NCBI GenBank assembly: GCA_021800035.1
Contig: JAJYZJ010000003.1
Coordinates: forward strand, 1 to 64,000
Length of the DNA stretch: 64,000 nt
Origin: an archaeon
Lineage (GTDB): Archaea; Thermoproteota; Thermoprotei_A; Marsarchaeales; Marsarchaeaceae
Direction: 5' to 3'
The notes under the pieces were generated by a model, which ran no database searches, was not told the origin of the DNA, and was given only the letters and a program-made list of their open reading frames with translations. Both the position numbers and the translations under genes were made by a program. Each line of letters starts with the position of its first letter. The stretch's first letter is position 1. Shown in pieces: positions 1-64,000 of the stretch.

Positions 1-41
1 GCAAAGCCGCAGTCGCCCGACGACAGCAAAAATTAAAGGCA

Positions 42-206
42 CTAGGTTGTGACTTGACCGTCTGGAACGGAGCACTCGTACTCCGCTCTCTCAAGTGTGC
101 AGATTGCGCAGGGCTCGTCCGAGTCGGGCGGCAGCGTTCCCACCATCTTCAGCCCGAGTGGCGTGCTCTCGCGGTAGCACTTTTCACAGACTCTGATTCT
201 CGCCAT
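42..206 (-). CDS. Small double-CxxC zinc-finger-like protein (start taken at internal ATG 206)
   Basis: MARIRVCEKCYRES...PCAICTLERAEYECSV; TATA-like 'tatttaag' upstream on the minus strand (~245-252). Confidence 0.5.
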   Translation of the reverse strand: MARIRVCEKCYRESTPLGLKMVGTLPPDSDEPCAICTLERAEYECSVPDGQVTT

Positions 207-271
207 CCGTCGCCAGTTCGCCCTGGGCTGATTGCTTTCCCGGCTTAAATACCAAGGCAACAAAACCTGAC

Positions 272-3200
272 ATGGACATCTCGGGTGATATGCGAAGCGG
301 GTCTGCCTTACCCACCGAAATCGCTACCCCGCTCTTTTGTGCCGACAAGCTCTCGGAAAAGGGGCTTAGGCTCTACAGCATGGTCGCAAAGAGTGCCTCG
401 AAGGACTTCAGGATAGGCGGCCAGGGCAACCGCTGGGGGGTTGGCTATATAAAGGGAGAAGACCGCACGCTCCGCTGCTATCTTGCGACCGCTGCTCACG
501 TAGAGGCACTGCGGCTGAGAGCGGGCGCTGCGGAAACCGAACCCAGGACCGGGAGGGGCGTGTGTTTTGCGATTGACTTCGGCTGCTACTCTACATTCCG
601 CTTTGCGAAAGAAGACCAGTTCCACTACTCGCGCCTGAGCTGGAGCGAGCCCCAGAGCCTCTTGGCCCAGATAGCGCCGGGCCAGCTCCTCTGGGTATGG
701 GTTCAGCACGACTGCTCGCTTTCAGAGGCGCACGAGCGAAGGCTGAACTCGCTCGCCTCTCAGATGCAGAAGTATCCGAGCCTCAGGGCGACGAACGAGA
801 AAAAGATTCAGCGCATCCAGGAGAAGGCGAAGAGCACGCTTTACGTGCTTGACATCTGCCTTTTTGAGCCGTCGAAGGACAAGAAGATCGCGCACGAGCG
901 GCTGGCGCGTTCGAGTCAGGCGCTCGTGGGTCACGCCCAGGGCGCGCAGCTCGAGTACACGATTCATGACCTTCCGGGCGCGTTCGATGAGCCTGGCAAT
1001 CCTGACCAGTCTCCCCTCTTGGGGGAGGAGAGCGGGAGTGCCAAAGAAAAGAGAGAGCGAGAGAACGAGAAGAAGGAAGAGGAGCACCTGAAAGCTATGG
1101 AGAAGAAGACCGCAGAGATTCGCAGGATTCTCTCCGCACCTCCGAGGCACAGCTTCAGCGGCTTCGGAGGGTGGATGGAAGACGTGCTGAAGGGCCACAG
1201 GGAGCTCCATATGACAGAGCAGGACCTGCTCGAGTTTCTCGTGCTCCCCGACCCGGCAGTCCACCGCGCGAAGTACTCGAGGGGCTCCTCCTTGCCAGCG
1301 CCCGCCGAGATGGCAGGGGAGGTGCCCCTGGGAGAGGCCCTGGAGGGGGGCGAGAGGCCGGTGGGCGTGACTCTCGCAGAGATGCGCTCTCACACGTACC
1401 TACTGGGAGCCACAGGCTGCGGAAAGACAACCTCGCTAAAAAAACTCCTCGAAGGGCTGAGAAGAGCCGACCCGGGCGCGTGCGTCTTCGTCTTCGACAT
1501 GAAGGACGAGTTCGCAGAAGACGTGGCCGCGAGATTCTCCGCCGACCCCTCCCTCCTCTACTTCCACCCCGTGAGATCCCCTCTTGCGATAAACCCGCTC
1601 GAGCTTCCGAAGGTCGACCCCGGAGAAGGAGGGAGGCCCCGCGCGGAGTTCCAGGCGGTGGAATTCTTTCTCGACATGATGGAGAAGGTGTTCGGGCTCA
1701 TGCAGGAAGCGCGCTACGCAAGGCACGTGGCACAGGTGGCGCTGAGGTGGCTCTACCGCTCGACCGACTCCCCCACGTTCACCCAGCTTTACGCAATGAT
1801 AGAGGGGATCAGGATGAAGAAGGTCTGGGCGCCCGAGGAAGACCCGGAGATGGTGAACCAGTTCATGTTCCTGAGGGGGCTCGAGGACACCTCGTATCTC
1901 TCGGTGCTCTCCAGGCTGGACCTAATCTCGAACAACGCTTTCGCCGCGCGGCTTCTGAACTCAACTTCGGTAGCGGACGAGGAGCTGGTCAAGGCAGGGA
2001 GGCTCGCGGTGTTCAACATGAACGAGTCCGGCTGCGGAGGCAGCGACATGGCATACCTCTTGGCCGCGACCTACATCCACAAGATCTGGCATATTGTGCT
2101 CAGGCTGAGGGAAAAGGGGCTGCGGGAGCCCAGGGTCTACATATTCATAGACGAGTTCGGGAAGATAGCGCGTTTCCGCCTGATGGACGCCCTGCTCTCA
2201 GAAGCGCGCTCGCGCTCGGTCCACCTCGTCATGGCCCACCAGCACCTTGGGCAGGTCTGGGACTCGGTGAGGAAGAGCGTGTTCACGAACACCGCGGTAA
2301 AGATTATCATGCGCGTCACTGACAGCGAAGACGCCGCAATTGTGAGAGGGCTCGACCCGGACTATTCGGATGAAATTTACAGGAGCCTGCCCACGCTCCG
2401 GACCGGCCAGGCGATAATGTTCCTTTCGCCCCAGACCGGAGAAGACAAGCTGGCGCCGGTCCTCGTCGAAGTGGGCTACCCCAGGGAATACCTGGAGGAA
2501 GGCCTGACTGACGAAAGAAAGAAAGAGGCCGCGCTCGCCTCTGTGTGCCAGAGGATGAGGGTCTACGCCCCGCCAGAAGCTTCGAATCAGGCGACAGAGC
2601 TCCTTCTCAACCCGGTGAAATACTTCGGGGACAGGCTCCCAGGGAGGCAGGAGGCCAAAGTCGAGAGGCGGCTCTACGAGAAAGTGAAGACATCGGGCCT
2701 GTCCCGGGACGAAAATAGCGAGGCAGGCTCGCCTTGGGAGTGGACCAGCCTCTCGGCGCTAGCTGCAGAAACCGGAATTCCCGGGGAAGAGCTCAGAGCG
2801 ATTGTGAACGGGCTCATCGGCGAAGGCAAGCTCGAGCTCGACCCGGAGTCTGTGAAACCGGGAACGGAGCGCAGGGTGCGCTACCGGAAGGGGCTTTTCG
2901 GGGCGCTTGAAACCGAGAGCGTAAGAAAGGCCACTTGCCCCTCGCGGGAAGGGCTGGGAATAGCTCTCGCCGCGTGGCTCGAGCTCACGGACAAAGGCTG
3001 CGGCGTTGTGGCCGCGGACCAGTCGTTACCGGGCTCGAAGCCTGACCTCGTTGCGGTGGCTTATGACGCGAAAGGGAGACCGGACCTGAAAAGAGCGATA
3101 GCGGTGGAAGTCGAGAGCCCTGAGGAAGTCAGGAGGCACCCCGAACAGGTGATAGAGAACATGGTCAAGCCCTCCACCTATTATTTTCACGAGGTTCAGG

Positions 3201-3667
3201 TGTGGACGCTCGAAGACGACATCGAGCTCGTGACGAAGATGCGGGACAGCCTATCCGACCCCACGAAGAGGGCAAAGGTAACGCTACACCTCACCGGACG
3301 TGGAGAACTGGACTACTACCTCGCGCTGTTCCAGGGCAGGGCGCCTCCGGAGCGCAAGATACCTCTGGAGGAGAAGACCGGGTCGGCCACTGAGACGCAG
3401 CTCCCGTGCGAGCCAAAAGTTGTTGGAGGCTCAAGAGTAGTGCTCACTGCCAGGATGGGGGAGGAGTTGCTCAGGTTGCGCCCCCAGCCCGGAGACGCTC
3501 AGGTCCTGCTGGGTTACTGGGACAGACCTGACATCGAAAAGCAGGTCGAGCGGATGGAAGGTCACAAGGCCGTTGTCACGGTTTACGAACTCAGGGGAGG
3601 CGGAAAGAGGAGGGTGGGCAGGTTCGAAGTGGAAATAGCTGACGAACTTCAAGCTCCGGAGCGGTAG
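272..3667 (+). CDS. VirD4/TraG-HerA-like DNA-translocating ATPase with C-terminal winged-helix-like and PD-(D/E)XK-like regions
   Basis: Walker A GATGCGKTTSL; Walker B VYIFIDEFGK; HQHLGQVWDSVRKSVFTNTAVKIIMRV; C-terminal SALAAETGIPGEELRAIVNGLIGEGKLELD and KPDLVAVAYDAKGRPDLKRAIAVEVESPEE. Confidence 0.8.
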   Translation: MDISGDMRSGSALPTEIATPLFCADKLSEKGLRLYSMVAKSASKDFRIGGQGNRWGVGYIKGEDRTLRCYLATAAHVEALRLRAGAAETEPRTGRGVCFAIDFGCYSTFRFAKEDQFHYSRLSWSEPQSLLAQIAPGQLLWVWVQHDCSLSEAHERRLNSLASQMQKYPSLRATNEKKIQRIQEKAKSTLYVLDICLFEPSKDKKIAHERLARSSQALVGHAQGAQLEYTIHDLPGAFDEPGNPDQSPLLGEESGSAKEKRERENEKKEEEHLKAMEKKTAEIRRILSAPPRHSFSGFGGWMEDVLKGHRELHMTEQDLLEFLVLPDPAVHRAKYSRGSSLPAPAEMAGEVPLGEALEGGERPVGVTLAEMRSHTYLLGATGCGKTTSLKKLLEGLRRADPGACVFVFDMKDEFAEDVAARFSADPSLLYFHPVRSPLAINPLELPKVDPGEGGRPRAEFQAVEFFLDMMEKVFGLMQEARYARHVAQVALRWLYRSTDSPTFTQLYAMIEGIRMKKVWAPEEDPEMVNQFMFLRGLEDTSYLSVLSRLDLISNNAFAARLLNSTSVADEELVKAGRLAVFNMNESGCGGSDMAYLLAATYIHKIWHIVLRLREKGLREPRVYIFIDEFGKIARFRLMDALLSEARSRSVHLVMAHQHLGQVWDSVRKSVFTNTAVKIIMRVTDSEDAAIVRGLDPDYSDEIYRSLPTLRTGQAIMFLSPQTGEDKLAPVLVEVGYPREYLEEGLTDERKKEAALASVCQRMRVYAPPEASNQATELLLNPVKYFGDRLPGRQEAKVERRLYEKVKTSGLSRDENSEAGSPWEWTSLSALAAETGIPGEELRAIVNGLIGEGKLELDPESVKPGTERRVRYRKGLFGALETESVRKATCPSREGLGIALAAWLELTDKGCGVVAADQSLPGSKPDLVAVAYDAKGRPDLKRAIAVEVESPEEVRRHPEQVIENMVKPSTYYFHEVQVWTLEDDIELVTKMRDSLSDPTKRAKVTLHLTGRGELDYYLALFQGRAPPERKIPLEEKTGSATETQLPCEPKVVGGSRVVLTARMGEELLRLRPQPGDAQVLLGYWDRPDIEKQVERMEGHKAVVTVYELRGGGKRRVGRFEVEIADELQAPER

Positions 3668-4041
3668 GCCGAAAGGGCTTCGGGGTTTTTCAGGAGCCAC
3701 ACCACGGACGTGGTGTTCGGCGCCCGCACGCCTTCGAGCGCTCCAGCTTTTTCGAGCTGGCGCAGCTTCTTCCAGAGCAGGAACATACCTCCGCGCTTTG
3801 TGAACGACGGGCCGAACTTTTCAGTGCGAACGAGTGAATCGTAGAGGAACCGCGTCGAAGCGAATCCCGTGTTGTTTTTTATGAGTTCGATGGTAGCTAC
3901 GGCGAATTCGTAGAGGTTGAGCGCCCCTGGGGTTTCGTATATCGGCAGTACCAGCCTCCTGCGCCTGACCGGGCTCCTTCTCCGCGACCTGCCCTTGACA
4001 CTTTTTCCGACTGGAGACTCTGAGTACCTTCCCATTGTCAC
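3649..4041 (-). CDS. Small basic winged-helix-like protein
   Basis: 130 aa ORF with basic N-terminus (KGRSRRRSPVRRRR) and helical C-terminus; TATA-like 'tatttaagccc' upstream at ~4062-4072. Confidence 0.55.
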   Translation of the reverse strand: MTMGRYSESPVGKSVKGRSRRRSPVRRRRLVLPIYETPGALNLYEFAVATIELIKNNTGFASTRFLYDSLVRTEKFGPSFTKRGGMFLLWKKLRQLEKAGALEGVRAPNTTSVVWLLKNPEALSAYRSGA

Positions 4042-4101
4042 TTCACTGTGAGCTTCTCGCCTGGGCTTAAATACGAAAGACCGGAGCTCCCTTCACTGAC
4101 C

Positions 4102-4225
4102 GCGGGCCGGGCCCGCAAGCGATGAATCGAGGACACTGCTCCCGCTCGACCGGAATATTGCCGGGGGGTAACCAAAGGTAACCAGAGATAGACTTAAGGT
4201 AACGGGAGATTGCCCGGGCGTAACC
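4102..4225. promoter_or_regulatory. Palindrome plus iteron-like GGTAACC repeats
   Basis: GCGGGCC-G-GGCCCGC at 4102-4116; GGTAACC at 4167-4173 and 4177-4183, GGTAACG at 4198-4204, CGTAACC at 4219-4225. Confidence 0.45.
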
Positions 4226-4435
4226 GAACACTCGGCCGCGCACGCTCAGGCAGTAAGAGCGGGCGGTTGGTCTTCTGGTTCGCGTTGTGGTTGTCTTCTG
4301 GAGTAGGGCTTTACAGTTTTTTGATTTCAGTTTTTGATTCAGGTCCGGCTTCGCCGAGCGGTCGTGGCGGTTTAGACCGTATTCAGGAGTTGGCCGGTTC
4401 TTCCTTTACAGAACCCTTCTCCGTTGCCAGCGAAC

Positions 4436-5521
4436 CTACTCCTTGAGTGCTTCTTTATAGGCCTCTGTCGCTCTTCCAATCGCGACTGCGGACCGTTCAT
4501 TCTGCAGGTCCCCCATCATTTTAGTCATTCCCTGGCAATTATTTTCCAGCGCGTCCAGAAAGTCCTCGAAGTGTTTTTCCGCCAAGTCCGTATTCAGCGC
4601 GACCCACAACACTGGAAGAATCCAGTCCACCGGGTTAACGGGAAGCGCTTCGGGGTCGAGCTTCAGGCACTTCCTGAAACTGGCGGCGATTTCGGTCCAC
4701 TTTCGGTACCAACTTGGCGAGTGATTGGCGCTGAAATAGTCGAACAGCTCGGCTATGTTAGAATATCCACCGCTGGAAGTCCCTGGACTCGCGCCGGGGC
4801 TTGTGCCCAGACATGTGTGCTTTCTTCCCCCGTACCCGTGTAGCCGGGTAAACGAAACACGGTTGTCTTCTGCGTAGTTTCCAGGCAAACTGCCCGCGAT
4901 GCCGGATGGTGTCGCGGAAGGATTAGGCAGCTGGTAAACTCCAGTTGGTCGCGGGGGGGCGGGCGCTCCGCAGTGGGTGAACACCCAGACGATGTAGTCT
5001 GCCAGCGGCTCCTCGATTTCCGAAGGGAGCCCTACGTACGGCTTATCTTGGCTGACTTCGGCATAGCATAAATATTTTCCTCTTATCGCTCGTATTGTTG
5101 AGGCCCGCGCAAGTTGCTCTTGTACGGTGCGTCCGCCACTGGCCGCGGGAGGGCTATTGAAGCTGAATGTATACGTCAGGGCGTGGGCGTGCTCGTGCAG
5201 CCGCACCAAATGCATCAGCATCAAGAAAGTGAGCGATTCGCTGGCGGCCGGCCCTCCTTTCTTAGTACACTCTCCGAAGAGTGAGCGCGAACACTCCTCT
5301 ATACATTTCGCGTACAGGATTACGAATCTTGTGTCGGGATAGCATTCCCCCAGCAAGTCGAATCCCCCCACCTCATTCTCCCTGGGGCGATTGCAATCGT
5401 CTATGTCAACCAGTTCAATGCTGGCTCCAGTCGGCAAAACGTTCCACAGCTCAACCGGAAGAAACTTGCTCAAGGCGTCCTCGGCATGTGTCTTTCCTGG
5501 TCCGCTGCCGGTCGCGGTCAT
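4436..5521 (-). CDS. Putative zinc metallopeptidase-like protein (HExxH)
   Basis: HLVRLHEHAHALTYTF (HEHAH = HExxH) with downstream EEPLADYIVW candidate third ligand; internal ATG at 5521 has a TATA 'aaatttatac' ~30 nt upstream, consistent with a leaderless transcript. Confidence 0.5.
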   Translation of the reverse strand: MTATGSGPGKTHAEDALSKFLPVELWNVLPTGASIELVDIDDCNRPRENEVGGFDLLGECYPDTRFVILYAKCIEECSRSLFGECTKKGGPAASESLTFLMLMHLVRLHEHAHALTYTFSFNSPPAASGGRTVQEQLARASTIRAIRGKYLCYAEVSQDKPYVGLPSEIEEPLADYIVWVFTHCGAPAPPRPTGVYQLPNPSATPSGIAGSLPGNYAEDNRVSFTRLHGYGGRKHTCLGTSPGASPGTSSGGYSNIAELFDYFSANHSPSWYRKWTEIAASFRKCLKLDPEALPVNPVDWILPVLWVALNTDLAEKHFEDFLDALENNCQGMTKMMGDLQNERSAVAIGRATEAYKEALKE

Positions 5522-5820
5522 GTCGGGGAGGTAGCAGGCTCGCAGAGCGTATAAATTTTCTGGGACAGCGGCTCGCTCCCGAAGGCTGGGTTGCAGTGGC
5601 GGGAGCGTGCAGTGCCACGCTTCTGAGCGGGTTGTGCCTGACACGCTGTCGCAGGTACGCGCACACCCCGATTCCGAATTTTGCAGGGAAGTATGCTTCG
5701 CTCGCTGGCTCGCTACGCTTCTCCCCGCACCCCTCTTGCTCCTCTCCCCCCTCTCGGGTTCAGGAGCCACGCACCTCGCGCCCATCCGCGCCGTCGCCGC
5801 GGATGGAAGACGCGGAGTTC

Positions 5821-6007
5821 GACATTTTTGGTCGGAACTCGCTTCGCTCGCGCGCGGGGACGCAGCGCTCGCGCGCGCCGCCCGTGTGGGTCGCTCGCGC
5901 TCCCTTACGGTCGAAGCGCGCTCGCCGGTGCTGCGCGTGGCGGGTCCCTCCCCGCTTCGCGCCCCTTCGCGCTCGCTGCGCTCGCAGGGTTCGAGACCAA
6001 AAATGTC
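5821..6007. repeat. 13-bp perfect inverted repeat flanking a GC-rich segment
   Basis: gacatttttggtc 5821-5833 and gaccaaaaatgtc 5995-6007; interior full of cgctcgc/cgcgcg motifs. Confidence 0.6.
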
Positions 6008-6476
6008 TCACCATACGTCTTCCAGCACGGCTCCGGCGGGGCCACGGGCGCGCAGCCCTGAGGCTCCTCCCCAGGCTTCCCCGGAGTCTGTGCATAACGC
6101 GGCCGCAGCGGAGAGTGAAACCGCGGCCTACCGGCAGGAGGGTTCGGGAGCACAGCAAGCGGGAACCGCGACCGCGGCGGGCCCTGAGAAGCCAGCGGTC
6201 ATCCGCAGGGGCGCCTCCGGCTACAGGTGGTACCTGCTCCTCGGGAGGCTCGTAAAGGACTCGCTGAGCGGGAAAGCGGTTCTCGTCTCGGTCTCGCTCC
6301 CGGGATACGAAGGCAGGGAGGTCTGGGTGCCGGAGAAGCTCACGCTCGTGGCCTCGGGCGACGAAGTGCTCGTCTCAAAGTGGACGCTCGACCGGATAGT
6401 AGCCCCAAAGCTCGGCTCTCCTTCAATAGCACCGAAAAGCGCGGGCTACTCGAAGGAAGAAGGGGAGGTGGAGTAG
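6003..6476 (+). CDS. Hypothetical protein, first gene of the PCNA-like cassette
   Basis: ATG 6003; disordered A/P/E-rich N-terminus then ordered YRWYLLLGRLVKDSLSGKAVLVSVSLPGYEGREVWVPEKLTLVASGDEVLVSKWTLDRIV. Confidence 0.55.
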   Translation: MSHHTSSSTAPAGPRARSPEAPPQASPESVHNAAAAESETAAYRQEGSGAQQAGTATAAGPEKPAVIRRGASGYRWYLLLGRLVKDSLSGKAVLVSVSLPGYEGREVWVPEKLTLVASGDEVLVSKWTLDRIVAPKLGSPSIAPKSAGYSKEEGEVE

Positions 6477-6479
6477 CGC

Positions 6480-6845
6480 TTGGAGACAGGGAATACGGAC
6501 TATCTCCTGCGGGTGTTCGTCCCCGAACCGCTGCTTTGCGAAGGGAAGAATCCGCCGCTCTGCGACGCATGCGCAACCCCCTTCGGGAAGGTAGAGGAAC
6601 GGGAGGGCTTCGATGTCGCGGCGCTCGTGCTCGTCGATTCAGAGTCGGGGGAGGGCTCCATCTGGGGGCTCGTCTGCCCGAAGTGCGTGAGCGCCTACCA
6701 CGGCGCGCTCGCGGTAAAGACCGAGCGGGAGGAGCCCATGGCAGCGCGGGCGCTCAGGGGTGTGCTCGGCCGACCCCTTACGTTGGGATTCTTCGAAACG
6801 GACGAAGAGTTCTACGCCGCTCTTTCGGGAGGGGTCATGAAGTGA
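6480..6845 (+). CDS. Hypothetical double-CxxC protein
   Basis: TTG start 4 nt after the upstream stop; CDACATPF and CPKCVSAYHG pairs; overlaps the next gene by 4 bp. Confidence 0.6.
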   Translation: METGNTDYLLRVFVPEPLLCEGKNPPLCDACATPFGKVEEREGFDVAALVLVDSESGEGSIWGLVCPKCVSAYHGALAVKTEREEPMAARALRGVLGRPLTLGFFETDEEFYAALSGGVMK

Positions 6846-8119
6846 GCGGCTCCGGAGCGCGTGACGGGAGGGAGCGGTCGAGCGGGGGTGCGAGCGGGCA
6901 GGAGTACCTGAAATGCTCTTCCTGCGGCTCGGACAAATGGTCGCGCACATGCGTAGACGCAGTCCGGATAGCAGCGACCGCGGAGGGTTATGCGGACGAG
7001 ATCGACGACTCCGGAGACGCCGAGTATATTTACGCATGCGCAGAATGCGGGAAGCGCTTCGAAGAAGCGGTAGGCAAGCCCCCGGGCACAGAAGCGCCGA
7101 CTGCCGACACCGAGACGGGGGCCATACGGACCGCGCAGCCAGAACGCGGAGACAGCGGCTCTGAGCGGGAGCGTGCCCGGGACGGCGAGGTGATTCCGGA
7201 GGACGGTGAATCGCCCCCGGGCGGCGGAAAGGAGAAGACTCCGGATAAGGCCCCGACGGAGAAGGAAAGCGCTACTGACGCTCCCAATCAGTCGACCGGT
7301 CCAGCAGCATTTTCATTCACCTTCCCCTCGGCTTCGCTCTTCGAGAGGCTGCTCGCCCATGTCTCGAAGGCATTACGCGCGGACGAGCTCACCTGGGAAA
7401 TCTCGGAGAAGGGTTTCAGGGTAAGGGAGCTCGATTCGCGCCACGTGATGTTCGCGGAGCTCATGATTCCGCGAGAGATATTCACGAGCTTCTCCTGCAC
7501 AGGGGCAGAGTCAGGATCGGTGAGGCTCGCTGTGAACACCGGGAGCATAAGGGCGCTCAGGGCCGCGGGCGAGAACCAGCTTGCTATCTCGTTTGCGGAA
7601 CCTCCTGCTGGTGCAGGAGGGAAACTCTCTCTGCAGTGGAGAGGCGGAGGTTTCGAAGCTGAAACCAGCGAGCCTTCCGCTGAGCCACCAGCAATAAAAC
7701 TCACTCAGGCATTCAGCGCGAAGCTCTATGCAGAGAAACTCGCCACAGCGCTGAGGAGCACTTTCGGAAGCTCGGCCGACTCAGTAAGGGTTACTGCAAC
7801 GCCAAGGGAGGCGAAGGGCATCTCTCTTGTCTTGGCCCATGGTGAGAAGTCGGCTGAGCTACGCGCGCTCACCCACCGCTGGGAGAGCGAGCCCAGGGAA
7901 ATGCGTGCGAGCTATTCCGCGCAGGAGCTGTGCAGAATCGCTTCGGACGGAACAGGAGCGCTCGTAGCAGAGCTGGGCTTTTCGAGCGCCCAGCCGCTCA
8001 GACTTGAGTTCCTCGTGCCCGTCCAGGGAAAAGCGGCGAGGCTCTCCTACTTCCTTGCCCCCTCGGATGCGGATACTGAGCCGGGGCAAAACTCGGAGGG
8101 TAAGGGAACAGGGGTCTAG
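6842..8119 (+). CDS. Zinc-ribbon + PCNA (sliding clamp)-like fusion protein
   Basis: GTG 6842 overlapping the upstream stop. N-terminal CSSCGSDKW...YACAECGKRF. C-terminal FERLLAHVSKALRADELTWEISEKGFRVRELDSRHVMFAELMIPREIF...VRLAVNTGSIRALRAAGENQLAISF...LRLEFLVPVQGKAARLSYFLAPSD matches PCNA/Mcl fold order and signature ends. Confidence 0.8.
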   Translation: MSGSGARDGRERSSGGASGQEYLKCSSCGSDKWSRTCVDAVRIAATAEGYADEIDDSGDAEYIYACAECGKRFEEAVGKPPGTEAPTADTETGAIRTAQPERGDSGSERERARDGEVIPEDGESPPGGGKEKTPDKAPTEKESATDAPNQSTGPAAFSFTFPSASLFERLLAHVSKALRADELTWEISEKGFRVRELDSRHVMFAELMIPREIFTSFSCTGAESGSVRLAVNTGSIRALRAAGENQLAISFAEPPAGAGGKLSLQWRGGGFEAETSEPSAEPPAIKLTQAFSAKLYAEKLATALRSTFGSSADSVRVTATPREAKGISLVLAHGEKSAELRALTHRWESEPREMRASYSAQELCRIASDGTGALVAELGFSSAQPLRLEFLVPVQGKAARLSYFLAPSDADTEPGQNSEGKGTGV

Positions 8120-8844
8120 TTGGGAGCCGGCCTCCAGCTACTCCCTCGGAAGAAGTCATTCGTTCACCAGCCCAAAAGTGCTGCTTCTCAAGGCAACCTA
8201 AGAGGAGCGCGAGCCACGCGCACTGGACGTAACCGCGCCCTCAAAAGGCTAAAGATTCGCGTTCCCGCCATCCAAAGCGGGTGGAGAAGCAGCTGAGTTT
8301 ACCAAGGCGTTCAGGTACGCGTAGTGGTGAATGTGCGGTAGGTCGCAAACCCAATCCTCCTAGGACAAAAAGAGGCCTCTCCCCTTCAAGAAATCTACTG
8401 CTACGGAGCGAAGGTGTCGAAGCGGCCTCAAACGCTCCCGGCCCTAGCGTGGCGCCAACACTTTGCGCCTGCTTACGAGCAAACAGATTCACCCAGGTGT
8501 ACGACAAAGTTATGGGCAACGGTTCCTGCAGAATGCCTCACGGGTCAGGCCAAGCTCCGGTCGCAACACCGCATTCTTTCTTGTAGGGTTCTTGAAAATT
8601 TTGCGTGCACCTCGACTGTAAGACAACGCTGGGCATAATGGACAAGCAAAACCAGAGAATCAAGCCGCGCCTCCGTCAACGAGATCTCAGAGTTGCACCG
8701 GCTCAGTCACGTTCACTACCTATACTGAGAGTACCGCCCAACGCCGGCAACCGAAGCGAAGTGGAGACACAATAAGACCCGTGGCCCAGCCTCCGCCATG
8801 TTCGGTTAACTTATTGAAAACCCAAGAAGTAATAAGCCAAAGAG

Positions 8845-11259
8845 TTGCTGGATGCAACTATGACGCAGAATCCTGTTAATCACGAATATGGACGATTGTT
8901 CAAAATGGCATCAGGTGCAGAACCTTTTCAGTACCAGATCAGATTGGCGCACGAGAAATTCGACCTTGTGAATGTGCCTACTGGTTGCGGAAAGACTGCT
9001 GGAGTGTTTCTTGCTTGGCTGTGGCAGCGCAGGTTTAACCCGGACGATTCTGTGAGGAGTTCAACTCCTAGAAGGCTCGTATACTGTCTTCCCCTGCGTT
9101 CGCTTGTAGAACAGACTAGAGACAACATATCCAGCTGGCTTGAGTCTGTTGAACTGCTTGCGCGAACGCTGAAAGAACCAGTCGAGTCGAATCAGTCTGG
9201 GCTCTTGGGTAAATACAAAATACCCGTAATAACAGTTATGGGAGGCGAGAACATCCTCCCCTGGGACCTCTATCCAGAGCTTGACATGGTCATAATAGGC
9301 ACCCAAGACATGCTCCTTTCAAGAGCGCTTAACAGAGGGTACGCTATGAGCAGATTCAGATGGCCAGTTGAGTTCGGCTTACTCAACAACGACTGCAGGT
9401 GGATATTCGACGAAATCCAGCTCATGGGCAACGCGCTGGCGACGTCCTCTCAACTCATGGCGTTCAGAGAAGAAATGGGTACAGTCATTAAGGCAGAAAG
9501 TGTCTGGATGAGCGCAACAGCGCATGGGGAGTGGCTCAAAACCCCTGACTTCCACCGAGAGGTCAAAACGCTACAGCTGGACGAAAACACTGTCGCTGCC
9601 GAGCCAGCCCTGTACCAAAGGGTTCATGCATCCAAGAAGATTGAATACTCCAAAACCACGGCTGAAAACGTCGGCAAACTCGCGGAGGAAGTTTTGCGTA
9701 AACACGTCGAAGGGACGAAGACGTTAGTCGTCCTAAACACCGTCAAGAAGAGCGTTGATTTGTACAGGGCATTAAAAGGCGCCTCTGACAGCTGCAGAAA
9801 GCCAATCGTGTTACTGCATTCCCATTTCAAACCGAGAGATAGAAAGAGCCATATGGACAAACTGCTCAAAACCGAGGGCGATCTGATCGCTGTAAGCACC
9901 CAGGTGGTTGAAGCCGGAGTCGACGTATCAGCAAGAACGCTTTTTACCGAAGTCGCACCTATTTCGTCCCTGATACAGAGATTCGGCAGATGCAACAGGT
10001 ATGGAGAACACGCTCTTGGATCAATTTTTTTGGTAAAGGTCAAAAGAGGATCGGAGGCCCCTTATGCCCCCGAACAAATGAAAGACTCCGAAAAACAGTT
10101 AGCGGACCTGCATGGCGACGGTTCGGCCCCTGCGCTTTCGAAGCTCGAATACAAATTCGAATGCACCAACGTGATAAGACGCAAAGACATAGCCGAGCTT
10201 TTCGACACGACAGCCGACCTCTTTGGAAGGAACACGGATGTCGGACGGTTTATCAGAGAGGATTCGGACCGCCTTGCGGAAGTATTCTGGAGAAAAATAG
10301 ATGAGTCCGTTAAAGCTGAAGGCATCCCTCCCCAGCAGCCGAGCCAAGGAGAACTGTGTCCTGCGCCGGTCGGAGACATCAGAAAGCTGGTTGCGAGCAA
10401 GCACAGAGTGTACCAGTGGGATATGTTGTCAGGGCGCTGGGTAAACGCGCGCAGGGAAGACATCCGTCCGGGAGGCATGTACATGCTTGCATGCAGTGAT
10501 GGCGGATACCTCGAGGAGACCGGTTGGAGTCCCGAATCAAATCTCCCGGTAGACGTAGAAGAAACTAGGCCTTCCGAGGAAGACTCGTTCGGGTTTGATG
10601 GGTGGCCTGGCGGCCCGTGGCAGACGATTGCCGAACACTCCCAGCGAACCACCTCAGAAGTAGGTTCAATCATCGCGGCAGTCGGAGCACACGAGTTCAC
10701 TTCGGCGGTTGAACTGGCGGCATTGTGGCATGATGTCGGCAAAGCACATCCAGCGTTCCAAGCCAAGATCAAAAAGATGGAAGGAATGGAAAAGCAACTC
10801 TTCGCCAAAGCCCCAAAGGAACACTGGTACAAAATCCAGGAAAATTACCCCGGAAAGAGGGTGCATTTTAGGCACGAGTTAGCCTCCGCTCTAGCAATGC
10901 TACAAAACGGCGCTCTCATAGGTTTGACCGGCGATTCGCTGAACCTGGCAGCCTACCTGGCGGCGGCCCACCATGGGAAAGTTCGAACAGCGATAAGGTC
11001 CACCCCCGACGAAAAAGTACTCAACATAATGGATTATGTGGCGTGTGGAGTCCACCAGGGCGACGTGTTGCCCGAAACATCGCTTGGAAACTTAACCGTA
11101 CCCTGCACAATCCTCGACCTTTCAATAATGGGCCTCGGCGAAAACAGTTGGCGGAGCAGGACAGAAAAGATGCTTTCATACCTCGGGCCGTTCAGACTTG
11201 CTTTCCTAGAGGCATTGGTCAGGGCCGCCGACCGAAGAGCGAGCGGTGAATCGCAATGA
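8845..11259 (+). CDS. cas3: CRISPR-associated helicase-nuclease Cas3 (type I-G/I-U arrangement, C-terminal HD)
   Basis: Walker A VNVPTGCGKTAGVFLAWLW; DEIQ box WIFDEIQLMG; STQVVEAGVDVSA; QRFGRCNR; C-terminal HD LAALWHDVGKAHPAFQ. Alternative ATG at 8860. Confidence 0.93.
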   Translation: MLDATMTQNPVNHEYGRLFKMASGAEPFQYQIRLAHEKFDLVNVPTGCGKTAGVFLAWLWQRRFNPDDSVRSSTPRRLVYCLPLRSLVEQTRDNISSWLESVELLARTLKEPVESNQSGLLGKYKIPVITVMGGENILPWDLYPELDMVIIGTQDMLLSRALNRGYAMSRFRWPVEFGLLNNDCRWIFDEIQLMGNALATSSQLMAFREEMGTVIKAESVWMSATAHGEWLKTPDFHREVKTLQLDENTVAAEPALYQRVHASKKIEYSKTTAENVGKLAEEVLRKHVEGTKTLVVLNTVKKSVDLYRALKGASDSCRKPIVLLHSHFKPRDRKSHMDKLLKTEGDLIAVSTQVVEAGVDVSARTLFTEVAPISSLIQRFGRCNRYGEHALGSIFLVKVKRGSEAPYAPEQMKDSEKQLADLHGDGSAPALSKLEYKFECTNVIRRKDIAELFDTTADLFGRNTDVGRFIREDSDRLAEVFWRKIDESVKAEGIPPQQPSQGELCPAPVGDIRKLVASKHRVYQWDMLSGRWVNARREDIRPGGMYMLACSDGGYLEETGWSPESNLPVDVEETRPSEEDSFGFDGWPGGPWQTIAEHSQRTTSEVGSIIAAVGAHEFTSAVELAALWHDVGKAHPAFQAKIKKMEGMEKQLFAKAPKEHWYKIQENYPGKRVHFRHELASALAMLQNGALIGLTGDSLNLAAYLAAAHHGKVRTAIRSTPDEKVLNIMDYVACGVHQGDVLPETSLGNLTVPCTILDLSIMGLGENSWRSRTEKMLSYLGPFRLAFLEALVRAADRRASGESQ

Positions 11260-13376
11260 ATATTCGCCTAGAAGGATGTAGGACGAAGCCTCTTGGATCA
11301 TACCTCAAGGCAATGGGGATATTCAGGCTTCTTGCGGAAAAAGTTAGTGTGCTGGCGTGGTGGGAAGGGGACGTCTTCAATTTGCAGTCGCCTCTTACTC
11401 TGGACGAGTTAAAGATTTTTTTCCTGAGCGAATATCAGCCAAGTTCTATCCTCTCCCCGTGGAACTCCGGAAGCATATTCAAAAATGTAAGACCCAAGCA
11501 GCTGGCCAGTCGAGAAGCCAGTAAACCTAAGCCAGCCGCTGAACTGAATTGGCTACTGAACAATGCTGACCCTCGACTAGATACCCTGAGAAGCGACGCC
11601 TGCAAAATTATTGAAATTATTAAAAATGAGAAAGGGAAGGAAGCCGTTGTAAGGAAATGCAGGAACATGCTCTCCGACTCCGCTGTGGAATGGATGGACG
11701 TGGTATGGGCGGTGGACGCCAAGGACCAAGCCGGCCACTTGGCGCTCCCCATAGCTGGTTCCGGTGGAAACGACGGTAATCTGGAGTTATCCAGCCAATT
11801 CGTCAAGGCATTGATAACAATCTTTGATCATATAAAGGAGAGTTCGGTCAGAGAGTTGTTTGACAGTTCATTAACGGGCGTTGCTCTTCGCGCAGACGAA
11901 TTCGTTGGCATGCTTAAAGAAGCCAAGATAGGGTTCTATGACCCAGTCGGGGCCGGGGGGATAAACCAGCTGAGCAGCCCGTGGCAGGATGCCAAAGATG
12001 TAACTCCTGTCAATCCGTGGGATATTATACTTATGTTTGAAGGTCTCCTCATGTTTTCCGGGAGCATATCGAGTAGAAACGGGGTAAAACGTGCGTCTTC
12101 ACCCTTTACCGTAGGTTTGGACCTGACCGGGTTTCACCAGAAAGCCAGTGACAAGAAAGCGAAAGTAGTATACGAAGTCTGGGCGCCCGTCTGGGGGAAT
12201 CCAGCCACCTACGCGGAAATAAGGAAGATAATAAGGGAAGGCAGAAGTGACTTCGAGAGACACACTGCTTCAAGCACTAACGAGTTCTTTCACGCCGCGT
12301 CTACGCTTGGCGTAGATTCCGGAATAAGTCACTTCCAACGCCACGTCATACTAAAAAAGAGGGGCGAGGCACACATCGCGGCTCCACTGGGTAAGGCATT
12401 TGTCAGAAAGATGCCCCAGGCGGAATCGATTAGAGAGATAATCCCTTTTCTAAACGAATTAAGCGAGAACCTTGATGCTTTGCCCCATGGTCTCAGCGCG
12501 GCAGTAACCAGACTCAGCGGGGCCGTCCAAAACTACTACTCAAACCCCAAAGTCGGGGTAACTCGAATCTTGGAAAGTCTGGGCATTGTTGTTAAACACC
12601 TCATGAATGGACCAGCAGTACTGCACGGTACGGATAGACGGGTGCCAAGAAGGCTTCCCCGACTTGACGCTGGGAAATGGGTCGAACTAGTTAAGAGTGA
12701 AGGCCGTGTCGAACCCAGGTTGGCGGCTGCTCTTGCTTCTGTGTCGCATAAAAAGCCAATAATAGAAGACCTGCTCAACCTTGAAAACGGCAGCCTAAAA
12801 AAAGGGCCTGGGAAACGAAGCTTTGCAGGTGCAGACTTACCGTCGAAAATAGTGACCCTGTTCCTGCCAAAGATTATAGAAACGATCCGAGAAGGAAACG
12901 AAGAAAACCATGATGAACATTTACGTGGTCGATTCCAGGTAGATGTATGCGACGTGGTTCCCTTCCTTATGGGTGAAACTGATGATGGCCTTTTGGAGCG
13001 ACTCTTCTTGGGGCTGACGTGTCTTGACTGGAGAAACCTAGCGCGGAACGTCTTGAGCGAACCCTTGCAAAGTAGACCGGTGCCTCTGACCTTTGTTCTT
13101 CTCAAATCAGTATTTCAAGACTATAAAACGCCAGACAGCGATTTTGCAGTTCACCCCAGTGTCGATCTACCGTACCTGATTTACTCGGGGAAAGTAAGAG
13201 AAGCAATGAACCACATAGTCATACGGCTCAAGACCCTTGGCTTTGATGTGCCCAAATTCGACCCGGACCAGCTTGACGGTAAGAGACTAGCCGCCTCGAT
13301 GTTCATACCCGTGACACCTCAAAGCTACGGGAAGCAAGCAAGAAAGTTCATCCAGTATAAGGCCCCAGACAATTAG
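11256..13376 (+). CDS. csx17: Csx17 (Cas8u2-like) large subunit, type I-G/I-U
   Basis: N-terminus IRLEGCRTKPLGSYLKAMGIFRLLAEK typical of Csx17; 4-bp ATGA overlap with cas3; position in operon. Confidence 0.85.
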   Translation: MNIRLEGCRTKPLGSYLKAMGIFRLLAEKVSVLAWWEGDVFNLQSPLTLDELKIFFLSEYQPSSILSPWNSGSIFKNVRPKQLASREASKPKPAAELNWLLNNADPRLDTLRSDACKIIEIIKNEKGKEAVVRKCRNMLSDSAVEWMDVVWAVDAKDQAGHLALPIAGSGGNDGNLELSSQFVKALITIFDHIKESSVRELFDSSLTGVALRADEFVGMLKEAKIGFYDPVGAGGINQLSSPWQDAKDVTPVNPWDIILMFEGLLMFSGSISSRNGVKRASSPFTVGLDLTGFHQKASDKKAKVVYEVWAPVWGNPATYAEIRKIIREGRSDFERHTASSTNEFFHAASTLGVDSGISHFQRHVILKKRGEAHIAAPLGKAFVRKMPQAESIREIIPFLNELSENLDALPHGLSAAVTRLSGAVQNYYSNPKVGVTRILESLGIVVKHLMNGPAVLHGTDRRVPRRLPRLDAGKWVELVKSEGRVEPRLAAALASVSHKKPIIEDLLNLENGSLKKGPGKRSFAGADLPSKIVTLFLPKIIETIREGNEENHDEHLRGRFQVDVCDVVPFLMGETDDGLLERLFLGLTCLDWRNLARNVLSEPLQSRPVPLTFVLLKSVFQDYKTPDSDFAVHPSVDLPYLIYSGKVREAMNHIVIRLKTLGFDVPKFDPDQLDGKRLAASMFIPVTPQSYGKQARKFIQYKAPDN

Positions 13377-13431
13377 GCTTCCAGTGCATATATATAGCGA
13401 ATAGAAAGAGTATGGACTGAGGTCAAACTGG

Positions 13432-14637
13432 TTGAATGACGGGTCGCAGCTTGAAATACCTGTAGGAAACAGACTGATGTTTTCGGTTCGACTAGCTCCG
13501 AGGCAGGGAGACAGGTTCCAGCCAACTGGGTTTCCGAATATAGGCCCTGGAATCTACCGTAGACCGGGCGGGATGCAGATGCTACTAGTTGAGTCATCAC
13601 AGTCGATGGCTAACAGGCTCGAAGAAACCATAGTCGCTGACGGGTACAGCATAATCAAAGAACTTGATGGACTGCCCTATGTGACCTCTACGATCAAGAT
13701 TAAGCATGAGGACGATATAGACCCTGAGCAGAAAGGAAAAAGTGAGGATGTTGTCACTACGAGCAGCCTTGTCGAGCCGCATAGATTAAACTCCGACTTC
13801 ATCCTGAACGCCAAACGTGATAGCAACAACGAAGAAACATTCGCAGACGAACTGATTAAGGAATTTCAATTCGAACGCTACAGACCGGTTAACTGGAGAA
13901 TAGTCGTAAAAACTCTCTTCAAATATGACCCGAACACACTTCTGCACGGCGCATTCTTTTCACAGCTCAAGGATGGACGAATCAAGATTCCGAGGGCCGT
14001 CTCAGCGTTTATCGAAGCGGAGAACGTCGAGCCAGCCGAGTCCGGCGGCGTCAAGAAAAACATTTTCGACCTTTCATCCAACTTGGAATTTGTAGGTAAT
14101 ATAAAAAGGAAGGGAGGCACACAGATGATACCATTTAACAGAACGGAGTTCACCGCTGAGAAGATAACCGCCTATTTCAACATGGACCTGTCGCTCCTGA
14201 GAGAGTATGATGCAGCAGTCACGAAAGAGAAAAATGATTGTTCCGGGAAGGTGGCGAATTTCCTGTATTTGCTCTCGGTTTACAAGATACGCCGGTTCCT
14301 TAGCCGTGGCCTAAGGCTAAGGTCGTCATGCGACTTGGAGGTAGTCGACGAAGAGAAAAAGGCCGCTCTGGGAAGCCAAAGCAAAACCTATCCGCCCGCT
14401 CTTCAGCTAGACGTCAAAACCATCGAAGCCGAGCTCCAGCGATTGATCAGGGAACTTCGAATATTCTTTGCAGAACCCCCGGTTACGAAGTTAGAAACAT
14501 GCATGCGCCCCAAGAGAAACAAGAAAGAAAAGAATGAGGAAGCTGGTGAAGCAAACGCCGGTACCGATTCCGCCCGCACCGATGAGCCCGAGGGTTCTGA
14601 TTCCGACGGACCGAGCGACGAAGACTCAGAAGAGTAA
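13432..14637 (+). CDS. csb1: Csb1 (Cas7 group, GSU0053-like)
   Basis: MFSVRLAPRQGDRFQPTGFPNIGPGIYRRPGG...LVESSQSMANRLEE; TTG start; TATA-like 'atatatata' at ~13387-13395. Confidence 0.87.
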   Translation: MNDGSQLEIPVGNRLMFSVRLAPRQGDRFQPTGFPNIGPGIYRRPGGMQMLLVESSQSMANRLEETIVADGYSIIKELDGLPYVTSTIKIKHEDDIDPEQKGKSEDVVTTSSLVEPHRLNSDFILNAKRDSNNEETFADELIKEFQFERYRPVNWRIVVKTLFKYDPNTLLHGAFFSQLKDGRIKIPRAVSAFIEAENVEPAESGGVKKNIFDLSSNLEFVGNIKRKGGTQMIPFNRTEFTAEKITAYFNMDLSLLREYDAAVTKEKNDCSGKVANFLYLLSVYKIRRFLSRGLRLRSSCDLEVVDEEKKAALGSQSKTYPPALQLDVKTIEAELQRLIRELRIFFAEPPVTKLETCMRPKRNKKEKNEEAGEANAGTDSARTDEPEGSDSDGPSDEDSEE

Positions 14638-14642
14638 ATGCG

Positions 14643-16076
14643 ATGAGCCAAAATTGCAAACCTGTTGCAATTCAAGTGCAGTTCCTCACGGGCAGATATC
14701 ATGCAACCCCTTGGACAGAGCATGTTAACAACGGGTCACCCGAATGGCCTCCGACTCCCTACAGGCTTCTCCGCGCAATCTACGACACATGGAGAAGAAA
14801 GAGGAATGATTGGCCCGAGGAGAAAGTTACTCCCATTCTTCAGGCGCTTTCCTCAACAGAACCCGAATATGAACTGCCACCATACGTCCTCAACCAAGTC
14901 CAAATGTACCAAAAAATCAACGACGCACAGGACCTGAGCTACAGTAAGGCAAGCCTAATAGTGGACGCCTTCGTATCCGTGAACCCCAAATCATGCGCAA
15001 CCATAGTGTGGAGGCACACGGACCCTGTACTTACGCCCCAGCAACGCCGAGACTTGGCTGAGCTGGCGTCACTTGTAAACTACCTCGGACGCTCCGAAAG
15101 CTGGGTGAGTCTCAGGTTAACCGACGCCTTCAATCCCAACTGTTACCCTCGGGCAGAGGGAGGTGCAGAACACGATTCAGTAGCAACCGTGGCATGCGTA
15201 GTCAAGGCGAGTGACAACCTAAGTACGTGGTTGAAGACGCTCACTTCAAGCACATATGACAACAAGAAGCGGGGAAATGTCGGCTCACCCCTGATACACT
15301 ACGTGGATTACGTTATTCAGCCAGAAGCCCAGCCTGAGCCTGCCGCCAGCAACGAGCGGACTGGGATACACCTCGTTACATATACCCTTTCATCCAAAAT
15401 GAAGATACCCGTCACGCACACTGTCAGCTTATCTTACATGATTCACAGGTACCTAATGGGGTGTTACCGCCGGGTAACCGGCGCAGAGAGGTTATCGCCC
15501 ACGATAAGCGGCAGAGCCGAGGACGGCTCGCCACTCAAGGGGCACCGCCACCTCTACATATTACCCTACGACTCGCTCGGCGACGGCTGGATAGACCACG
15601 TCGCCCTCAAATCCAGCACCGAATTCACCTACAAAGAGCTTGATGCAATCTACGCGCTGAGAAGGTTGCACTATTCCGGAACCCAAGAACCCGATGTCAT
15701 GCTCCTCCCATCTATACGCAGCCCCGAAGAATCGTCTACGTTATTTAGAAGCATAACACCATTCATACCAACCAGATACTTCAAGAAAAAATACGGCGAG
15801 TATCAAAACTGGATTCTGCAGGAACTGAAAAGAGAACTGCGTAACCACGGCCATCCCGAACCCCAAGCAATCACCTACACACCATTCTATACAACACGCG
15901 GCAACAGGCGCTACCCTTGGCACGCCTTCAAAAGAACAAGAAAACCCGGCGAACCCGAAAAGTCCGGCTACGGATTCATAATCGCATTCAAACAGCCAAT
16001 CACTGCTCCCATCGCAGCAGGGTACGGAGCACATTTCGGATTGGGCCAATTTACGCTATATAAAACACAAGCATAG
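14643..16076 (+). CDS. csb2: Csb2 (Cas5-Cas6 fusion, GSU0054-like)
   Basis: VAIQVQFLTGRYHATPWTEHVNNGSPEWPPTPYRLLRAIYDTWRRK; C-terminal half with FGLGQFTLY. Confidence 0.87.
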   Translation: MSQNCKPVAIQVQFLTGRYHATPWTEHVNNGSPEWPPTPYRLLRAIYDTWRRKRNDWPEEKVTPILQALSSTEPEYELPPYVLNQVQMYQKINDAQDLSYSKASLIVDAFVSVNPKSCATIVWRHTDPVLTPQQRRDLAELASLVNYLGRSESWVSLRLTDAFNPNCYPRAEGGAEHDSVATVACVVKASDNLSTWLKTLTSSTYDNKKRGNVGSPLIHYVDYVIQPEAQPEPAASNERTGIHLVTYTLSSKMKIPVTHTVSLSYMIHRYLMGCYRRVTGAERLSPTISGRAEDGSPLKGHRHLYILPYDSLGDGWIDHVALKSSTEFTYKELDAIYALRRLHYSGTQEPDVMLLPSIRSPEESSTLFRSITPFIPTRYFKKKYGEYQNWILQELKRELRNHGHPEPQAITYTPFYTTRGNRRYPWHAFKRTRKPGEPEKSGYGFIIAFKQPITAPIAAGYGAHFGLGQFTLYKTQA

Positions 16077-16301
16077 AAGTCCTGTCCATTCGAGAGCCTT
16101 TGGCCTCCAGGTCCTCCGCTTCCCCGCTCGAAAGATAATTGAAATATTTATAAGGCGACCAGAACACACGAGGTAGCCATGTGGTAAGTGGGGACGAGAT
16201 GTTCCGCCCTCGCAACTCCTGTCCGACGAACCAACATTATAAAGAAAGGGGCGCTGCAAGGAATGCGCTCGAAAAACGAACAAACGAAGCGGGACTCGGC
16301 C
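16077..16301 (+). promoter_or_regulatory. Probable CRISPR leader/promoter
   Basis: Non-coding interval directly 5' of the array; TATA-like 'atatttataa' 16144-16153 and a second A/T box 'attataaag' ~16236; degenerate repeat lies at the opposite end. Confidence 0.6.
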
Positions 16302-17433
16302 CTATCCATGACTGAAAAGTCATGGCTCCGTTGAAGGTATTTTTTCATTCAGGAATTCAGCCAGCCTGCGGGTCACTATCCATGACTGAAAAGTCATGGC
16401 TCCGTTGAAGGCTGTAGACGAAGTGTGGGAGCTGATTGAGCTGTGGCACTATCCATGACTGAAAAGTCATGGCTCCGTTGAAGGACAAATCACTGCAAAC
16501 ACACGGCTGAAGGTCTGGAAGGCTATCCATGACTGAAAAGTCATGGCTCCGTTGAAGGGATTATAAACTACTGAAAATAACTTATCGTGGGCTCGCTATC
16601 CATGACTGAAAAGTCATGGCTCCGTTGAAGGGCATGCACTCGTCATAAGTTGCAAAAGTGCCTGCAAGACTATCCATGACTGAAAAGTCATGGCTCCGTT
16701 GAAGGATGAAGTCCAGAAAAGCCACGATGAAAGCGCCGAAGGCTATCCATGACTGAAAAGTCATGGCTCCGTTGAAGGTGGTATGTTTTTCTAGATGATG
16801 ACAGCTATCCCTTAGACTATCCATGACTGAAAAGTCATGGCTCCGTTGAAGGTGTAGTTGCGAGCTTCGAGCCAGCGCGGGAGACCGGCTATCCATGACT
16901 GAAAAGTCATGGCTCCGTTGAAGGTGTTCTGACGCCGCTGGCCATAGTCCTGATTGTGCATCTATCCATGACTGAAAAGTCATGGCTCCGTTGAAGGAGG
17001 CGGCCCGAAGACAGGCCCTGGGGCTGCTTTCGTCTATCCATGACTGAAAAGTCATGGCTCCGTTGAAGGTACTCTTTTGAGTCTTTCTATACGTGCTTCT
17101 TGACTCTATCCATGACTGAAAAGTCATGGCTCCGTTGAAGGCGGCACTTGCATAAGTGCGCTCCAGCATGTCCTTCCTTCTATCCATGACTGAAAAGTCA
17201 TGGCTCCGTTGAAGGCGGCACTTGCATAAGTGCGCTCCAGCATGTCCTTCCTTCTATCCATGACTGAAAAGTCATGGCTCCGTTGAAGGTTCTCGTCTGC
17301 ACCCGACGGAAGCTTTACGTCTATTCTATCCATGCCTGAAAAGTCATGGCTCCGTTGAAGGAGAAAAGGGTATTGGTCAATTTCATCGATGACTACCCTA
17401 TCCATGACTGAAAAGTCATGGCTCCGTTGAAGG
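16302..17433 (+). CRISPR. CRISPR array, 16 repeats of 36 bp, 15 spacers of 36-38 bp
   Basis: Repeat CTATCCATGACTGAAAAGTCATGGCTCCGTTGAAGG starting at 16302, 16376, 16449, 16523, 16596, 16670, 16743, 16817, 16889, 16962, 17034, 17106, 17180, 17254, 17326 (variant CATGCCTG), 17398; 3' GTTGAAGG supports + strand transcription. Confidence 0.99.
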
Positions 17434-17709
17434 TTCTGGGAGCTTTTCCAATATAGCGTCGAACCTTACTACTATGAAAATGTGTTTAGATAAATGTCCT
17501 GTAGGAACCCTAGGAAAAAGAATAATCCAAACTCACGGTCCGCGAAGCGTTATAGGAAATTATTTCCAGCCTCATCTCGTTGTTCTGAGCCTTTGCCTTA
17601 CCCACTTATCTTATCACCCATAGTCCTCCTGATCACAGAAATGATCTTCACTGCCTTGGACCTCTGATGATATTTCTTCCTGGCACTGCTGCTACAGTCA
17701 GGAAGAGCG

Positions 17710-17942
17710 CGAGTACACGATTCACGACCTTCCGGGCGCGTTCGATGAGCCTGGCAATCCTGACCAGTCTCCCCTCTTGGGGGAGGAGAGCGGGAGTGCC
17801 AAAGAAAAGAGAGAGCAAGAGAACGAGAAGAAGGAAGAGGAGCACCTGAAAGCTATGGAGAAGAAGACCGCAGAGATTCGCAGGATTCTCTCCGCACCTC
17901 CGAGGCACAGCTTCAGCGGCTTCGGAGGGTGGATGGAAGACG
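17710..17942 (+). repeat. ~233-bp near-identical partial copy of the ATPase gene (source 952-1184)
   Basis: cgagtacacgattca[c]gacctt...gggtggatggaagacg; two mismatches seen (966 t>c at 17724; one g>a in gagagc[g/a]aga). Confidence 0.95.
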
Positions 17943-18668
17943 CGCTCGATTCTGGGCATCATAAAGGGGAGACCTTCGCCGAGGTGCCCGACGATTAGCT
18001 GTAGCTTCGGGTGGGCATCAAACGCTCCGCCCAGTATCACCCGCATGACATGCGGCGCAGTTTCCGTATGCCAACCCCACCCTGCAATCGAAAACAGCGA
18101 TGTTACCTCCCTCGAGTAGTTTCCGACGTAGCTGGATTTGATCACAGGCTCAGGTAGAGGTGTCGGATGGAGGTAAATCGGAACGCCCAATTCCTCGGCG
18201 CGCTCAAGTATAGGCCAGAAGAACTTGTCGTCCAGGTACCGGCCACGGCTGTGCCCGTGAATCATTGCGCCCCTAAGACCGAGCTCTTTCACTGCATGTT
18301 CCAACTCGTCGGCGGCCTTGTCCGGGGGTCAATACCCGAAGTGAGGCGAAACCCGCAAGAAAGGTGGGGTATTGTTTCACCGCTTCAGCTAACACTTGGT
18401 TCGAATCTCGAGCAAGATTCGCCGCCTCAATATCATCTTGGGCGCCTTCAACTCCCCGAGTCAGGGAAAGGACCTGCATGTCGATTCCAGCCGCGCCCAT
18501 TTCGGAAACCCTCCCTTGTCCCAGGTCAAGTAGGCGGTCGATGACCTGTGCCGCCGTCGTTTTCATTGAAGAACGTGCAAATGCCTCGAGTATCTGCTCC
18601 ATTCCCCGCCCGGGACCTTGCATGAAAGCCTGTGTTACGAAATGCTCTTCCAGAGCAATGGTTCGCAT
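17943..18668 (-). pseudogene. Truncated and frameshifted metal-dependent amidohydrolase (amidohydro_2-like)
   Basis: N-terminal MRTIALEEHFVTQAF...FLAGFASL and, in another frame, ELEHAVKELGLRGAMIHGHSRGRYLDDKFFWPILERAEELGVPIYLHPTPLPEP...HPKLQLIVGHLGEGLPFMMPRIE, then reads into the inserted ATPase fragment. Confidence 0.85.
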
Positions 18669-19385
18669 GTTTCTGGGCCCAAAACCCATTGCTTATAAAT
18701 CCCCATGGCGGTTCGCACCGGTCTTGTCTTCCACATGGTGTCAGGGCGCTAGGGTATCACTTGTACACCATCGCCGGCACTTCCTCTCAGAGGGTTCCCA
18801 ATCGACCAAAAACGGTGATGTTTTCTAGAAATCTAGTTGTGATAGAAGGTTAACATTTCGTCTTTGAAAAAGTCGTATACGTCGGAAGCAAAGGCCCATA
18901 GAAGAGGTGTTCATGGTTCACCTGATAACGCTGGGTATCTAGGAGCAGGATGGACATCTTCCTGAATACCCCATAGTTCAAATCGTGCATTTTGAATTTC
19001 GCGATGATGTAGTATCGTTGTTCGCAAGAGTGATGCTCTCTTGAAGATAGTTGCGGAATCTGGCCCCATCGGAAAAATTGATAAACTGTCTTCCATTGTC
19101 ATCCCTGCACTTGAGATATTGTCGAATCTGTTGCTCAATATCCGTTAACCCGACTCCGGGGGCGGGCGGGGAATTGGTCATGTCGCTCTGACCTTCTATG
19201 TTTTGACAAGACTTCGTAACTGGTTAGCCCTCGACGGGGACATGGCCGTTTGAGCCGTTTCGGGAAGTTGCTGCGGCGTCACTGTCTTACAAGTACCAAA
19301 CTCGGTAGTACCATTTCAAGCACGTCTAGCGCGAGTCAGGATCGGTCACGTGGTCGAAATGAGTCTATCATTACGGGTCAAAGAT

Positions 19386-20258
19386 TCAGCCCGATTTTAA
19401 TAGTTTGTCAAGAATTGGCGTCGACGTGAACCGGTGTTCCCATCTGTGACTATCAAAAGAACCAATGGTGATGAGCTCGTTAAACAGTAGCTTCGAAACT
19501 ATTAAGTCGAAATTCCCAGTGCCGCTCTCCTTGTCGGTTGACGCCCGAAACTCCTGAAGCTCTGAATCGGGGATGCTGCCAAACCTTTTTGAGGCAAGGA
19601 AGCCTGCCACGTTGCGTCCAGCAGGCTCTCCAAGGACATCAGTGCCCACTTTTTGCGATTCTGTCAGCTTATCTCCGAATCGTCCGGGAAGATACCAAAA
19701 TTCTGTTAGCGCCCCACCGAAGAAAGGAGGAACTAGAAATGACTCGCCACTGAATCTTTTTGTCGAGAAGTAGAAATTGTTACAGCCCACAAGAATCGCA
19801 ATCTGCTTGACCATCGACTCGCTCAAGCCTGAACCAAGGGAGAGATAATGCGCCAAGTCCCTGTAATCGTATGCACCCGCCATCACGCCGTTCACGTAAT
19901 GTAAGGCGACCACTCTCGCCACCGTGCGCTCTTTCTCGGGAAGATTCCTGATAGTCGACTCGGCGAACCCTCTGAATGCGGAATAGCCCACCTGCGAAAT
20001 GAACGTTTTGACTTTTTCTGTAACTTCGTAATCAGCTAGGCCGTGCACGAACCCTGCATCTAGACACCTTTTCTTAGCCTCGCCGACCGAACTTTTACCT
20101 GCTGGTCCATATCTTGCCTCTATATTTGCAACCATGTACTTCTCTTCGATTAGAAATTCCGCTTCCTGATAGACCCAGTCGAGCTGCGCTAGGTCACTGG
20201 GTTCTCGAGATGTGTCATATCGGTCCACCATATCTTGGACCAAATCGAATACATCCAT
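19386..20258 (-). CDS. Hypothetical protein (290 aa)
   Basis: Long ORF with protein-like composition; no family recognised. Confidence 0.6.
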   Translation of the reverse strand: MDVFDLVQDMVDRYDTSREPSDLAQLDWVYQEAEFLIEEKYMVANIEARYGPAGKSSVGEAKKRCLDAGFVHGLADYEVTEKVKTFISQVGYSAFRGFAESTIRNLPEKERTVARVVALHYVNGVMAGAYDYRDLAHYLSLGSGLSESMVKQIAILVGCNNFYFSTKRFSGESFLVPPFFGGALTEFWYLPGRFGDKLTESQKVGTDVLGEPAGRNVAGFLASKRFGSIPDSELQEFRASTDKESGTGNFDLIVSKLLFNELITIGSFDSHRWEHRFTSTPILDKLLKSG

Positions 20259-20355
20259 GACGTGCTTCCGAAGGCTGTAACTATTTCTTAAGCATTTTAT
20301 TCTCCTAGGAATTGAAGTGTTTGACTTCCTGTTTCACTGCTACTCCGATTAGGCA

Positions 20356-20619
20356 TTGAAACAACCCGGCCTTGTCGGGGTATTCAGGATCTCATTCCTC
20401 GCGAATGATGGTGTAGGCGAGTTAGTGGTGGTGTTTGTGATGTTTTTACTGAACTCTATGAACCCGGGCAATGCGGAGCTCGCCGCGGGTGGGGTGGCTT
20501 TTCTCCTTTCGCTTTTGTTGAACGCGGGGATAGATAGCTTTGGCTCCACCCAGAAATACATCAGGTTCAGCCGCGTGATTCCGGTGCACACCGCGGGGAT
20601 CTACGAAGTGGTGAACTAG
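20356..20619 (+). CDS. Small membrane protein
   Basis: ELVVVFVMFLLNS...AAGGVAFLLSLLLNAGIDSF; true start may be internal. Confidence 0.5.
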   Translation: MKQPGLVGVFRISFLANDGVGELVVVFVMFLLNSMNPGNAELAAGGVAFLLSLLLNAGIDSFGSTQKYIRFSRVIPVHTAGIYEVVN

Positions 20620-20630
20620 GCGGTATTGCC

Positions 20631-21203
20631 ATGGCCGCGGCGCTCGGGCTCGTCGGGATATTCCTTGTCTCGGACATACTCTGGACGCTCTGGACCGAAG
20701 GAGCGGAGGATCTCGCTGAGACGGTGATAGGTCTCTCGAAGGAGCTGATACTCGTCGTCGCGATAATACTCACGCTACCATACTTCTACAACGCGTTTGC
20801 GGTGATGGTGAACACGATAGGAGTTCACCTCGTGGACTACGGCGACCCCGGGCTACTTCTCGCCACCGATCTCCCCATAATAATCCTCGGGGCTTCGGTT
20901 GGTTACTTCGTGCCTTATCTAGCGAATCTCGCGGCAGACATCACGTTCGCGCTTCTCGTAACGATAGCGCTCGCAGTTCTCAGGTTCGTCCTGATAGGCG
21001 CGCTTTTCGTCGCAGCCCCGATACTCGCGGTGCTCTGGCTCTTTCCGCCGTTCAGGAAAGTCATCTCGTTTGTGTTCGAGATAGAAGTTGGGCTCGCTAT
21101 ATCAGGGCTTATAGCAGGGGCAGTTCTCGCGCTCATCGGAAAGGTCGCGTACGCTGACCCCTCCGGGGTTTCTATTGCGGTGCTTCTCGGGCGTCTGGCA
21201 TAG
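20631..21203 (+). CDS. Polytopic membrane protein (TrbL/VirB6-like by topology only)
   Basis: 190 aa with about five hydrophobic stretches; immediately downstream of another small TM ORF; GC-rich like the 1-8 kb module. Confidence 0.65.
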   Translation: MAAALGLVGIFLVSDILWTLWTEGAEDLAETVIGLSKELILVVAIILTLPYFYNAFAVMVNTIGVHLVDYGDPGLLLATDLPIIILGASVGYFVPYLANLAADITFALLVTIALAVLRFVLIGALFVAAPILAVLWLFPPFRKVISFVFEIEVGLAISGLIAGAVLALIGKVAYADPSGVSIAVLLGRLA

Positions 21204-21441
21204 TGATTTTGATTCTGATTTTTCTATGAGCAGTCAGCATACATAGTTAAGTAGTTGGTGACTTCGAGCACATGTCAGAACGTTTCTTTAGGAGTGCCCG
21301 TTCCTTTTCCGCGGTTGCCCGCGTCAATTGTTCAATTGTCGTACGTCAAGCTTTCATCATAGTATCTCCAGCTCTCCCATCGCCGACTAGAACTAGTCAG
21401 CCTCGGCAAGGTTCTCCTCAATACGGCTTAGAGGGTTGCGC

Positions 21442-21831
21442 CTAGGGGGGAGTCGTAGAACTTTCGAATATGTTCAACTCTCCCTTGGTGAGTTCAAAAA
21501 GGTCGACTATCTTCTGCACTCTACTCCTCACTTCTTCAATTGTTAGACGGTTCTCATGGAACCCCTCTACATGAAGCTCCTTTGCTGCGTCCCAGCCATT
21601 GATAACGTAATCCCCGTAAATCTGGCTTAGGTCATTCGCGGCCTCGCCGAGTGACCCGTATCTCCATTTTCCGTTCGCGGAATAACCTCTGTATTTGGGT
21701 AGTTTAATCTCTGCCAGCTGCTTGATGCACTCCTCTGCGACCTTGTACAGTTTTTCGGCGCCCTGCACTGGGTCCCCATTCACCAGTCTGGTCGCCTCTC
21801 TGAGTAGAAACGAAATGTCTTCGACATTCAT
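21442..21831 (-). CDS. PaREP1-like (HEPN-type) protein
   Basis: LVNGDPVQGAEKLYKVAEECIKQLAEIKLPKYRGY...AKELHVEGFHENRLTIEEVRSRVQKIVDLF. Confidence 0.65.
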   Translation of the reverse strand: MNVEDISFLLREATRLVNGDPVQGAEKLYKVAEECIKQLAEIKLPKYRGYSANGKWRYGSLGEAANDLSQIYGDYVINGWDAAKELHVEGFHENRLTIEEVRSRVQKIVDLFELTKGELNIFESSTTPP

Positions 21832-22415
21832 GACCGACTGTCTCCTTTACGGCTGGCGATTGCCGCTACAATCGCTGCGAACCCGGCTATGAGTGCGACG
21901 GACACAACAACTGGTTTCCATGGCGTAAAGCTTGTGGGGGCAGGTATCTTTACCTCAAAATTCTCTTCCACCGAGGCTATCTCCATCTTGGCGGGTCTAT
22001 AGAAGAGATGAGCCGGCCATTTGGGGAAAAGGTACTGGAAGGGTTCGTAGACAACGAATATTCTGTTGTCTCCCAAGTGCTCAAAATACTCTCGGGACAC
22101 CTCGACATGCGATTCCAGACTACCATCCGGGAATATTCTGAGGTGAAGCTCCCAATGATTTCCAATGTCCAAACTGAGGCCGTATTTCTCGCCTTCTTGG
22201 GTAGCGGGAACTGCTTCCTTGAATCCTACCTCGTGCAGGCGGTCCCTGACAGCATCAACCTGTTCTTTTTCAACATAGCCGCAGATAACAGGGGGGCTCT
22301 TTGAGAAACCCTCGGAGACTTCTCTCGCAGTCAGTTCGACAGAACTTCCATCACGCAGTGTAAACTTCCTCGGAAGAGCCGCTATGTATGGCTCAAGCGC
22401 TGGCTCGCGTCTCAC
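21828..22415 (-). CDS. C-terminally membrane-anchored hypothetical protein, overlapping the PaREP1-like gene
   Basis: C-terminal TM KPVVVSVALIAGFAAIVAAIASRK; 4-bp overlap with 21442-21831. Confidence 0.6.
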   Translation of the reverse strand: MRREPALEPYIAALPRKFTLRDGSSVELTAREVSEGFSKSPPVICGYVEKEQVDAVRDRLHEVGFKEAVPATQEGEKYGLSLDIGNHWELHLRIFPDGSLESHVEVSREYFEHLGDNRIFVVYEPFQYLFPKWPAHLFYRPAKMEIASVEENFEVKIPAPTSFTPWKPVVVSVALIAGFAAIVAAIASRKGDSRS

Positions 22416-23108
22416 AATCTGTTTAGTGCGTCTGCCGACACATAATTATTCGCCCTGAACGGAGAATAAGAAAACCTGCTTTTGAGAAGTAAGTGCATGT
22501 TCGCATTGGTAGACCTCGCTCGGAAGTTCGGCAAGGTGGCAGCACTGCTCCTATACGGGCATGCAGGCGCTCTGGCGCCTACTCTCGGAAGTGAAGAACG
22601 GTTCAGAAAGAGACACGCCACCCTTATTACAGCACCACTCTCATGTCGGGTTTCCTGAATAAGCTTCTTGGCTTAGGAATTGTAGTCGGGGGTTTCAGAG
22701 AAGGGTTCGGACTGAACGGATGGAAAATTGGGCTTCAGTTTATGAGTCACTCAGCGCGAACCTTCGGGTTCGGTGCAGATGCACGAGAGGAGGCATCGCT
22801 TTGCGCTTCCTATGATTCGTTGTAGAGCTGCTGCACCGTATCTTCCCGGCGCGTGCTGCAACCGCGCTCGCCGCTGCACTGTTCGCCCAATCCTTATTAT
22901 TCTCTTTGTATAATCCGCTTCCGCTGCTGCTGGCTGAACGCACACCCCCAACTGCAGCGTCATTCCCTTGCTCCTATAGGACCCACCAACTCCTCGGGTG
23001 GCATCAAGTCGTCTGAGCATGATAAGGGAAGAAAATGATTTCGAATGAGATGAATGGCAGGCCTTGGAGATGAGTTTAAGGGGAGATGAACCGAGGAGGA
23101 CATCTGGC

Positions 23109-23885
23109 ATGCTTGTAGAGACTTACGAGTACGTTACACAGAATAGAGAAAGAATAGCCAAGAACTTGGATGCAACGAAGAACATGGAGCTCTAAGAAAG
23201 CGCCCGGTCGAAGTGGATTAATTTTGAGCCGAGTCACTCTTCGAGCTCGGTGGCTGGGATAGATAGCAGCTGGAACTTTGTGCCGTTTCAAGGTTATTAC
23301 TCCTTCGCCGCCGAAGGAGTGTCTATCTGCTCCGACGGCTCCCTTCCGACAAGCCCTCGCTTTACTGCTGGAGTTAGTACGATGTCCATCGAAGAAGACC
23401 AGAAGCTCTACTTCAACCCTTCTCGTTATCTTGAAGGAATCGGCAATGGAGTACGAGTATCAGCTTGCACTGGACACGATATCAAAAACGGATTACGCGC
23501 TCACAGACGGCTCACTCTTGGCCAGATTCTATGACAGGAGGCAGAGAAAGCCCGTAGCATTCCACGAATACGCCCGAGATTTGATGGGTTAGGAGAACGT
23601 TGTCTTCGTGGCCAAGGCGTCGGGCAGCAACTCTATACTGAATGGCGTTCTTGGGAACCTTTACTATTTTAATCAGGCTACGGCCGAGCCGGGTTACTCT
23701 ACGCCCTACTACACGGAAGTAGGCGTTAGCACGTTCTACGTAAGACTTGCTGCGCATGTACCTTGCTTAAGAGTAGAAGTTCCTGGGAAAATTAACGGGA
23801 AGGACTGCGAGGCGACAATTGATGTGCTGGCAAGCCCCCAGTTCGACGGCATCCCTATGCCCTGAGAATCGCTCACGAGAGGTGC
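23109..23885 (+). pseudogene. nurA: nurA-like 5'-3' nuclease pseudogene
   Basis: Fragments across two frames: MLVETYEYVTQNRERIAKNLDATKNMEL* / VAGIDSSWNFVPFQGYYSFAAEGVSICSDGS / MEYEYQLALDTISKTDYALTDGSLLARFYDRR...DLMG* / ENVVFVAKASGSNSIL...STPYYTEVGVSTFYVRL...LRVEVPG / LRIAH. Confidence 0.7.
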
Positions 23886-25267
23886 TAGGCGAGTAGATGG
23901 CTCATGGCATCGCGTCGGGAGAGGCGCAGCGAGACAGGGGCGACCCGTACCTCCGTGTATATATTCTAAGGGCTGAAGAAGCCTGTTTCACCCCTTCTGT
24001 CCGAAGCTTAAGGCTGTCTATGGGGTATCCATGGTAGCCGCGGTAGTCATGGCAGTCACCCTTTTCCCTATTTAATGTCCGCAACGTTTGTACGAGAAAA
24101 TCAGGGTCCGTACTTGGTCCGGTTACTCGCGGCTCCAGACGAGATCATAACCAAACCACTGGCGGTATAAGCCGGATTTGTCCTGTTTGTCCCACATATT
24201 ATCGCCGGGGATCGGGGCCTGAGGTGGGGCAGGGGAGCCGCCATCCATGAATCATGAACCAACGCCGTCCATCAAGTTCTCCCAAATTAAGAATCACGCT
24301 CTGACTGTAGCTGCCTACTTTTGCTCAGGACTTATACGGGAAAGACTGGTAGGATACGGGTATAAATGCGTCTCTTCGAAACTCGGTTCACGCGTGGGCT
24401 ACTCCCAAATATGAGGTGAAGCGCATTTATACCTGAGATACGTCGCCCACCGGGGGCATTTCTGACATCTCGCTCGGCAGAGCGTAGTTTCTAGACAAGT
24501 CGCTACTTTTCTCGATTCAGCGGCTGTATATGTTGATGCGCTCTGCAGTTGACATCCGGTTCACGAATTCGTCTCAAGAAAACCCAACGACCTTCAGGCG
24601 TGGGTAATTGTAGCAACGATACGTTCTTGAGCTAGCCTTGGCCAAGCGAGAAAAACCACAATAGAAGCATCCCACTTAGGGCGCCCTGTGCGAGACGACA
24701 ATTCGCCAGCCCAAGAACTGGTATTAACCCCCCATATTGATCACTCGGTTTGTGCGAGCCAGCTTGAATTTAATGATTCACGAACCTGAACTGAAATCGA
24801 TGAAAAGCTCTGGCTAGGACCGATGCCGGAGCAATCCGAGCTACCATGGTTGTTTGAGCTAAAGCATCACCGCGTGAGTGCCTGATTTCGTCAGTTTATT
24901 CCCTGCATTCCTAACCCATTTTCGCCAAAAAATTAGTAGCGAAGTGCGCGCTCGGGCGTTTGGGCGCCCGTCAGAGTAATCCGTCTCGATTCCGGTGACT
25001 CGGGACCCCGCACTACTCCTCGGTTTTCCCAGTCTGAAAGCAGAAAAACGTAAACAGAGCTCGGCTGCCCAAAGGGGAAGCAGTAGCAGGGCGGGCATGC
25101 CCGAATTCACGCCTACGGAGACACCTCTTGCGGGCTACCTCTCAAGACGGGGGATCAGCCATGTCTCTCTGAGACAGGAAACTCCAACTCTTTAGCGAGG
25201 AGAGGATGTCAGCCAACTTGACTATTCTTCCGAAAAAGCTTTTTAGCCCAAGTTCAAGGGTTTCGCC

Positions 25268-26083
25268 GTGAGTATTGAGAGCCCGCGGCGGAGGAAAAAG
25301 CTGGTTATAATTGGCCTGAATGATGCGGGCTGGCCAGATGTGGAGAAGTATGTAATCGAATTACGCTCAAGCCTACCATCATCTGCGGGCGTCTGGGTGA
25401 GGACACTCAAGTTAGAAGCGGCTTCAGCTCAGGACGCGTGGAAGAGGGCTGACAAATCTTTCGGAGACTACTTCAACAGCATTTCTGGCTTTACGGGAGG
25501 CGATAGTACTTCAATTGACGCGGATTTGGTCGAAGCGTGGAATTATGCCAGGCTCTTCTCTGCGACCCAGCTGCCAATAGCGGCTCTCGACAACAAACTA
25601 CTCTCTAGCGGAAAACTGCCCAGCTTGGGAGCCGTTTTTGATGCTCTCGGGCTTCCGTTCGCGGGTAGGGCAATGCAAGAGGAGAGCGTTCCAGCGGTGA
25701 CTGATGCGAGCGGCAGTAAAGCTGAGACGACGATTGTGAAATCACCGCCTACTTCATTCGGTGAGGGGAACGTCTCGCAACCCTCACCATTGGTGGAGTC
25801 TCGTGTCCCTACAGCGGGCGCGGATGAAATATCCCGGAGCGAATCAAGTTCTGAGTCGTTGGCGGCCGCGAAGTCCTCTATGGTCAGTTCGGCTCCTGCA
25901 GCCTCCACGCTGACCGCGAAAGATATAGAAACTATTAAGGAAGTCAGGAAGAGAACACATTTCGTAGGACCCGAGAACTGTAAAACATGCTTCTACTATA
26001 CCGAACTGAACCGACGCTGTGGCCTGTTCCACTTGGAAGTGCCAGATCCCGCGATGCCGCTTTGCAGAATTGAACTAGATTAG
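25268..26083 (+). CDS. Hypothetical protein with C-terminal Cys cluster
   Basis: 271 aa; C-terminal CKTCFYYTELNRRCGLFHLEVPDPAMPLCRIE. Confidence 0.6.
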   Translation: MSIESPRRRKKLVIIGLNDAGWPDVEKYVIELRSSLPSSAGVWVRTLKLEAASAQDAWKRADKSFGDYFNSISGFTGGDSTSIDADLVEAWNYARLFSATQLPIAALDNKLLSSGKLPSLGAVFDALGLPFAGRAMQEESVPAVTDASGSKAETTIVKSPPTSFGEGNVSQPSPLVESRVPTAGADEISRSESSSESLAAAKSSMVSSAPAASTLTAKDIETIKEVRKRTHFVGPENCKTCFYYTELNRRCGLFHLEVPDPAMPLCRIELD

Positions 26084-26161
26084 GTCTAGAGTTCAAGCCG
26101 TGCTTGCGTCAGCTGAGGATAAGCGACCTCGTAATTATGAAAACTTTCGGAGCGGTTCGCA

Positions 26162-27139
26162 ATGAATAGCATGACGTTACACGATATCGGTGAGAAACGT
26201 CTCCTCCTATGGCTCGGAAAGTATTTTCCTGGCATGGAACGAGGAGTGATTGTTTCCAATACCCATGACGCTGCTGTAGTGCGTGTGAGTGGCAATGTTG
26301 CAGTCAAGACTGACACAATGGTCATCACGAAAAGCATACCTGGGATAAGTCCTGAACACATTGGCTACAAGGCGGGAGTGGCAGTGCTCAGCGACTTCGC
26401 AGCGATTGGTGCCACTCCTAGGTATGCCACCCTGTCGATCTCAGCTCCGCGCAAAATGATTTTTTCCGATTTTAGGTCGGTTTGCTCAGGCGTAAGACGA
26501 TCACTAGCAAGAGCCAACGTGCTATGCGTTGGGGGAGACCTTAGCGAAGCTTCAGATCTCTCCGTTTCAATTTCTCTGGTTGGTAAAGCCTCACAAAGGA
26601 GCATGACTCGGTCTGGATCGAAAGCGGGGGATTTGATAGCGGTATCCCGCCCGTTCGGGCTCGAGCCGTACGGTCTGAAGGTTCTTGCAGAGCGGCTTCC
26701 CAGGGGTCCGCTGGAAAGGGCAGCGGTGAGAAGGTTTCTCTTCCCGAAACCGGAGCTTACCTATGGCAAGCTGCTCTCCGCGCTGGACTTTGTCCATGCG
26801 TGCACTGACTCAAGCGACGGACTGCTAATTTCCATTGACAATCTTCTCAACCGGAGTTTGGATGCCAGTCTGGAGCATCTACCCGCTTCGGGTGCGCTCC
26901 TGAAATCTGGCATGGATAAAGAGACTGTAACGTCTCTCGTGAGTTCCGGTGGGGAAGAGTATGCTCTGGTATTCAGCTATGACCAAAGAAGGGACTCAGA
27001 ACTGGTTCGGGTCCTTCGCAAAGTGGGTAGACGTAGGATAGTCGTCGGAAGGTTTGTGAACGGCCGAGGAATAGTTAGGGATGCGACACGGAAAAGCAAA
27101 CCTGTTGGCATCAGAGGCTGGCGACAGTTTGAAAGTTGA
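26162..27139 (+). CDS. thiL: Thiamine-monophosphate kinase / AIR synthase-like protein
   Basis: DAAVVRVSGNVAVKTDTMV...GYKAGVAVLSDFAAIGATPRYATLSIS...CVGGDLSEASDLSVSISLVGKA...CTDSSDGLLISIDNLL. Confidence 0.85.
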   Translation: MNSMTLHDIGEKRLLLWLGKYFPGMERGVIVSNTHDAAVVRVSGNVAVKTDTMVITKSIPGISPEHIGYKAGVAVLSDFAAIGATPRYATLSISAPRKMIFSDFRSVCSGVRRSLARANVLCVGGDLSEASDLSVSISLVGKASQRSMTRSGSKAGDLIAVSRPFGLEPYGLKVLAERLPRGPLERAAVRRFLFPKPELTYGKLLSALDFVHACTDSSDGLLISIDNLLNRSLDASLEHLPASGALLKSGMDKETVTSLVSSGGEEYALVFSYDQRRDSELVRVLRKVGRRRIVVGRFVNGRGIVRDATRKSKPVGIRGWRQFES

Positions 27140-27830
27140 TGGATATTAATGGCACAGGTGTCGTGAACACGGCTGAAGTTCTCGTTTCAGTCCTGCAGAG
27201 CAAAGATTTTGCGACCCCTGCTGAGTCTGGTCCATGACGCCCGCAGGCCATTTCCTCGACTGGGCCGCATTTGCAAGAAGAGTGCAGAAAGCCTTTCCCA
27301 CGTCGTGTGTGGGGACGTCACGGCAACGTCTCAATCGTTAGCCGCCTCGCGCTCAAATCCAAGCAGCAATGGTTCGAGGGGCACTTGTTTTTTGGCCCGC
27401 ACCGAGTTGCGGGCGGTCTGGGCCAAACGCTCAGTCTGACCAGAATCGAGGCGGCTTACCCAAAGTACAGAAGTTGTCAGGGCCCCGCAACCCGCGTGGA
27501 TCATGGTCGTTATCACAGTAGCGGCGGCACTGGCTGGCGCAGGGTTGGGCCTGAGCCGTTGGCGGAGAACAAGGAGCAGGACGAGCGCAGCCCGCTGTCG
27601 CTCACCCCGGATATGCCCGTGATGTTCGAAATCACAGGGCGCTCCATAAAGTTCGCAGAGGCGCCTCCTTGTGTCCTGCAGGGTAAAGGAGTAAAGAGCA
27701 TCAGTCAATCCTGAGGGTGTGCGCTTCTTTGTCCTCGAACTAGGCCCGTGCCCCAGATTCCGTTGCACGCCCACCCGGGTCAAGGTTCTGGCGGGCGGGC
27801 GTGAGTGGTTCACGGTCGAACATTTTCAAA

Positions 27831-27905
27831 TGGGCTCGCCCGGATTTGAACCGGGGACCTCCACCGTGTGAGGGTGGCATCCTAACCAGACTAGACGACG
27901 AGCCC
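27831..27905 (-). tRNA. tRNA-Val (CAC)
   Basis: Minus strand GGGCTCGTCGTCTAGTCTGGTTAGGATGCCACCCTCACACGGTGGAGGTCCCCGGTTCAAATCCGGGCGAGCCCA; cloverleaf folds by eye. Confidence 0.95.
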
Positions 27906-27915
27906 CTCTGAGTTA

Positions 27916-28104
27916 TTATCTTCTGATTTCCTGCTTCTTAAGCCTGAGGTTGGTGCTGTGACAGCGCCTGCACTTGACGGAGTTTATTGACATCTTTGCG
28001 CCGCAGTTTCTGCATATCTTGAACCTGATCAGGCTTCTTGAGGCAATTTCTCTCTTAATAGGATCCGAAATTGGCATTTCAGGGGAACCAGCCGAATGGG
28101 GCAC
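27916..28104 (-). CDS. rpl40e: Ribosomal protein L40e
   Basis: KICRNCGAKMSINSVKCRRCHSTNLRLKKQEIRR. Confidence 0.85.
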   Translation of the reverse strand: MPHSAGSPEMPISDPIKREIASRSLIRFKICRNCGAKMSINSVKCRRCHSTNLRLKKQEIRR

Positions 28105-28147
28105 GCGCTAGTTTAAGCCTTTCCGCGAGCTCCGGGCTCTTGGGCAA

Positions 28148-28621
28148 TCACTTGAGCTTTTCAATTATCACAAACGCTCTCGTTTCGGAAACACCCTGAA
28201 CTCCTGACAACCTCTTCAGAAAATTGTCGAGGTTGCTGTACTCTACTATCGCGACCACGTCGCTGTCACCCGTGACCCTGTAGACCTCGTTTGCTCCTGC
28301 CTCCGCCGCGACGCTGTACGCCTGATTGCGGTTCTGAGGATTAACTCTGACATGAACAAAGGCTTCTACTGTTGACCTTCCCAAGGCAGTGATTCCTTCG
28401 GGGGTGATGTCCACAAATCCCCTTCCAGTTCGGACGTACTTAGCCGCTTTGAGCTTTCTCAGGTGTATACTGAGAGCCTGCCTAGAAATTTTTAGCTCTT
28501 GGGCTATCTCGGCCTGTGACTTGCTCACTGAGTAAACCTTTGTTGTCTTGGAATTGGCATACAGCCTTTCGAGAAGTTGAAACTGCCTCTCGGTGAGCCG
28601 CTTTGACATAAGACAACACAT
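28148..28621 (-). CDS. Lrp/AsnC-type transcriptional regulator
   Basis: HTH SQAEIAQELKISRQALSIHLRKLKAAKYV + RAM-like VHVRVNPQNRNQAYSVAAEAGANEVYRVTGDSDVVAIVEY. Confidence 0.75.
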   Translation of the reverse strand: MCCLMSKRLTERQFQLLERLYANSKTTKVYSVSKSQAEIAQELKISRQALSIHLRKLKAAKYVRTGRGFVDITPEGITALGRSTVEAFVHVRVNPQNRNQAYSVAAEAGANEVYRVTGDSDVVAIVEYSNLDNFLKRLSGVQGVSETRAFVIIEKLK

Positions 28622-28748
28622 GTAAGTCTAGATATATAGACCTTATGGTAACGATTTATGCGCTAGTTTTTCAAAGTCGTCTTCGTAGCGTGTCGGGAAG
28701 TTTCTCGTTTTATGCAACCTATTAGGCAGGCAGAGTTATACTTATGTT

Positions 28749-29279
28749 TTGCGTACGCGTATCTATAGAGCGTGGTCCACATTGAAAGCTCCAATTTGTC
28801 AATTCTGTCTGGAAAGCGAAATACTATGCTCCAAGGATCAGGCTAGACTCGACACTTCTCAAATAACTAAGCTTGACATAGAAGTTGCTAGACAACTTTA
28901 CAAGTCAGGCAGGGCAGCGCATACGTTGGAGTCGGTAGAGCTCTTTAGAACCGAAGAGCTGGGCGATACTGTATTGGCAATCGTAGAGTCACAACGCCCG
29001 CTCGCGATTGATGAAGTAGAGAAGATAAATCGAAGCGCAAGTGCGGGCCTGCACCGCGATTTGAAGCTGATAGAGTTGAAGGCCCCCCAGAACAAGATAT
29101 TGCAGGAACTGGTATTACCAAAGCGGGTAGTCTCTCATTCCAGCCTATGGCTGCCAGACGGCTCACGGTACATTCGGCTCAGACTCTCGGAAGGTGATGG
29201 CACACCCAAGCCATCTTTCCTTTCAAAGCTAAACCAGCTCTCAAAGGGATTGCTGGATTCTGAAGTCGTGATTGAATAG
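28749..29279 (+). CDS. NusA-like/Cys-rich putative transcription factor, conserved archaeal
   Basis: APICQFCLESEILCSKDQARLDTSQITKLDIEVARQLYK... Confidence 0.5.
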   Translation: MRTRIYRAWSTLKAPICQFCLESEILCSKDQARLDTSQITKLDIEVARQLYKSGRAAHTLESVELFRTEELGDTVLAIVESQRPLAIDEVEKINRSASAGLHRDLKLIELKAPQNKILQELVLPKRVVSHSSLWLPDGSRYIRLRLSEGDGTPKPSFLSKLNQLSKGLLDSEVVIE

Positions 29280-29395
29280 ATCACGCGACTGTCTTAATGC
29301 TCAACTCTTCTCTACGGCGATTCAGCTGTTTCAGTGGCCTGAATGGCTGGCAGGTAAGGTTTCAAAGGCCGACCTCGGAAAATCCGCGAGCGCGC

Positions 29396-30604
29396 TCACC
29401 CCTCATGCGCCTCTGAGCTACCTTCGCTTGGTCTTCCGACTGTTACAGCGTCTCCTCCAAGGATTTCCTGGAGTGCCACAGTGGCGTACATGCCTCTGCT
29501 CAAACTGAAGCGGGCAAGAAAGTGATTGCCAAGTGAATGAAGGCACGCTTTCTCCAGCCAAAAGCAGGCCTGCCTGAATCCACCACCAATCTTCCCAGTT
29601 GGGCTGTTCCTGAAATCGGCGAGACTGACCCCGTCTTGAGAAAGTAACTCTAACTCATGCGCCGCCGCCACCCCCTTCAGAAGGGCAAGATTAGTCCCTG
29701 GAAGCGGCAGCATGGGGAACAGCTTTTTGGTCTTAAGGAGGTTGTGCGTCAAGCTGGAAACGGGGCCGAGAGTGATTCTCGACGGCAGACCAAATCTGTC
29801 AACCTCTCCTAAATATAATGAATCTTCATAAATGGGCCACTTTTCTGATTTTATGAGGAACTGGAGCAACCTATTAAATACCGAAGCCTGATAGGCATTC
29901 ACAAAGAGTTTGAGCAGCGAAGAAGGCAAGCTCAGCAAAGCTTCTGCCTCTCCTTGGCCGGCTGCAAGCTTTTCTTGAAGTGCCGCCTCGTAGCCTCCAT
30001 TTCTTCCGGATAAAATTGCTTCTGTTGCCGCGCTCCACTCTTGTCTCAGCAGATGGTAACCAATCAGGTGCGTGTCTCCGTCGAATCCACCGAACCTTTG
30101 GGGGCCAAAGAAAGCGGGGAGTGGCCCCCGGCTCGCTATTTCAAATGCCTGAATCAGCTCAACGGGGCTTCGCACGTTGAATATCCTGGCTTCAAACTCA
30201 TTCCCCCAAATTTCCTTTGAGGAAAGCGGTGTATTGCGGCCGGAGAGTGGAACGAAACTTACTGCAGATCCCTCAACCCGACCCACCCTTCCAGGAAGGG
30301 TCACAAACTGCCAAGTTGTGGCCGAGGCATCCTTCAGGCCGGCATATCCGATTGAACCAGATGTGCAACCGCAAGCTTTGGCGAGCATGGACACTGCCGC
30401 ATGTGTGGAAACACCTAGCTTCCGCAAGACGCCCAGAGTGAGCCTTCCAGCTCCTTGCCAGGACGGCAACTCTCTCGCGCTTGCCCCGTTCAAGTGAATT
30501 TCTGAGACAAAGAGAGTTTCGGGGCTTGAACCGAAGCTACCTCTTCTCATTCCGTAACTTGGTGTGTGGTTCAGACCGGTAGTAATCGACCGGCAGTCTA
30601 TCAT
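29396..30604 (-). CDS. truD: tRNA pseudouridine synthase D
   Basis: GYAGLKDASATTWQFVTLPG; NAYQASVFNRLLQF; FFGPQRFGG. Confidence 0.9.
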   Translation of the reverse strand: MIDCRSITTGLNHTPSYGMRRGSFGSSPETLFVSEIHLNGASARELPSWQGAGRLTLGVLRKLGVSTHAAVSMLAKACGCTSGSIGYAGLKDASATTWQFVTLPGRVGRVEGSAVSFVPLSGRNTPLSSKEIWGNEFEARIFNVRSPVELIQAFEIASRGPLPAFFGPQRFGGFDGDTHLIGYHLLRQEWSAATEAILSGRNGGYEAALQEKLAAGQGEAEALLSLPSSLLKLFVNAYQASVFNRLLQFLIKSEKWPIYEDSLYLGEVDRFGLPSRITLGPVSSLTHNLLKTKKLFPMLPLPGTNLALLKGVAAAHELELLSQDGVSLADFRNSPTGKIGGGFRQACFWLEKACLHSLGNHFLARFSLSRGMYATVALQEILGGDAVTVGRPSEGSSEAHEG

Positions 30605-30966
30605 AGCAGCTTGAGCTTCCCACTGATTTCATCCACAATAGAGGAAGGGCCAGGACCTAATCCAACACAAGTCAGGGTATCAGGTTCAACCTGAGTCAAG
30701 CCCGCGTCCCGCACAATAAAAGAAGGTATGCCAAGCGAGTTTGCCTTTCTGGACAATGATAATACTTCGTTCTCGCTCGAAGCTCTTACCACTATTTTCT
30801 TCCAGCCGCAGCGGCGCCATCCGTTCGTCCATTCAGGTTTGAAATGTAAACACTCCTCATAGGCACCGAGCGAAGCATGAGCGACTTGCGCAGCTATCTT
30901 GCCACAGCCCAGGTGCAGATCCTTCCTTACGGCGATTACTTGTTTGTATTCAGTCTCGACGGGCAC
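30601..30966 (-). CDS. pth2: Peptidyl-tRNA hydrolase, Pth2 family
   Basis: KQVIAVRKDLHLGCGKIAAQVAHASLGAYEE...DAGLTQVEPDTLTCVGLGPGPSSIVDEISGKLKLL. Confidence 0.95.
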   Translation of the reverse strand: MPVETEYKQVIAVRKDLHLGCGKIAAQVAHASLGAYEECLHFKPEWTNGWRRCGWKKIVVRASSENEVLSLSRKANSLGIPSFIVRDAGLTQVEPDTLTCVGLGPGPSSIVDEISGKLKLL

Positions 30967-31006
30967 AAGACCAAATTAGCACCTTTACAATTTAAGCGCT
31001 TTAGAG

Positions 31007-32095
31007 ATGCGCGTTGGAATCGCGGGGGGAGGCTCAGCAGGTCTACTTGCTGCCTGCAGGCTGTCTCAAGAGGGATTTCAGGTCGAGCTCTTCGAAGAGG
31101 ACTCGGAGGTTGGCTACCCAGAGCACTGCACAGGGATAGTTCGGTCAGATTTCTTTGATACAATCCGCTACCCCGAGCTTTCCAGACTCGTGCTGGCGAA
31201 GTATTCGGGTGGAAGTTTGCATATCGGTTACAATACGGCTTCCATAGGAATCGACACCGGTTCGGTAAAGGCGCTCATGATAGATAGACCGGGCTACGAA
31301 CGCTCTCTTTCTGAGATCGCGGAGTCTAACGGAGTAAGAATTTACAAGTCGTCAAAGGTCTCAATCCGGAAAAGGGACGAAAAGTATGCGCTCTTATCGC
31401 AGGGGGCGCTTCAGAGTTTTGACCTTGTTATAGGTGCCCGGGGGGCGCGTGCAAATCCATTCCTGCGGTTGCTGCCCGGAATGCAGGCCAGGGTGAAACT
31501 GAATCAAGGAATCAGCGAGGAGTTTGTGAACGTGCTCGCGTCTCAAGACACTCCCGGTTTTTTCGGATGGCTCGCTCCTTATGGCGGAGGCAAATTTGCC
31601 AAGGTCGGGCTGGCAGCAAGGAGTAGGGTGCACCGCCGGTCAATAGCTTCCATTCTATCACGGTTTGGAATAGAGAGCGAAATTCTGGGTTATTACGGCG
31701 GTTTGGTGGTTGTTGGCGGCGTGACAAGGGCTTCGCCGGACTCCAATTATTTGCCTCTCGGGGACGAGGGAGGACAGGTCAAGCCACTCACTGGAGGAGG
31801 GCTCGACCTGGCAGCGTTCGCGGTCAACTCGATGCTACATGATCTTGTCAATGGAGACACCAGCCTTTCTGGCTACAAAGCGTGGCTCAGGAAATTGAAG
31901 CAGAGTTTGATGGCTTCAGAAATCGCGGCTAGGGTGTTATTTGGCATGCCAATTTCGCTCAAATGGAAGCTTGCGCACAGTCTCCTTGACTCACCGGGGG
32001 TGTCGAGGGTGCTTGCGGCATCGGATTTCGACGAGCACTCTGCGGTACTGAAAGAACTTGCTGTGTCCCGGCTGACGGCGGCATTAATCGGCTAG
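31007..32095 (+). CDS. Geranylgeranyl reductase-like FAD oxidoreductase
   Basis: RVGIAGGGSAGLLAACRLSQEGFQVELFEEDSEVGYPEHCTGIV...DEGGQVKPLTGGGLDLA. Confidence 0.85.
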   Translation: MRVGIAGGGSAGLLAACRLSQEGFQVELFEEDSEVGYPEHCTGIVRSDFFDTIRYPELSRLVLAKYSGGSLHIGYNTASIGIDTGSVKALMIDRPGYERSLSEIAESNGVRIYKSSKVSIRKRDEKYALLSQGALQSFDLVIGARGARANPFLRLLPGMQARVKLNQGISEEFVNVLASQDTPGFFGWLAPYGGGKFAKVGLAARSRVHRRSIASILSRFGIESEILGYYGGLVVVGGVTRASPDSNYLPLGDEGGQVKPLTGGGLDLAAFAVNSMLHDLVNGDTSLSGYKAWLRKLKQSLMASEIAARVLFGMPISLKWKLAHSLLDSPGVSRVLAASDFDEHSAVLKELAVSRLTAALIG

Positions 32096-32186
32096 CCCGT
32101 ACCAATTGAAGTCAACACTGGTAATTGATTCGGCTGTGCGCTCTTCATGAAAGGGCTTTTATTGTACCGGGTGGCAAAAAGAAGAT

Positions 32187-32381
32187 GTGGCCAGCCCACA
32201 GCCATTGCAAGAGATTCAGCTACCAATCTGCAATTCGTGCAGGACCCCTATTATCCTGATCGAGAAGGGCACAAAGTTTCTGTGTCCCAAGTGCGGAGCG
32301 ATTGTAATCTGGAGGTGCGCTCGCTGCCGCAAGACGGGGACGACTTACAGATGTCCCAACTGCGGTTTTGAGGGTCCGTGA
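32187..32381 (+). CDS. Zinc-ribbon RNA-binding-like small protein
   Basis: CNSCRTPIILIEKGTKFLCPKCGAIVIWRCARCRKTGTTYRCPNCGFEGP. Confidence 0.85.
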   Translation: MASPQPLQEIQLPICNSCRTPIILIEKGTKFLCPKCGAIVIWRCARCRKTGTTYRCPNCGFEGP

Positions 32382-33403
32382 GCATAGCGGTAAGAAAAAG
32401 GGCCCCGCCTACCGGCATACCATTCGCGCGCCTCGTCGATTATCTTCTGCCTTAACTCTGGGATACCATACCCCGTCTTGTTGGATATGTAGTTCGACGG
32501 CGCTAAGGGTCCGGGAACTTCGTCAGCGTGAGTTGAGATGGTGATTAGCTTGGTGGCAGGCATCATTGCTCTCACTGAGTCGAGTATGGCGCACTGGTAA
32601 GTCATAGGATAGCCTGCCCTCTCTGTTGGGTCTGTGAGAAATATTATGAAATCTGATAGATATCTAAGAGCGGCTACGCATTTCTTCTCTATCGAGCTTC
32701 TGCGTTCGAGGGGTCTATCGAGCAATCCTGGGGTATCGAACACGAGTATTCTCGTTCCCCCGGAAACTATGTCTCCTGCATTGATTCGTTTGGTCGCGAA
32801 GGGATACGTTCCAATTTCTAGTTTTCTGTTGGTCAGATTGGAAACGAGAGAGGATTTGCCCACATGGGGGGCTCCGGCAACCACGACCTTGAATGATGAA
32901 GAATTTAGATCAGGGAGCTCTCCAAGCTGCGTGCTGTACGACCTGATTCTGTCCAGTTTTGACCCGGCTCTCCTTACTATTGAGCCGCACCGTCCGAGAA
33001 ATTGCTTCTTCAATTGGTCCGCATTCTCGCTAGGGTCGTGTATTCGCCTTAGGCTGTCGAGCTTCAGCCGGTCAATCACTTTGTAAGAGTCAAGCGCCTC
33101 TCCAAGTTCGCGGAGGAGTTTGTCGTAACCACCTGGATAGACAGCGTCACAGAGATCAATATGGAACAAATGGGCTGCCTCCACCTCTTTGTAGATGTGT
33201 TTCAGCTTCTGCATCTTCTGCCTGTAGAGCTTCGCGAAGAGGTTGACCTTCGTCTTTGCAAGCACTTTGCGCCTATCGGCTCTATCTATGCGTCCCACGT
33301 TAACTAGGAAGACACGTCGAAACAAGTTGTTTTCGAGGTCTGCACCCGAAGGCAGCGACGCCAGTTCACGAAACGGGTTACGAGTTATTTCTTTCTCTTG
33401 CAA
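32345..33403 (-). CDS. NOG1-family GTPase
   Basis: VVVAGAPHVGKSSLVSNLTNRKLEIGTYPFATKRINAGDI...VFDTPGLLDRPLERRSSIEKK. Confidence 0.9.
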   Translation of the reverse strand: MQEKEITRNPFRELASLPSGADLENNLFRRVFLVNVGRIDRADRRKVLAKTKVNLFAKLYRQKMQKLKHIYKEVEAAHLFHIDLCDAVYPGGYDKLLRELGEALDSYKVIDRLKLDSLRRIHDPSENADQLKKQFLGRCGSIVRRAGSKLDRIRSYSTQLGELPDLNSSSFKVVVAGAPHVGKSSLVSNLTNRKLEIGTYPFATKRINAGDIVSGGTRILVFDTPGLLDRPLERRSSIEKKCVAALRYLSDFIIFLTDPTERAGYPMTYQCAILDSVRAMMPATKLITISTHADEVPGPLAPSNYISNKTGYGIPELRQKIIDEAREWYAGRRGPFSYRYAHGPSKPQLGHL

Positions 33404-33668
33404 GGTCCCACTTTCTCGACTTCCACAGGACTTCGGAGCCAGCGGTTATTTCTACTATCCTGTGATAAGGGATATAGACCGCGTCGTCTCCCAGATTGAG
33501 CCTGAAATAATCACGGGTGACGAGCGTCACGGTTTCTATGTCTGCAGCCTTGACTTTTGCCTCACTTTCTTCTCGACTTACGTAATATACTCTTCTAAGC
33601 GGGGGGAGGCCCTTATCATGCAGGAGCCTATTGAGTGTATTTCTTATCTCGGACTGCATCGTTCTCAT
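33378..33668 (-). CDS. DUF504/UPF0248-like protein
   Basis: IRNTLNRLLHDKGLPPLRRVYYVSREESE...YIPYHRIVEITAGSEVLW. Confidence 0.7.
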   Translation of the reverse strand: MRTMQSEIRNTLNRLLHDKGLPPLRRVYYVSREESEAKVKAADIETVTLVTRDYFRLNLGDDAVYIPYHRIVEITAGSEVLWKSRKWDLARERNNS

Positions 33669-33817
33669 ATTGGTCTAGCCACTATTGTATAAGCACAGTC
33701 TACCACGCTTGGGGCAGCCGGTCGCCGCCACGATTTGAAATCCTGGACTTCCCTAGCACCAACTTGGGTCGCGTTTAGGGAAGCAAAGGAATCCTACGCT
33801 AGGGTTAAATTTGAGGG

Positions 33818-34447
33818 ATGCCCGACCAGTCCTTGATTATGGGTTACGAATTGGGTGTGGGCGGCACAGCAGTTGGCATCAGATCTGTTTCAGGGGTGGT
33901 CATTGCGGCGGACAAGAGGCTGGCCTATGGTTACACGATTCTCTCGAAGGCGGCGAAGAAAGTTTACGTCATTACACCCACAGTCGGAATTGGATTTGCT
34001 GGTGTTATCGGCGACATGCAGGCGCTCGTCAGGAGGCTGGACTCGGCCGCCCGGCTTCGTGAAATCGAGAGTGGATCGCGTCTGAGCGTAAGAGCCGTTG
34101 CCAAGCTTACTAGCGTCATGCTGTACGAGGCTCGCATGACCCCTTATATTACGCAGTCAATTGTGGGAGGCTGCGACCAAACTGGATGCCATTTGTTCAG
34201 CATGGACGCACTGGGTTCGTTGCTTGAAGAAGACTTTGTGAGTGTTGGAAGCGGCGCTGCGGTCAGTATAGGACTTCTGGAGGAGAATTACCGCAAGGAC
34301 CTCTCGCTTGAGCAGATGGCTGAGCTTTCGAAGAAAAGCCTTGGCGCCGCGGCCTCTCGTGATGCAGTGTCCGGGGACGGTCTCGACATGCTGCGAATTG
34401 ACTCAACCGGGGTTAAGGAAGAGACCATTGCATTCAGGTCGGTCTAG
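33818..34447 (+). CDS. psmB: Proteasome subunit beta
   Basis: GG|TAVGIRSVSGVVIAADKRLAYGYTILSKAAKKVYVITPTVGIGFAGVIGDMQAL. Confidence 0.93.
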   Translation: MPDQSLIMGYELGVGGTAVGIRSVSGVVIAADKRLAYGYTILSKAAKKVYVITPTVGIGFAGVIGDMQALVRRLDSAARLREIESGSRLSVRAVAKLTSVMLYEARMTPYITQSIVGGCDQTGCHLFSMDALGSLLEEDFVSVGSGAAVSIGLLEENYRKDLSLEQMAELSKKSLGAAASRDAVSGDGLDMLRIDSTGVKEETIAFRSV

Positions 34448-34453
34448 CTACTA

Positions 34454-35065
34454 ATGTCGAAGCAGTTTCTCCCAGGCGGTAAATCTGAACTGAGAACGGA
34501 ACTGGAAGAGCTAGCTCGCGCGAAAGAAAAAACCGCGGAGCTCTGCGGCAGGATAATAGAAGAGGCTGGCACATCAATATCTCTATTACATAGGGGGGAG
34601 AGTTCAAAGTCGCGTCGCCTTGTTCAGTCGTTGGGGGCCAAACTGAAGGAGCTGGACGCGCTGGTCAAAGACAAGCCCAGTCTTTCGAGAGTATCTTTGG
34701 TGAAGGATGCGAAAATGGAATACGTGGAAGCAAGTGGTTTCTATTCGCTTGTCGCGAACGGAAGAATTCCATCACATCGAGAATTAGGTGTTGAACCGGA
34801 TGAGTTCCTTTTGGGTCTCGCTGACCTGATCGGGGAGCTCCGGCGCAGGTGCCTTGACGCCGTAAGGAAATCGGATTATGCGGAATCCGAGCGTAGCTTC
34901 GAGAAAATGGAGAAGCTTTACGAATTTGTCTGGCAGTTCGAATATCCCAAGCGGGAAGTGCGTGGACTCCGGCATAAACTGGACGTAGACAGGAGACTAC
35001 TGGATGATACGCGTCTTATTCTGGCCCAATCGCATATTTCTCTGTCCTTCCGAGAGGAGCGGTAA
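34454..35065 (+). CDS. Translin-family protein
   Basis: EYVEASGFYSLVANGRIPSHRELGVEPDEFLLGLADLIGELRRRCLDAVRKSDY...VWQFEYPKREVRGLRHKLDVDRRLLDDTR. Confidence 0.85.
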   Translation: MSKQFLPGGKSELRTELEELARAKEKTAELCGRIIEEAGTSISLLHRGESSKSRRLVQSLGAKLKELDALVKDKPSLSRVSLVKDAKMEYVEASGFYSLVANGRIPSHRELGVEPDEFLLGLADLIGELRRRCLDAVRKSDYAESERSFEKMEKLYEFVWQFEYPKREVRGLRHKLDVDRRLLDDTRLILAQSHISLSFREER

Positions 35066-35068
35066 ATT

Positions 35069-35770
35069 ATGGTGGCCATAAAGCGTGATTTTCTCGGCGA
35101 ATCTGGGCAGAGGTGGTTTGACTACGCAGATGTCCTTGTAGCGCTATCAGAGTTTGGAGGGTTACACGGTTATGTCCGCCTCTCGGGGTCCTCGCTTGGA
35201 AGCCTTCTCGGCATTTCCCAGCAAGCCGCATCTTCCAAGTTGCAACGGGCCTGCGATGCGAGATTAGTCGAGAAGAGGAAGACTGCATTCGGTTATGAAT
35301 TCTTGATTTCTGCCTCGGCCAGATCCCAGATTTCACGCTTTGTAGAGGGATTCGGAGAAAGGCCAGATTCATCATTCGTGGAAGGCACAGTAGCGAGCGG
35401 AGTTGGAGAAGGGCGCTTCTTTCTGGAGTTGCAGGGGTACAGGAAGCAGTTTGAACAGCTCTACCGGTTCAAGCCCTACCCCGGGACTCTCAACATAAAA
35501 TGTGATGGAAACGTGTTCGCGGAATTCAAGAAATACCCGGCAAACGTGGTAAATGGATTTAGGACGAAAGGTAGAGTATTTGGCCTGGTTCTTACTTATC
35601 CCGCGCGCATCTCATTCTCGGGAAAGGAGGCCGAATGTGTGGCGTTATTTCCGCAGATTTCTCGCTACGGCGATGATATGGCTGAGCTGATTTCGCATTT
35701 CTACCTTAGGAAAAAACTTGGTTTGGAAGATGGTTCGAAAGTAACGATCTGGCCGCTTATGAAGAAGTAA
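35069..35770 (+). CDS. ribK: CTP-dependent riboflavin kinase with N-terminal HTH
   Basis: LGISQQAASSKLQRACDARLVEK; EGRFFLELQGYRKQFEQLYRFKPYPGTLNIK. Confidence 0.88.
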   Translation: MVAIKRDFLGESGQRWFDYADVLVALSEFGGLHGYVRLSGSSLGSLLGISQQAASSKLQRACDARLVEKRKTAFGYEFLISASARSQISRFVEGFGERPDSSFVEGTVASGVGEGRFFLELQGYRKQFEQLYRFKPYPGTLNIKCDGNVFAEFKKYPANVVNGFRTKGRVFGLVLTYPARISFSGKEAECVALFPQISRYGDDMAELISHFYLRKKLGLEDGSKVTIWPLMKK

Positions 35771-36428
35771 TAGTGTCCTTTACCCTCGCAATTATTTGTG
35801 ACGAGCTATTGAGGGGATAGTTCGTATATCTCTTGGTAGCTCTAGCCACCTTTGCGTGCAGTCCTCTCTCCTTGAGCTGTGTCCTCAGCTTCTCCTCAGG
35901 ATACGGGTCATCCGGGCCCAAGAGTATGATGTCGGGGTTCACTTGTCTCACGGGCCTGAGGAAGTCGCGCTCGTCACCTATTATCACTTGGTCCACAGGC
36001 TTCAGGTTCCTTACAACTTCCGCTCTCTGTTCCGCGGGAACTACAGGAGGTCTTCCCTTTGCTTTTTCAACATTCGCGTCGGTGGCCACGACAACGTAAA
36101 CTCTGCCGAGCCGTTTTGCCTCCCAAAGCAGGGCAATATGTCCGGGATGTATCAGGTCCCATGTGCCGACAACCAAGACTTTCTTGGCTGTATTTACCCA
36201 TTGGGTTTTATTACCTTTAGAGAGGGCGTGGCCATCGGCCAGGCCCTCAGCATAGCAAGCGCAGACGAGCGAGGTTGTGTAGTCTCCTTTCGCGAAATAA
36301 TGTCTCGAGTCGGCCGTATAATCTCTAAGGCGCCTTGCGACCTCGCTGTTAGACAGTTCCTGAGTGTGAATGAGTCCCTCAAGGTTCGAGATGTAGCTTG
36401 CTGCTAATCGCTCTAATCGACTTTTCAT
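35757..36428 (-). CDS. ribL: DUF357-like N-terminus fused to FAD synthetase (RibL-like nucleotidyltransferase)
   Basis: VLVVGTWDLIHPGHIALLWEAKRLG...VVPAEQRAEVVRNLKPVDQVIIG; N-terminal helical YFAKGDYTTSLVCACYAEGLADG. Confidence 0.8.
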   Translation of the reverse strand: MKSRLERLAASYISNLEGLIHTQELSNSEVARRLRDYTADSRHYFAKGDYTTSLVCACYAEGLADGHALSKGNKTQWVNTAKKVLVVGTWDLIHPGHIALLWEAKRLGRVYVVVATDANVEKAKGRPPVVPAEQRAEVVRNLKPVDQVIIGDERDFLRPVRQVNPDIILLGPDDPYPEEKLRTQLKERGLHAKVARATKRYTNYPLNSSSQIIARVKDTITSS

Positions 36429-37215
36429 GAGATTCTATCAGCCTGGGTTCCGCTCCCAGAAAAATAAGGGCTCTTCTCTCGATATCGTCTAGGTAACCCG
36501 GTATGATGAGCGAATGCGGAACCATATTGTTCCTTAGGTTCGATAGTTTTTCGACGGATTCGCACACCCCAAGCTGCTCTCTCGAACCCAGCTTCGACAG
36601 ACCGATACCGAGTACTTCTGAAGCTAGGAGTCCTTTTGCATGAATTGCTTTGCCAAATAGCTCCGCTCCTTCGCTGAATGTCATGAACTTTCTGTGGGGC
36701 AGGTCTACATCCAGAAAGAAAAGTGTGTGCAGCCCCTGTGCCAGATTCCTGAAGGCTTTACTGAACTGAGACGTGGGGTGATAGAGCCCGGAGGGCGTAA
36801 CTATTGTAGCGGGCGGACCGGCCCTGTATATCTGGAGACCCGAGAGCGAGAAGGCTGTGGTATAAGCGGATACCCCTGGAATATATATAACATCAAAACC
36901 CCTGGCTTTTGCATCATTGCGGAGCGAAATATGCGTGGTTGCGATGAACGGATCACCAGCGGTAGCAAGTGCAACGTTCCTCCCAGCAGCCGAATCTAGA
37001 AACTTCGTTATGCCCTTTCCTTCAAGCCCGTTCCTCTCCAAAACGACGAGTTTTTTCCCTATAAGCGACTCCAGTTGTTGTAAATCTAGACCAAGTAGAG
37101 GGGATGTATAATTCTCCAAGTAAGCCGCGTCAGCTGACCTCAAAGTCTCTATGGCCGCGTTTGTCAGGCTCTCCCTGAACGCGAGGCCGAGCCCGACGAA
37201 CGCAAGCCATGTCAA
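36379..37215 (-). CDS. dph5: Diphthine synthase
   Basis: LAFVGLGLAFRESLTNAAIETLRSADAAYLENYTSPL...ATAGDPFIATTHISLRNDAKARGFDVIYIPGVSAYT. Confidence 0.9.
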   Translation of the reverse strand: MTWLAFVGLGLAFRESLTNAAIETLRSADAAYLENYTSPLLGLDLQQLESLIGKKLVVLERNGLEGKGITKFLDSAAGRNVALATAGDPFIATTHISLRNDAKARGFDVIYIPGVSAYTTAFSLSGLQIYRAGPPATIVTPSGLYHPTSQFSKAFRNLAQGLHTLFFLDVDLPHRKFMTFSEGAELFGKAIHAKGLLASEVLGIGLSKLGSREQLGVCESVEKLSNLRNNMVPHSLIIPGYLDDIERRALIFLGAEPRLIESHEKSIRAISSKLHLEP

Positions 37216-37230
37216 TGGAAAAAAGGGGTT

Positions 37231-38883
37231 TTAGTCTGAACCTTCGTCTTTCTTGTCTGCGCCCTTGCCTGGACCCTTACCTGCTCCAGTTGAGCGAGCC
37301 GAAGCCACGATATCGTCTATTCGGAGGATTGCGCTGGCAGCCTCCACCGCTGAGCGTATCGCTTGGGTGGTAAGGTTTGCGGGTTCAATTATTCCTTTTT
37401 TGAGAGAGTCGATGGGCTTGCCGCTTACAATATCTAGCCCCATACTAGCTCCCTCGGCCTTTGTGTGAGCAGCACGGAGCTCAGTGATTACGTTGATGGG
37501 GTCCAGTCCCGCATTCTCGGCCAATCCTTTTGGAATCACTTCAAGAGCGTCCGCGAAAGCTTCGACTGCGAGCTGTTCCTTTCCGCCTACTTTCGCCGCG
37601 TATGTTCTGACCCGCTTTGCAAGTTCAACCTGAGTCGCTCCGGCTCCCGGCAAGATCCTTGCATCCATCACGGCTGTTGCAACGGCTTTGAAGGAGTCGT
37701 GAAGTGAGCGCTCAATCTCGTCGACCGCACGTTCGAGCCCTGCACGAACAAGCACGCTCACAGCCCTAGGATTTTTGCAACCCTCAACGAAGAGCATCTT
37801 CTCATTCGCTATGCTCCTCTCCTCGACTGTCTCGGCGTCGCCAAGATCGGCTGGTGAGAGGTCTTCAAGGGACGTGACAATCCTCGCCCCAGTCGCCCTA
37901 GAGAGCTTCTCCATGTCACTCTGCTTGGCCCGACGGACAGCCATGATTTTGTTCTTTGCGAGGAAATGCTGTGCGACATCATCAATGCCCTTCTGGCAAA
38001 CAACCACTGTCGCTCCGGCGCTCTTGAGTTTCTCAACCATCTCTTTAAGCAGTGTCGACTCTTGGTCTATGAAGGCCTTCATTTGCTCCGGGTTTGTGAT
38101 TCGGATTTCGGCATCAATTTCCGTCTTTTCAATCTCCAAGGGGGAATCAAGAAGAGCAATCTTTGCCTTCTGGACGACTTTAGGCATACCCGGGTGGACC
38201 ACTTCTTTGTCCACTACTACGCCCATAATTAGCTTGGTATCGAGAGCGCCTCCACCTTGCTTCTTTACGACCTGTATCAGGTCAACATCAACGTAGTCCT
38301 TGGTCCCGCGTTTTTCCGCGACTTGAAGCACCGCATCAACCGATATATCCGCCAGATGATCCTTCGCGTCAGAGACTGACTTGCTGTTCATCGCTGTGAC
38401 CGCAATCTTCTTCAGAGTAGCTTTGTCATCAAGGGAGATGGGTTTTGCGATGCCATCAAGGGCTTTTAGAGCCTCGTCTTCCGCCTTGCGATAACCCGAG
38501 ACGATCATAGTCGGGTGAACCTTTCTGTCAACGAGGTCTTCCGCCCTGCGTAGCAGCTCCCCTGCAAGAACAACCGTCGTTTTCGTGCCGTCTCCGACTT
38601 CGTCATCTTGCGTCTTGGAGATCTGCACCATCAGCTTCGCAGCAGGGTGCTGCACATCCATATTTTTGAGAATGGTCGCACCATCGTTGGTTACTGTCAC
38701 TTCCCCAAGAGTATCGACAAGCATCTTATCCAACCCCTTGGGGCCCAAGGTGGTTCGTATTACTTCGGCCACAGCAACAGCGGCGGCGATGTTTCCATGG
38801 AGGGCCTCTCTGCCTTGCGACCTTTGGGAGCCTTCCTTGAGTACAAGAACAGGCGCTCCGCCTAACGAGGGTACAGCAGTCAT
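37231..38883 (-). CDS. thsA: Thermosome subunit (group II chaperonin)
   Basis: [70 protein letters not shown]. Confidence 0.97.
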
Positions 38884-39010
38884 ACTTGAATCACTTTTTA
38901 TGAAGAGGTGGTTTTGGGTTTTTTAACCTTACGAGCCAGCGGGCGCCCCTTGAGTGGGGCATATACTCGCGACTAGGTTATAAATATGGGACCAAAGAAT
39001 GTGGACTAGG

Positions 39011-39223
39011 ATGGGCAACATCAAGACGAGAACAATAAAGAGGGCCGGATACAAACTTGCCTCAACTTACCCAGAACTGTTTGCGAAGGACTTTGCTGAG
39101 AATAAAAAGGTCGTTGCGCAGCTCATGACCGCGGATTCCAAAAAGACTCTGAACAAGGTGGCGGGTTACGTGACGCGTATCAAACGGAAGGAAGAACGAC
39201 AAGAAGCTGTCTTGGACCAGTAG
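39011..39223 (+). CDS. rps17e: Ribosomal protein S17e
   Basis: MGNIKTRTIKRAGYKLASTYPELFAKDFAENKKVVAQLM...NKVAGYVTRIKRKE. Confidence 0.88.
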   Translation: MGNIKTRTIKRAGYKLASTYPELFAKDFAENKKVVAQLMTADSKKTLNKVAGYVTRIKRKEERQEAVLDQ

Positions 39224-39295
39224 CCATATGCGGGCATGATGTCATGCTGACCTGCGCTGATTCGTGACGAACATGCGCCTCGCTGACCCGCAAGA

Positions 39296-39586
39296 ATGCG
39301 GTGGACCCCTAACTTGAAGGTCAGGGTTAAGGGACTAGGGTGGCTTGCTACTGCCACTGGCCTTTATGAAATTCAGCTAGTTAATGGCGAGTCTTTGCGT
39401 GGTGTTATTAACAATATATTGGGCTCAAACAGAGACATTCTTCACAGGGTACTCAAGGATGGCATGATATCGTCGGAAATAATTGTACTGGTTAATGGAA
39501 TCGATTCAAGACTGAGCGGGGGCGCGAACACATCTCTAAAAGACGGGGATGAGATTACCCTAGTGCCTGTAGTGCACGGCGGCTAA
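39296..39586 (+). CDS. MoaD/ThiS-like ubiquitin-fold (SAMP-like) protein
   Basis: IIVLVNGIDSRLSGGANTSLKDGDEITLVPVVHGG terminal diglycine. Confidence 0.85.
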   Translation: MRWTPNLKVRVKGLGWLATATGLYEIQLVNGESLRGVINNILGSNRDILHRVLKDGMISSEIIVLVNGIDSRLSGGANTSLKDGDEITLVPVVHGG

Positions 39587-39592
39587 GAGATA

Positions 39593-40204
39593 GTGCCAAC
39601 ATTTCGCTCGCCCTCTTGGGTGGAAATTCAGACCGCAATGATTAGAATAGCGGGCAGGATAAGATCGGATGGAAAACAGTTTGACGCGATTGTGGGTATT
39701 GCACGTGGGGGGTGGGTGCCGGCCAGGCTGTTGTGTGACCTGCTTGGCATACAGCGCCTGATATCTGTCCAGCTTGTTTCATATGAGAAGATGGAGAGAG
39801 GAAAAATAAAGCAGCTGGACATGCCAGAACTTTCGGGGATAGGAGAAGTCCTGCTCGTAGACGATGTCTCTGATAGCGGCTCCAGCTTTAAGCACTCACT
39901 GTCGGTTATATCTCGCTCGGGCGTCAGCGCAAAAACGTCTGCGATCTATGTCAAACCATGGACGGCGTTCAGGCCCGACTACTACTATCAGGAAGTGAAC
40001 GAATGGGTGGTCTTTCCTTGGGAGGTGGTAGAAGTAGTGGGGCCCATGGTAAAGAGCAAGATGGATTCACCAGAGCAGATTTCAAAAAAGATAGGCATGG
40101 ATATTTCGAACCTAAAATCCTTCCAGGACTTTTTCGCCGATTGCGCGTTATCTTCGAAGGAGGAGTTGTTTGAAGGAAGTGGAAGGGTTGCGAAGCAAGA
40201 CTAG
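39593..40204 (+). CDS. Phosphoribosyltransferase-family protein
   Basis: FDAIVGIARGGWVPARLLCDLLG; EVLLVDDVSDSGSSFKHSL (PRPP motif). Confidence 0.85.
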   Translation: MPTFRSPSWVEIQTAMIRIAGRIRSDGKQFDAIVGIARGGWVPARLLCDLLGIQRLISVQLVSYEKMERGKIKQLDMPELSGIGEVLLVDDVSDSGSSFKHSLSVISRSGVSAKTSAIYVKPWTAFRPDYYYQEVNEWVVFPWEVVEVVGPMVKSKMDSPEQISKKIGMDISNLKSFQDFFADCALSSKEELFEGSGRVAKQD

Positions 40205-40221
40205 CTACTGGATTCACGTCA

Positions 40222-40740
40222 GTGACGCTCATACCCCCTGCAGAAAATTCACTTTACGTCTGGAGGAGCGAACTAATGGAGATCGAGTTTCCTGGTAGGA
40301 GATTTCATATTCGAGTTTTTGAAGCTCGAAGCGAGTCTTCTGGTGCTCCTCCGAAGCTGGCTTCTGAGACTCATTCACCTGAACCCGGGGCATTCTTTTT
40401 CGGAAGTGAAGCGAAGTTGTCTCCGGCCGAGTTAAGCGTGGCAGTTTACAACGCCTGCCTCCGGTTCTACTTGGAGGAGAATATCTCTAAGAAATTGAGC
40501 TATGAGGTGCTTGTAGTTCTTACCGGCGAGACACAGATTTCAAAAATTCTTCAGAGATGCACCGCCTCACACAATCAGGCTCATAAATATTGTGTGGTCG
40601 CAGCGGAAGAAACTTTGTATGGTGGTCCGCTTGGGCCAGACTGGGGCGAGGTTGAGCTTAGCTGCGCCAGCGGCATCTCCGAGAGGGATGCATCAAAAAT
40701 CTCTTCAAACATCTTCGCCTTGACTTCAAAGTTCTCGTGA
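40222..40740 (+). CDS. Hypothetical protein
   Basis: 172 aa ORF in the housekeeping cluster. Confidence 0.55.
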   Translation: MTLIPPAENSLYVWRSELMEIEFPGRRFHIRVFEARSESSGAPPKLASETHSPEPGAFFFGSEAKLSPAELSVAVYNACLRFYLEENISKKLSYEVLVVLTGETQISKILQRCTASHNQAHKYCVVAAEETLYGGPLGPDWGEVELSCASGISERDASKISSNIFALTSKFS

Positions 40741-41277
40741 CAGCCTGTAGTTTTGAAGCGCGACCTCGCTGCTTTTTGCCGGGTAAACCAGCATCAATTT
40801 GCCGTCGATATAGTAAATTTTCAGCTCATATTCGTAGTTTTCAAGGTCTACTTTACCGCCCAATCTAGCTCCAAATTCGTTGATGATGGCCTTACGGATG
40901 TCGAGATTTGCTATTCGACGGAGCGTAATTCTGTACTTGAGGTCTCCAATCTCTTCTTTAATATCCTCGGAAACCTGATCGATGCTTTCGGCGTAGGTAT
41001 TGTAAGATAGTTCTCTGCGGACTAATGACACTTTTAGAAGGGAGTTAAAGCGCCAAGGCTCACGCTCTGCTATTTTTCTAAGAGAATCGATGGGGCGTTC
41101 GCTAACGTTCAGATGGGCTACCACAACACCGGGTGAAGAGGTTCTCCTCACACGCTCGAGCCGCGCGTTTGATTGGATAATTGCATCCTCAAATTCGTAA
41201 ACACCATTAGCTTCTTTGTGTAACAACGTGAATAGAAGGGCAATATTTGATGAATTACTCCCTGGGATTGAAGACAT
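40726..41277 (-). CDS. THUMP-like domain protein
   Basis: YRITLRRIANLDIRKAIINEFGARLGGKVDLENYEYELKIYYIDGKLML. Confidence 0.65.
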   Translation of the reverse strand: MSSIPGSNSSNIALLFTLLHKEANGVYEFEDAIIQSNARLERVRRTSSPGVVVAHLNVSERPIDSLRKIAEREPWRFNSLLKVSLVRRELSYNTYAESIDQVSEDIKEEIGDLKYRITLRRIANLDIRKAIINEFGARLGGKVDLENYEYELKIYYIDGKLMLVYPAKSSEVALQNYRLSREL

Positions 41278-41573
41278 TAAGAAAAGGGCTCACTAAGGCT
41301 GAATTGGTTTAACTCATCAAAATAGGTTTATGTGTCAGCGGTAACGGTTTTACTAGACACAGCAGTCTAAGCGTGGGTGGTTCGGCGAAGAAGCCTCGGA
41401 TTGCTAAACCGGCTTTCACTAGCCTTCAGATTTGTGTGCCCTACGGATTACAGCTTGCCAGCGCCGCGATAAAGCCACAGAAGACTGTGGTTAACCCCGG
41501 CCCGTGTTTTGGGAGGCCTTCCACTGTGACCTACACTCGCTCGGAATCCAGATGACTTCAGAAGCATTTATAT

Positions 41574-41756
41574 TTGAGATTTGGGCCAAAGCGCTCCGCG
41601 AGGGCATCAACCTTGGTCTCAGAAAAGAAGGACGAAAAGAAAGAGGATGACGATAGCGATGACGGAGACGAGGATAACTCCGAGGACCTCGAAGAGGAGT
41701 TTATGGACGAGGACCTCGAAGAGACGGGGGACGAACCGTCAGAGGAAGACGAGTAG
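41574..41756 (+). CDS. Small highly acidic protein
   Basis: LVSEKKDEKKEDDDSDDGDEDNSEDLEEEFMDEDLEETGDEPSEEDE; TATA 'atttata' at ~41566; true start uncertain. Confidence 0.5.
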   Translation: MRFGPKRSARASTLVSEKKDEKKEDDDSDDGDEDNSEDLEEEFMDEDLEETGDEPSEEDE

Positions 41757-41799
41757 CCCTTTTATTCTTACGTAAAGCAACAGTGCTGGTAGACGGTCT

Positions 41800-42057
41800 T
41801 TGGACTACTGCCCTAAATGCGGCGGAGTAATGGTACCAAAAAAAGAAAACAAAAAGATGGTGCTGTATTGCGCCAAGTGCGGGTATGTAAAGCCCTTCCG
41901 CAGTAAGAGGCCGAAAGAAGCTATAGTCACTGTGAAAAAAGGTGTAGATGTAGTAGTGGAATCGGGTGAAGAAAAGCCCGAGAAAGAAGCTCAGATGAAA
42001 GAAGCCTTTCTTGAAGCATTTGATATAACCGAAGAAGAAGAGCCCGCCGAAGAGTAG
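41800..42057 (+). CDS. RPB9/TFS N-terminal zinc-ribbon-like protein with acidic tail
   Basis: DYCPKCGGVMVPKKENKKMVLYCAKCGYVKPFRSKRP; TTG start; lacks the TFIIS-type C-terminal ribbon. Confidence 0.75.
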   Translation: MDYCPKCGGVMVPKKENKKMVLYCAKCGYVKPFRSKRPKEAIVTVKKGVDVVVESGEEKPEKEAQMKEAFLEAFDITEEEEPAEE

Positions 42058-42086
42058 GGGCTATTTGGAGGAGACCGTCGTTCAGG

Positions 42087-43901
42087 ATTGCTGCCGTTGA
42101 GCAGAGCCAGTGTAGGCCAGAAAAGTGTGGCGACCTGTGTATCCGTGTTTGTCCGGTTGAGCGTGCCAAACCCGAGACAATAGTGATCGAACCTACCAGC
42201 AAAAAGGCCAAGATTGATGAGGATCTGTGCATTGGTTGCGGGATTTGTGTGAATAAGTGTCCTTACTCTGCGATAGCAGTCCTTAATCTGCCTGACAGCT
42301 GGTCCGACACGCTGGTTCATAAGTATCTGACCAGCGGCTTTCAGCTCTTCTGGCTGCCATCGCCGAAGCCCGGCAGAATACTCGGTATACTTGGAAAAAA
42401 CGGGGCAGGGAAGACGACCGCTCTCAGAATACTGACTGGCGAAATTGTGCCCAACCTAGGAGAGGAGAGCGGGGACGAGAGGGCTGTAATTACATATTTT
42501 CGTGGCAAAGAATTGCAGAGATACTTCACAGAGGTTTACGCCAAACGCATCCGCATGGCATTCAAGCCTCAGTATATAGAAAGTCTGAAGTCCGAAGAGA
42601 AACTCTCGACTTACTTGGCTGGTTCGGATTCCGAACTGGTTATGAGTTTCGGCCTCTCAGACATACTCTCACGGAGGATGAAAGACCTAAGCGGGGGGGA
42701 GCTTCAAAAGGCGGCCATAGTTCATACAGCGTCCCAGGATGCTGGCGCGTATTTCTTCGATGAGCCAGCCAGTTTTCTGGATGTCAAGGAAAGGCTCCAG
42801 CTGGGCCGGGCGCTCGCACGCTTGGCGGCACTGGGCAAATACGTGGTAGTGGTAGAGCACGACCTGGTAGTGCTCGACTACCTAGCAGATTATCTCACGA
42901 TTATTTACGGAGAGGCCGGGGCTTATGGGCATGTTTCCAACGTCTATAGTGCACGCAGCGGCATCAATGCCTACCTGTTGGGTCACTTGGCAAGCCAGAA
43001 TATTCGTTTCCGAGACTCGCCTGTAAGATTCTACAAGCGCTCTATGCCCGAAATGCATGAACGGTCTGAGAAGCTGAGCTGGCCCGGTTTAGAAGCGAGA
43101 TACTCAAGTGGCTTCAGGCTCTCCATCCTACCTGGGGAAATAGGGCGAGGCGAGGCGATTGGAGTTATCGGTGAAAACGGCATAGGTAAGACTACTTTTG
43201 TGAAGAAGATTTATGGTCATTTTCAGGAAAAATACGTGTCCGGTCGCCCCGTTGGAATCAGCTATAAGCCGCAGACAATTAGTCCGAAGTTCGACGGCTC
43301 AGTAGAGGAATTGTTCCGGACTTACGCCAAAGCCGCTCTGGACGACCGCACGTTCAGCACAGACGTGTATGAGTCTCTCCGTATTCCTAGGCTTTCGCAA
43401 AAACTCGTCTCCGAGTTGAGTGGGGGTGAGCTGCAGCGCGTGGCAATAGTTTTTGCGCTCGCTAGTAGAGCAGATATTTATCTTCTTGATGAACCGAGCG
43501 CTTACTTGGACGTGGAAGAACGTATTGCCGTATCTAAAGCGGTCAGGAGGACAGTAGAGAGCCGTAACGCAGTAGCATTCGTAATTGACCACGACCTCTC
43601 GTTGATAGATTACATCTCTGACGGGCTTGTTCTGATAGATGGCGTAGCGGGCAAGAGTGCCACCGCGCACGCCCCCGCAAGTCTACACGACGGATTGAAC
43701 ACGTTCCTCAAACAGGTCGGGATAACATTCAGAAGAGATAAGGAAACGGGACGACCCAGGGCGAACAAAGCCGGCAGCAACCTAGACCGGGAACAGAAAA
43801 GTTCTGGGGAATATTTCTACCAGTCGTCATTCGAGGAATCAAAGCCGAGCGAAGAGCCCTCTGAGGACGGCGCGATGATCTTTAGCGAAAACGAATCCTG
43901 A
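42087..43901 (+). CDS. abce1: ABCE1 / RNase L inhibitor-like ribosome recycling ATPase
   Basis: RIAAVEQSQCRPEKCGDLCIRVCPVERAK... Fe-S domain lies upstream of the first ATG (42183); ILGKNGAGKTTALRIL; two LSGGELQ cassettes. Confidence 0.93.
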   Translation: MAAVEQSQCRPEKCGDLCIRVCPVERAKPETIVIEPTSKKAKIDEDLCIGCGICVNKCPYSAIAVLNLPDSWSDTLVHKYLTSGFQLFWLPSPKPGRILGILGKNGAGKTTALRILTGEIVPNLGEESGDERAVITYFRGKELQRYFTEVYAKRIRMAFKPQYIESLKSEEKLSTYLAGSDSELVMSFGLSDILSRRMKDLSGGELQKAAIVHTASQDAGAYFFDEPASFLDVKERLQLGRALARLAALGKYVVVVEHDLVVLDYLADYLTIIYGEAGAYGHVSNVYSARSGINAYLLGHLASQNIRFRDSPVRFYKRSMPEMHERSEKLSWPGLEARYSSGFRLSILPGEIGRGEAIGVIGENGIGKTTFVKKIYGHFQEKYVSGRPVGISYKPQTISPKFDGSVEELFRTYAKAALDDRTFSTDVYESLRIPRLSQKLVSELSGGELQRVAIVFALASRADIYLLDEPSAYLDVEERIAVSKAVRRTVESRNAVAFVIDHDLSLIDYISDGLVLIDGVAGKSATAHAPASLHDGLNTFLKQVGITFRRDKETGRPRANKAGSNLDREQKSSGEYFYQSSFEESKPSEEPSEDGAMIFSENES

Positions 43902-44552
43902 AGAGATAAGGACGCCGTCAGCCCCGAGTTGACGCGCCGCCACGACATCTTCTGAGGTTCTGATACCTGCGCCGCAGAGTTTTTGACACTTCGGGTTGAT
44001 TTGATTGATTTTGGAGTAGGCTCTCATAAGGAGATCTGGTTTTGTTTTTGACACAGAATCGTTGCCGCCAATCAATTCGGGGGGCTCGACCGCGACCATT
44101 TCAGCCGCTCGCCATTCGAGCGTCTCGAGTGCCCGCTCATCTGGGACGCAGAGACAGGTCTCGAGCCCATATGAGTGGGCATTTTTCAGAATCGTACTGA
44201 TTTCAGCCGGCGTTTGAGGGTATTCTGAATGATTTACGAGGACTCCCCGAGCCCCTGTCCTTTGCAGGTCGGAGAGTGTAATACGTCCCGTGTATGGGCC
44301 ATCTTCTTGGGGATCGCAGTGTTGGGCGAAATACTCTAGGTTTGCGAATTCCGCCTTGAAGAGAGGTAAGTCTACCATTCTGGGGGCAACTATTAGTCGA
44401 ACCTCCCATTCCATTGCAACTTCTGCAGCAAGTCTTGCCAACTCTAGTGCAGATTCGCCAGTTGCTTCTTTGTAGCACTTGAAGTTGAGGATAACAATGT
44501 TCTTCATCCCTTGCTCAGAGCTACTTTCGTCCATATAATTAGTACGCTCCAC
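43839..44552 (-). CDS. tpiA: Triosephosphate isomerase
   Basis: IVILNFKCYKEATGESALELARLAAEV...GARGVLVNHSEYPQTPAEI...CGAGIRTSEDVVAARQLGADGVLISSGFVFAKD. Confidence 0.92.
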   Translation of the reverse strand: MERTNYMDESSSEQGMKNIVILNFKCYKEATGESALELARLAAEVAMEWEVRLIVAPRMVDLPLFKAEFANLEYFAQHCDPQEDGPYTGRITLSDLQRTGARGVLVNHSEYPQTPAEISTILKNAHSYGLETCLCVPDERALETLEWRAAEMVAVEPPELIGGNDSVSKTKPDLLMRAYSKINQINPKCQKLCGAGIRTSEDVVAARQLGADGVLISSGFVFAKDHRAVLRGLFARL

Positions 44553-44735
44553 TCGCGAGAACGGGCTACTTTACTGAGAGCTACGTAATGAAAGTAATTT
44601 GACCCTTTTGCCTGACGCTTATCACTAAGGTGCAGATTTCGTGCCTTGAGGGGTGGTGATGAGCAGCAATCAGCGTCTAGTCTCGCTCACGCTTGCCACT
44701 ACGCGCTTAAATGAATGCTTCGGCTTCTTTCGGGA

Positions 44736-44810
44736 GGGCCCGTGGCCTAGCATGGATAGGGCGGCGGCCTTCGGAGCCGTAAGTCGAGGGTTCAAATCCC
44801 TCCGGGCCCG
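44736..44810 (+). tRNA. tRNA-Arg (TCG)
   Basis: GGGCCCGTGGCCTAGCATGGATAGGGCGGCGGCCTTCGGAGCCGTAAGTCGAGGGTTCAAATCCCTCCGGGCCCG; cloverleaf folds by eye. Confidence 0.95.
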
Positions 44811-44829
44811 TAAAGTGTGAAAACCAAAA

Positions 44830-45303
44830 TTGAAGAAAGCGGCTACGGGGGGGACTTTCGCGGTAATTCATAAAGGACATGAGGCTCTGTTTGACAGGAG
44901 CAGCAAAGCCTCATCGTTAGTGACAGTGGGTGTGACGACGTCAGGGCTCTCTCCAAAGAGCCACCTTATTCCTCCTTTTGAGGTAAGGAGCAGACAAATC
45001 CTGCGCTATTTTGAATCGCATTACGGTTTCAGACCGATTATCGCTCCCCTTACAGACCACTATGGACCTGTCGTAAACGACCCCGAGTACAGGACTCTGG
45101 TTACGAGCGAAGAGAATCTGCCTTTTGCATGCCAGATCCGAATGTTGAGATATAAGAAGGGCTACCCTTCCCTTTCAATTGCTGTGGTGCATACCGTTCG
45201 TGCAGGTGACGGTCGACCAATATCCTCAACCAGAATCCTTAATGAAGAAGTAGATGTCACCGGAAGAGTGCTCTGTGAGATTGAGAAGGATTTGCCTTGG
45301 TAG
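44830..45303 (+). CDS. coaD: Archaeal phosphopantetheine adenylyltransferase
   Basis: KAATGGTFAVIHKGHEALFDRSSKASSLVTVGVTTSG...IAVVHTVRAGDGRPISSTRI; TTG start. Confidence 0.85.
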   Translation: MKKAATGGTFAVIHKGHEALFDRSSKASSLVTVGVTTSGLSPKSHLIPPFEVRSRQILRYFESHYGFRPIIAPLTDHYGPVVNDPEYRTLVTSEENLPFACQIRMLRYKKGYPSLSIAVVHTVRAGDGRPISSTRILNEEVDVTGRVLCEIEKDLPW

Positions 45304-46808
45304 CCAACATAACCGAAAACGAGGAAAGGGTGCTCTTGGCGCTAAAAGACGGCGTCGAGAGAAATTTGGAAGAAGTCTCAAAGACGACTGGATTGCCGGA
45401 TTCAGCAGTTGCCTCTGCTATTGAGTCACTGAGCATGAAAAACCTTCTAAAAAAATCAACTTCGACCGCTGTCTTTGCCGAACCCACTGAACGCGCAATG
45501 AGAACCAGTTCTCTGCCAGAAGACAGTCTCTATGCGACCATAGGGGAAGGCATGACCTTGAGCGCCGCTAAATCAGAGTCCCACCTCGATGATCAGAGTT
45601 TCAATGCAGCGCTAGCTTGGGGGATTAAGAGAGGTCTGATACGGCTGGTGCAAGTGGGCGTTCAAGGGGGGGTTGAAAGACGAATCGAAAGATTGAATCC
45701 CCCCCAGAAGCTTGGGGAGACATTCCAGAGACTGAAGGAGCAACGGAGACTGCCCGTAAATGAGACTCCGGCTGAGCTCGAGGTCCTGAGGGAGAGGCAG
45801 CTTGCCGCTTTAAAACAAAGGAGCGAAGTGCGCGTGAAGGCAGGTGCAGAACTTTCAGAAGATTATATTCGTTCACTCAGAAGGCCAACAGTACTGTCCC
45901 ACAAAACACTCGTTGACGGTTCCTATCGCACGCTGGAAGTTCCACCATACCAGTACGCCCTTAGAAGGAAGGCATCGTTTCACCGTGGCAAGAACCACTT
46001 CTATCTTGAATTTCTGCAGATGGTCAAAGAAACCCTTGTAGCGATGGGGTTTGAGGAAATGTACGGACCCTATATCGAATACGAGTTCTGGAACTTTGAT
46101 GCCCTCTTCGTTCCCCAAGATCACATTGCGCGAGAAGCCCACCAAAGCTATGCCATTTCTGGTGAGCCACACTTACCCCCCGCCCCTGCCAAGGACCTTA
46201 TGCGAAATGTAGGTGAGGTGCATGCGGCTGGAGGGACAACCGGCTCCATTGGATGGGGAAGCCATTGGAGCCCGGAAATTGCGTTGAGGCTTGTCCTGAG
46301 ATCCCACACTACATCAGTCTCTGCTAGGAAACTGGGGGAGCATCCCGGTGACTCCTACAAGTTCTTTACGATTGATAGAAATTTCAGAAGGGACCCTCTC
46401 GACGCTACCCATCTGCCGGAATTTCAGCAATGTGAGGGAATCGTCGGTGGCGAACATCTTACTTTTCGGAATCTTCTTGGTTTTCTTGAGGAATTCGCAC
46501 ACAGCTTCGGAGTCACCAAAATCAGGTTCAAGCCCGGTTACTTTCCATTCACAGAGCCGAGCGTGGAAGCTTACATTTATCACCAGAATTTGGGCTGGGT
46601 GGAGGCCGCACCAGGAGGCATGTTTAGGCCGGAAGTTACTGCGCCTCTCGGGATCACACATCCTGTCTTGGCGTGGGGAATTGGTATTACCCGATTTGCA
46701 ATGGCCTATTACGGACTTAACGACATACGAGAGCTGGTAACCCAGGACCTCGAAACAATACTTCTCAAGGAGGAGGCGGTCTCCAAGTTTGCCAACAATC
46801 GAGATTGA
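45297..46808 (+). CDS. pheS: Phenylalanyl-tRNA synthetase alpha subunit
   Basis: FLEFLQMVKETLVAMGFEEMYGPYIEYEFWNFDALFVPQDHIARE...FRRDPLDATHLPEFQQCEGIV. Confidence 0.95.
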   Translation: MVANITENEERVLLALKDGVERNLEEVSKTTGLPDSAVASAIESLSMKNLLKKSTSTAVFAEPTERAMRTSSLPEDSLYATIGEGMTLSAAKSESHLDDQSFNAALAWGIKRGLIRLVQVGVQGGVERRIERLNPPQKLGETFQRLKEQRRLPVNETPAELEVLRERQLAALKQRSEVRVKAGAELSEDYIRSLRRPTVLSHKTLVDGSYRTLEVPPYQYALRRKASFHRGKNHFYLEFLQMVKETLVAMGFEEMYGPYIEYEFWNFDALFVPQDHIAREAHQSYAISGEPHLPPAPAKDLMRNVGEVHAAGGTTGSIGWGSHWSPEIALRLVLRSHTTSVSARKLGEHPGDSYKFFTIDRNFRRDPLDATHLPEFQQCEGIVGGEHLTFRNLLGFLEEFAHSFGVTKIRFKPGYFPFTEPSVEAYIYHQNLGWVEAAPGGMFRPEVTAPLGITHPVLAWGIGITRFAMAYYGLNDIRELVTQDLETILLKEEAVSKFANNRD

Positions 46809-48456
46809 TCGCCGTACTTTGACCCGAATCGTGGGACGCGAAATAGGTGATGCAGAGCTCGAGGAGCTACTTTTCAATTTCAAAGGAGAGATCCAGTCAA
46901 GGGGTACAAGCACCGTGGCCGTAGAGCTTAACGCGGATAGGGTGGACCTGATGTGCTCTGCCGGATTGGGTCGTGCCTTCAAGGGTTTCCTTGGCCTTGA
47001 ACTTGGCTTCCCGCGCTATCCTTTGGCAGAAACCGATTTTACGCTTGACGTTGATACGAGCAGTCTCAGAGAAAAACGACCTTTTATGGTCGCCTATGTT
47101 GTAAAAGGAGTTCGATTAGACGAAATTTCTGTGCGGGAGTTGATAGATTTTCAGGAGAGAATGCACCAGATTCTCTCAGGAAATAGACTGCGGTTTGCGA
47201 TTGGCGTCCACGATGTGTCCCGCTTGGTAAGCCACAGACTGACGTACTGTGCAGTAGGCTCCTCGAGTATTAGTTTCATTCCACTCGGAGCTGAGAGAGA
47301 AATGAATGCCGCCCAGATCCTGGCCGAACACCCGAAGGGCCAGGAATTTTCTCATTTGGTAGCGGGATGGAGCTCTTACCCATTACTTGCAACAGACGCG
47401 GGCGAAGTGCTTTCGATGCCCCCGATCATAAACGGTTCACTCACCCAACTTACTGCACACTCAACCTCACTTATGGTAGATGTGACAGGAACGGATCTCA
47501 CGCTGGTTCGATCGGCGGCCCAGTTGATGGCCTTTACAATTGCGGAGTTTGGCGGCGCCGTAGCCAAGGTACTTCCGTCAGGCGCAGCGGACGTGGAAGC
47601 CGCGAAGCCTGCGAATTTGCCGGAAATGCGAGAAATGGAGTTGGATTGTGACTACTTACGGGGGATACTCGGACTACCTCTAAAGAAATCCAGCATTGCA
47701 TCGCTATTGGGCAGAGCCAGATTTGATTCTGTATCACAAAGAGGAAACCGGATTATAGCTAAAGTACCCTTATACAGGCTGGACATCATGCACCAGGTCG
47801 ACCTCATCGAGGATGTGGCGATGATGTATGGCTATCAAAATATAGGGCCGGAGAGGCCATATCACGCAACTAACGGCTCATTGCATACAATAACACTCAT
47901 AACAGAAGGTGCGAGAAGAAGTCTCTCAAGCCTTGGGTTCATTGAAGTCAATAATATGTTACTGTGTGCCAGCTCCGCTTCTTTCTGGAGCCAGCCTCTT
48001 GATATGATCCGGCTATCCAATCCAATGTCCCACGATATGGATTCTCTGAGGAGCAGCCTGCTTCCGGGCCTCCTTTCATCCCTGACTAAGAATCAGAACA
48101 AACCCAAACCAATTCACATTTTTGAGGTGGGGCCCGTGGTAGGTATAAGAGACGGCTCGTACGTCCAGTCTTACAACGCGTGTGCGCTGGTTTGTGACAA
48201 CGTGGCAAGCTGCGATATCATAGAGGACTTTTTCGCCCAGTTCTGTCTCGATACAGGGCTCACCCCCAGTTTCGGCGATCGGGCAGGTGACCCGTTCCTC
48301 GCTGGTAGAGGGAGTATAATACTGCTCCCCGACAAGCGCCAAGGCAGAATTGGAGAGGTCAGTCCAGAAATACTGCGCAGGATTGGCCTTGATTATCCCG
48401 TTGCATGCTTTGAGCTCGAACTTTGCTTGCCCAGTCTGAGGCGGCTAACCTATTAG
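46789..48456 (+). CDS. pheT: Phenylalanyl-tRNA synthetase beta subunit
   Basis: VELNADRVDLMCSAGLGRAFKGFLG...VPLYRLDIMHQVDLIEDVAMMYGYQNIGP; partner of pheS. Confidence 0.95.
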   Translation: MPTIEIDRRTLTRIVGREIGDAELEELLFNFKGEIQSRGTSTVAVELNADRVDLMCSAGLGRAFKGFLGLELGFPRYPLAETDFTLDVDTSSLREKRPFMVAYVVKGVRLDEISVRELIDFQERMHQILSGNRLRFAIGVHDVSRLVSHRLTYCAVGSSSISFIPLGAEREMNAAQILAEHPKGQEFSHLVAGWSSYPLLATDAGEVLSMPPIINGSLTQLTAHSTSLMVDVTGTDLTLVRSAAQLMAFTIAEFGGAVAKVLPSGAADVEAAKPANLPEMREMELDCDYLRGILGLPLKKSSIASLLGRARFDSVSQRGNRIIAKVPLYRLDIMHQVDLIEDVAMMYGYQNIGPERPYHATNGSLHTITLITEGARRSLSSLGFIEVNNMLLCASSASFWSQPLDMIRLSNPMSHDMDSLRSSLLPGLLSSLTKNQNKPKPIHIFEVGPVVGIRDGSYVQSYNACALVCDNVASCDIIEDFFAQFCLDTGLTPSFGDRAGDPFLAGRGSIILLPDKRQGRIGEVSPEILRRIGLDYPVACFELELCLPSLRRLTY

Positions 48457-49191
48457 AGACTTCCAGAAACTCTTATGCGGGCGGTCGGAACCGGCCCGGT
48501 TCGAGGGCCACGTCTAGTGGGCGTTAGCCTGTCAGTGAAATGTGGTGTCAGAGACTGGGCAACAGGCCGCTCATAGTAGTTGTTTGCGAGCGAAAAGCTT
48601 CGAATCCTTAAGAGGAGGATGAATGCGGGCGCGTCGTTTGAATACTTCGGGCCCAACCACAACTAATTGATTCCTGACCGAGCGAGGAACTCTGGCCAGT
48701 GAATAGCATCGCGTTTGCGGCAAGCCATGGATTGGAGCTTGGGACTCTGATTGGCCGCCGACTCAGGAGGTCCATGCGCCTTGTGCATGAGAAGGCGCCA
48801 GGTGCACACGCATGCGGTTTCTCAGGAAGGAAATACCACAGAAATTCCCCAAGGAGCCCCCAAATGTGGAGGAATGCGGTTAGAATCTTGCGAGCCTCAC
48901 ATCAAACTCTGAAACCGCTTAAACGCTTGGACATCGGAGCGAATCGTGGTAGTTGCTAACGGCTTCCCATGCCACTCCTATGCTAGGAGGTAAGTCTCGG
49001 ACTCTGCGACGCTCCAATACAAATTATTCTTATTCCGCAGAAAAGGACATACACTAGACGGATGCATTGACATGTAGAAACACATTTTTGACCAGACCAT
49101 CATTGCATCGCTAAAATTCCTCATTATGAATGGTACTGGGCGATTAAGCAGGCCTTATAAAATGCGTTCAGCGAGGACATCATGAAAACTC

Positions 49192-50478
49192 ATGGGTGGA
49201 ATGCCCGCCAGTTCAACAAAGTACATAATTCACGCTCCTTGCGAAGTTGATGGAATCATTGACAAAAGCGACGTCATAGGAGCAATATTCGGACAGACTG
49301 AAGGCTTGTTTAACGACGAATATGACTTTCGTTCGTTACTAGAGAAGGGCCGGATCGGACGAATCATGGTAGACTTGGAAACCCACGACAACCGCAGCGT
49401 GGGTCGCATCATGATTCCTTCTAACCTCGACAGGGCGGAGACGGCTCTTATTGCCTCGATAGTTGAAAATGTTGACCGAATCGGCCCCTACGCCGCACGA
49501 ATCAGCATCGAAAACATCGAAGACACGCGGATGGAGAAGGTAAATCGCGTGATATCGAGAGCCAAGGAAATCTTGGAGGGGTGGGACCGGAAGCAGCAAA
49601 AGGTTGACGTCAAAGAAATGCTTCAGGGTCTTCTCGGGAAGGTGCGTGAGTCGTTCGTTGTGCCCTACGGACCGGAGAAACTGGACGCTGGCCCGGACGT
49701 TGATAGCTCAGAATCGATTATTTTGGTGGAAGGCAGAGCAGATGTGCTCAACCTGCTGAGATACGATTACCGGAATGCAATATCTTTGGGAGGTGCAGCC
49801 GAGCGTGTGCCAAAGTCAGTGATTGATCTATGCAGAACAAAGGAAGCGACCGTCTTCCTTGATGGCGACCGGGGAGGAGACCTCATCCTCAAGCGCCTTT
49901 TAGAGCTAGCCGAAGTCGATTTTGTGGCGAGGGCTCCGCAAGGAAAAGAAGTCGAAGAGCTCACTGGCAAGGAAATCATGAAGGCACTAGCTAACAAGGT
50001 ACCAGCTTTGGTCCAAGTTCAGCCAGAAAAGTTGCAACCGGCTCCGCAATCTCAATCTCAATCTCAACCGCAGCACTTCCCCGAACCGCGATCTCATGAG
50101 CATCCTCAAGTATACCGTGAGCATCAGCGAGAACAGGTCACGGCACAGGTCTCACAGGCAAGGGAAAAAGAACACATCCCGGTCCCCGATAAGCTCCTAG
50201 AGCTCATGAGGAGCCTAAACGGAACGCTCGAGGCGGTCGTTCTAGACTCCGACTATAATGTTCTCGCGAAGGTTCCCGTCAAGGAGATGGCTGATAAACT
50301 TCATGACCTGCAAGGCAAGTCGCCTTTCGCGGTGGTATTTGACGGCGTAATCAGTCAGCGTATATTGGACACTTCGAGCGAAAAGTCCATTCGGTACGTC
50401 GTAGGAAATAGGATGGGTAATATCGTGCGGCGACCGAGCGGAGTTGTCACGCTCACCTTCGAAGAAGCAATGGCATAA
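49192..50478 (+). CDS. dnaG: Archaeal DnaG primase-like protein
   Basis: TOPRIM SIILVEGRADVLNLLRYDYRNAISLGG...VFLDGDRGGDLI; alternative ATG 49201. Confidence 0.93.
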   Translation: MGGMPASSTKYIIHAPCEVDGIIDKSDVIGAIFGQTEGLFNDEYDFRSLLEKGRIGRIMVDLETHDNRSVGRIMIPSNLDRAETALIASIVENVDRIGPYAARISIENIEDTRMEKVNRVISRAKEILEGWDRKQQKVDVKEMLQGLLGKVRESFVVPYGPEKLDAGPDVDSSESIILVEGRADVLNLLRYDYRNAISLGGAAERVPKSVIDLCRTKEATVFLDGDRGGDLILKRLLELAEVDFVARAPQGKEVEELTGKEIMKALANKVPALVQVQPEKLQPAPQSQSQSQPQHFPEPRSHEHPQVYREHQREQVTAQVSQAREKEHIPVPDKLLELMRSLNGTLEAVVLDSDYNVLAKVPVKEMADKLHDLQGKSPFAVVFDGVISQRILDTSSEKSIRYVVGNRMGNIVRRPSGVVTLTFEEAMA

Positions 50479-50480
50479 AT

Positions 50481-51539
50481 ATGCGCGTTCTTGCGCGCGA
50501 CCCCAAAGCAGGTTCAATAACGCTTCAGGTTACTTCACCCAGCGATTTCTGGAGTTTGGAGTCGATTCTTGCGGCAGGCGATGAGGTCACTGCGAGAACG
50601 AGCAGAATGCTTCGTTCCAGAGATGGAACGGAGCGTTCAGGGAGGGTACCGACTACCTTGTCAGTGCGAGTTGAGAAAGTATCGTTCGAACCATTCACTA
50701 GCACTTTTAGAATTACGGGGAAGGTGACCAGAGACCCTGATGAGCTCGGCATTCTTGGCTCGTATCATACAGTCGTGGCCGAGATTGGCTCGGTACTCAC
50801 TATAGCAAAGACCCGTTGGCAGGAAGCCGAGCTTCAAGCACTGCTAAGAGAAGCGCCTGCTCAGACTGTTGGCGTGGTAGCTCTCGATTACGACGAAGTC
50901 GCTTTCGCTAGGGTTTGGGATTACGGAGTGGAGACTGTTGCAACATGGTCGACCGGAATTCCTGGGAAGGAGGAGCGAAAACATGAGGAGCTGGTCTCCG
51001 AGAGCCTAGAGAAGATCGCAAACGACTTGACCAAGTTTATCAGGGCCGGAGAACCGGTAGTGTTCGCTGGCCCGGGTTACCTAAAGCAAAGGTTGCTGGG
51101 CCTCGTTAAGGGTGCACTCGTAAAAAAGGGGGTGCACGTTGACGCAACACTTGTAGACACATCATATGGCGGGCAAGCAGGAGTTAAAGAGGCAGTAACC
51201 AAGCTCTTGGACAAAGGCTTTCTAGAGAAGCTCAGAGTTTCAGAAGAAACCAAGCTCATGGATAGGTTGTTTTCTGAGCTTGCATTAACGTCAGGAAGAA
51301 GGGTGGCCGTGGGTTACACAGAGGTTGAAAAGAGCGCTCGGGATGGTGCAATCCAGGAAATGCTGATATCTGAAAAGATGTTAAAGAATGACTACGACCA
51401 CGCTCATGACCTCATTTTCACAGTCGAAAAATATCGCGGTAAGGTACACATAATTTCGGAGCATCACGAAAAAGGCGAGCAGTTAGTGGGGTTGGGCGGG
51501 TATGCCGCCTTCCTAAGGTATGCCGTGACAGCCCGCTAG
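50481..51539 (+). CDS. pelA: Pelota (mRNA surveillance)
   Basis: ITLQVTSPSDFWSLESILAAGDEVTARTSR...FAGPGYLKQRLLGLVKG...VDTSYGGQAGVKE. Confidence 0.95.
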   Translation: MRVLARDPKAGSITLQVTSPSDFWSLESILAAGDEVTARTSRMLRSRDGTERSGRVPTTLSVRVEKVSFEPFTSTFRITGKVTRDPDELGILGSYHTVVAEIGSVLTIAKTRWQEAELQALLREAPAQTVGVVALDYDEVAFARVWDYGVETVATWSTGIPGKEERKHEELVSESLEKIANDLTKFIRAGEPVVFAGPGYLKQRLLGLVKGALVKKGVHVDATLVDTSYGGQAGVKEAVTKLLDKGFLEKLRVSEETKLMDRLFSELALTSGRRVAVGYTEVEKSARDGAIQEMLISEKMLKNDYDHAHDLIFTVEKYRGKVHIISEHHEKGEQLVGLGGYAAFLRYAVTAR

Positions 51540-52414
51540 AGTCTTTCATAGACCGGATTCTTGTATGTCGGAGCGAACCTGATGAGCTCCCCCTTCTCCG
51601 CTCTGAGGACCGTGCCATCATCCAGCAATTCACCCCTTATTCTTTTCGCCGCGAAGGATGATACCAGCCTGTTTCTATACTGGATAAGATATTTGGAACG
51701 AACAGTGCAGTAGTGTACAGGGATAATTTCCCTAAGTTCCGACATGAGCTCCAGAATTCTCTTGTCGGGGTAGGAGAGGATTGCGGAGTTACTTCCCTGA
51801 AGGGTAAGACCTGCTGCGGCGAAGGAGTTTTCTTCATTCACTTCATACTCGTCTAGTATCATGAACTGGGCCCCTGCTCTTTTCGCTTTCTTTGCTTCCG
51901 CACGAAGGTCAACGCCCTCAAGCGCAGGTATTTCGACACCCACTCTCCATGGGTATTGTGACGCCACTTCTATTGAGCGTTCTACTCCCGGCGCTGCAAT
52001 TATGTGAAATCTTATCTCGTCAAGGCCCGACTCATAGAGTTCTCGAGCTACCCTCTCACTCAAATTCGGGAATCCGCTGTACAAGTGTATATGGTGAGAC
52101 TTTCCGAATTTCTCTTTGAGCGCTCTAACGTATTCTGCGACACGTTTCGGCACTACCAATGGCTCGCCGCCTGTAACTGCTGTACCAACCGCCCCAGACT
52201 CTTCAGCTTCTAAGATAGCGTCCTCTACACACAGCACTGGTCTTTCGTTTGCGTACATCTTATCGGTCCACATCTTTGAGGCGCTCACTGGGCAATAGTA
52301 ACATTTGTTGGGACAAAGCCCCGTAATGAAGAGGGTCATCTTATGTCCCATAAGGCAGAGTGCACAGCCGTCTGCGAGCGCACCCGTAGACACATTCAAT
52401 CCCTTTTCTATCAT
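51536..52414 (-). CDS. Radical SAM protein
   Basis: FITGLCPNKCYYCPVSASKMWTDKMYANE; ATGA overlap with upstream TM gene supports start at 52414. Confidence 0.85.
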   Translation of the reverse strand: MIEKGLNVSTGALADGCALCLMGHKMTLFITGLCPNKCYYCPVSASKMWTDKMYANERPVLCVEDAILEAEESGAVGTAVTGGEPLVVPKRVAEYVRALKEKFGKSHHIHLYSGFPNLSERVARELYESGLDEIRFHIIAAPGVERSIEVASQYPWRVGVEIPALEGVDLRAEAKKAKRAGAQFMILDEYEVNEENSFAAAGLTLQGSNSAILSYPDKRILELMSELREIIPVHYCTVRSKYLIQYRNRLVSSFAAKRIRGELLDDGTVLRAEKGELIRFAPTYKNPVYERL

Positions 52415-52650
52415 CCAGCGACAAGTGCGACTAACCAGATTATTAGTGCACCGAGTACGAGCCTCTTCCCCATTCTTCTCTCCAGCCCGGAGAACCAGAG
52501 CACGATACCAATAAGAAGCATAAAGATTGATATTGGTTCGAGCACGCTGATAGTAGCTTTGAGAAGCAATCCCAGAGTCCATGTTATGAATGAGGTGACC
52601 TGGTTCACTACCGACTGCAGAATGGACTCTGCTGAGCTCGCTATGCTCAT
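52411..52650 (-). CDS. Small two-TM protein upstream of the radical SAM gene
   Basis: ISIFMLLIGIVLWFSGLERRMGKRLVLGALIIWLVALVAG. Confidence 0.7.
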   Translation of the reverse strand: MSIASSAESILQSVVNQVTSFITWTLGLLLKATISVLEPISIFMLLIGIVLWFSGLERRMGKRLVLGALIIWLVALVAG

Positions 52651-52862
52651 TACGCACTTCTCCGCATCAGACCTTAATGCTATCTGGATTCATATGTACG
52701 AATGAGACAAGCATCGAATGCCCGGGATCAGTGACGTTGGTGTTCGGGGTTTGTCACTAATCGACAACCGCGCCTCTCATTTTTACTAGTGCTAAATCTC
52801 TGTAGCCGGGCATCACAACCTTAATGCAACGCTGAGAACACGATCGCTACTGAGACAGGTTA

Positions 52863-53837
52863 ATGTGTGCTGAGCGACTTTGTTCGGATTGTGAGTCGAG
52901 GCAAGCGGTATATTTCGACTCAACTTCAGGCTTACGTTATTGTGCCTCGTGCTTTGTTCATAAGGTCTACAGGGGCGCTCTCAGAAACATCAAGAACGAG
53001 CATATGATAGAAAGAGGTGACAACGTTATGCTTGCGCTTTCTGGGGGCAAAGATAGCGTCGTTCTTGCCGATATCATGGCAAAGCTCGCAAAGCGTTTCA
53101 ATGGGATAACACTCTCGGCAGTGACCATAGATGAGGGGGTAACTGTCGCCGGGGGGGCATATCGGCAGGAGGCTGCGCGAATAGCAAGGGATGTCTGTGA
53201 TAAGCTCTCTATTCCCCACCGTCAATTCAGTTATCAGGAGCTTTTTGGTGCCAGCTTAGGAAGCTACCTCGAAACCTCTTCTTACAAGGGTTCGGCATGC
53301 GGGATATGTGGCGTGCTCCGACGTCGTGCTTTGAACATAGCAGCAAAGGAGCTAGGCGCGACAAAAATAGCAACTGGGCACAACAAGGACGACGAGGCAC
53401 AGACCATGTTAATGAACCTCTTTCGAGGCGACCTCGACCGCATACTGAGAAACGCTACTACAACTGCGGGTTTTGTGCCAAGAATTAAGCCCTTGAGAAA
53501 AACGTCAGAAAGAGAAATCGCAATGTATGCTTACCTCCAAGGCTTCCAGTTTCAGAGTGTTGAATGTCCGTATTCGCATGACACAACTCGCGACAAGGTG
53601 CGTGGTATTCTTGAGACCGCGAGTGAGTTTGCAAGCGGAACCAGTGACGCGCTTCTTAACTTACAGGAAAAGCTGGCTGAACTATTCGGAGAAAGGCAAG
53701 GTAATATGAGGCCTTGCGTTCGCTGTGGGGAGCCGACTTCTCCAAAGAGAACAACTTGTAAGGCCTGTGAATTTGAGTTGGAGAGGAATATCCATAGCGC
53801 ACTGCCGGAAGAGTCAAGAAACCCGAGTTTGTCATAG
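52863..53837 (+). CDS. ncsA: tRNA 2-thiolation enzyme, NcsA/CTU1 (TtuA) family
   Basis: CSDCESRQAVYFDSTSGLRYCASCF; MLALSGGKDSVVLADIM; ATGHNKDDEAQTMLMNLFRGD; C-terminal CVRCGEPTSPKRTTCKAC. Confidence 0.92.
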   Translation: MCAERLCSDCESRQAVYFDSTSGLRYCASCFVHKVYRGALRNIKNEHMIERGDNVMLALSGGKDSVVLADIMAKLAKRFNGITLSAVTIDEGVTVAGGAYRQEAARIARDVCDKLSIPHRQFSYQELFGASLGSYLETSSYKGSACGICGVLRRRALNIAAKELGATKIATGHNKDDEAQTMLMNLFRGDLDRILRNATTTAGFVPRIKPLRKTSEREIAMYAYLQGFQFQSVECPYSHDTTRDKVRGILETASEFASGTSDALLNLQEKLAELFGERQGNMRPCVRCGEPTSPKRTTCKACEFELERNIHSALPEESRNPSLS

Positions 53838-53959
53838 ATTTACAGCCGTTCACGATAAGCTCTCCCTTGCTGACTGGCGACGTTGGCCCGAGCACAATCT
53901 TTCAATGGCTACTTGTGGTCCGACAGGCGGGTCATAACAAATAAGTTGAACCGCGCTCA

Positions 53960-54235
53960 GGATTCGACGGGTAGGGTAGAGGGGCTCGTCCTCCCTCCAA
54001 GTTCGAAATGGACGCTATGCGAATACCAGTAACCCCCTAGCTGTGCCAGTCGATGGTCACGCCTTACAATCATGTCGATGCAGCCCATGGTCGAGGGGCG
54101 TATGGGAGCCGTCGCACCGCTCGTAGGGGCGGCCGCGCGGAATTGCAGAGGGGATCGAGTCAGGCCCGGGAGGGAGCAGCTTTACCTCTGACCATGCGCG
54201 TTCCCGATCTGGAAGGGCAAAGGATAAAGGATTGT
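53960..54235 (+). ncRNA. SRP RNA (7S), approximate ends
   Basis: Helix-8 signature GTCAGGCCCGGGAGGGAGCAGCTTTACCTCTGAC at 54160-54193; 5' ggggctcgtcctcc and tgcgaataccagtaacc; A/T-rich box 'aaataag' ~53939. Confidence 0.85.
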
Positions 54236-54276
54236 GTAGTCGTAGCCAGAGCTTGGTGCGTCTAGGAGGGGCCACT

Positions 54277-54361
54277 GCTGGGGTCTCCTAGCATGGTAGG
54301 GAGAGGGCTTGCTAAGCCCTTGGTCCTTGCGGCCGCGCGGGTTCAAATCCCGCCCCCAGCG
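54277..54361 (+). tRNA. tRNA-Ser (GCT)
   Basis: GCTGGGG...AGGGCTTGCTAAGCCCT...long variable arm...GGGTTCAAATCCC..CCCCAGCG. Confidence 0.95.
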
Positions 54362-54469
54362 TTCCGATTTTGATGCCTACAGCATATTCGTAACGCGTCC
54401 CATGTGTACCCGAATCGATTCTCCAAGTAAAGCTTATACCAAGAAATTCCTCTCATTTGTACTCGCTCA

Positions 54470-54955
54470 ATGTCTACCGCATTTCAAGACGAGGTTACGT
54501 TAAAACTTGTTTACCATCAAAAATTGATTGCTAATCTGGCATCCAGACTTAAGACCGAGTTCACCGAAATAAAACCCCCGGCATGGTCTGCTTTCGTTAA
54601 GACCAAACCCGCAGGTCTTGAGCCCCCAAAATCAAAGGAGTGGTGGTACATTCGCGCTGCTTCTCTGATGAGGAAGATGGCTCTTCGTGGTGCAATGGGA
54701 GTTAAGGATTTCAGGCTCGAATATGGCGGAAAGCGAATGTCCAAGTCGAGACCTGAAAGATTTCGCATGGCGTCGGGAGGGCACATAAGGAGAATTCTAA
54801 GGCAGTTAGAGAATGCCAAGTTGGTCCAAAAGTCCCCGCATGGGGGGAGGTCTCTTACAAAGCGCGGTCGCGAACTTGTTCTTTCAGTTGCCCAGGACGA
54901 ACTTTCGAAAAGTGAGCACGGCCAGGCCCACATAAGGGCGTACACAAGTGTGTGA
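54470..54955 (+). CDS. rps19e: Ribosomal protein S19e
   Basis: PPAWSAFVKTKPAGLEPPKSKEWWYIRAASLMRKMALRGAMGVKDFRLEYGGKR. Confidence 0.93.
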   Translation: MSTAFQDEVTLKLVYHQKLIANLASRLKTEFTEIKPPAWSAFVKTKPAGLEPPKSKEWWYIRAASLMRKMALRGAMGVKDFRLEYGGKRMSKSRPERFRMASGGHIRRILRQLENAKLVQKSPHGGRSLTKRGRELVLSVAQDELSKSEHGQAHIRAYTSV

Positions 54956-54958
54956 GAT

Positions 54959-55330
54959 ATGAGCGAATACTCTTCAGATTATGACCCTGAGTTAGAGGAG
55001 CTCAAACGCAGAGAACTTGCTAGAGCTCAGCAACGAGTTTCATCTCAAGACATTCAGGAGCGTAACGCCGCAGCCGAAGCTGAAGAGGCAAGGAGGCAGG
55101 CAATTCTCAGACAGGCGCTGACGCGTGAGGCGAGACAACGTTTACAGACTGTTAAGATGGTCAAGCCAAACGTTGCGAGAATGCTAGAGGACCAGATAAT
55201 TGCGGTATATCAGAGCGGAAAGCTAGACAGACCCATAACTGACAGCGCTCTCAAGCAGCTGCTTTATAGAATCTCTTCAACAAGCTCAAGAGAGACCAGC
55301 ATCACAATCCGCAGAAAGGGAGAAGTGTGA
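54959..55330 (+). CDS. PDCD5-family DNA-binding protein
   Basis: DPELEELKRRELARAQQR...QILRQALTREARQRLQTVKMVKPNVARMLEDQIIAVYQSGKL. Confidence 0.88.
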   Translation: MSEYSSDYDPELEELKRRELARAQQRVSSQDIQERNAAAEAEEARRQAILRQALTREARQRLQTVKMVKPNVARMLEDQIIAVYQSGKLDRPITDSALKQLLYRISSTSSRETSITIRRKGEV

Positions 55331-55334
55331 AAAC

Positions 55335-55493
55335 TTGGGAGTCAATAAGCCGAGAGGACGAAAGAAGAGAATTGGACACGCCTTGAACAAAAATTCCAAC
55401 GTGCCAGTTTGGATAACGGCAAAGACGGGTGGGAAGCTTAGGCGCAACGAAAAGAGCAGGAACTTTAGGCGAGGGGGCCGCCTGAAGGTCTGA
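55335..55493 (+). CDS. rpl39e: Ribosomal protein L39e (not in the ORF track, <60 aa)
   Basis: LGVNKPRGRKKRIGHALNKNSNVPVWITAKTGGKLRRNEKSRNFRRGGRLKV; TTG start. Confidence 0.9.
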   Translation: MGVNKPRGRKKRIGHALNKNSNVPVWITAKTGGKLRRNEKSRNFRRGGRLKV

Positions 55494-55495
55494 TA

Positions 55496-55993
55496 ATGAA
55501 AGTTGAGGGATGGAAAATGAAAAATCTGAATTATCTCTCGGCAAATTATTCAGAGGTAACGGCTTCAGAGAGTGAGGGTGAAACGGACGCAACAGAGTTG
55601 TCTCAGAAGGTTGCACCCGCCGAGAAGGAGGAACCTGTACCAGAGGAAGCAGGTAAAGCCGAGCAAGAGGAGAAAAGACCTGAGGAAAAGCCAGAAGAGG
55701 CACCAGAAGAAAAAATAGAATTCACGAGCGAAAGGGATTATATCGTTCCACTTTCTAGTGTCTACTGGCTGGGTCGCTCTAAGAGGGCGAAGAGAGCCGT
55801 CAACGTCCTGAGGCGCTTCGTTGTTAAACACATGAAGGCAGAGGACGTATACATCGATCAGAAAGTCAACGAGGCAATTTGGTCAAGAAGCATAGAAAAA
55901 CCACCTCGTAAAATCGCGATACACGTGGGCATCACCAAGGAGAAGAAGGCCTACATCTATCCCGGAAAATTACACAGTGAAAGCACTGCTTGA
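55496..55993 (+). CDS. rpl31e: Ribosomal protein L31e with long acidic N-terminal extension
   Basis: YIVPLSSVYWLGRSKRAKRAVNVLRRFVVKHMKAEDVYIDQKVNEAIWSRSIEKPPRKIAIHV. Confidence 0.9.
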   Translation: MKVEGWKMKNLNYLSANYSEVTASESEGETDATELSQKVAPAEKEEPVPEEAGKAEQEEKRPEEKPEEAPEEKIEFTSERDYIVPLSSVYWLGRSKRAKRAVNVLRRFVVKHMKAEDVYIDQKVNEAIWSRSIEKPPRKIAIHVGITKEKKAYIYPGKLHSESTA

Positions 55994-56655
55994 CGGTAGA
56001 ACGATTGAAGATTTTCAATACCGAATCAATCGGAATTTTTGCGCTTGCTACAGATAAGTATGTTTTCGTGCCGCTAAACTCGCAGGAGAGTTCAAAGAGG
56101 CTGATAAGGGAAAAGACCGGAACCGAGGTAGTTGAGCTTGGAATAGGTGGGATAAGTGCGGTGGGTGCCATGGTAGCCGCAAACAACAATGGGGTGATGT
56201 TGCCCTATAACGCCGATGATGAAGACGTTCTAAACCTGAAGCACCGAGGATTCAACGTGATTCGCTCTAGGTCCAAATATAACGCATTGGGGAATCTCCT
56301 TGCGGTGAATTCACGGGTGGGTTTTGCGTCTCCAATTCTTAGTGATGCTTTTTTGGATGCGGCTGAGGACATCCTCGGAGTGGAGTTATTCAGGGTGACA
56401 ATAGGGGGGCTGAATACAATCGGTTCTGCCTTGGTTCTTACCGACAAGGGATTTGCTTGCCACCCTGAGACATCTGAAGAAGAGTTAGAGCTCGTCCGAG
56501 CGCGTACGCGACTGGATGGAGCAAGAGTGACAGTGAATGGCGGATACCCCTACATTAGGAGCGGCATGATCTCAAACAGTTCATCTGTCCTGGTCGGATA
56601 TGCGACGACAGGCATAGAAATGGCAGAAATAGAAAACGCGTTGGGCATTGCCTGA
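55990..56655 (+). CDS. eif6: Translation initiation factor aIF6
   Basis: FNTESIGIFALATDKYVFVPLN...SAVGAMVAANNNGVMLPYNADDEDV. Confidence 0.95.
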   Translation: MTVERLKIFNTESIGIFALATDKYVFVPLNSQESSKRLIREKTGTEVVELGIGGISAVGAMVAANNNGVMLPYNADDEDVLNLKHRGFNVIRSRSKYNALGNLLAVNSRVGFASPILSDAFLDAAEDILGVELFRVTIGGLNTIGSALVLTDKGFACHPETSEEELELVRARTRLDGARVTVNGGYPYIRSGMISNSSSVLVGYATTGIEMAEIENALGIA

Positions 56656-56718
56656 ATCCTCGCCGAATTGTTCGAGCTACGCTCAAATAATGGTACCTGA
56701 CCTAACCTCAGAAGTTGA

Positions 56719-56973
56719 ATGTGTTCTTCGCAGGTCCCGCTTAAAGTATACAAGGCGCGGGGGGAAATGCGACGCGTGCTAGATTGGCAGCCTTTTACAA
56801 AGTTCGTTTTGGCGCATAGCGAACATGACGCTAGGGAAAGAATATTTTCGCTAATGGGAAGCAAACACAGGCTGAGGAGGCATCAGATAAAAGTTGAGAG
56901 TGTGTCTTTGATTACCGACCGGGAAGAAGTAGATGATGCAGTTGTGCGACAGTATATGGCTCAAAGTGGGTGA
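56719..56973 (+). CDS. rplX: Ribosomal protein LX (L18Ae/L20a)
   Basis: FTKFVLAHSEHDARERIFSLMGSKHRLRRHQIKVESVSLI. Confidence 0.85.
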   Translation: MCSSQVPLKVYKARGEMRRVLDWQPFTKFVLAHSEHDARERIFSLMGSKHRLRRHQIKVESVSLITDREEVDDAVVRQYMAQSG

Positions 56974-57425
56974 GCCATATGTCTGAAAGCACCAATCCGG
57001 AGAGCAAATACGGCCTGCTTCAAAAACTTCTTGGGGACTATGAATACTTAGGATTGGTCGCACAAACGATCGAAGAGCAGCTTCGGCTGGTTGAAGCGGC
57101 CCAAACTGAGATGCTCACCACTATTGGTTCAGTGCGAGAACTCGTCGAGAAGGGAAAAAACAGAGAGACATTCGTACCTTTGGGTAGCGGCGTGATGGTT
57201 CCGATGAGCGTCCACTCACCAGAAAAGATGCTCGTGCTTCTGGGAGAAAACGTTTACGCAAAGCTCTCTGTAGACAAGGTCGAAGAATACCTGAGTGCCA
57301 GGGTAAAGCTACTCGGCGAGCGAACTAACGAACTTGTAAGAGACTACTCAACTACACTTCAGCGAATCCAGCTTCTTCAGCCCAAGATTAACAGACTGGC
57401 TCAAGAACTGCAAGTTGGCGGGTAG
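56970..57425 (+). CDS. pfdA: Prefoldin alpha subunit
   Basis: FVPLGSGVMVPMSVHSPEKMLVLLGENVYAKLSVDKVEEYL with flanking coiled coils. Confidence 0.88.
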   Translation: MSHMSESTNPESKYGLLQKLLGDYEYLGLVAQTIEEQLRLVEAAQTEMLTTIGSVRELVEKGKNRETFVPLGSGVMVPMSVHSPEKMLVLLGENVYAKLSVDKVEEYLSARVKLLGERTNELVRDYSTTLQRIQLLQPKINRLAQELQVGG

Positions 57426-57430
57426 CATGC

Positions 57431-58333
57431 TTGTTTGAGTCCTTAAAGAAGGCATTCGCTTCAGTCACTCAGGCAGTATCTTCCCGCGACCTTTCTCGTG
57501 AAGAAATAGAGAGGACACTGTCTGCGCTTCAAACCCAGCTAGTGCAGGCCGACGTTCCTTTGGAGAGCGCGGTGCAAATCTGCTCCAGTATAAGAGGGGA
57601 GCTAGAGCTTCTGAGGGTTAAGAGGCTCGAGCGCAGCGATGCGACTGTCAACGCAGCTGTTAAAATGGTCCTGATGAGGCTACTTGAGGTCACGAAAGCC
57701 CCGGACTTTGTCTCACTCGTGAATTCAAAGATTCGTGAAAGAGGGATATGTGTTCTAGTCTTTTTTGGAGTGAACGGCAGTGGCAAAACCACGACAATTG
57801 CCAAAGTTGGATCGTTGCTAAAGGATAGAGGGTTTCTGCCTATATTCGCGGCTGCGGATACTTTTCGCGCGGGCGCTATCGAGCAGTTGAAGGAGCACGC
57901 GGAGAGATTGCAGATCCCGCTAGGACAGACATCATACGGCCGCGATCCGGCCTCAGTAGGCTACACTGCCATTCAGGAGGCAAAGAATAAGGGTCGCAAT
58001 GTTGTTCTCATTGATACCGCCGGTCGGATGCAGAACGACGTGGGTCTCGTGGACCAAATGGATAAAATAGTTCGTGTTACGAAGCCCGACTATCGTTTGT
58101 TTATAGCAGACAGCTTGGTGGGTAACGATTCATTAAATCAGTTAATCACTTTTAACCAGCGGATAGGTATAGACGGTGTCATCCTGACTAAGTTAGATGC
58201 GGACGCAAGAGGTGGGGTCATACTCGCAATAGCCATGTCTGTTAAAAAACCGATTGTTCTGGTCGGTACCGGACAAAGTTACCGAGACCTGCAGAGCTTT
58301 ACTCCGGATTTCTTTCTCAGCAAATTGTTTTAA
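57431..58333 (+). CDS. ftsY: SRP receptor FtsY
   Basis: VLVFFGVNGSGKTTTIAKVGSLLKDRG...ADTFRAGAIEQLKEHAERL...VLIDTAGRMQNDVGLVDQMDKI; TTG start. Confidence 0.95.
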   Translation: MFESLKKAFASVTQAVSSRDLSREEIERTLSALQTQLVQADVPLESAVQICSSIRGELELLRVKRLERSDATVNAAVKMVLMRLLEVTKAPDFVSLVNSKIRERGICVLVFFGVNGSGKTTTIAKVGSLLKDRGFLPIFAAADTFRAGAIEQLKEHAERLQIPLGQTSYGRDPASVGYTAIQEAKNKGRNVVLIDTAGRMQNDVGLVDQMDKIVRVTKPDYRLFIADSLVGNDSLNQLITFNQRIGIDGVILTKLDADARGGVILAIAMSVKKPIVLVGTGQSYRDLQSFTPDFFLSKLF

Positions 58334-58357
58334 ACCACCATTGAGTCTCAGGCGCAT

Positions 58358-59272
58358 ATGCGCGTTAACTCTCTTAGGGGTCGCAGCATTCTCTCGGTCG
58401 ATGACCTTAGCATCCATGAACTTCAAGATCTCATCGACTTTTCAGAAAGGATAGGGAAGTCAATGACGGCCGGCCTGCTCAGCCTCGAGAAGGAAAACAG
58501 TGTGCTTGCAGCGATATGCCCAGCCGAAGCGAGAGCTCGCTTCTATGCCGAGGTTGCCGCACGGAGGCTCCGGGCTTCTACAGTCCGGTTCGGATGGGAA
58601 GAGGCGAAGGGGTCGCTCGGGGTAAATGTCTTCGATTTCGCACGCTCTATCGGAAGGATTGTGGATTGTGCCGTTGTTGAGGGTTCCGACCACTCATTCA
58701 TGGAGGGTATTGCAAAAACGTCGAACATCCCAGTCTTAAACGCTTTGAGTGAAAAGGAAGCACCCGCGCTGGCACTTGCTGATTTCGCGACTCTGAAAAG
58801 CAAATTGGGCAAGTTATCGGGTCTGAATCTGGCATATATAGGAGCGGGCGACGCAATATCCAACTCGGTGATTCTTGCTGCAGCGAAATGTGGAGTAAAG
58901 TTGAAGGTTGCCACATCAGACCGAGCTCGCCCCAATATACAAGGCATAGCTCGTGCTAAGGTCGAAGCAGAGAAGACCGGTGGTAGCGTGGAGCTAGTGA
59001 GTACTCCTAGGCACGCGCTCGAGGACGCCGGAGCAGTTTACTGGAATTTTCCCCAGTCGCAGGGAGGGGATACGCCGGTCGAGTTTCCGAGTATCTCTCT
59101 CGAAGCATTGTTAGATTCTGGCGCCAAAAAGGGAGTATTGGTACTCCGTGGTTTCCCCATGGGAGGAAATGTGATCAGGCATGATTCCCCCATGGGTCTG
59201 AACGAGATTTTTTGGGAACAGAGTGAGAACAGAATATACTCGTTTATGGCTCTACTATCTTCCGTCATCTGA
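58358..59272 (+). CDS. Aspartate/ornithine carbamoyltransferase-like protein with degenerate catalytic motifs
   Basis: SILSVDDLSIHELQDLIDFSERI...AICPAEARARFYAEVAARRLRASTVRFG...EQSENRIYSFMALL. Confidence 0.75.
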   Translation: MRVNSLRGRSILSVDDLSIHELQDLIDFSERIGKSMTAGLLSLEKENSVLAAICPAEARARFYAEVAARRLRASTVRFGWEEAKGSLGVNVFDFARSIGRIVDCAVVEGSDHSFMEGIAKTSNIPVLNALSEKEAPALALADFATLKSKLGKLSGLNLAYIGAGDAISNSVILAAAKCGVKLKVATSDRARPNIQGIARAKVEAEKTGGSVELVSTPRHALEDAGAVYWNFPQSQGGDTPVEFPSISLEALLDSGAKKGVLVLRGFPMGGNVIRHDSPMGLNEIFWEQSENRIYSFMALLSSVI

Positions 59273-59282
59273 GAGTGTACAC

Positions 59283-60038
59283 TTGCTCATAGCTGGTTCC
59301 ACGATTGACCCCGCGAGCAGGCTAATGATGCAGGCAGTAAGGTCGCAGCTTTTCACGAGACCTGCGTCTACATTCGGGATTGAACTCGTGGAGATTGCAA
59401 CTGAGCTTACTTCTTCGTCAGTACCTCCTCTACCAGAGGCAGAGACCTACATATTTCTCAGCAGACATAAGGGAATGAAGCCATGCTTCACTCTGCACGC
59501 CACCGGAAACCCCACATCAAGGAATGACCTTGGCGGGAAACCCCGTGAACTTGGGATTGCGGCCCCCTCGTTGGCGCTTCAGATTCTAAGGGAGCTCTCG
59601 AAAGAACCTATAATGCCGGTAGTCCATGAGGCCACTCATCATGGTCCAACTTCTCTCGCGGGTAGGGCTCTTTTTGTAGAGGTGGGCTCAGGGGAGGAGC
59701 AGTGGAGCTCCAAACCGCTCTGCGAATATGCGGCCAGATCAGTCGTAAACGCAATCACGAGCTCGTACTCTGGAGTTAGTTATGCGTGCGCTTTTGGCGG
59801 CCCTCATTACGCGTCAAAATTTACGGAATACGCTATGCTACACTCTACAGGTCTAGGACACATAATATCCAAGCACGCATTCAAGGACATCAATGCCGAG
59901 GTTATATTACAGGCGATTGAGAGGAGCCTTCCGAAGCCAGATAAGGCTCTGGTTGACTGGAAAGGACTCACTTCAGACCAGCGTAATTTCCTGTTGAGGG
60001 AGTTTTCTAGACTCGGCTTTCCATACGAAAGGATATGA
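59283..60038 (+). CDS. dtdA: Archaeal D-aminoacyl-tRNA deacylase (DTD2)
   Basis: HATGNPTSRNDLGGKPRELGIAAPSLALQILREL...VVHEATHHGPTSLAGRALFVEVGSGEEQW...FGGPHYASKFTE. Confidence 0.92.
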   Translation: MLIAGSTIDPASRLMMQAVRSQLFTRPASTFGIELVEIATELTSSSVPPLPEAETYIFLSRHKGMKPCFTLHATGNPTSRNDLGGKPRELGIAAPSLALQILRELSKEPIMPVVHEATHHGPTSLAGRALFVEVGSGEEQWSSKPLCEYAARSVVNAITSSYSGVSYACAFGGPHYASKFTEYAMLHSTGLGHIISKHAFKDINAEVILQAIERSLPKPDKALVDWKGLTSDQRNFLLREFSRLGFPYERI

Positions 60039-60084
60039 CTCCGGGTCGGAAAGGCTTTATAAAGTGCGGTAGAAAGAACGAACT

Positions 60085-60255
60085 ATGGCTCTCTCTGACA
60101 GAGTCAAGCAGCTTCGGGACGTATTAATTCTGGCGAGAAAGCCCGATCGAAAAGAGTTCTCGTTCACATTAAAAATATCGGTTATTGGAATACTCCTCAT
60201 AGGAGGTATAGCATTCTTTATTCAGCTGATTATGAGCTTTCTAATGGCTACGTAG
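60085..60255 (+). CDS. secE: SecE/Sec61-gamma (not in the ORF track)
   Basis: MALSDRVKQLRDVLILARKPDRKEFSFTLKISVIGILLIGGIAFFIQLIMSFLMAT; TATA 'ctttataaag' just upstream. Confidence 0.85.
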   Translation: MALSDRVKQLRDVLILARKPDRKEFSFTLKISVIGILLIGGIAFFIQLIMSFLMAT

Positions 60256-60306
60256 CCCATCCTGAGCTTCTGTTCTTAACCTCGTCAGCTCTAAAACATG
60301 TAGTTT

Positions 60307-61437
60307 CTAGATATAGCCAATTTTTGCTGGCGGCTTGGTGGAAATGTCGAGATAGCAAGCCGAAATCTGGTTATTGAGTGAGACCAACTCCTCACCTATT
60401 TTTGGAATAAGCGACCAGTTTCTCGAAGAGGGTACTGCTACGTTGAAATCGGTGCTCTCGAAATGACGGAGAAGTGCAATATATTTCCCCTCAGGATTGC
60501 CCGTGGCTATACAGTATCCAATTCTCGTCAATCTGCTTGTAATTGATACCCTTTCTTGAAGGCTGGCAAGGGCCACATTTGAGGGGATAAAGAGTTCGCC
60601 TGTGTCATCCTTTGCATTGATGAGAAGCATGCGCCCCCAACCATTTATACACGGAACCGGCTCGCAGAGCTCTGAAATCTCGCTGAATACCGTGCCAACA
60701 TTCCTGAACGAATTATAAACAACATTCTCAATCTGGCTCTTATCCTTAGGCTTGGTCTTGGTGTTGTCTCCTATGGCCGTGAAATAGTACCTGCCTGGTA
60801 CGGAACCACCGATTGCCTTCTCTACTCTCCTATCTGCCACCCTCGCAAGGTCCATTTTCTCTTGAGATACCTGGCCCACACACTGGGACGCCAAGCCGAT
60901 TCTTGACATTGGATAGAACGGAAGAGCAAAGCTTGCTTCTAGCCCCGCGAATATTCGCGCAAGTGAACCTAACGACCTTCCCGCGAGAGGGCAGTACATG
61001 GTAGTAGTCCCAGACTTGAATCGCATCGTTCTTGGTGGTGTCGCTGGAACAGGCTCTTCAAAAGATGGAGACAGAATGTTGCCGGCAACCAGTGTCCTAG
61101 CCCTATACTTTGCGGATAGCTTCGCGAGTACCCCCTTCACGGCTTCGGCATAGCTTGCGATCTTTTCTTCCACAGTTCGAGCCCGCAAGAGGGGCTTGAA
61201 GTCTTGGCGCGCATCTATGGTTTTCACAAGAAGCCCATTGATCCTGAAGAACTCATGGATAGCTGAAGTGAACTCTTGATCTTCGAAGCCGGTATTCAGG
61301 AACACGATCTCGTTGTCTTTTGCCCACTTCTGTGCCAGATATGCCGTTACGAGATCCTGATACGACTGCGTAACAACGCAAAGTACCTTTTCCTTCTTTC
61401 CAAGATGCTCGAAAACGGAGGAGCTTACCGTGGACAC
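60307..61437 (-). CDS. GuaA subunit B-like (GMP synthase ATP-PPase) paralog with degenerate PP-loop
   Basis: KVLCVVTQSYQDLVTAYLAQKW...IVFLNTGFEDQEF...TLVAGNILSPSFEEP...PFYPMSRIGLASQCVGQVSQEKMDLARVADRRVEKAI. Confidence 0.75.
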   Translation of the reverse strand: MSTVSSSVFEHLGKKEKVLCVVTQSYQDLVTAYLAQKWAKDNEIVFLNTGFEDQEFTSAIHEFFRINGLLVKTIDARQDFKPLLRARTVEEKIASYAEAVKGVLAKLSAKYRARTLVAGNILSPSFEEPVPATPPRTMRFKSGTTTMYCPLAGRSLGSLARIFAGLEASFALPFYPMSRIGLASQCVGQVSQEKMDLARVADRRVEKAIGGSVPGRYYFTAIGDNTKTKPKDKSQIENVVYNSFRNVGTVFSEISELCEPVPCINGWGRMLLINAKDDTGELFIPSNVALASLQERVSITSRLTRIGYCIATGNPEGKYIALLRHFESTDFNVAVPSSRNWSLIPKIGEELVSLNNQISACYLDISTKPPAKIGYI

Positions 61438-61745
61438 ACGCTCTTCCCATGACTTGATGCTTAAGGCGTATTTAAACCATAGAAAGCAGGTACTGTCCTC
61501 ATTTCCACTAAAGCGAACAATTTCTACAAAATATCTATATCTAGATTATATTCAATATCGAATCGTGATTTGCCGGAGGGCTCGCCCCCGTTTCTGCACT
61601 GAGTGAGGCCATTACGCGCGATGCATGATCATTGATTCGACTTCTGCCTCGGGCTTGGAGGAAGAATTTTGAGGCCATTTTCCAATCACGTGCTGCGCTC
61701 AGCTAAGATTAAAGCCGGAGCGCGCGTCGCGGTCCTGCAGTCAGA

Positions 61746-62333
61746 ATGCTTAATCGATTAAGACGTTTTACGGCGGGATTTTTTTCGAGAATGGCTTTGG
61801 GCCTTGCGAGAATCGGGTTAACACCCAACCAGGTTACCATTATCGGCTTTCTGTTTACAGCCCTCGGGGCCACCTTCATTATTGAGAAGGTCCTCTATGC
61901 CGGCGCGCTACTCATAATAGCTGGAGGACTGTTTGATGCCCTTGATGGAGCCCTTGCGAGATTAAAGGGGACTCTGTCGGCCTTCGGCGGGGTCCTCGAC
62001 TCCGTGGTTGATCGCTACAGTGACGGATTGATCATCGCCTCCGTCTGGTACGCTCTTGGTATACCATTTCTTGTAGGATCGCTTGCCTTTGTAGGCTCAC
62101 TACTAACAAGCTATACCAGAGCCAGACTCGAGGCCGCGGGTACAGGTTCTATTGCAAGCATAGGACTTCTCGAAAGACCCGAGCGACTGATTTTACTTGT
62201 TTTGGCCATCCTTTTGCCGGCTCTGAGTCTTTATATCTTCATAGTCGTCGCTTTGCTCTCGAACTTCACAGTTTTTCAGAGATTGTCATACGCTCACAAG
62301 AGGCTCGGGAGCCAGTCATCTGGGCTTAGCTGA
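61746..62333 (+). CDS. CDP-alcohol phosphatidyltransferase (archaetidylinositol-phosphate synthase-like)
   Basis: DALDGALARLKGTLSAFGGVLDSVVDRYSD (DxxDGxxARx8GxxxDxxxD). Confidence 0.92.
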   Translation: MLNRLRRFTAGFFSRMALGLARIGLTPNQVTIIGFLFTALGATFIIEKVLYAGALLIIAGGLFDALDGALARLKGTLSAFGGVLDSVVDRYSDGLIIASVWYALGIPFLVGSLAFVGSLLTSYTRARLEAAGTGSIASIGLLERPERLILLVLAILLPALSLYIFIVVALLSNFTVFQRLSYAHKRLGSQSSGLS

Positions 62334-62642
62334 TAATGCGGCAAGAGTTTTCTTGATGAAGTCTGATGCGGCAGATAGCTTCTCAGAGCCCATGTCGGTC
62401 AACTCATAAAACCGTTTAGAGGGTCCCGAGACAACGTTTTGTTTGCTCGACCTGACTAGACCCTCCCGTTGCATGCGGTATAGAACCGAGTAGACAGTTA
62501 CCCTGGCAACATCAAAACCAAATCTTGACCGAATTTCTCTAGGTAGTTGATAAGCGTACATGTTTCTTTCTTTGAGAATTGTGGCCACATACACCCAGAC
62601 CATTTCTTTGGTAAGGTTTCGCACGACCCTTTCGTAGGCCAT
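62316..62642 (-). CDS. PadR-family transcriptional regulator
   Basis: MYAYQLPREIRSRFGFDVARVTVYSVLYRMQREGLVRSSKQNVVSGPSKRFYELTDMGSEKL. Confidence 0.85.
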   Translation of the reverse strand: MAYERVVRNLTKEMVWVYVATILKERNMYAYQLPREIRSRFGFDVARVTVYSVLYRMQREGLVRSSKQNVVSGPSKRFYELTDMGSEKLSAASDFIKKTLAALSAKPR

Positions 62643-62675
62643 CAGTATCTTCGAGCATCAGGTAAACTAAAGATT

Positions 62676-62975
62676 TTAGTAAAATTCTCTCTTTCTATCG
62701 TCACGCGAGCGCTGGCTTCTGATCCCCATGTATACTGCGCACCTCACACAGTAATTTTTAACTACGGTTGTTTTGAGTATCGTAGTACCCCGTTTTATCA
62801 ATTCCCGGGCAAGCTGAGGATCTACGGGGCTAGTTGTTCTCGTGACCCTTATCGCTTTATCTCTTGGAACCCAACCCCCGCAGCCGTCGCACTGAACGAG
62901 CTCCGCGTGCCCCTTGGAACCTTTTGCTCGTCCACGATTTTTTCGCTTCTTTGTCAAGAGGTCCTGCGAAATCAT
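62676..62975 (-). CDS. rps26e: Ribosomal protein S26e
   Basis: KKRKNRGRAKGSKGHAELVQCDGCGGWVPRDKAIRVTRTTSPVDPQLARELIKRGTTILKTTVVKNYCVRCAVYMGI. Confidence 0.92.
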   Translation of the reverse strand: MISQDLLTKKRKNRGRAKGSKGHAELVQCDGCGGWVPRDKAIRVTRTTSPVDPQLARELIKRGTTILKTTVVKNYCVRCAVYMGIRSQRSRDDRKREFY

Positions 62976-63057
62976 TCCTCGGCTTTTAATAAGAGTAGTG
63001 GAATGCGGGGACGAAGACAGGGATAGTCGTCGGTTGGAAAGATTGAGAGAGAAATTC

Positions 63058-63966
63058 TTGTCCGGAACTCATATAGCGTTTGTGTGCGGCTTTACTTTCG
63101 ACTCTACTCCCAGTGTGGAAAGGATGGCATTCACGCCGGGTGGTCCCGCGTTGTACTCCTCAGTCGCTGCACTCTATTCCGGAGCCTTTCCCGAACTTTA
63201 TGCTGTATATGGCAAGGACTATCCGAAGGAAGTGCTCGAGTTGTTACGGTCCTTAGGGATAGGAACAGAACACACCTTCGGCGTGGATAAACCCACTCCA
63301 ACCTTTGTATTTCCTGCAGGCGAGTCACGCCGGGAAAGCATGCGAGTTGTCAACAGGATTCGGCTCGACGATTGCTTTAGTAACCTTCATGTGAGGGAGG
63401 ATTTGGCCTACTTTTCCTTCACTCATAGAGAAATCGGGCGCTCCACATTGGAGCGCCTTGCTGCCGGCAAGCGTGTCTTTGCCGATCTACAGGGCTTTAC
63501 GAGGATGCTCGATGCCACTGGACGCGTCAGGATGGGGAGGCCCTCTGTAGATTTGAGATTATGTGAGTTCGTTAAGGGATCCGTGGGAGAGTTCGGCCCC
63601 GGACGAGCCTCACCAAGGAGGCTCTTGCGGCGTGGAGTGCGCGAAGTGCTTGTCACAGATGGAGCGATGGGCGCGACGCTTTACACACGGGATGGGCTCA
63701 TGTGCTGCTCTCTTCCTGAGCCGAAGGGTGTTCTCTCCGCGCTCGGCGCAGGAGATGTGTTCGGCTCCGCCTATTTCGTAAAGAGGCTAGCTGGGTGTAA
63801 TTACGAAGAATCCATGAGATGGGCTACAGCCCTCGCATACACTCACATCACGAGGGGACTCATTCAATTTGTCGGGCGGAACCAGATGGGCGAAATTCAA
63901 TCCTTGGTGAGCGGGCTTGCGGAACGAGCAGAAGTGAGGAGGTCTCAGTATGACCTGGCGAAGTAG
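63058..63966 (+). CDS. PfkB-family carbohydrate/nucleoside kinase-like protein
   Basis: FTPGGPALYSSVAALYSG...VLVTDGAMGATLYTRDG...GVLSALGAGDVFGSAYFVKRL; start uncertain. Confidence 0.85.
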   Translation: MSGTHIAFVCGFTFDSTPSVERMAFTPGGPALYSSVAALYSGAFPELYAVYGKDYPKEVLELLRSLGIGTEHTFGVDKPTPTFVFPAGESRRESMRVVNRIRLDDCFSNLHVREDLAYFSFTHREIGRSTLERLAAGKRVFADLQGFTRMLDATGRVRMGRPSVDLRLCEFVKGSVGEFGPGRASPRRLLRRGVREVLVTDGAMGATLYTRDGLMCCSLPEPKGVLSALGAGDVFGSAYFVKRLAGCNYEESMRWATALAYTHITRGLIQFVGRNQMGEIQSLVSGLAERAEVRRSQYDLAK

Positions 63967-64000
63967 GCTAGCTTAGTAGCCCTTCGATTGCAGTGAAAGC

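Follow-up and report, generated by a model that had tools for sequence, protein, structure and literature searches.

What does an archaeon that already encodes a chromosomal sliding clamp gain from a second, highly divergent clamp gene that lies beside a conjugation-type ATPase gene and begins with a cysteine-rich head? This question is raised by the locus at the start of our window, a stretch of 64,000 nucleotides corresponding to bases 1-64000 of a contig of 69630 (contig C72 of genome G000). The genome is a MAG (85% complete) of a hot-spring archaeon from the Marsarchaeota group, now Tardisphaerales and classified as o__Marsarchaeales in GTDB (PMC12542729).

A clamp gene in a GC-rich island

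The G+C content is 58-64% in bases 1-8200 of the window against ~51% beyond, and most genes in this island have a GC3 of ~0.65-0.79, compared with ~0.55 in the cas genes. The features of the island are the following (head, linker and clamp are parts of the fusion gene):

272-3667, plus strand: pNOB8-type conjugation ATPase (TraG/VirD4-like) of 1131 aa, identified by plasmid matches
3649-4041, minus strand: small basic protein of 130 aa, possibly a winged-helix regulator as judged from its sequence, without family match
4436-5785, minus strand: ORF of 449 aa with a zincin-like HEHAH motif, no hits to Pfam, PHROGs or NCBIfam
5607-6476, plus strand: opening gene of the operon, a 289-aa ORF whose true start probably lies more downstream, without family match
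6480-6845, plus strand: CxxC...CxxC protein of 121 aa, same operon as the fusion gene
6828-6835 (approximate position), plus strand: strong Shine-Dalgarno-like GGGAGGGG preceding GTG 6842
6842-8119, plus strand: fusion gene (putative zinc ribbon, linker, PCNA), 425 aa, GTG start, single open frame
6899-7078, plus strand: Cys-rich N-terminal head, residues 20-79 (CSSC ... C ... CAEC), putative zinc ribbon from its motif and a weak Pfam similarity
7079-7303, plus strand: low-complexity charged linker, residues 80-154, no secondary structure predicted
7304-8065, plus strand: complete two-lobed PCNA-type clamp, residues 155-408, ending in YFLAPS, from profile and PDB matches

The fusion gene closes an operon of three genes in this island, which lies at the contig end. 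The 1131-aa ATPase matches 23 plasmid records, mostly conjugative plasmids of Sulfolobus (pNOB8 and relatives), with E-values down to 2e-95 and homology to their ATPases over 60-80% of the length. A second (TraE/VirB4-like) ATPase, an integrase, an attachment site or a replication gene were not seen in the 8.2 kb of the island, which is cut at base 1, since the contig begins there. Remnants of island genes are found on contigs C16 and C37 of the same genome, at 17706-17946 of the window and on contig C5 of a congener (G001). The 121-aa gene has a copy in the congener with 75% identity (dN/dS 0.29) and a fragment on C37. Contamination or misassembly, which we considered as a source of the island, is unlikely given these gene remnants at three other places in the genome and in the congener. 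The original prediction that the clamp is encoded by an element is thus favoured by the GC-rich island, the pNOB8-type ATPase and the decayed relatives, while no integrase or attachment site was seen in the truncated sequence; the gene is probably part of a conjugative-plasmid-like island.

Several observations concern the surroundings of the island and its remnants. A type I-G CRISPR-Cas system adjoins it (8845-16076; Cas3g, Csx17/Cas8g, Csb1/Cas7g and Csb2), with an array of 16 repeats at 16302-17433 in which two adjacent spacers, nos. 11 and 12 when counting from 0, have the same sequence; none of the spacers in this array matches the island. Directly behind the array lies a duplicated 241-nt piece of the ATPase gene (window 948-1188 = 17706-17946, 98.3%). 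Another decayed ATPase fragment, on contig C16 (locus L076; 3-692, 1496-2849 and 4108-4830), adjoins an AbiEi/AbiEii-like pair and an HNH-type protein, as read from sequence only. A GC-rich 7.3-kb contig of another family member (L079, G002:C86) carries several conjugation-type ATPase genes and is perhaps a related element.

One reading frame for head and clamp

The ORF, its coordinates and the sequence quoted in the original prediction proved exact on recheck. The GTG at 6842 overlaps the TGA of the upstream gene (GTGA). The fusion frame is mechanically open from 6227, its GC3 signature starts only at ~6830, and the part before this point overlies the conserved 121-aa gene in another frame. 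Within the frame, GTG 7190 is the sole start that precedes the clamp, and it lacks a Shine-Dalgarno sequence comparable to that of GTG 6842. Based on the GC3 onset and on this difference in ribosome-binding sites, head and clamp are most simply regarded as one translated protein.

The clamp half is recognised end to end. With a profile built from ordinary Thermoproteota PCNAs, residues 159-408 (model positions 4-244) score 80 bits (E 8e-24), the best of 1000 shuffles reaching 1.5 bits. Pfam PCNA_N matches residues 160-245 (E 2e-5), the NCBIfam archaeal clamp model residues 158-408 (E 5e-12), and the top PDB match, a eukaryotic PCNA, residues 155-414 (E 1.5e-5). The complete two-lobed clamp that had been predicted is thus borne out by homology over both lobes, far beyond chance, and its in-frame fusion to a putative zinc ribbon is supported by the single frame together with these profile matches. 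AlphaFold models of the fusion protein and of one relative have low confidence (pLDDT 39 and 37). In Foldseek their top matches are PCNAs (E 1.8e-8 and 4e-5, rmsd 10-13 A) and the order of their secondary-structure elements is that of a clamp; with such pLDDT and rmsd values, the model geometry is unusable for fold detail or ring formation. The fusion clamp shares with archaeal and eukaryotic PCNAs the two ordered lobes, the LDSxHV motif, residues of the pocket that binds PIP boxes and the terminal YxLAP, and differs from them by the N-terminal head and linker and by a C-terminal hairpin insertion. It also falls outside all canonical PCNA clades of the class, and its interface columns look eroded.

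A putative zinc-ribbon head with decayed relatives

The head contains the cysteines C25xxC28, C37 and C66xxC69. The CxxC...CxxC pair that had led to its description as a zinc ribbon is therefore present, but the Pfam similarity (Zn_ribbon_8, E 0.002, 18.6 bits) lies below the Pfam cut-off of 34.4. The low-complexity linker, previously put at ~100 residues, is there and measures ~75. A paralogue of the head is encoded in the same genome (C37:4115-4333, 62% identical) and a decayed relative in the congener (G001:C5:16636-16911, 46%). Both are frameshifted, both lack C28, and no recognisable clamp follows them; clamp remnants that seemed suggestive by eye at these two places were dropped, because 45-715 of 1000 shuffles were as good. 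Since both decayed relatives consist of a head without a clamp, the fusion may be recent. The comparison of the fusion head with the C37 paralogue gave a dN/dS of 0.12 (dS 1.9, near saturation), which shows that the zinc-ribbon module has been under purifying selection in the past. Among 400 genomes of the phylum, this module was found only in the source genome, in a listing that did not include the congener with its decayed copy.

A lineage-specific group of accessory clamps

The source genome has a single canonical PCNA elsewhere (G000:C126), in agreement with the proposal that the fusion clamp is accessory to a chromosomal one. Each of the ten order genomes that we searched has one canonical PCNA, and in our tree the canonical clamps of the family form one clade (100/100) with the fusion clamp outside. 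An extra divergent clamp was detected in four of the six family genomes: the fusion clamp itself and those of G003 (contig C22), G005 (C26) and G002 (C23). The three clamps without zinc head, each in a different chromosomal neighbourhood, are located as follows:

Locus L037, 9928-10893: divergent clamp without zinc head
Locus L039, 9415-10209: divergent clamp without zinc head
Locus L083, 9350-10069: divergent clamp without zinc head

The nearest relative is that of Candidatus Marsarchaeota archaeon FK_Sedi_B_Bin.208 (G003), which bears an N-terminal extension of ~65 residues without cysteines. The four accessory clamps split from 39 other clamps with support values of 87/91, and the fusion clamp (P0001) groups with G003:C22 at 100/96, in a tree that is weakened by long branches. 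They also have in common the C-terminal hairpin insertion before YxLAP. A profile built from the four clamps and run over 231 genomes of the class gave nothing between the 340 bits of the members, which are its training set, and the 103 bits of ordinary PCNAs; no clamp of this group was found in the other 225 class genomes searched. The four genes sit in unrelated neighbourhoods, evolve far faster than canonical PCNA, and only the fusion copy has a zinc head. As the three zinc-less relatives stand alone in chromosomal surroundings, our comparisons indicate that the fusion clamp belongs to a lineage-specific, fast-evolving accessory family and is not simply an element gene.

A retained PIP pocket and an apparently altered ring interface

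As PIP pocket we took nine positions known from established PCNA-peptide structures. Alignment columns were mapped onto human PCNA (sequence checked against 1axc), and the interdomain-loop positions 126, 128 and 133 were excluded from the test because their columns vary; these loop residues have diverged in the fusion clamp. In this protein H44, V45, P234, L251, A252 and P253 are kept and M40, L47 and Y250 conservatively changed. In all four accessory clamps and all five alignments, the pocket positions are kept better than equally conserved columns, with nominal p-values, among several tests, of 0.03-0.05 for the fusion clamp and 0.0002-0.03 for the other three. A PIP box search among the island proteins yielded one weak non-canonical motif only, in the N-terminal portion, itself doubtful, of the 5607-6476 ORF.

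The ring-interface columns are in a worse state than other conserved columns robustly in G005 and G002 and in most alignments in G003. In the fusion clamp the usual interface looks eroded to an extent that depends on the alignment (nominal p from 0.0006 to 0.23). A uniform interface loss across the accessory clamps, which we had considered, was weakened after re-alignment. Two positions of this interface, corresponding to human D150 and I154, carry other residues or are missing in each of the four proteins, whichever alignment is used. By sequence mapping, the numbers of K/R in the four DNA-facing helices (2, 3, 2 and 1) are the same in the fusion clamp and in the host clamp.

Possible roles of the fusion clamp

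We favour, with a probability of about 0.45, the interpretation that the protein is a lineage-specific accessory clamp whose zinc ribbon binds DNA or protein and which would bring PIP-box enzymes of the host to DNA that the head selects. The clamp half would offer these enzymes the same docking pocket as the host PCNA, and the place or the partner would be selected by the zinc ribbon, which is attached through a flexible linker. Since the gene is the last of an operon on what is probably a conjugative-plasmid-like island, a likely use would be the recruitment of host replication and repair enzymes to island DNA during copying or transfer. The retained pocket is consistent with the original proposal that a host polymerase, ligase or nuclease could be redirected in this way. 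As the usual subunit contacts look altered, the fusion clamp would probably not join the homotrimer of the host clamp and might act, more conjecturally, as a ring of its own or as a monomeric hub. A broader and rather doubtful extension of this idea is that the family has a second class of clamps, mobile or fast-evolving, that lost the ring contacts and kept the client pocket, working as orthogonal rings or monomeric hubs, one of which was armed with a zinc head by the island in a single genome.

The accessory protein could also be a diverged subunit of a heterotrimer formed with the canonical PCNA, as are the three PCNAs of Sulfolobales, and take part in the normal replication or repair of the host. 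Two to three PCNA genes are indeed present in most other class genomes, and a Sulfolobaceae-like clamp from a multi-PCNA genome, included as control (G044_b), shows interface drift in the same test. We nevertheless consider this unlikely: the canonical PCNA occurs throughout the order and the accessory clamp only in part of one family, in four unrelated contexts and with a far faster evolution, whereas an essential ring subunit should not be missing from G001, G004 and the second family (MAGs only 62-84% complete). The combination of a pocket retained in all four clamps with D150/I154 positions changed or absent, and a wider interface loss in most alignments, would equally be expected of a decoy, a monomeric clamp-like protein that forms no ring and restrains or inhibits host PIP-box enzymes. 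This seems improbable to us, because the interface loss of the fusion clamp varies with the alignment, the DNA-facing helices still carry basic residues, and the interface drift fits just as well a self-assembling ring with its own contacts.

It is harder still to see the protein as an ordinary replication clamp, of the kind that plasmids and viruses of haloarchaea encode, whose N-terminal extension would have no functional importance. Clamps of mobile elements are known, including in pT26-2 plasmids of Methanococcales (PMC6972569), and the extension of the nearest relative has no cysteines; the dN/dS of the zinc module, the solitary chromosomal position of the nearest clamp relatives, away from replication genes, and the lack of a recognised replicase on the island make this explanation quite unlikely. 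Finally, the frameshifted loci of C37 and G001:C5, which lack a clamp, and the truncated, fragmented state of the island would agree with an unused deletion product in a dying element. The fusion copy, however, is an intact frame of 425 codons whose GC3 is that of coding DNA; its ribosome-binding site is good and its pocket undamaged, and we give such an origin hardly any credence.

Relation to known clamps

Clamps encoded by plasmids and viruses, second clamps and a fusion of a clamp with a methyltransferase are already known. In Thermococcus kodakarensis, PCNA2 (TK0582) is likewise a second clamp beside an essential one; it forms a homotrimer, stimulates PolB and is dispensable for growth, and one of the two clamps of this species was proposed to be laterally acquired (PMC3984812). 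Unlike the fusion clamp, TK0582 is not described there with a zinc ribbon (PMC3984812). The PCNA-like protein MMP1126 of Methanococcus maripaludis, with low similarity to true PCNA, also carries an added domain (PMC3984812), which is a SAM-dependent methyltransferase and not a zinc-ribbon head. The PCNAs of haloarchaeal plasmids, haloviruses, Aoguangviridae and pT26-2 plasmids reside on mobile elements as well (PMC10768690; PMC6972569). We found PCNAs as clamp-length matches in 24 plasmid and six halovirus records, and the mobile-element PCNAs, compared as such matches only, have no close sequence relation to the fusion clamp.

Phage and plasmid collections contained nothing close to the fusion protein, and the plasmid records, including those of the Sulfolobus conjugative plasmids, no homologue of the clamp fusion. 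Scans of IMG/VR with the fusion protein and four alignments gave no confirmed relative. A zinc-ribbon-PCNA fusion was found neither in the literature searched nor in the genomes of the class, in which no other listed clamp has an open frame longer than ~330 aa. The fusion and the accessory clamp group therefore appear to be new.

Recognisable relaxases are missing from the conjugative elements of archaea (PMC9905601). If our interpretation is correct, a clamp with a retained client pocket, changed ring contacts and an added head for targeting would lend itself naturally to directing replication and repair enzymes of the host towards chosen DNA, and the fusion clamp would provide a testable case for the control of host DNA enzymes by conjugative elements in archaea.
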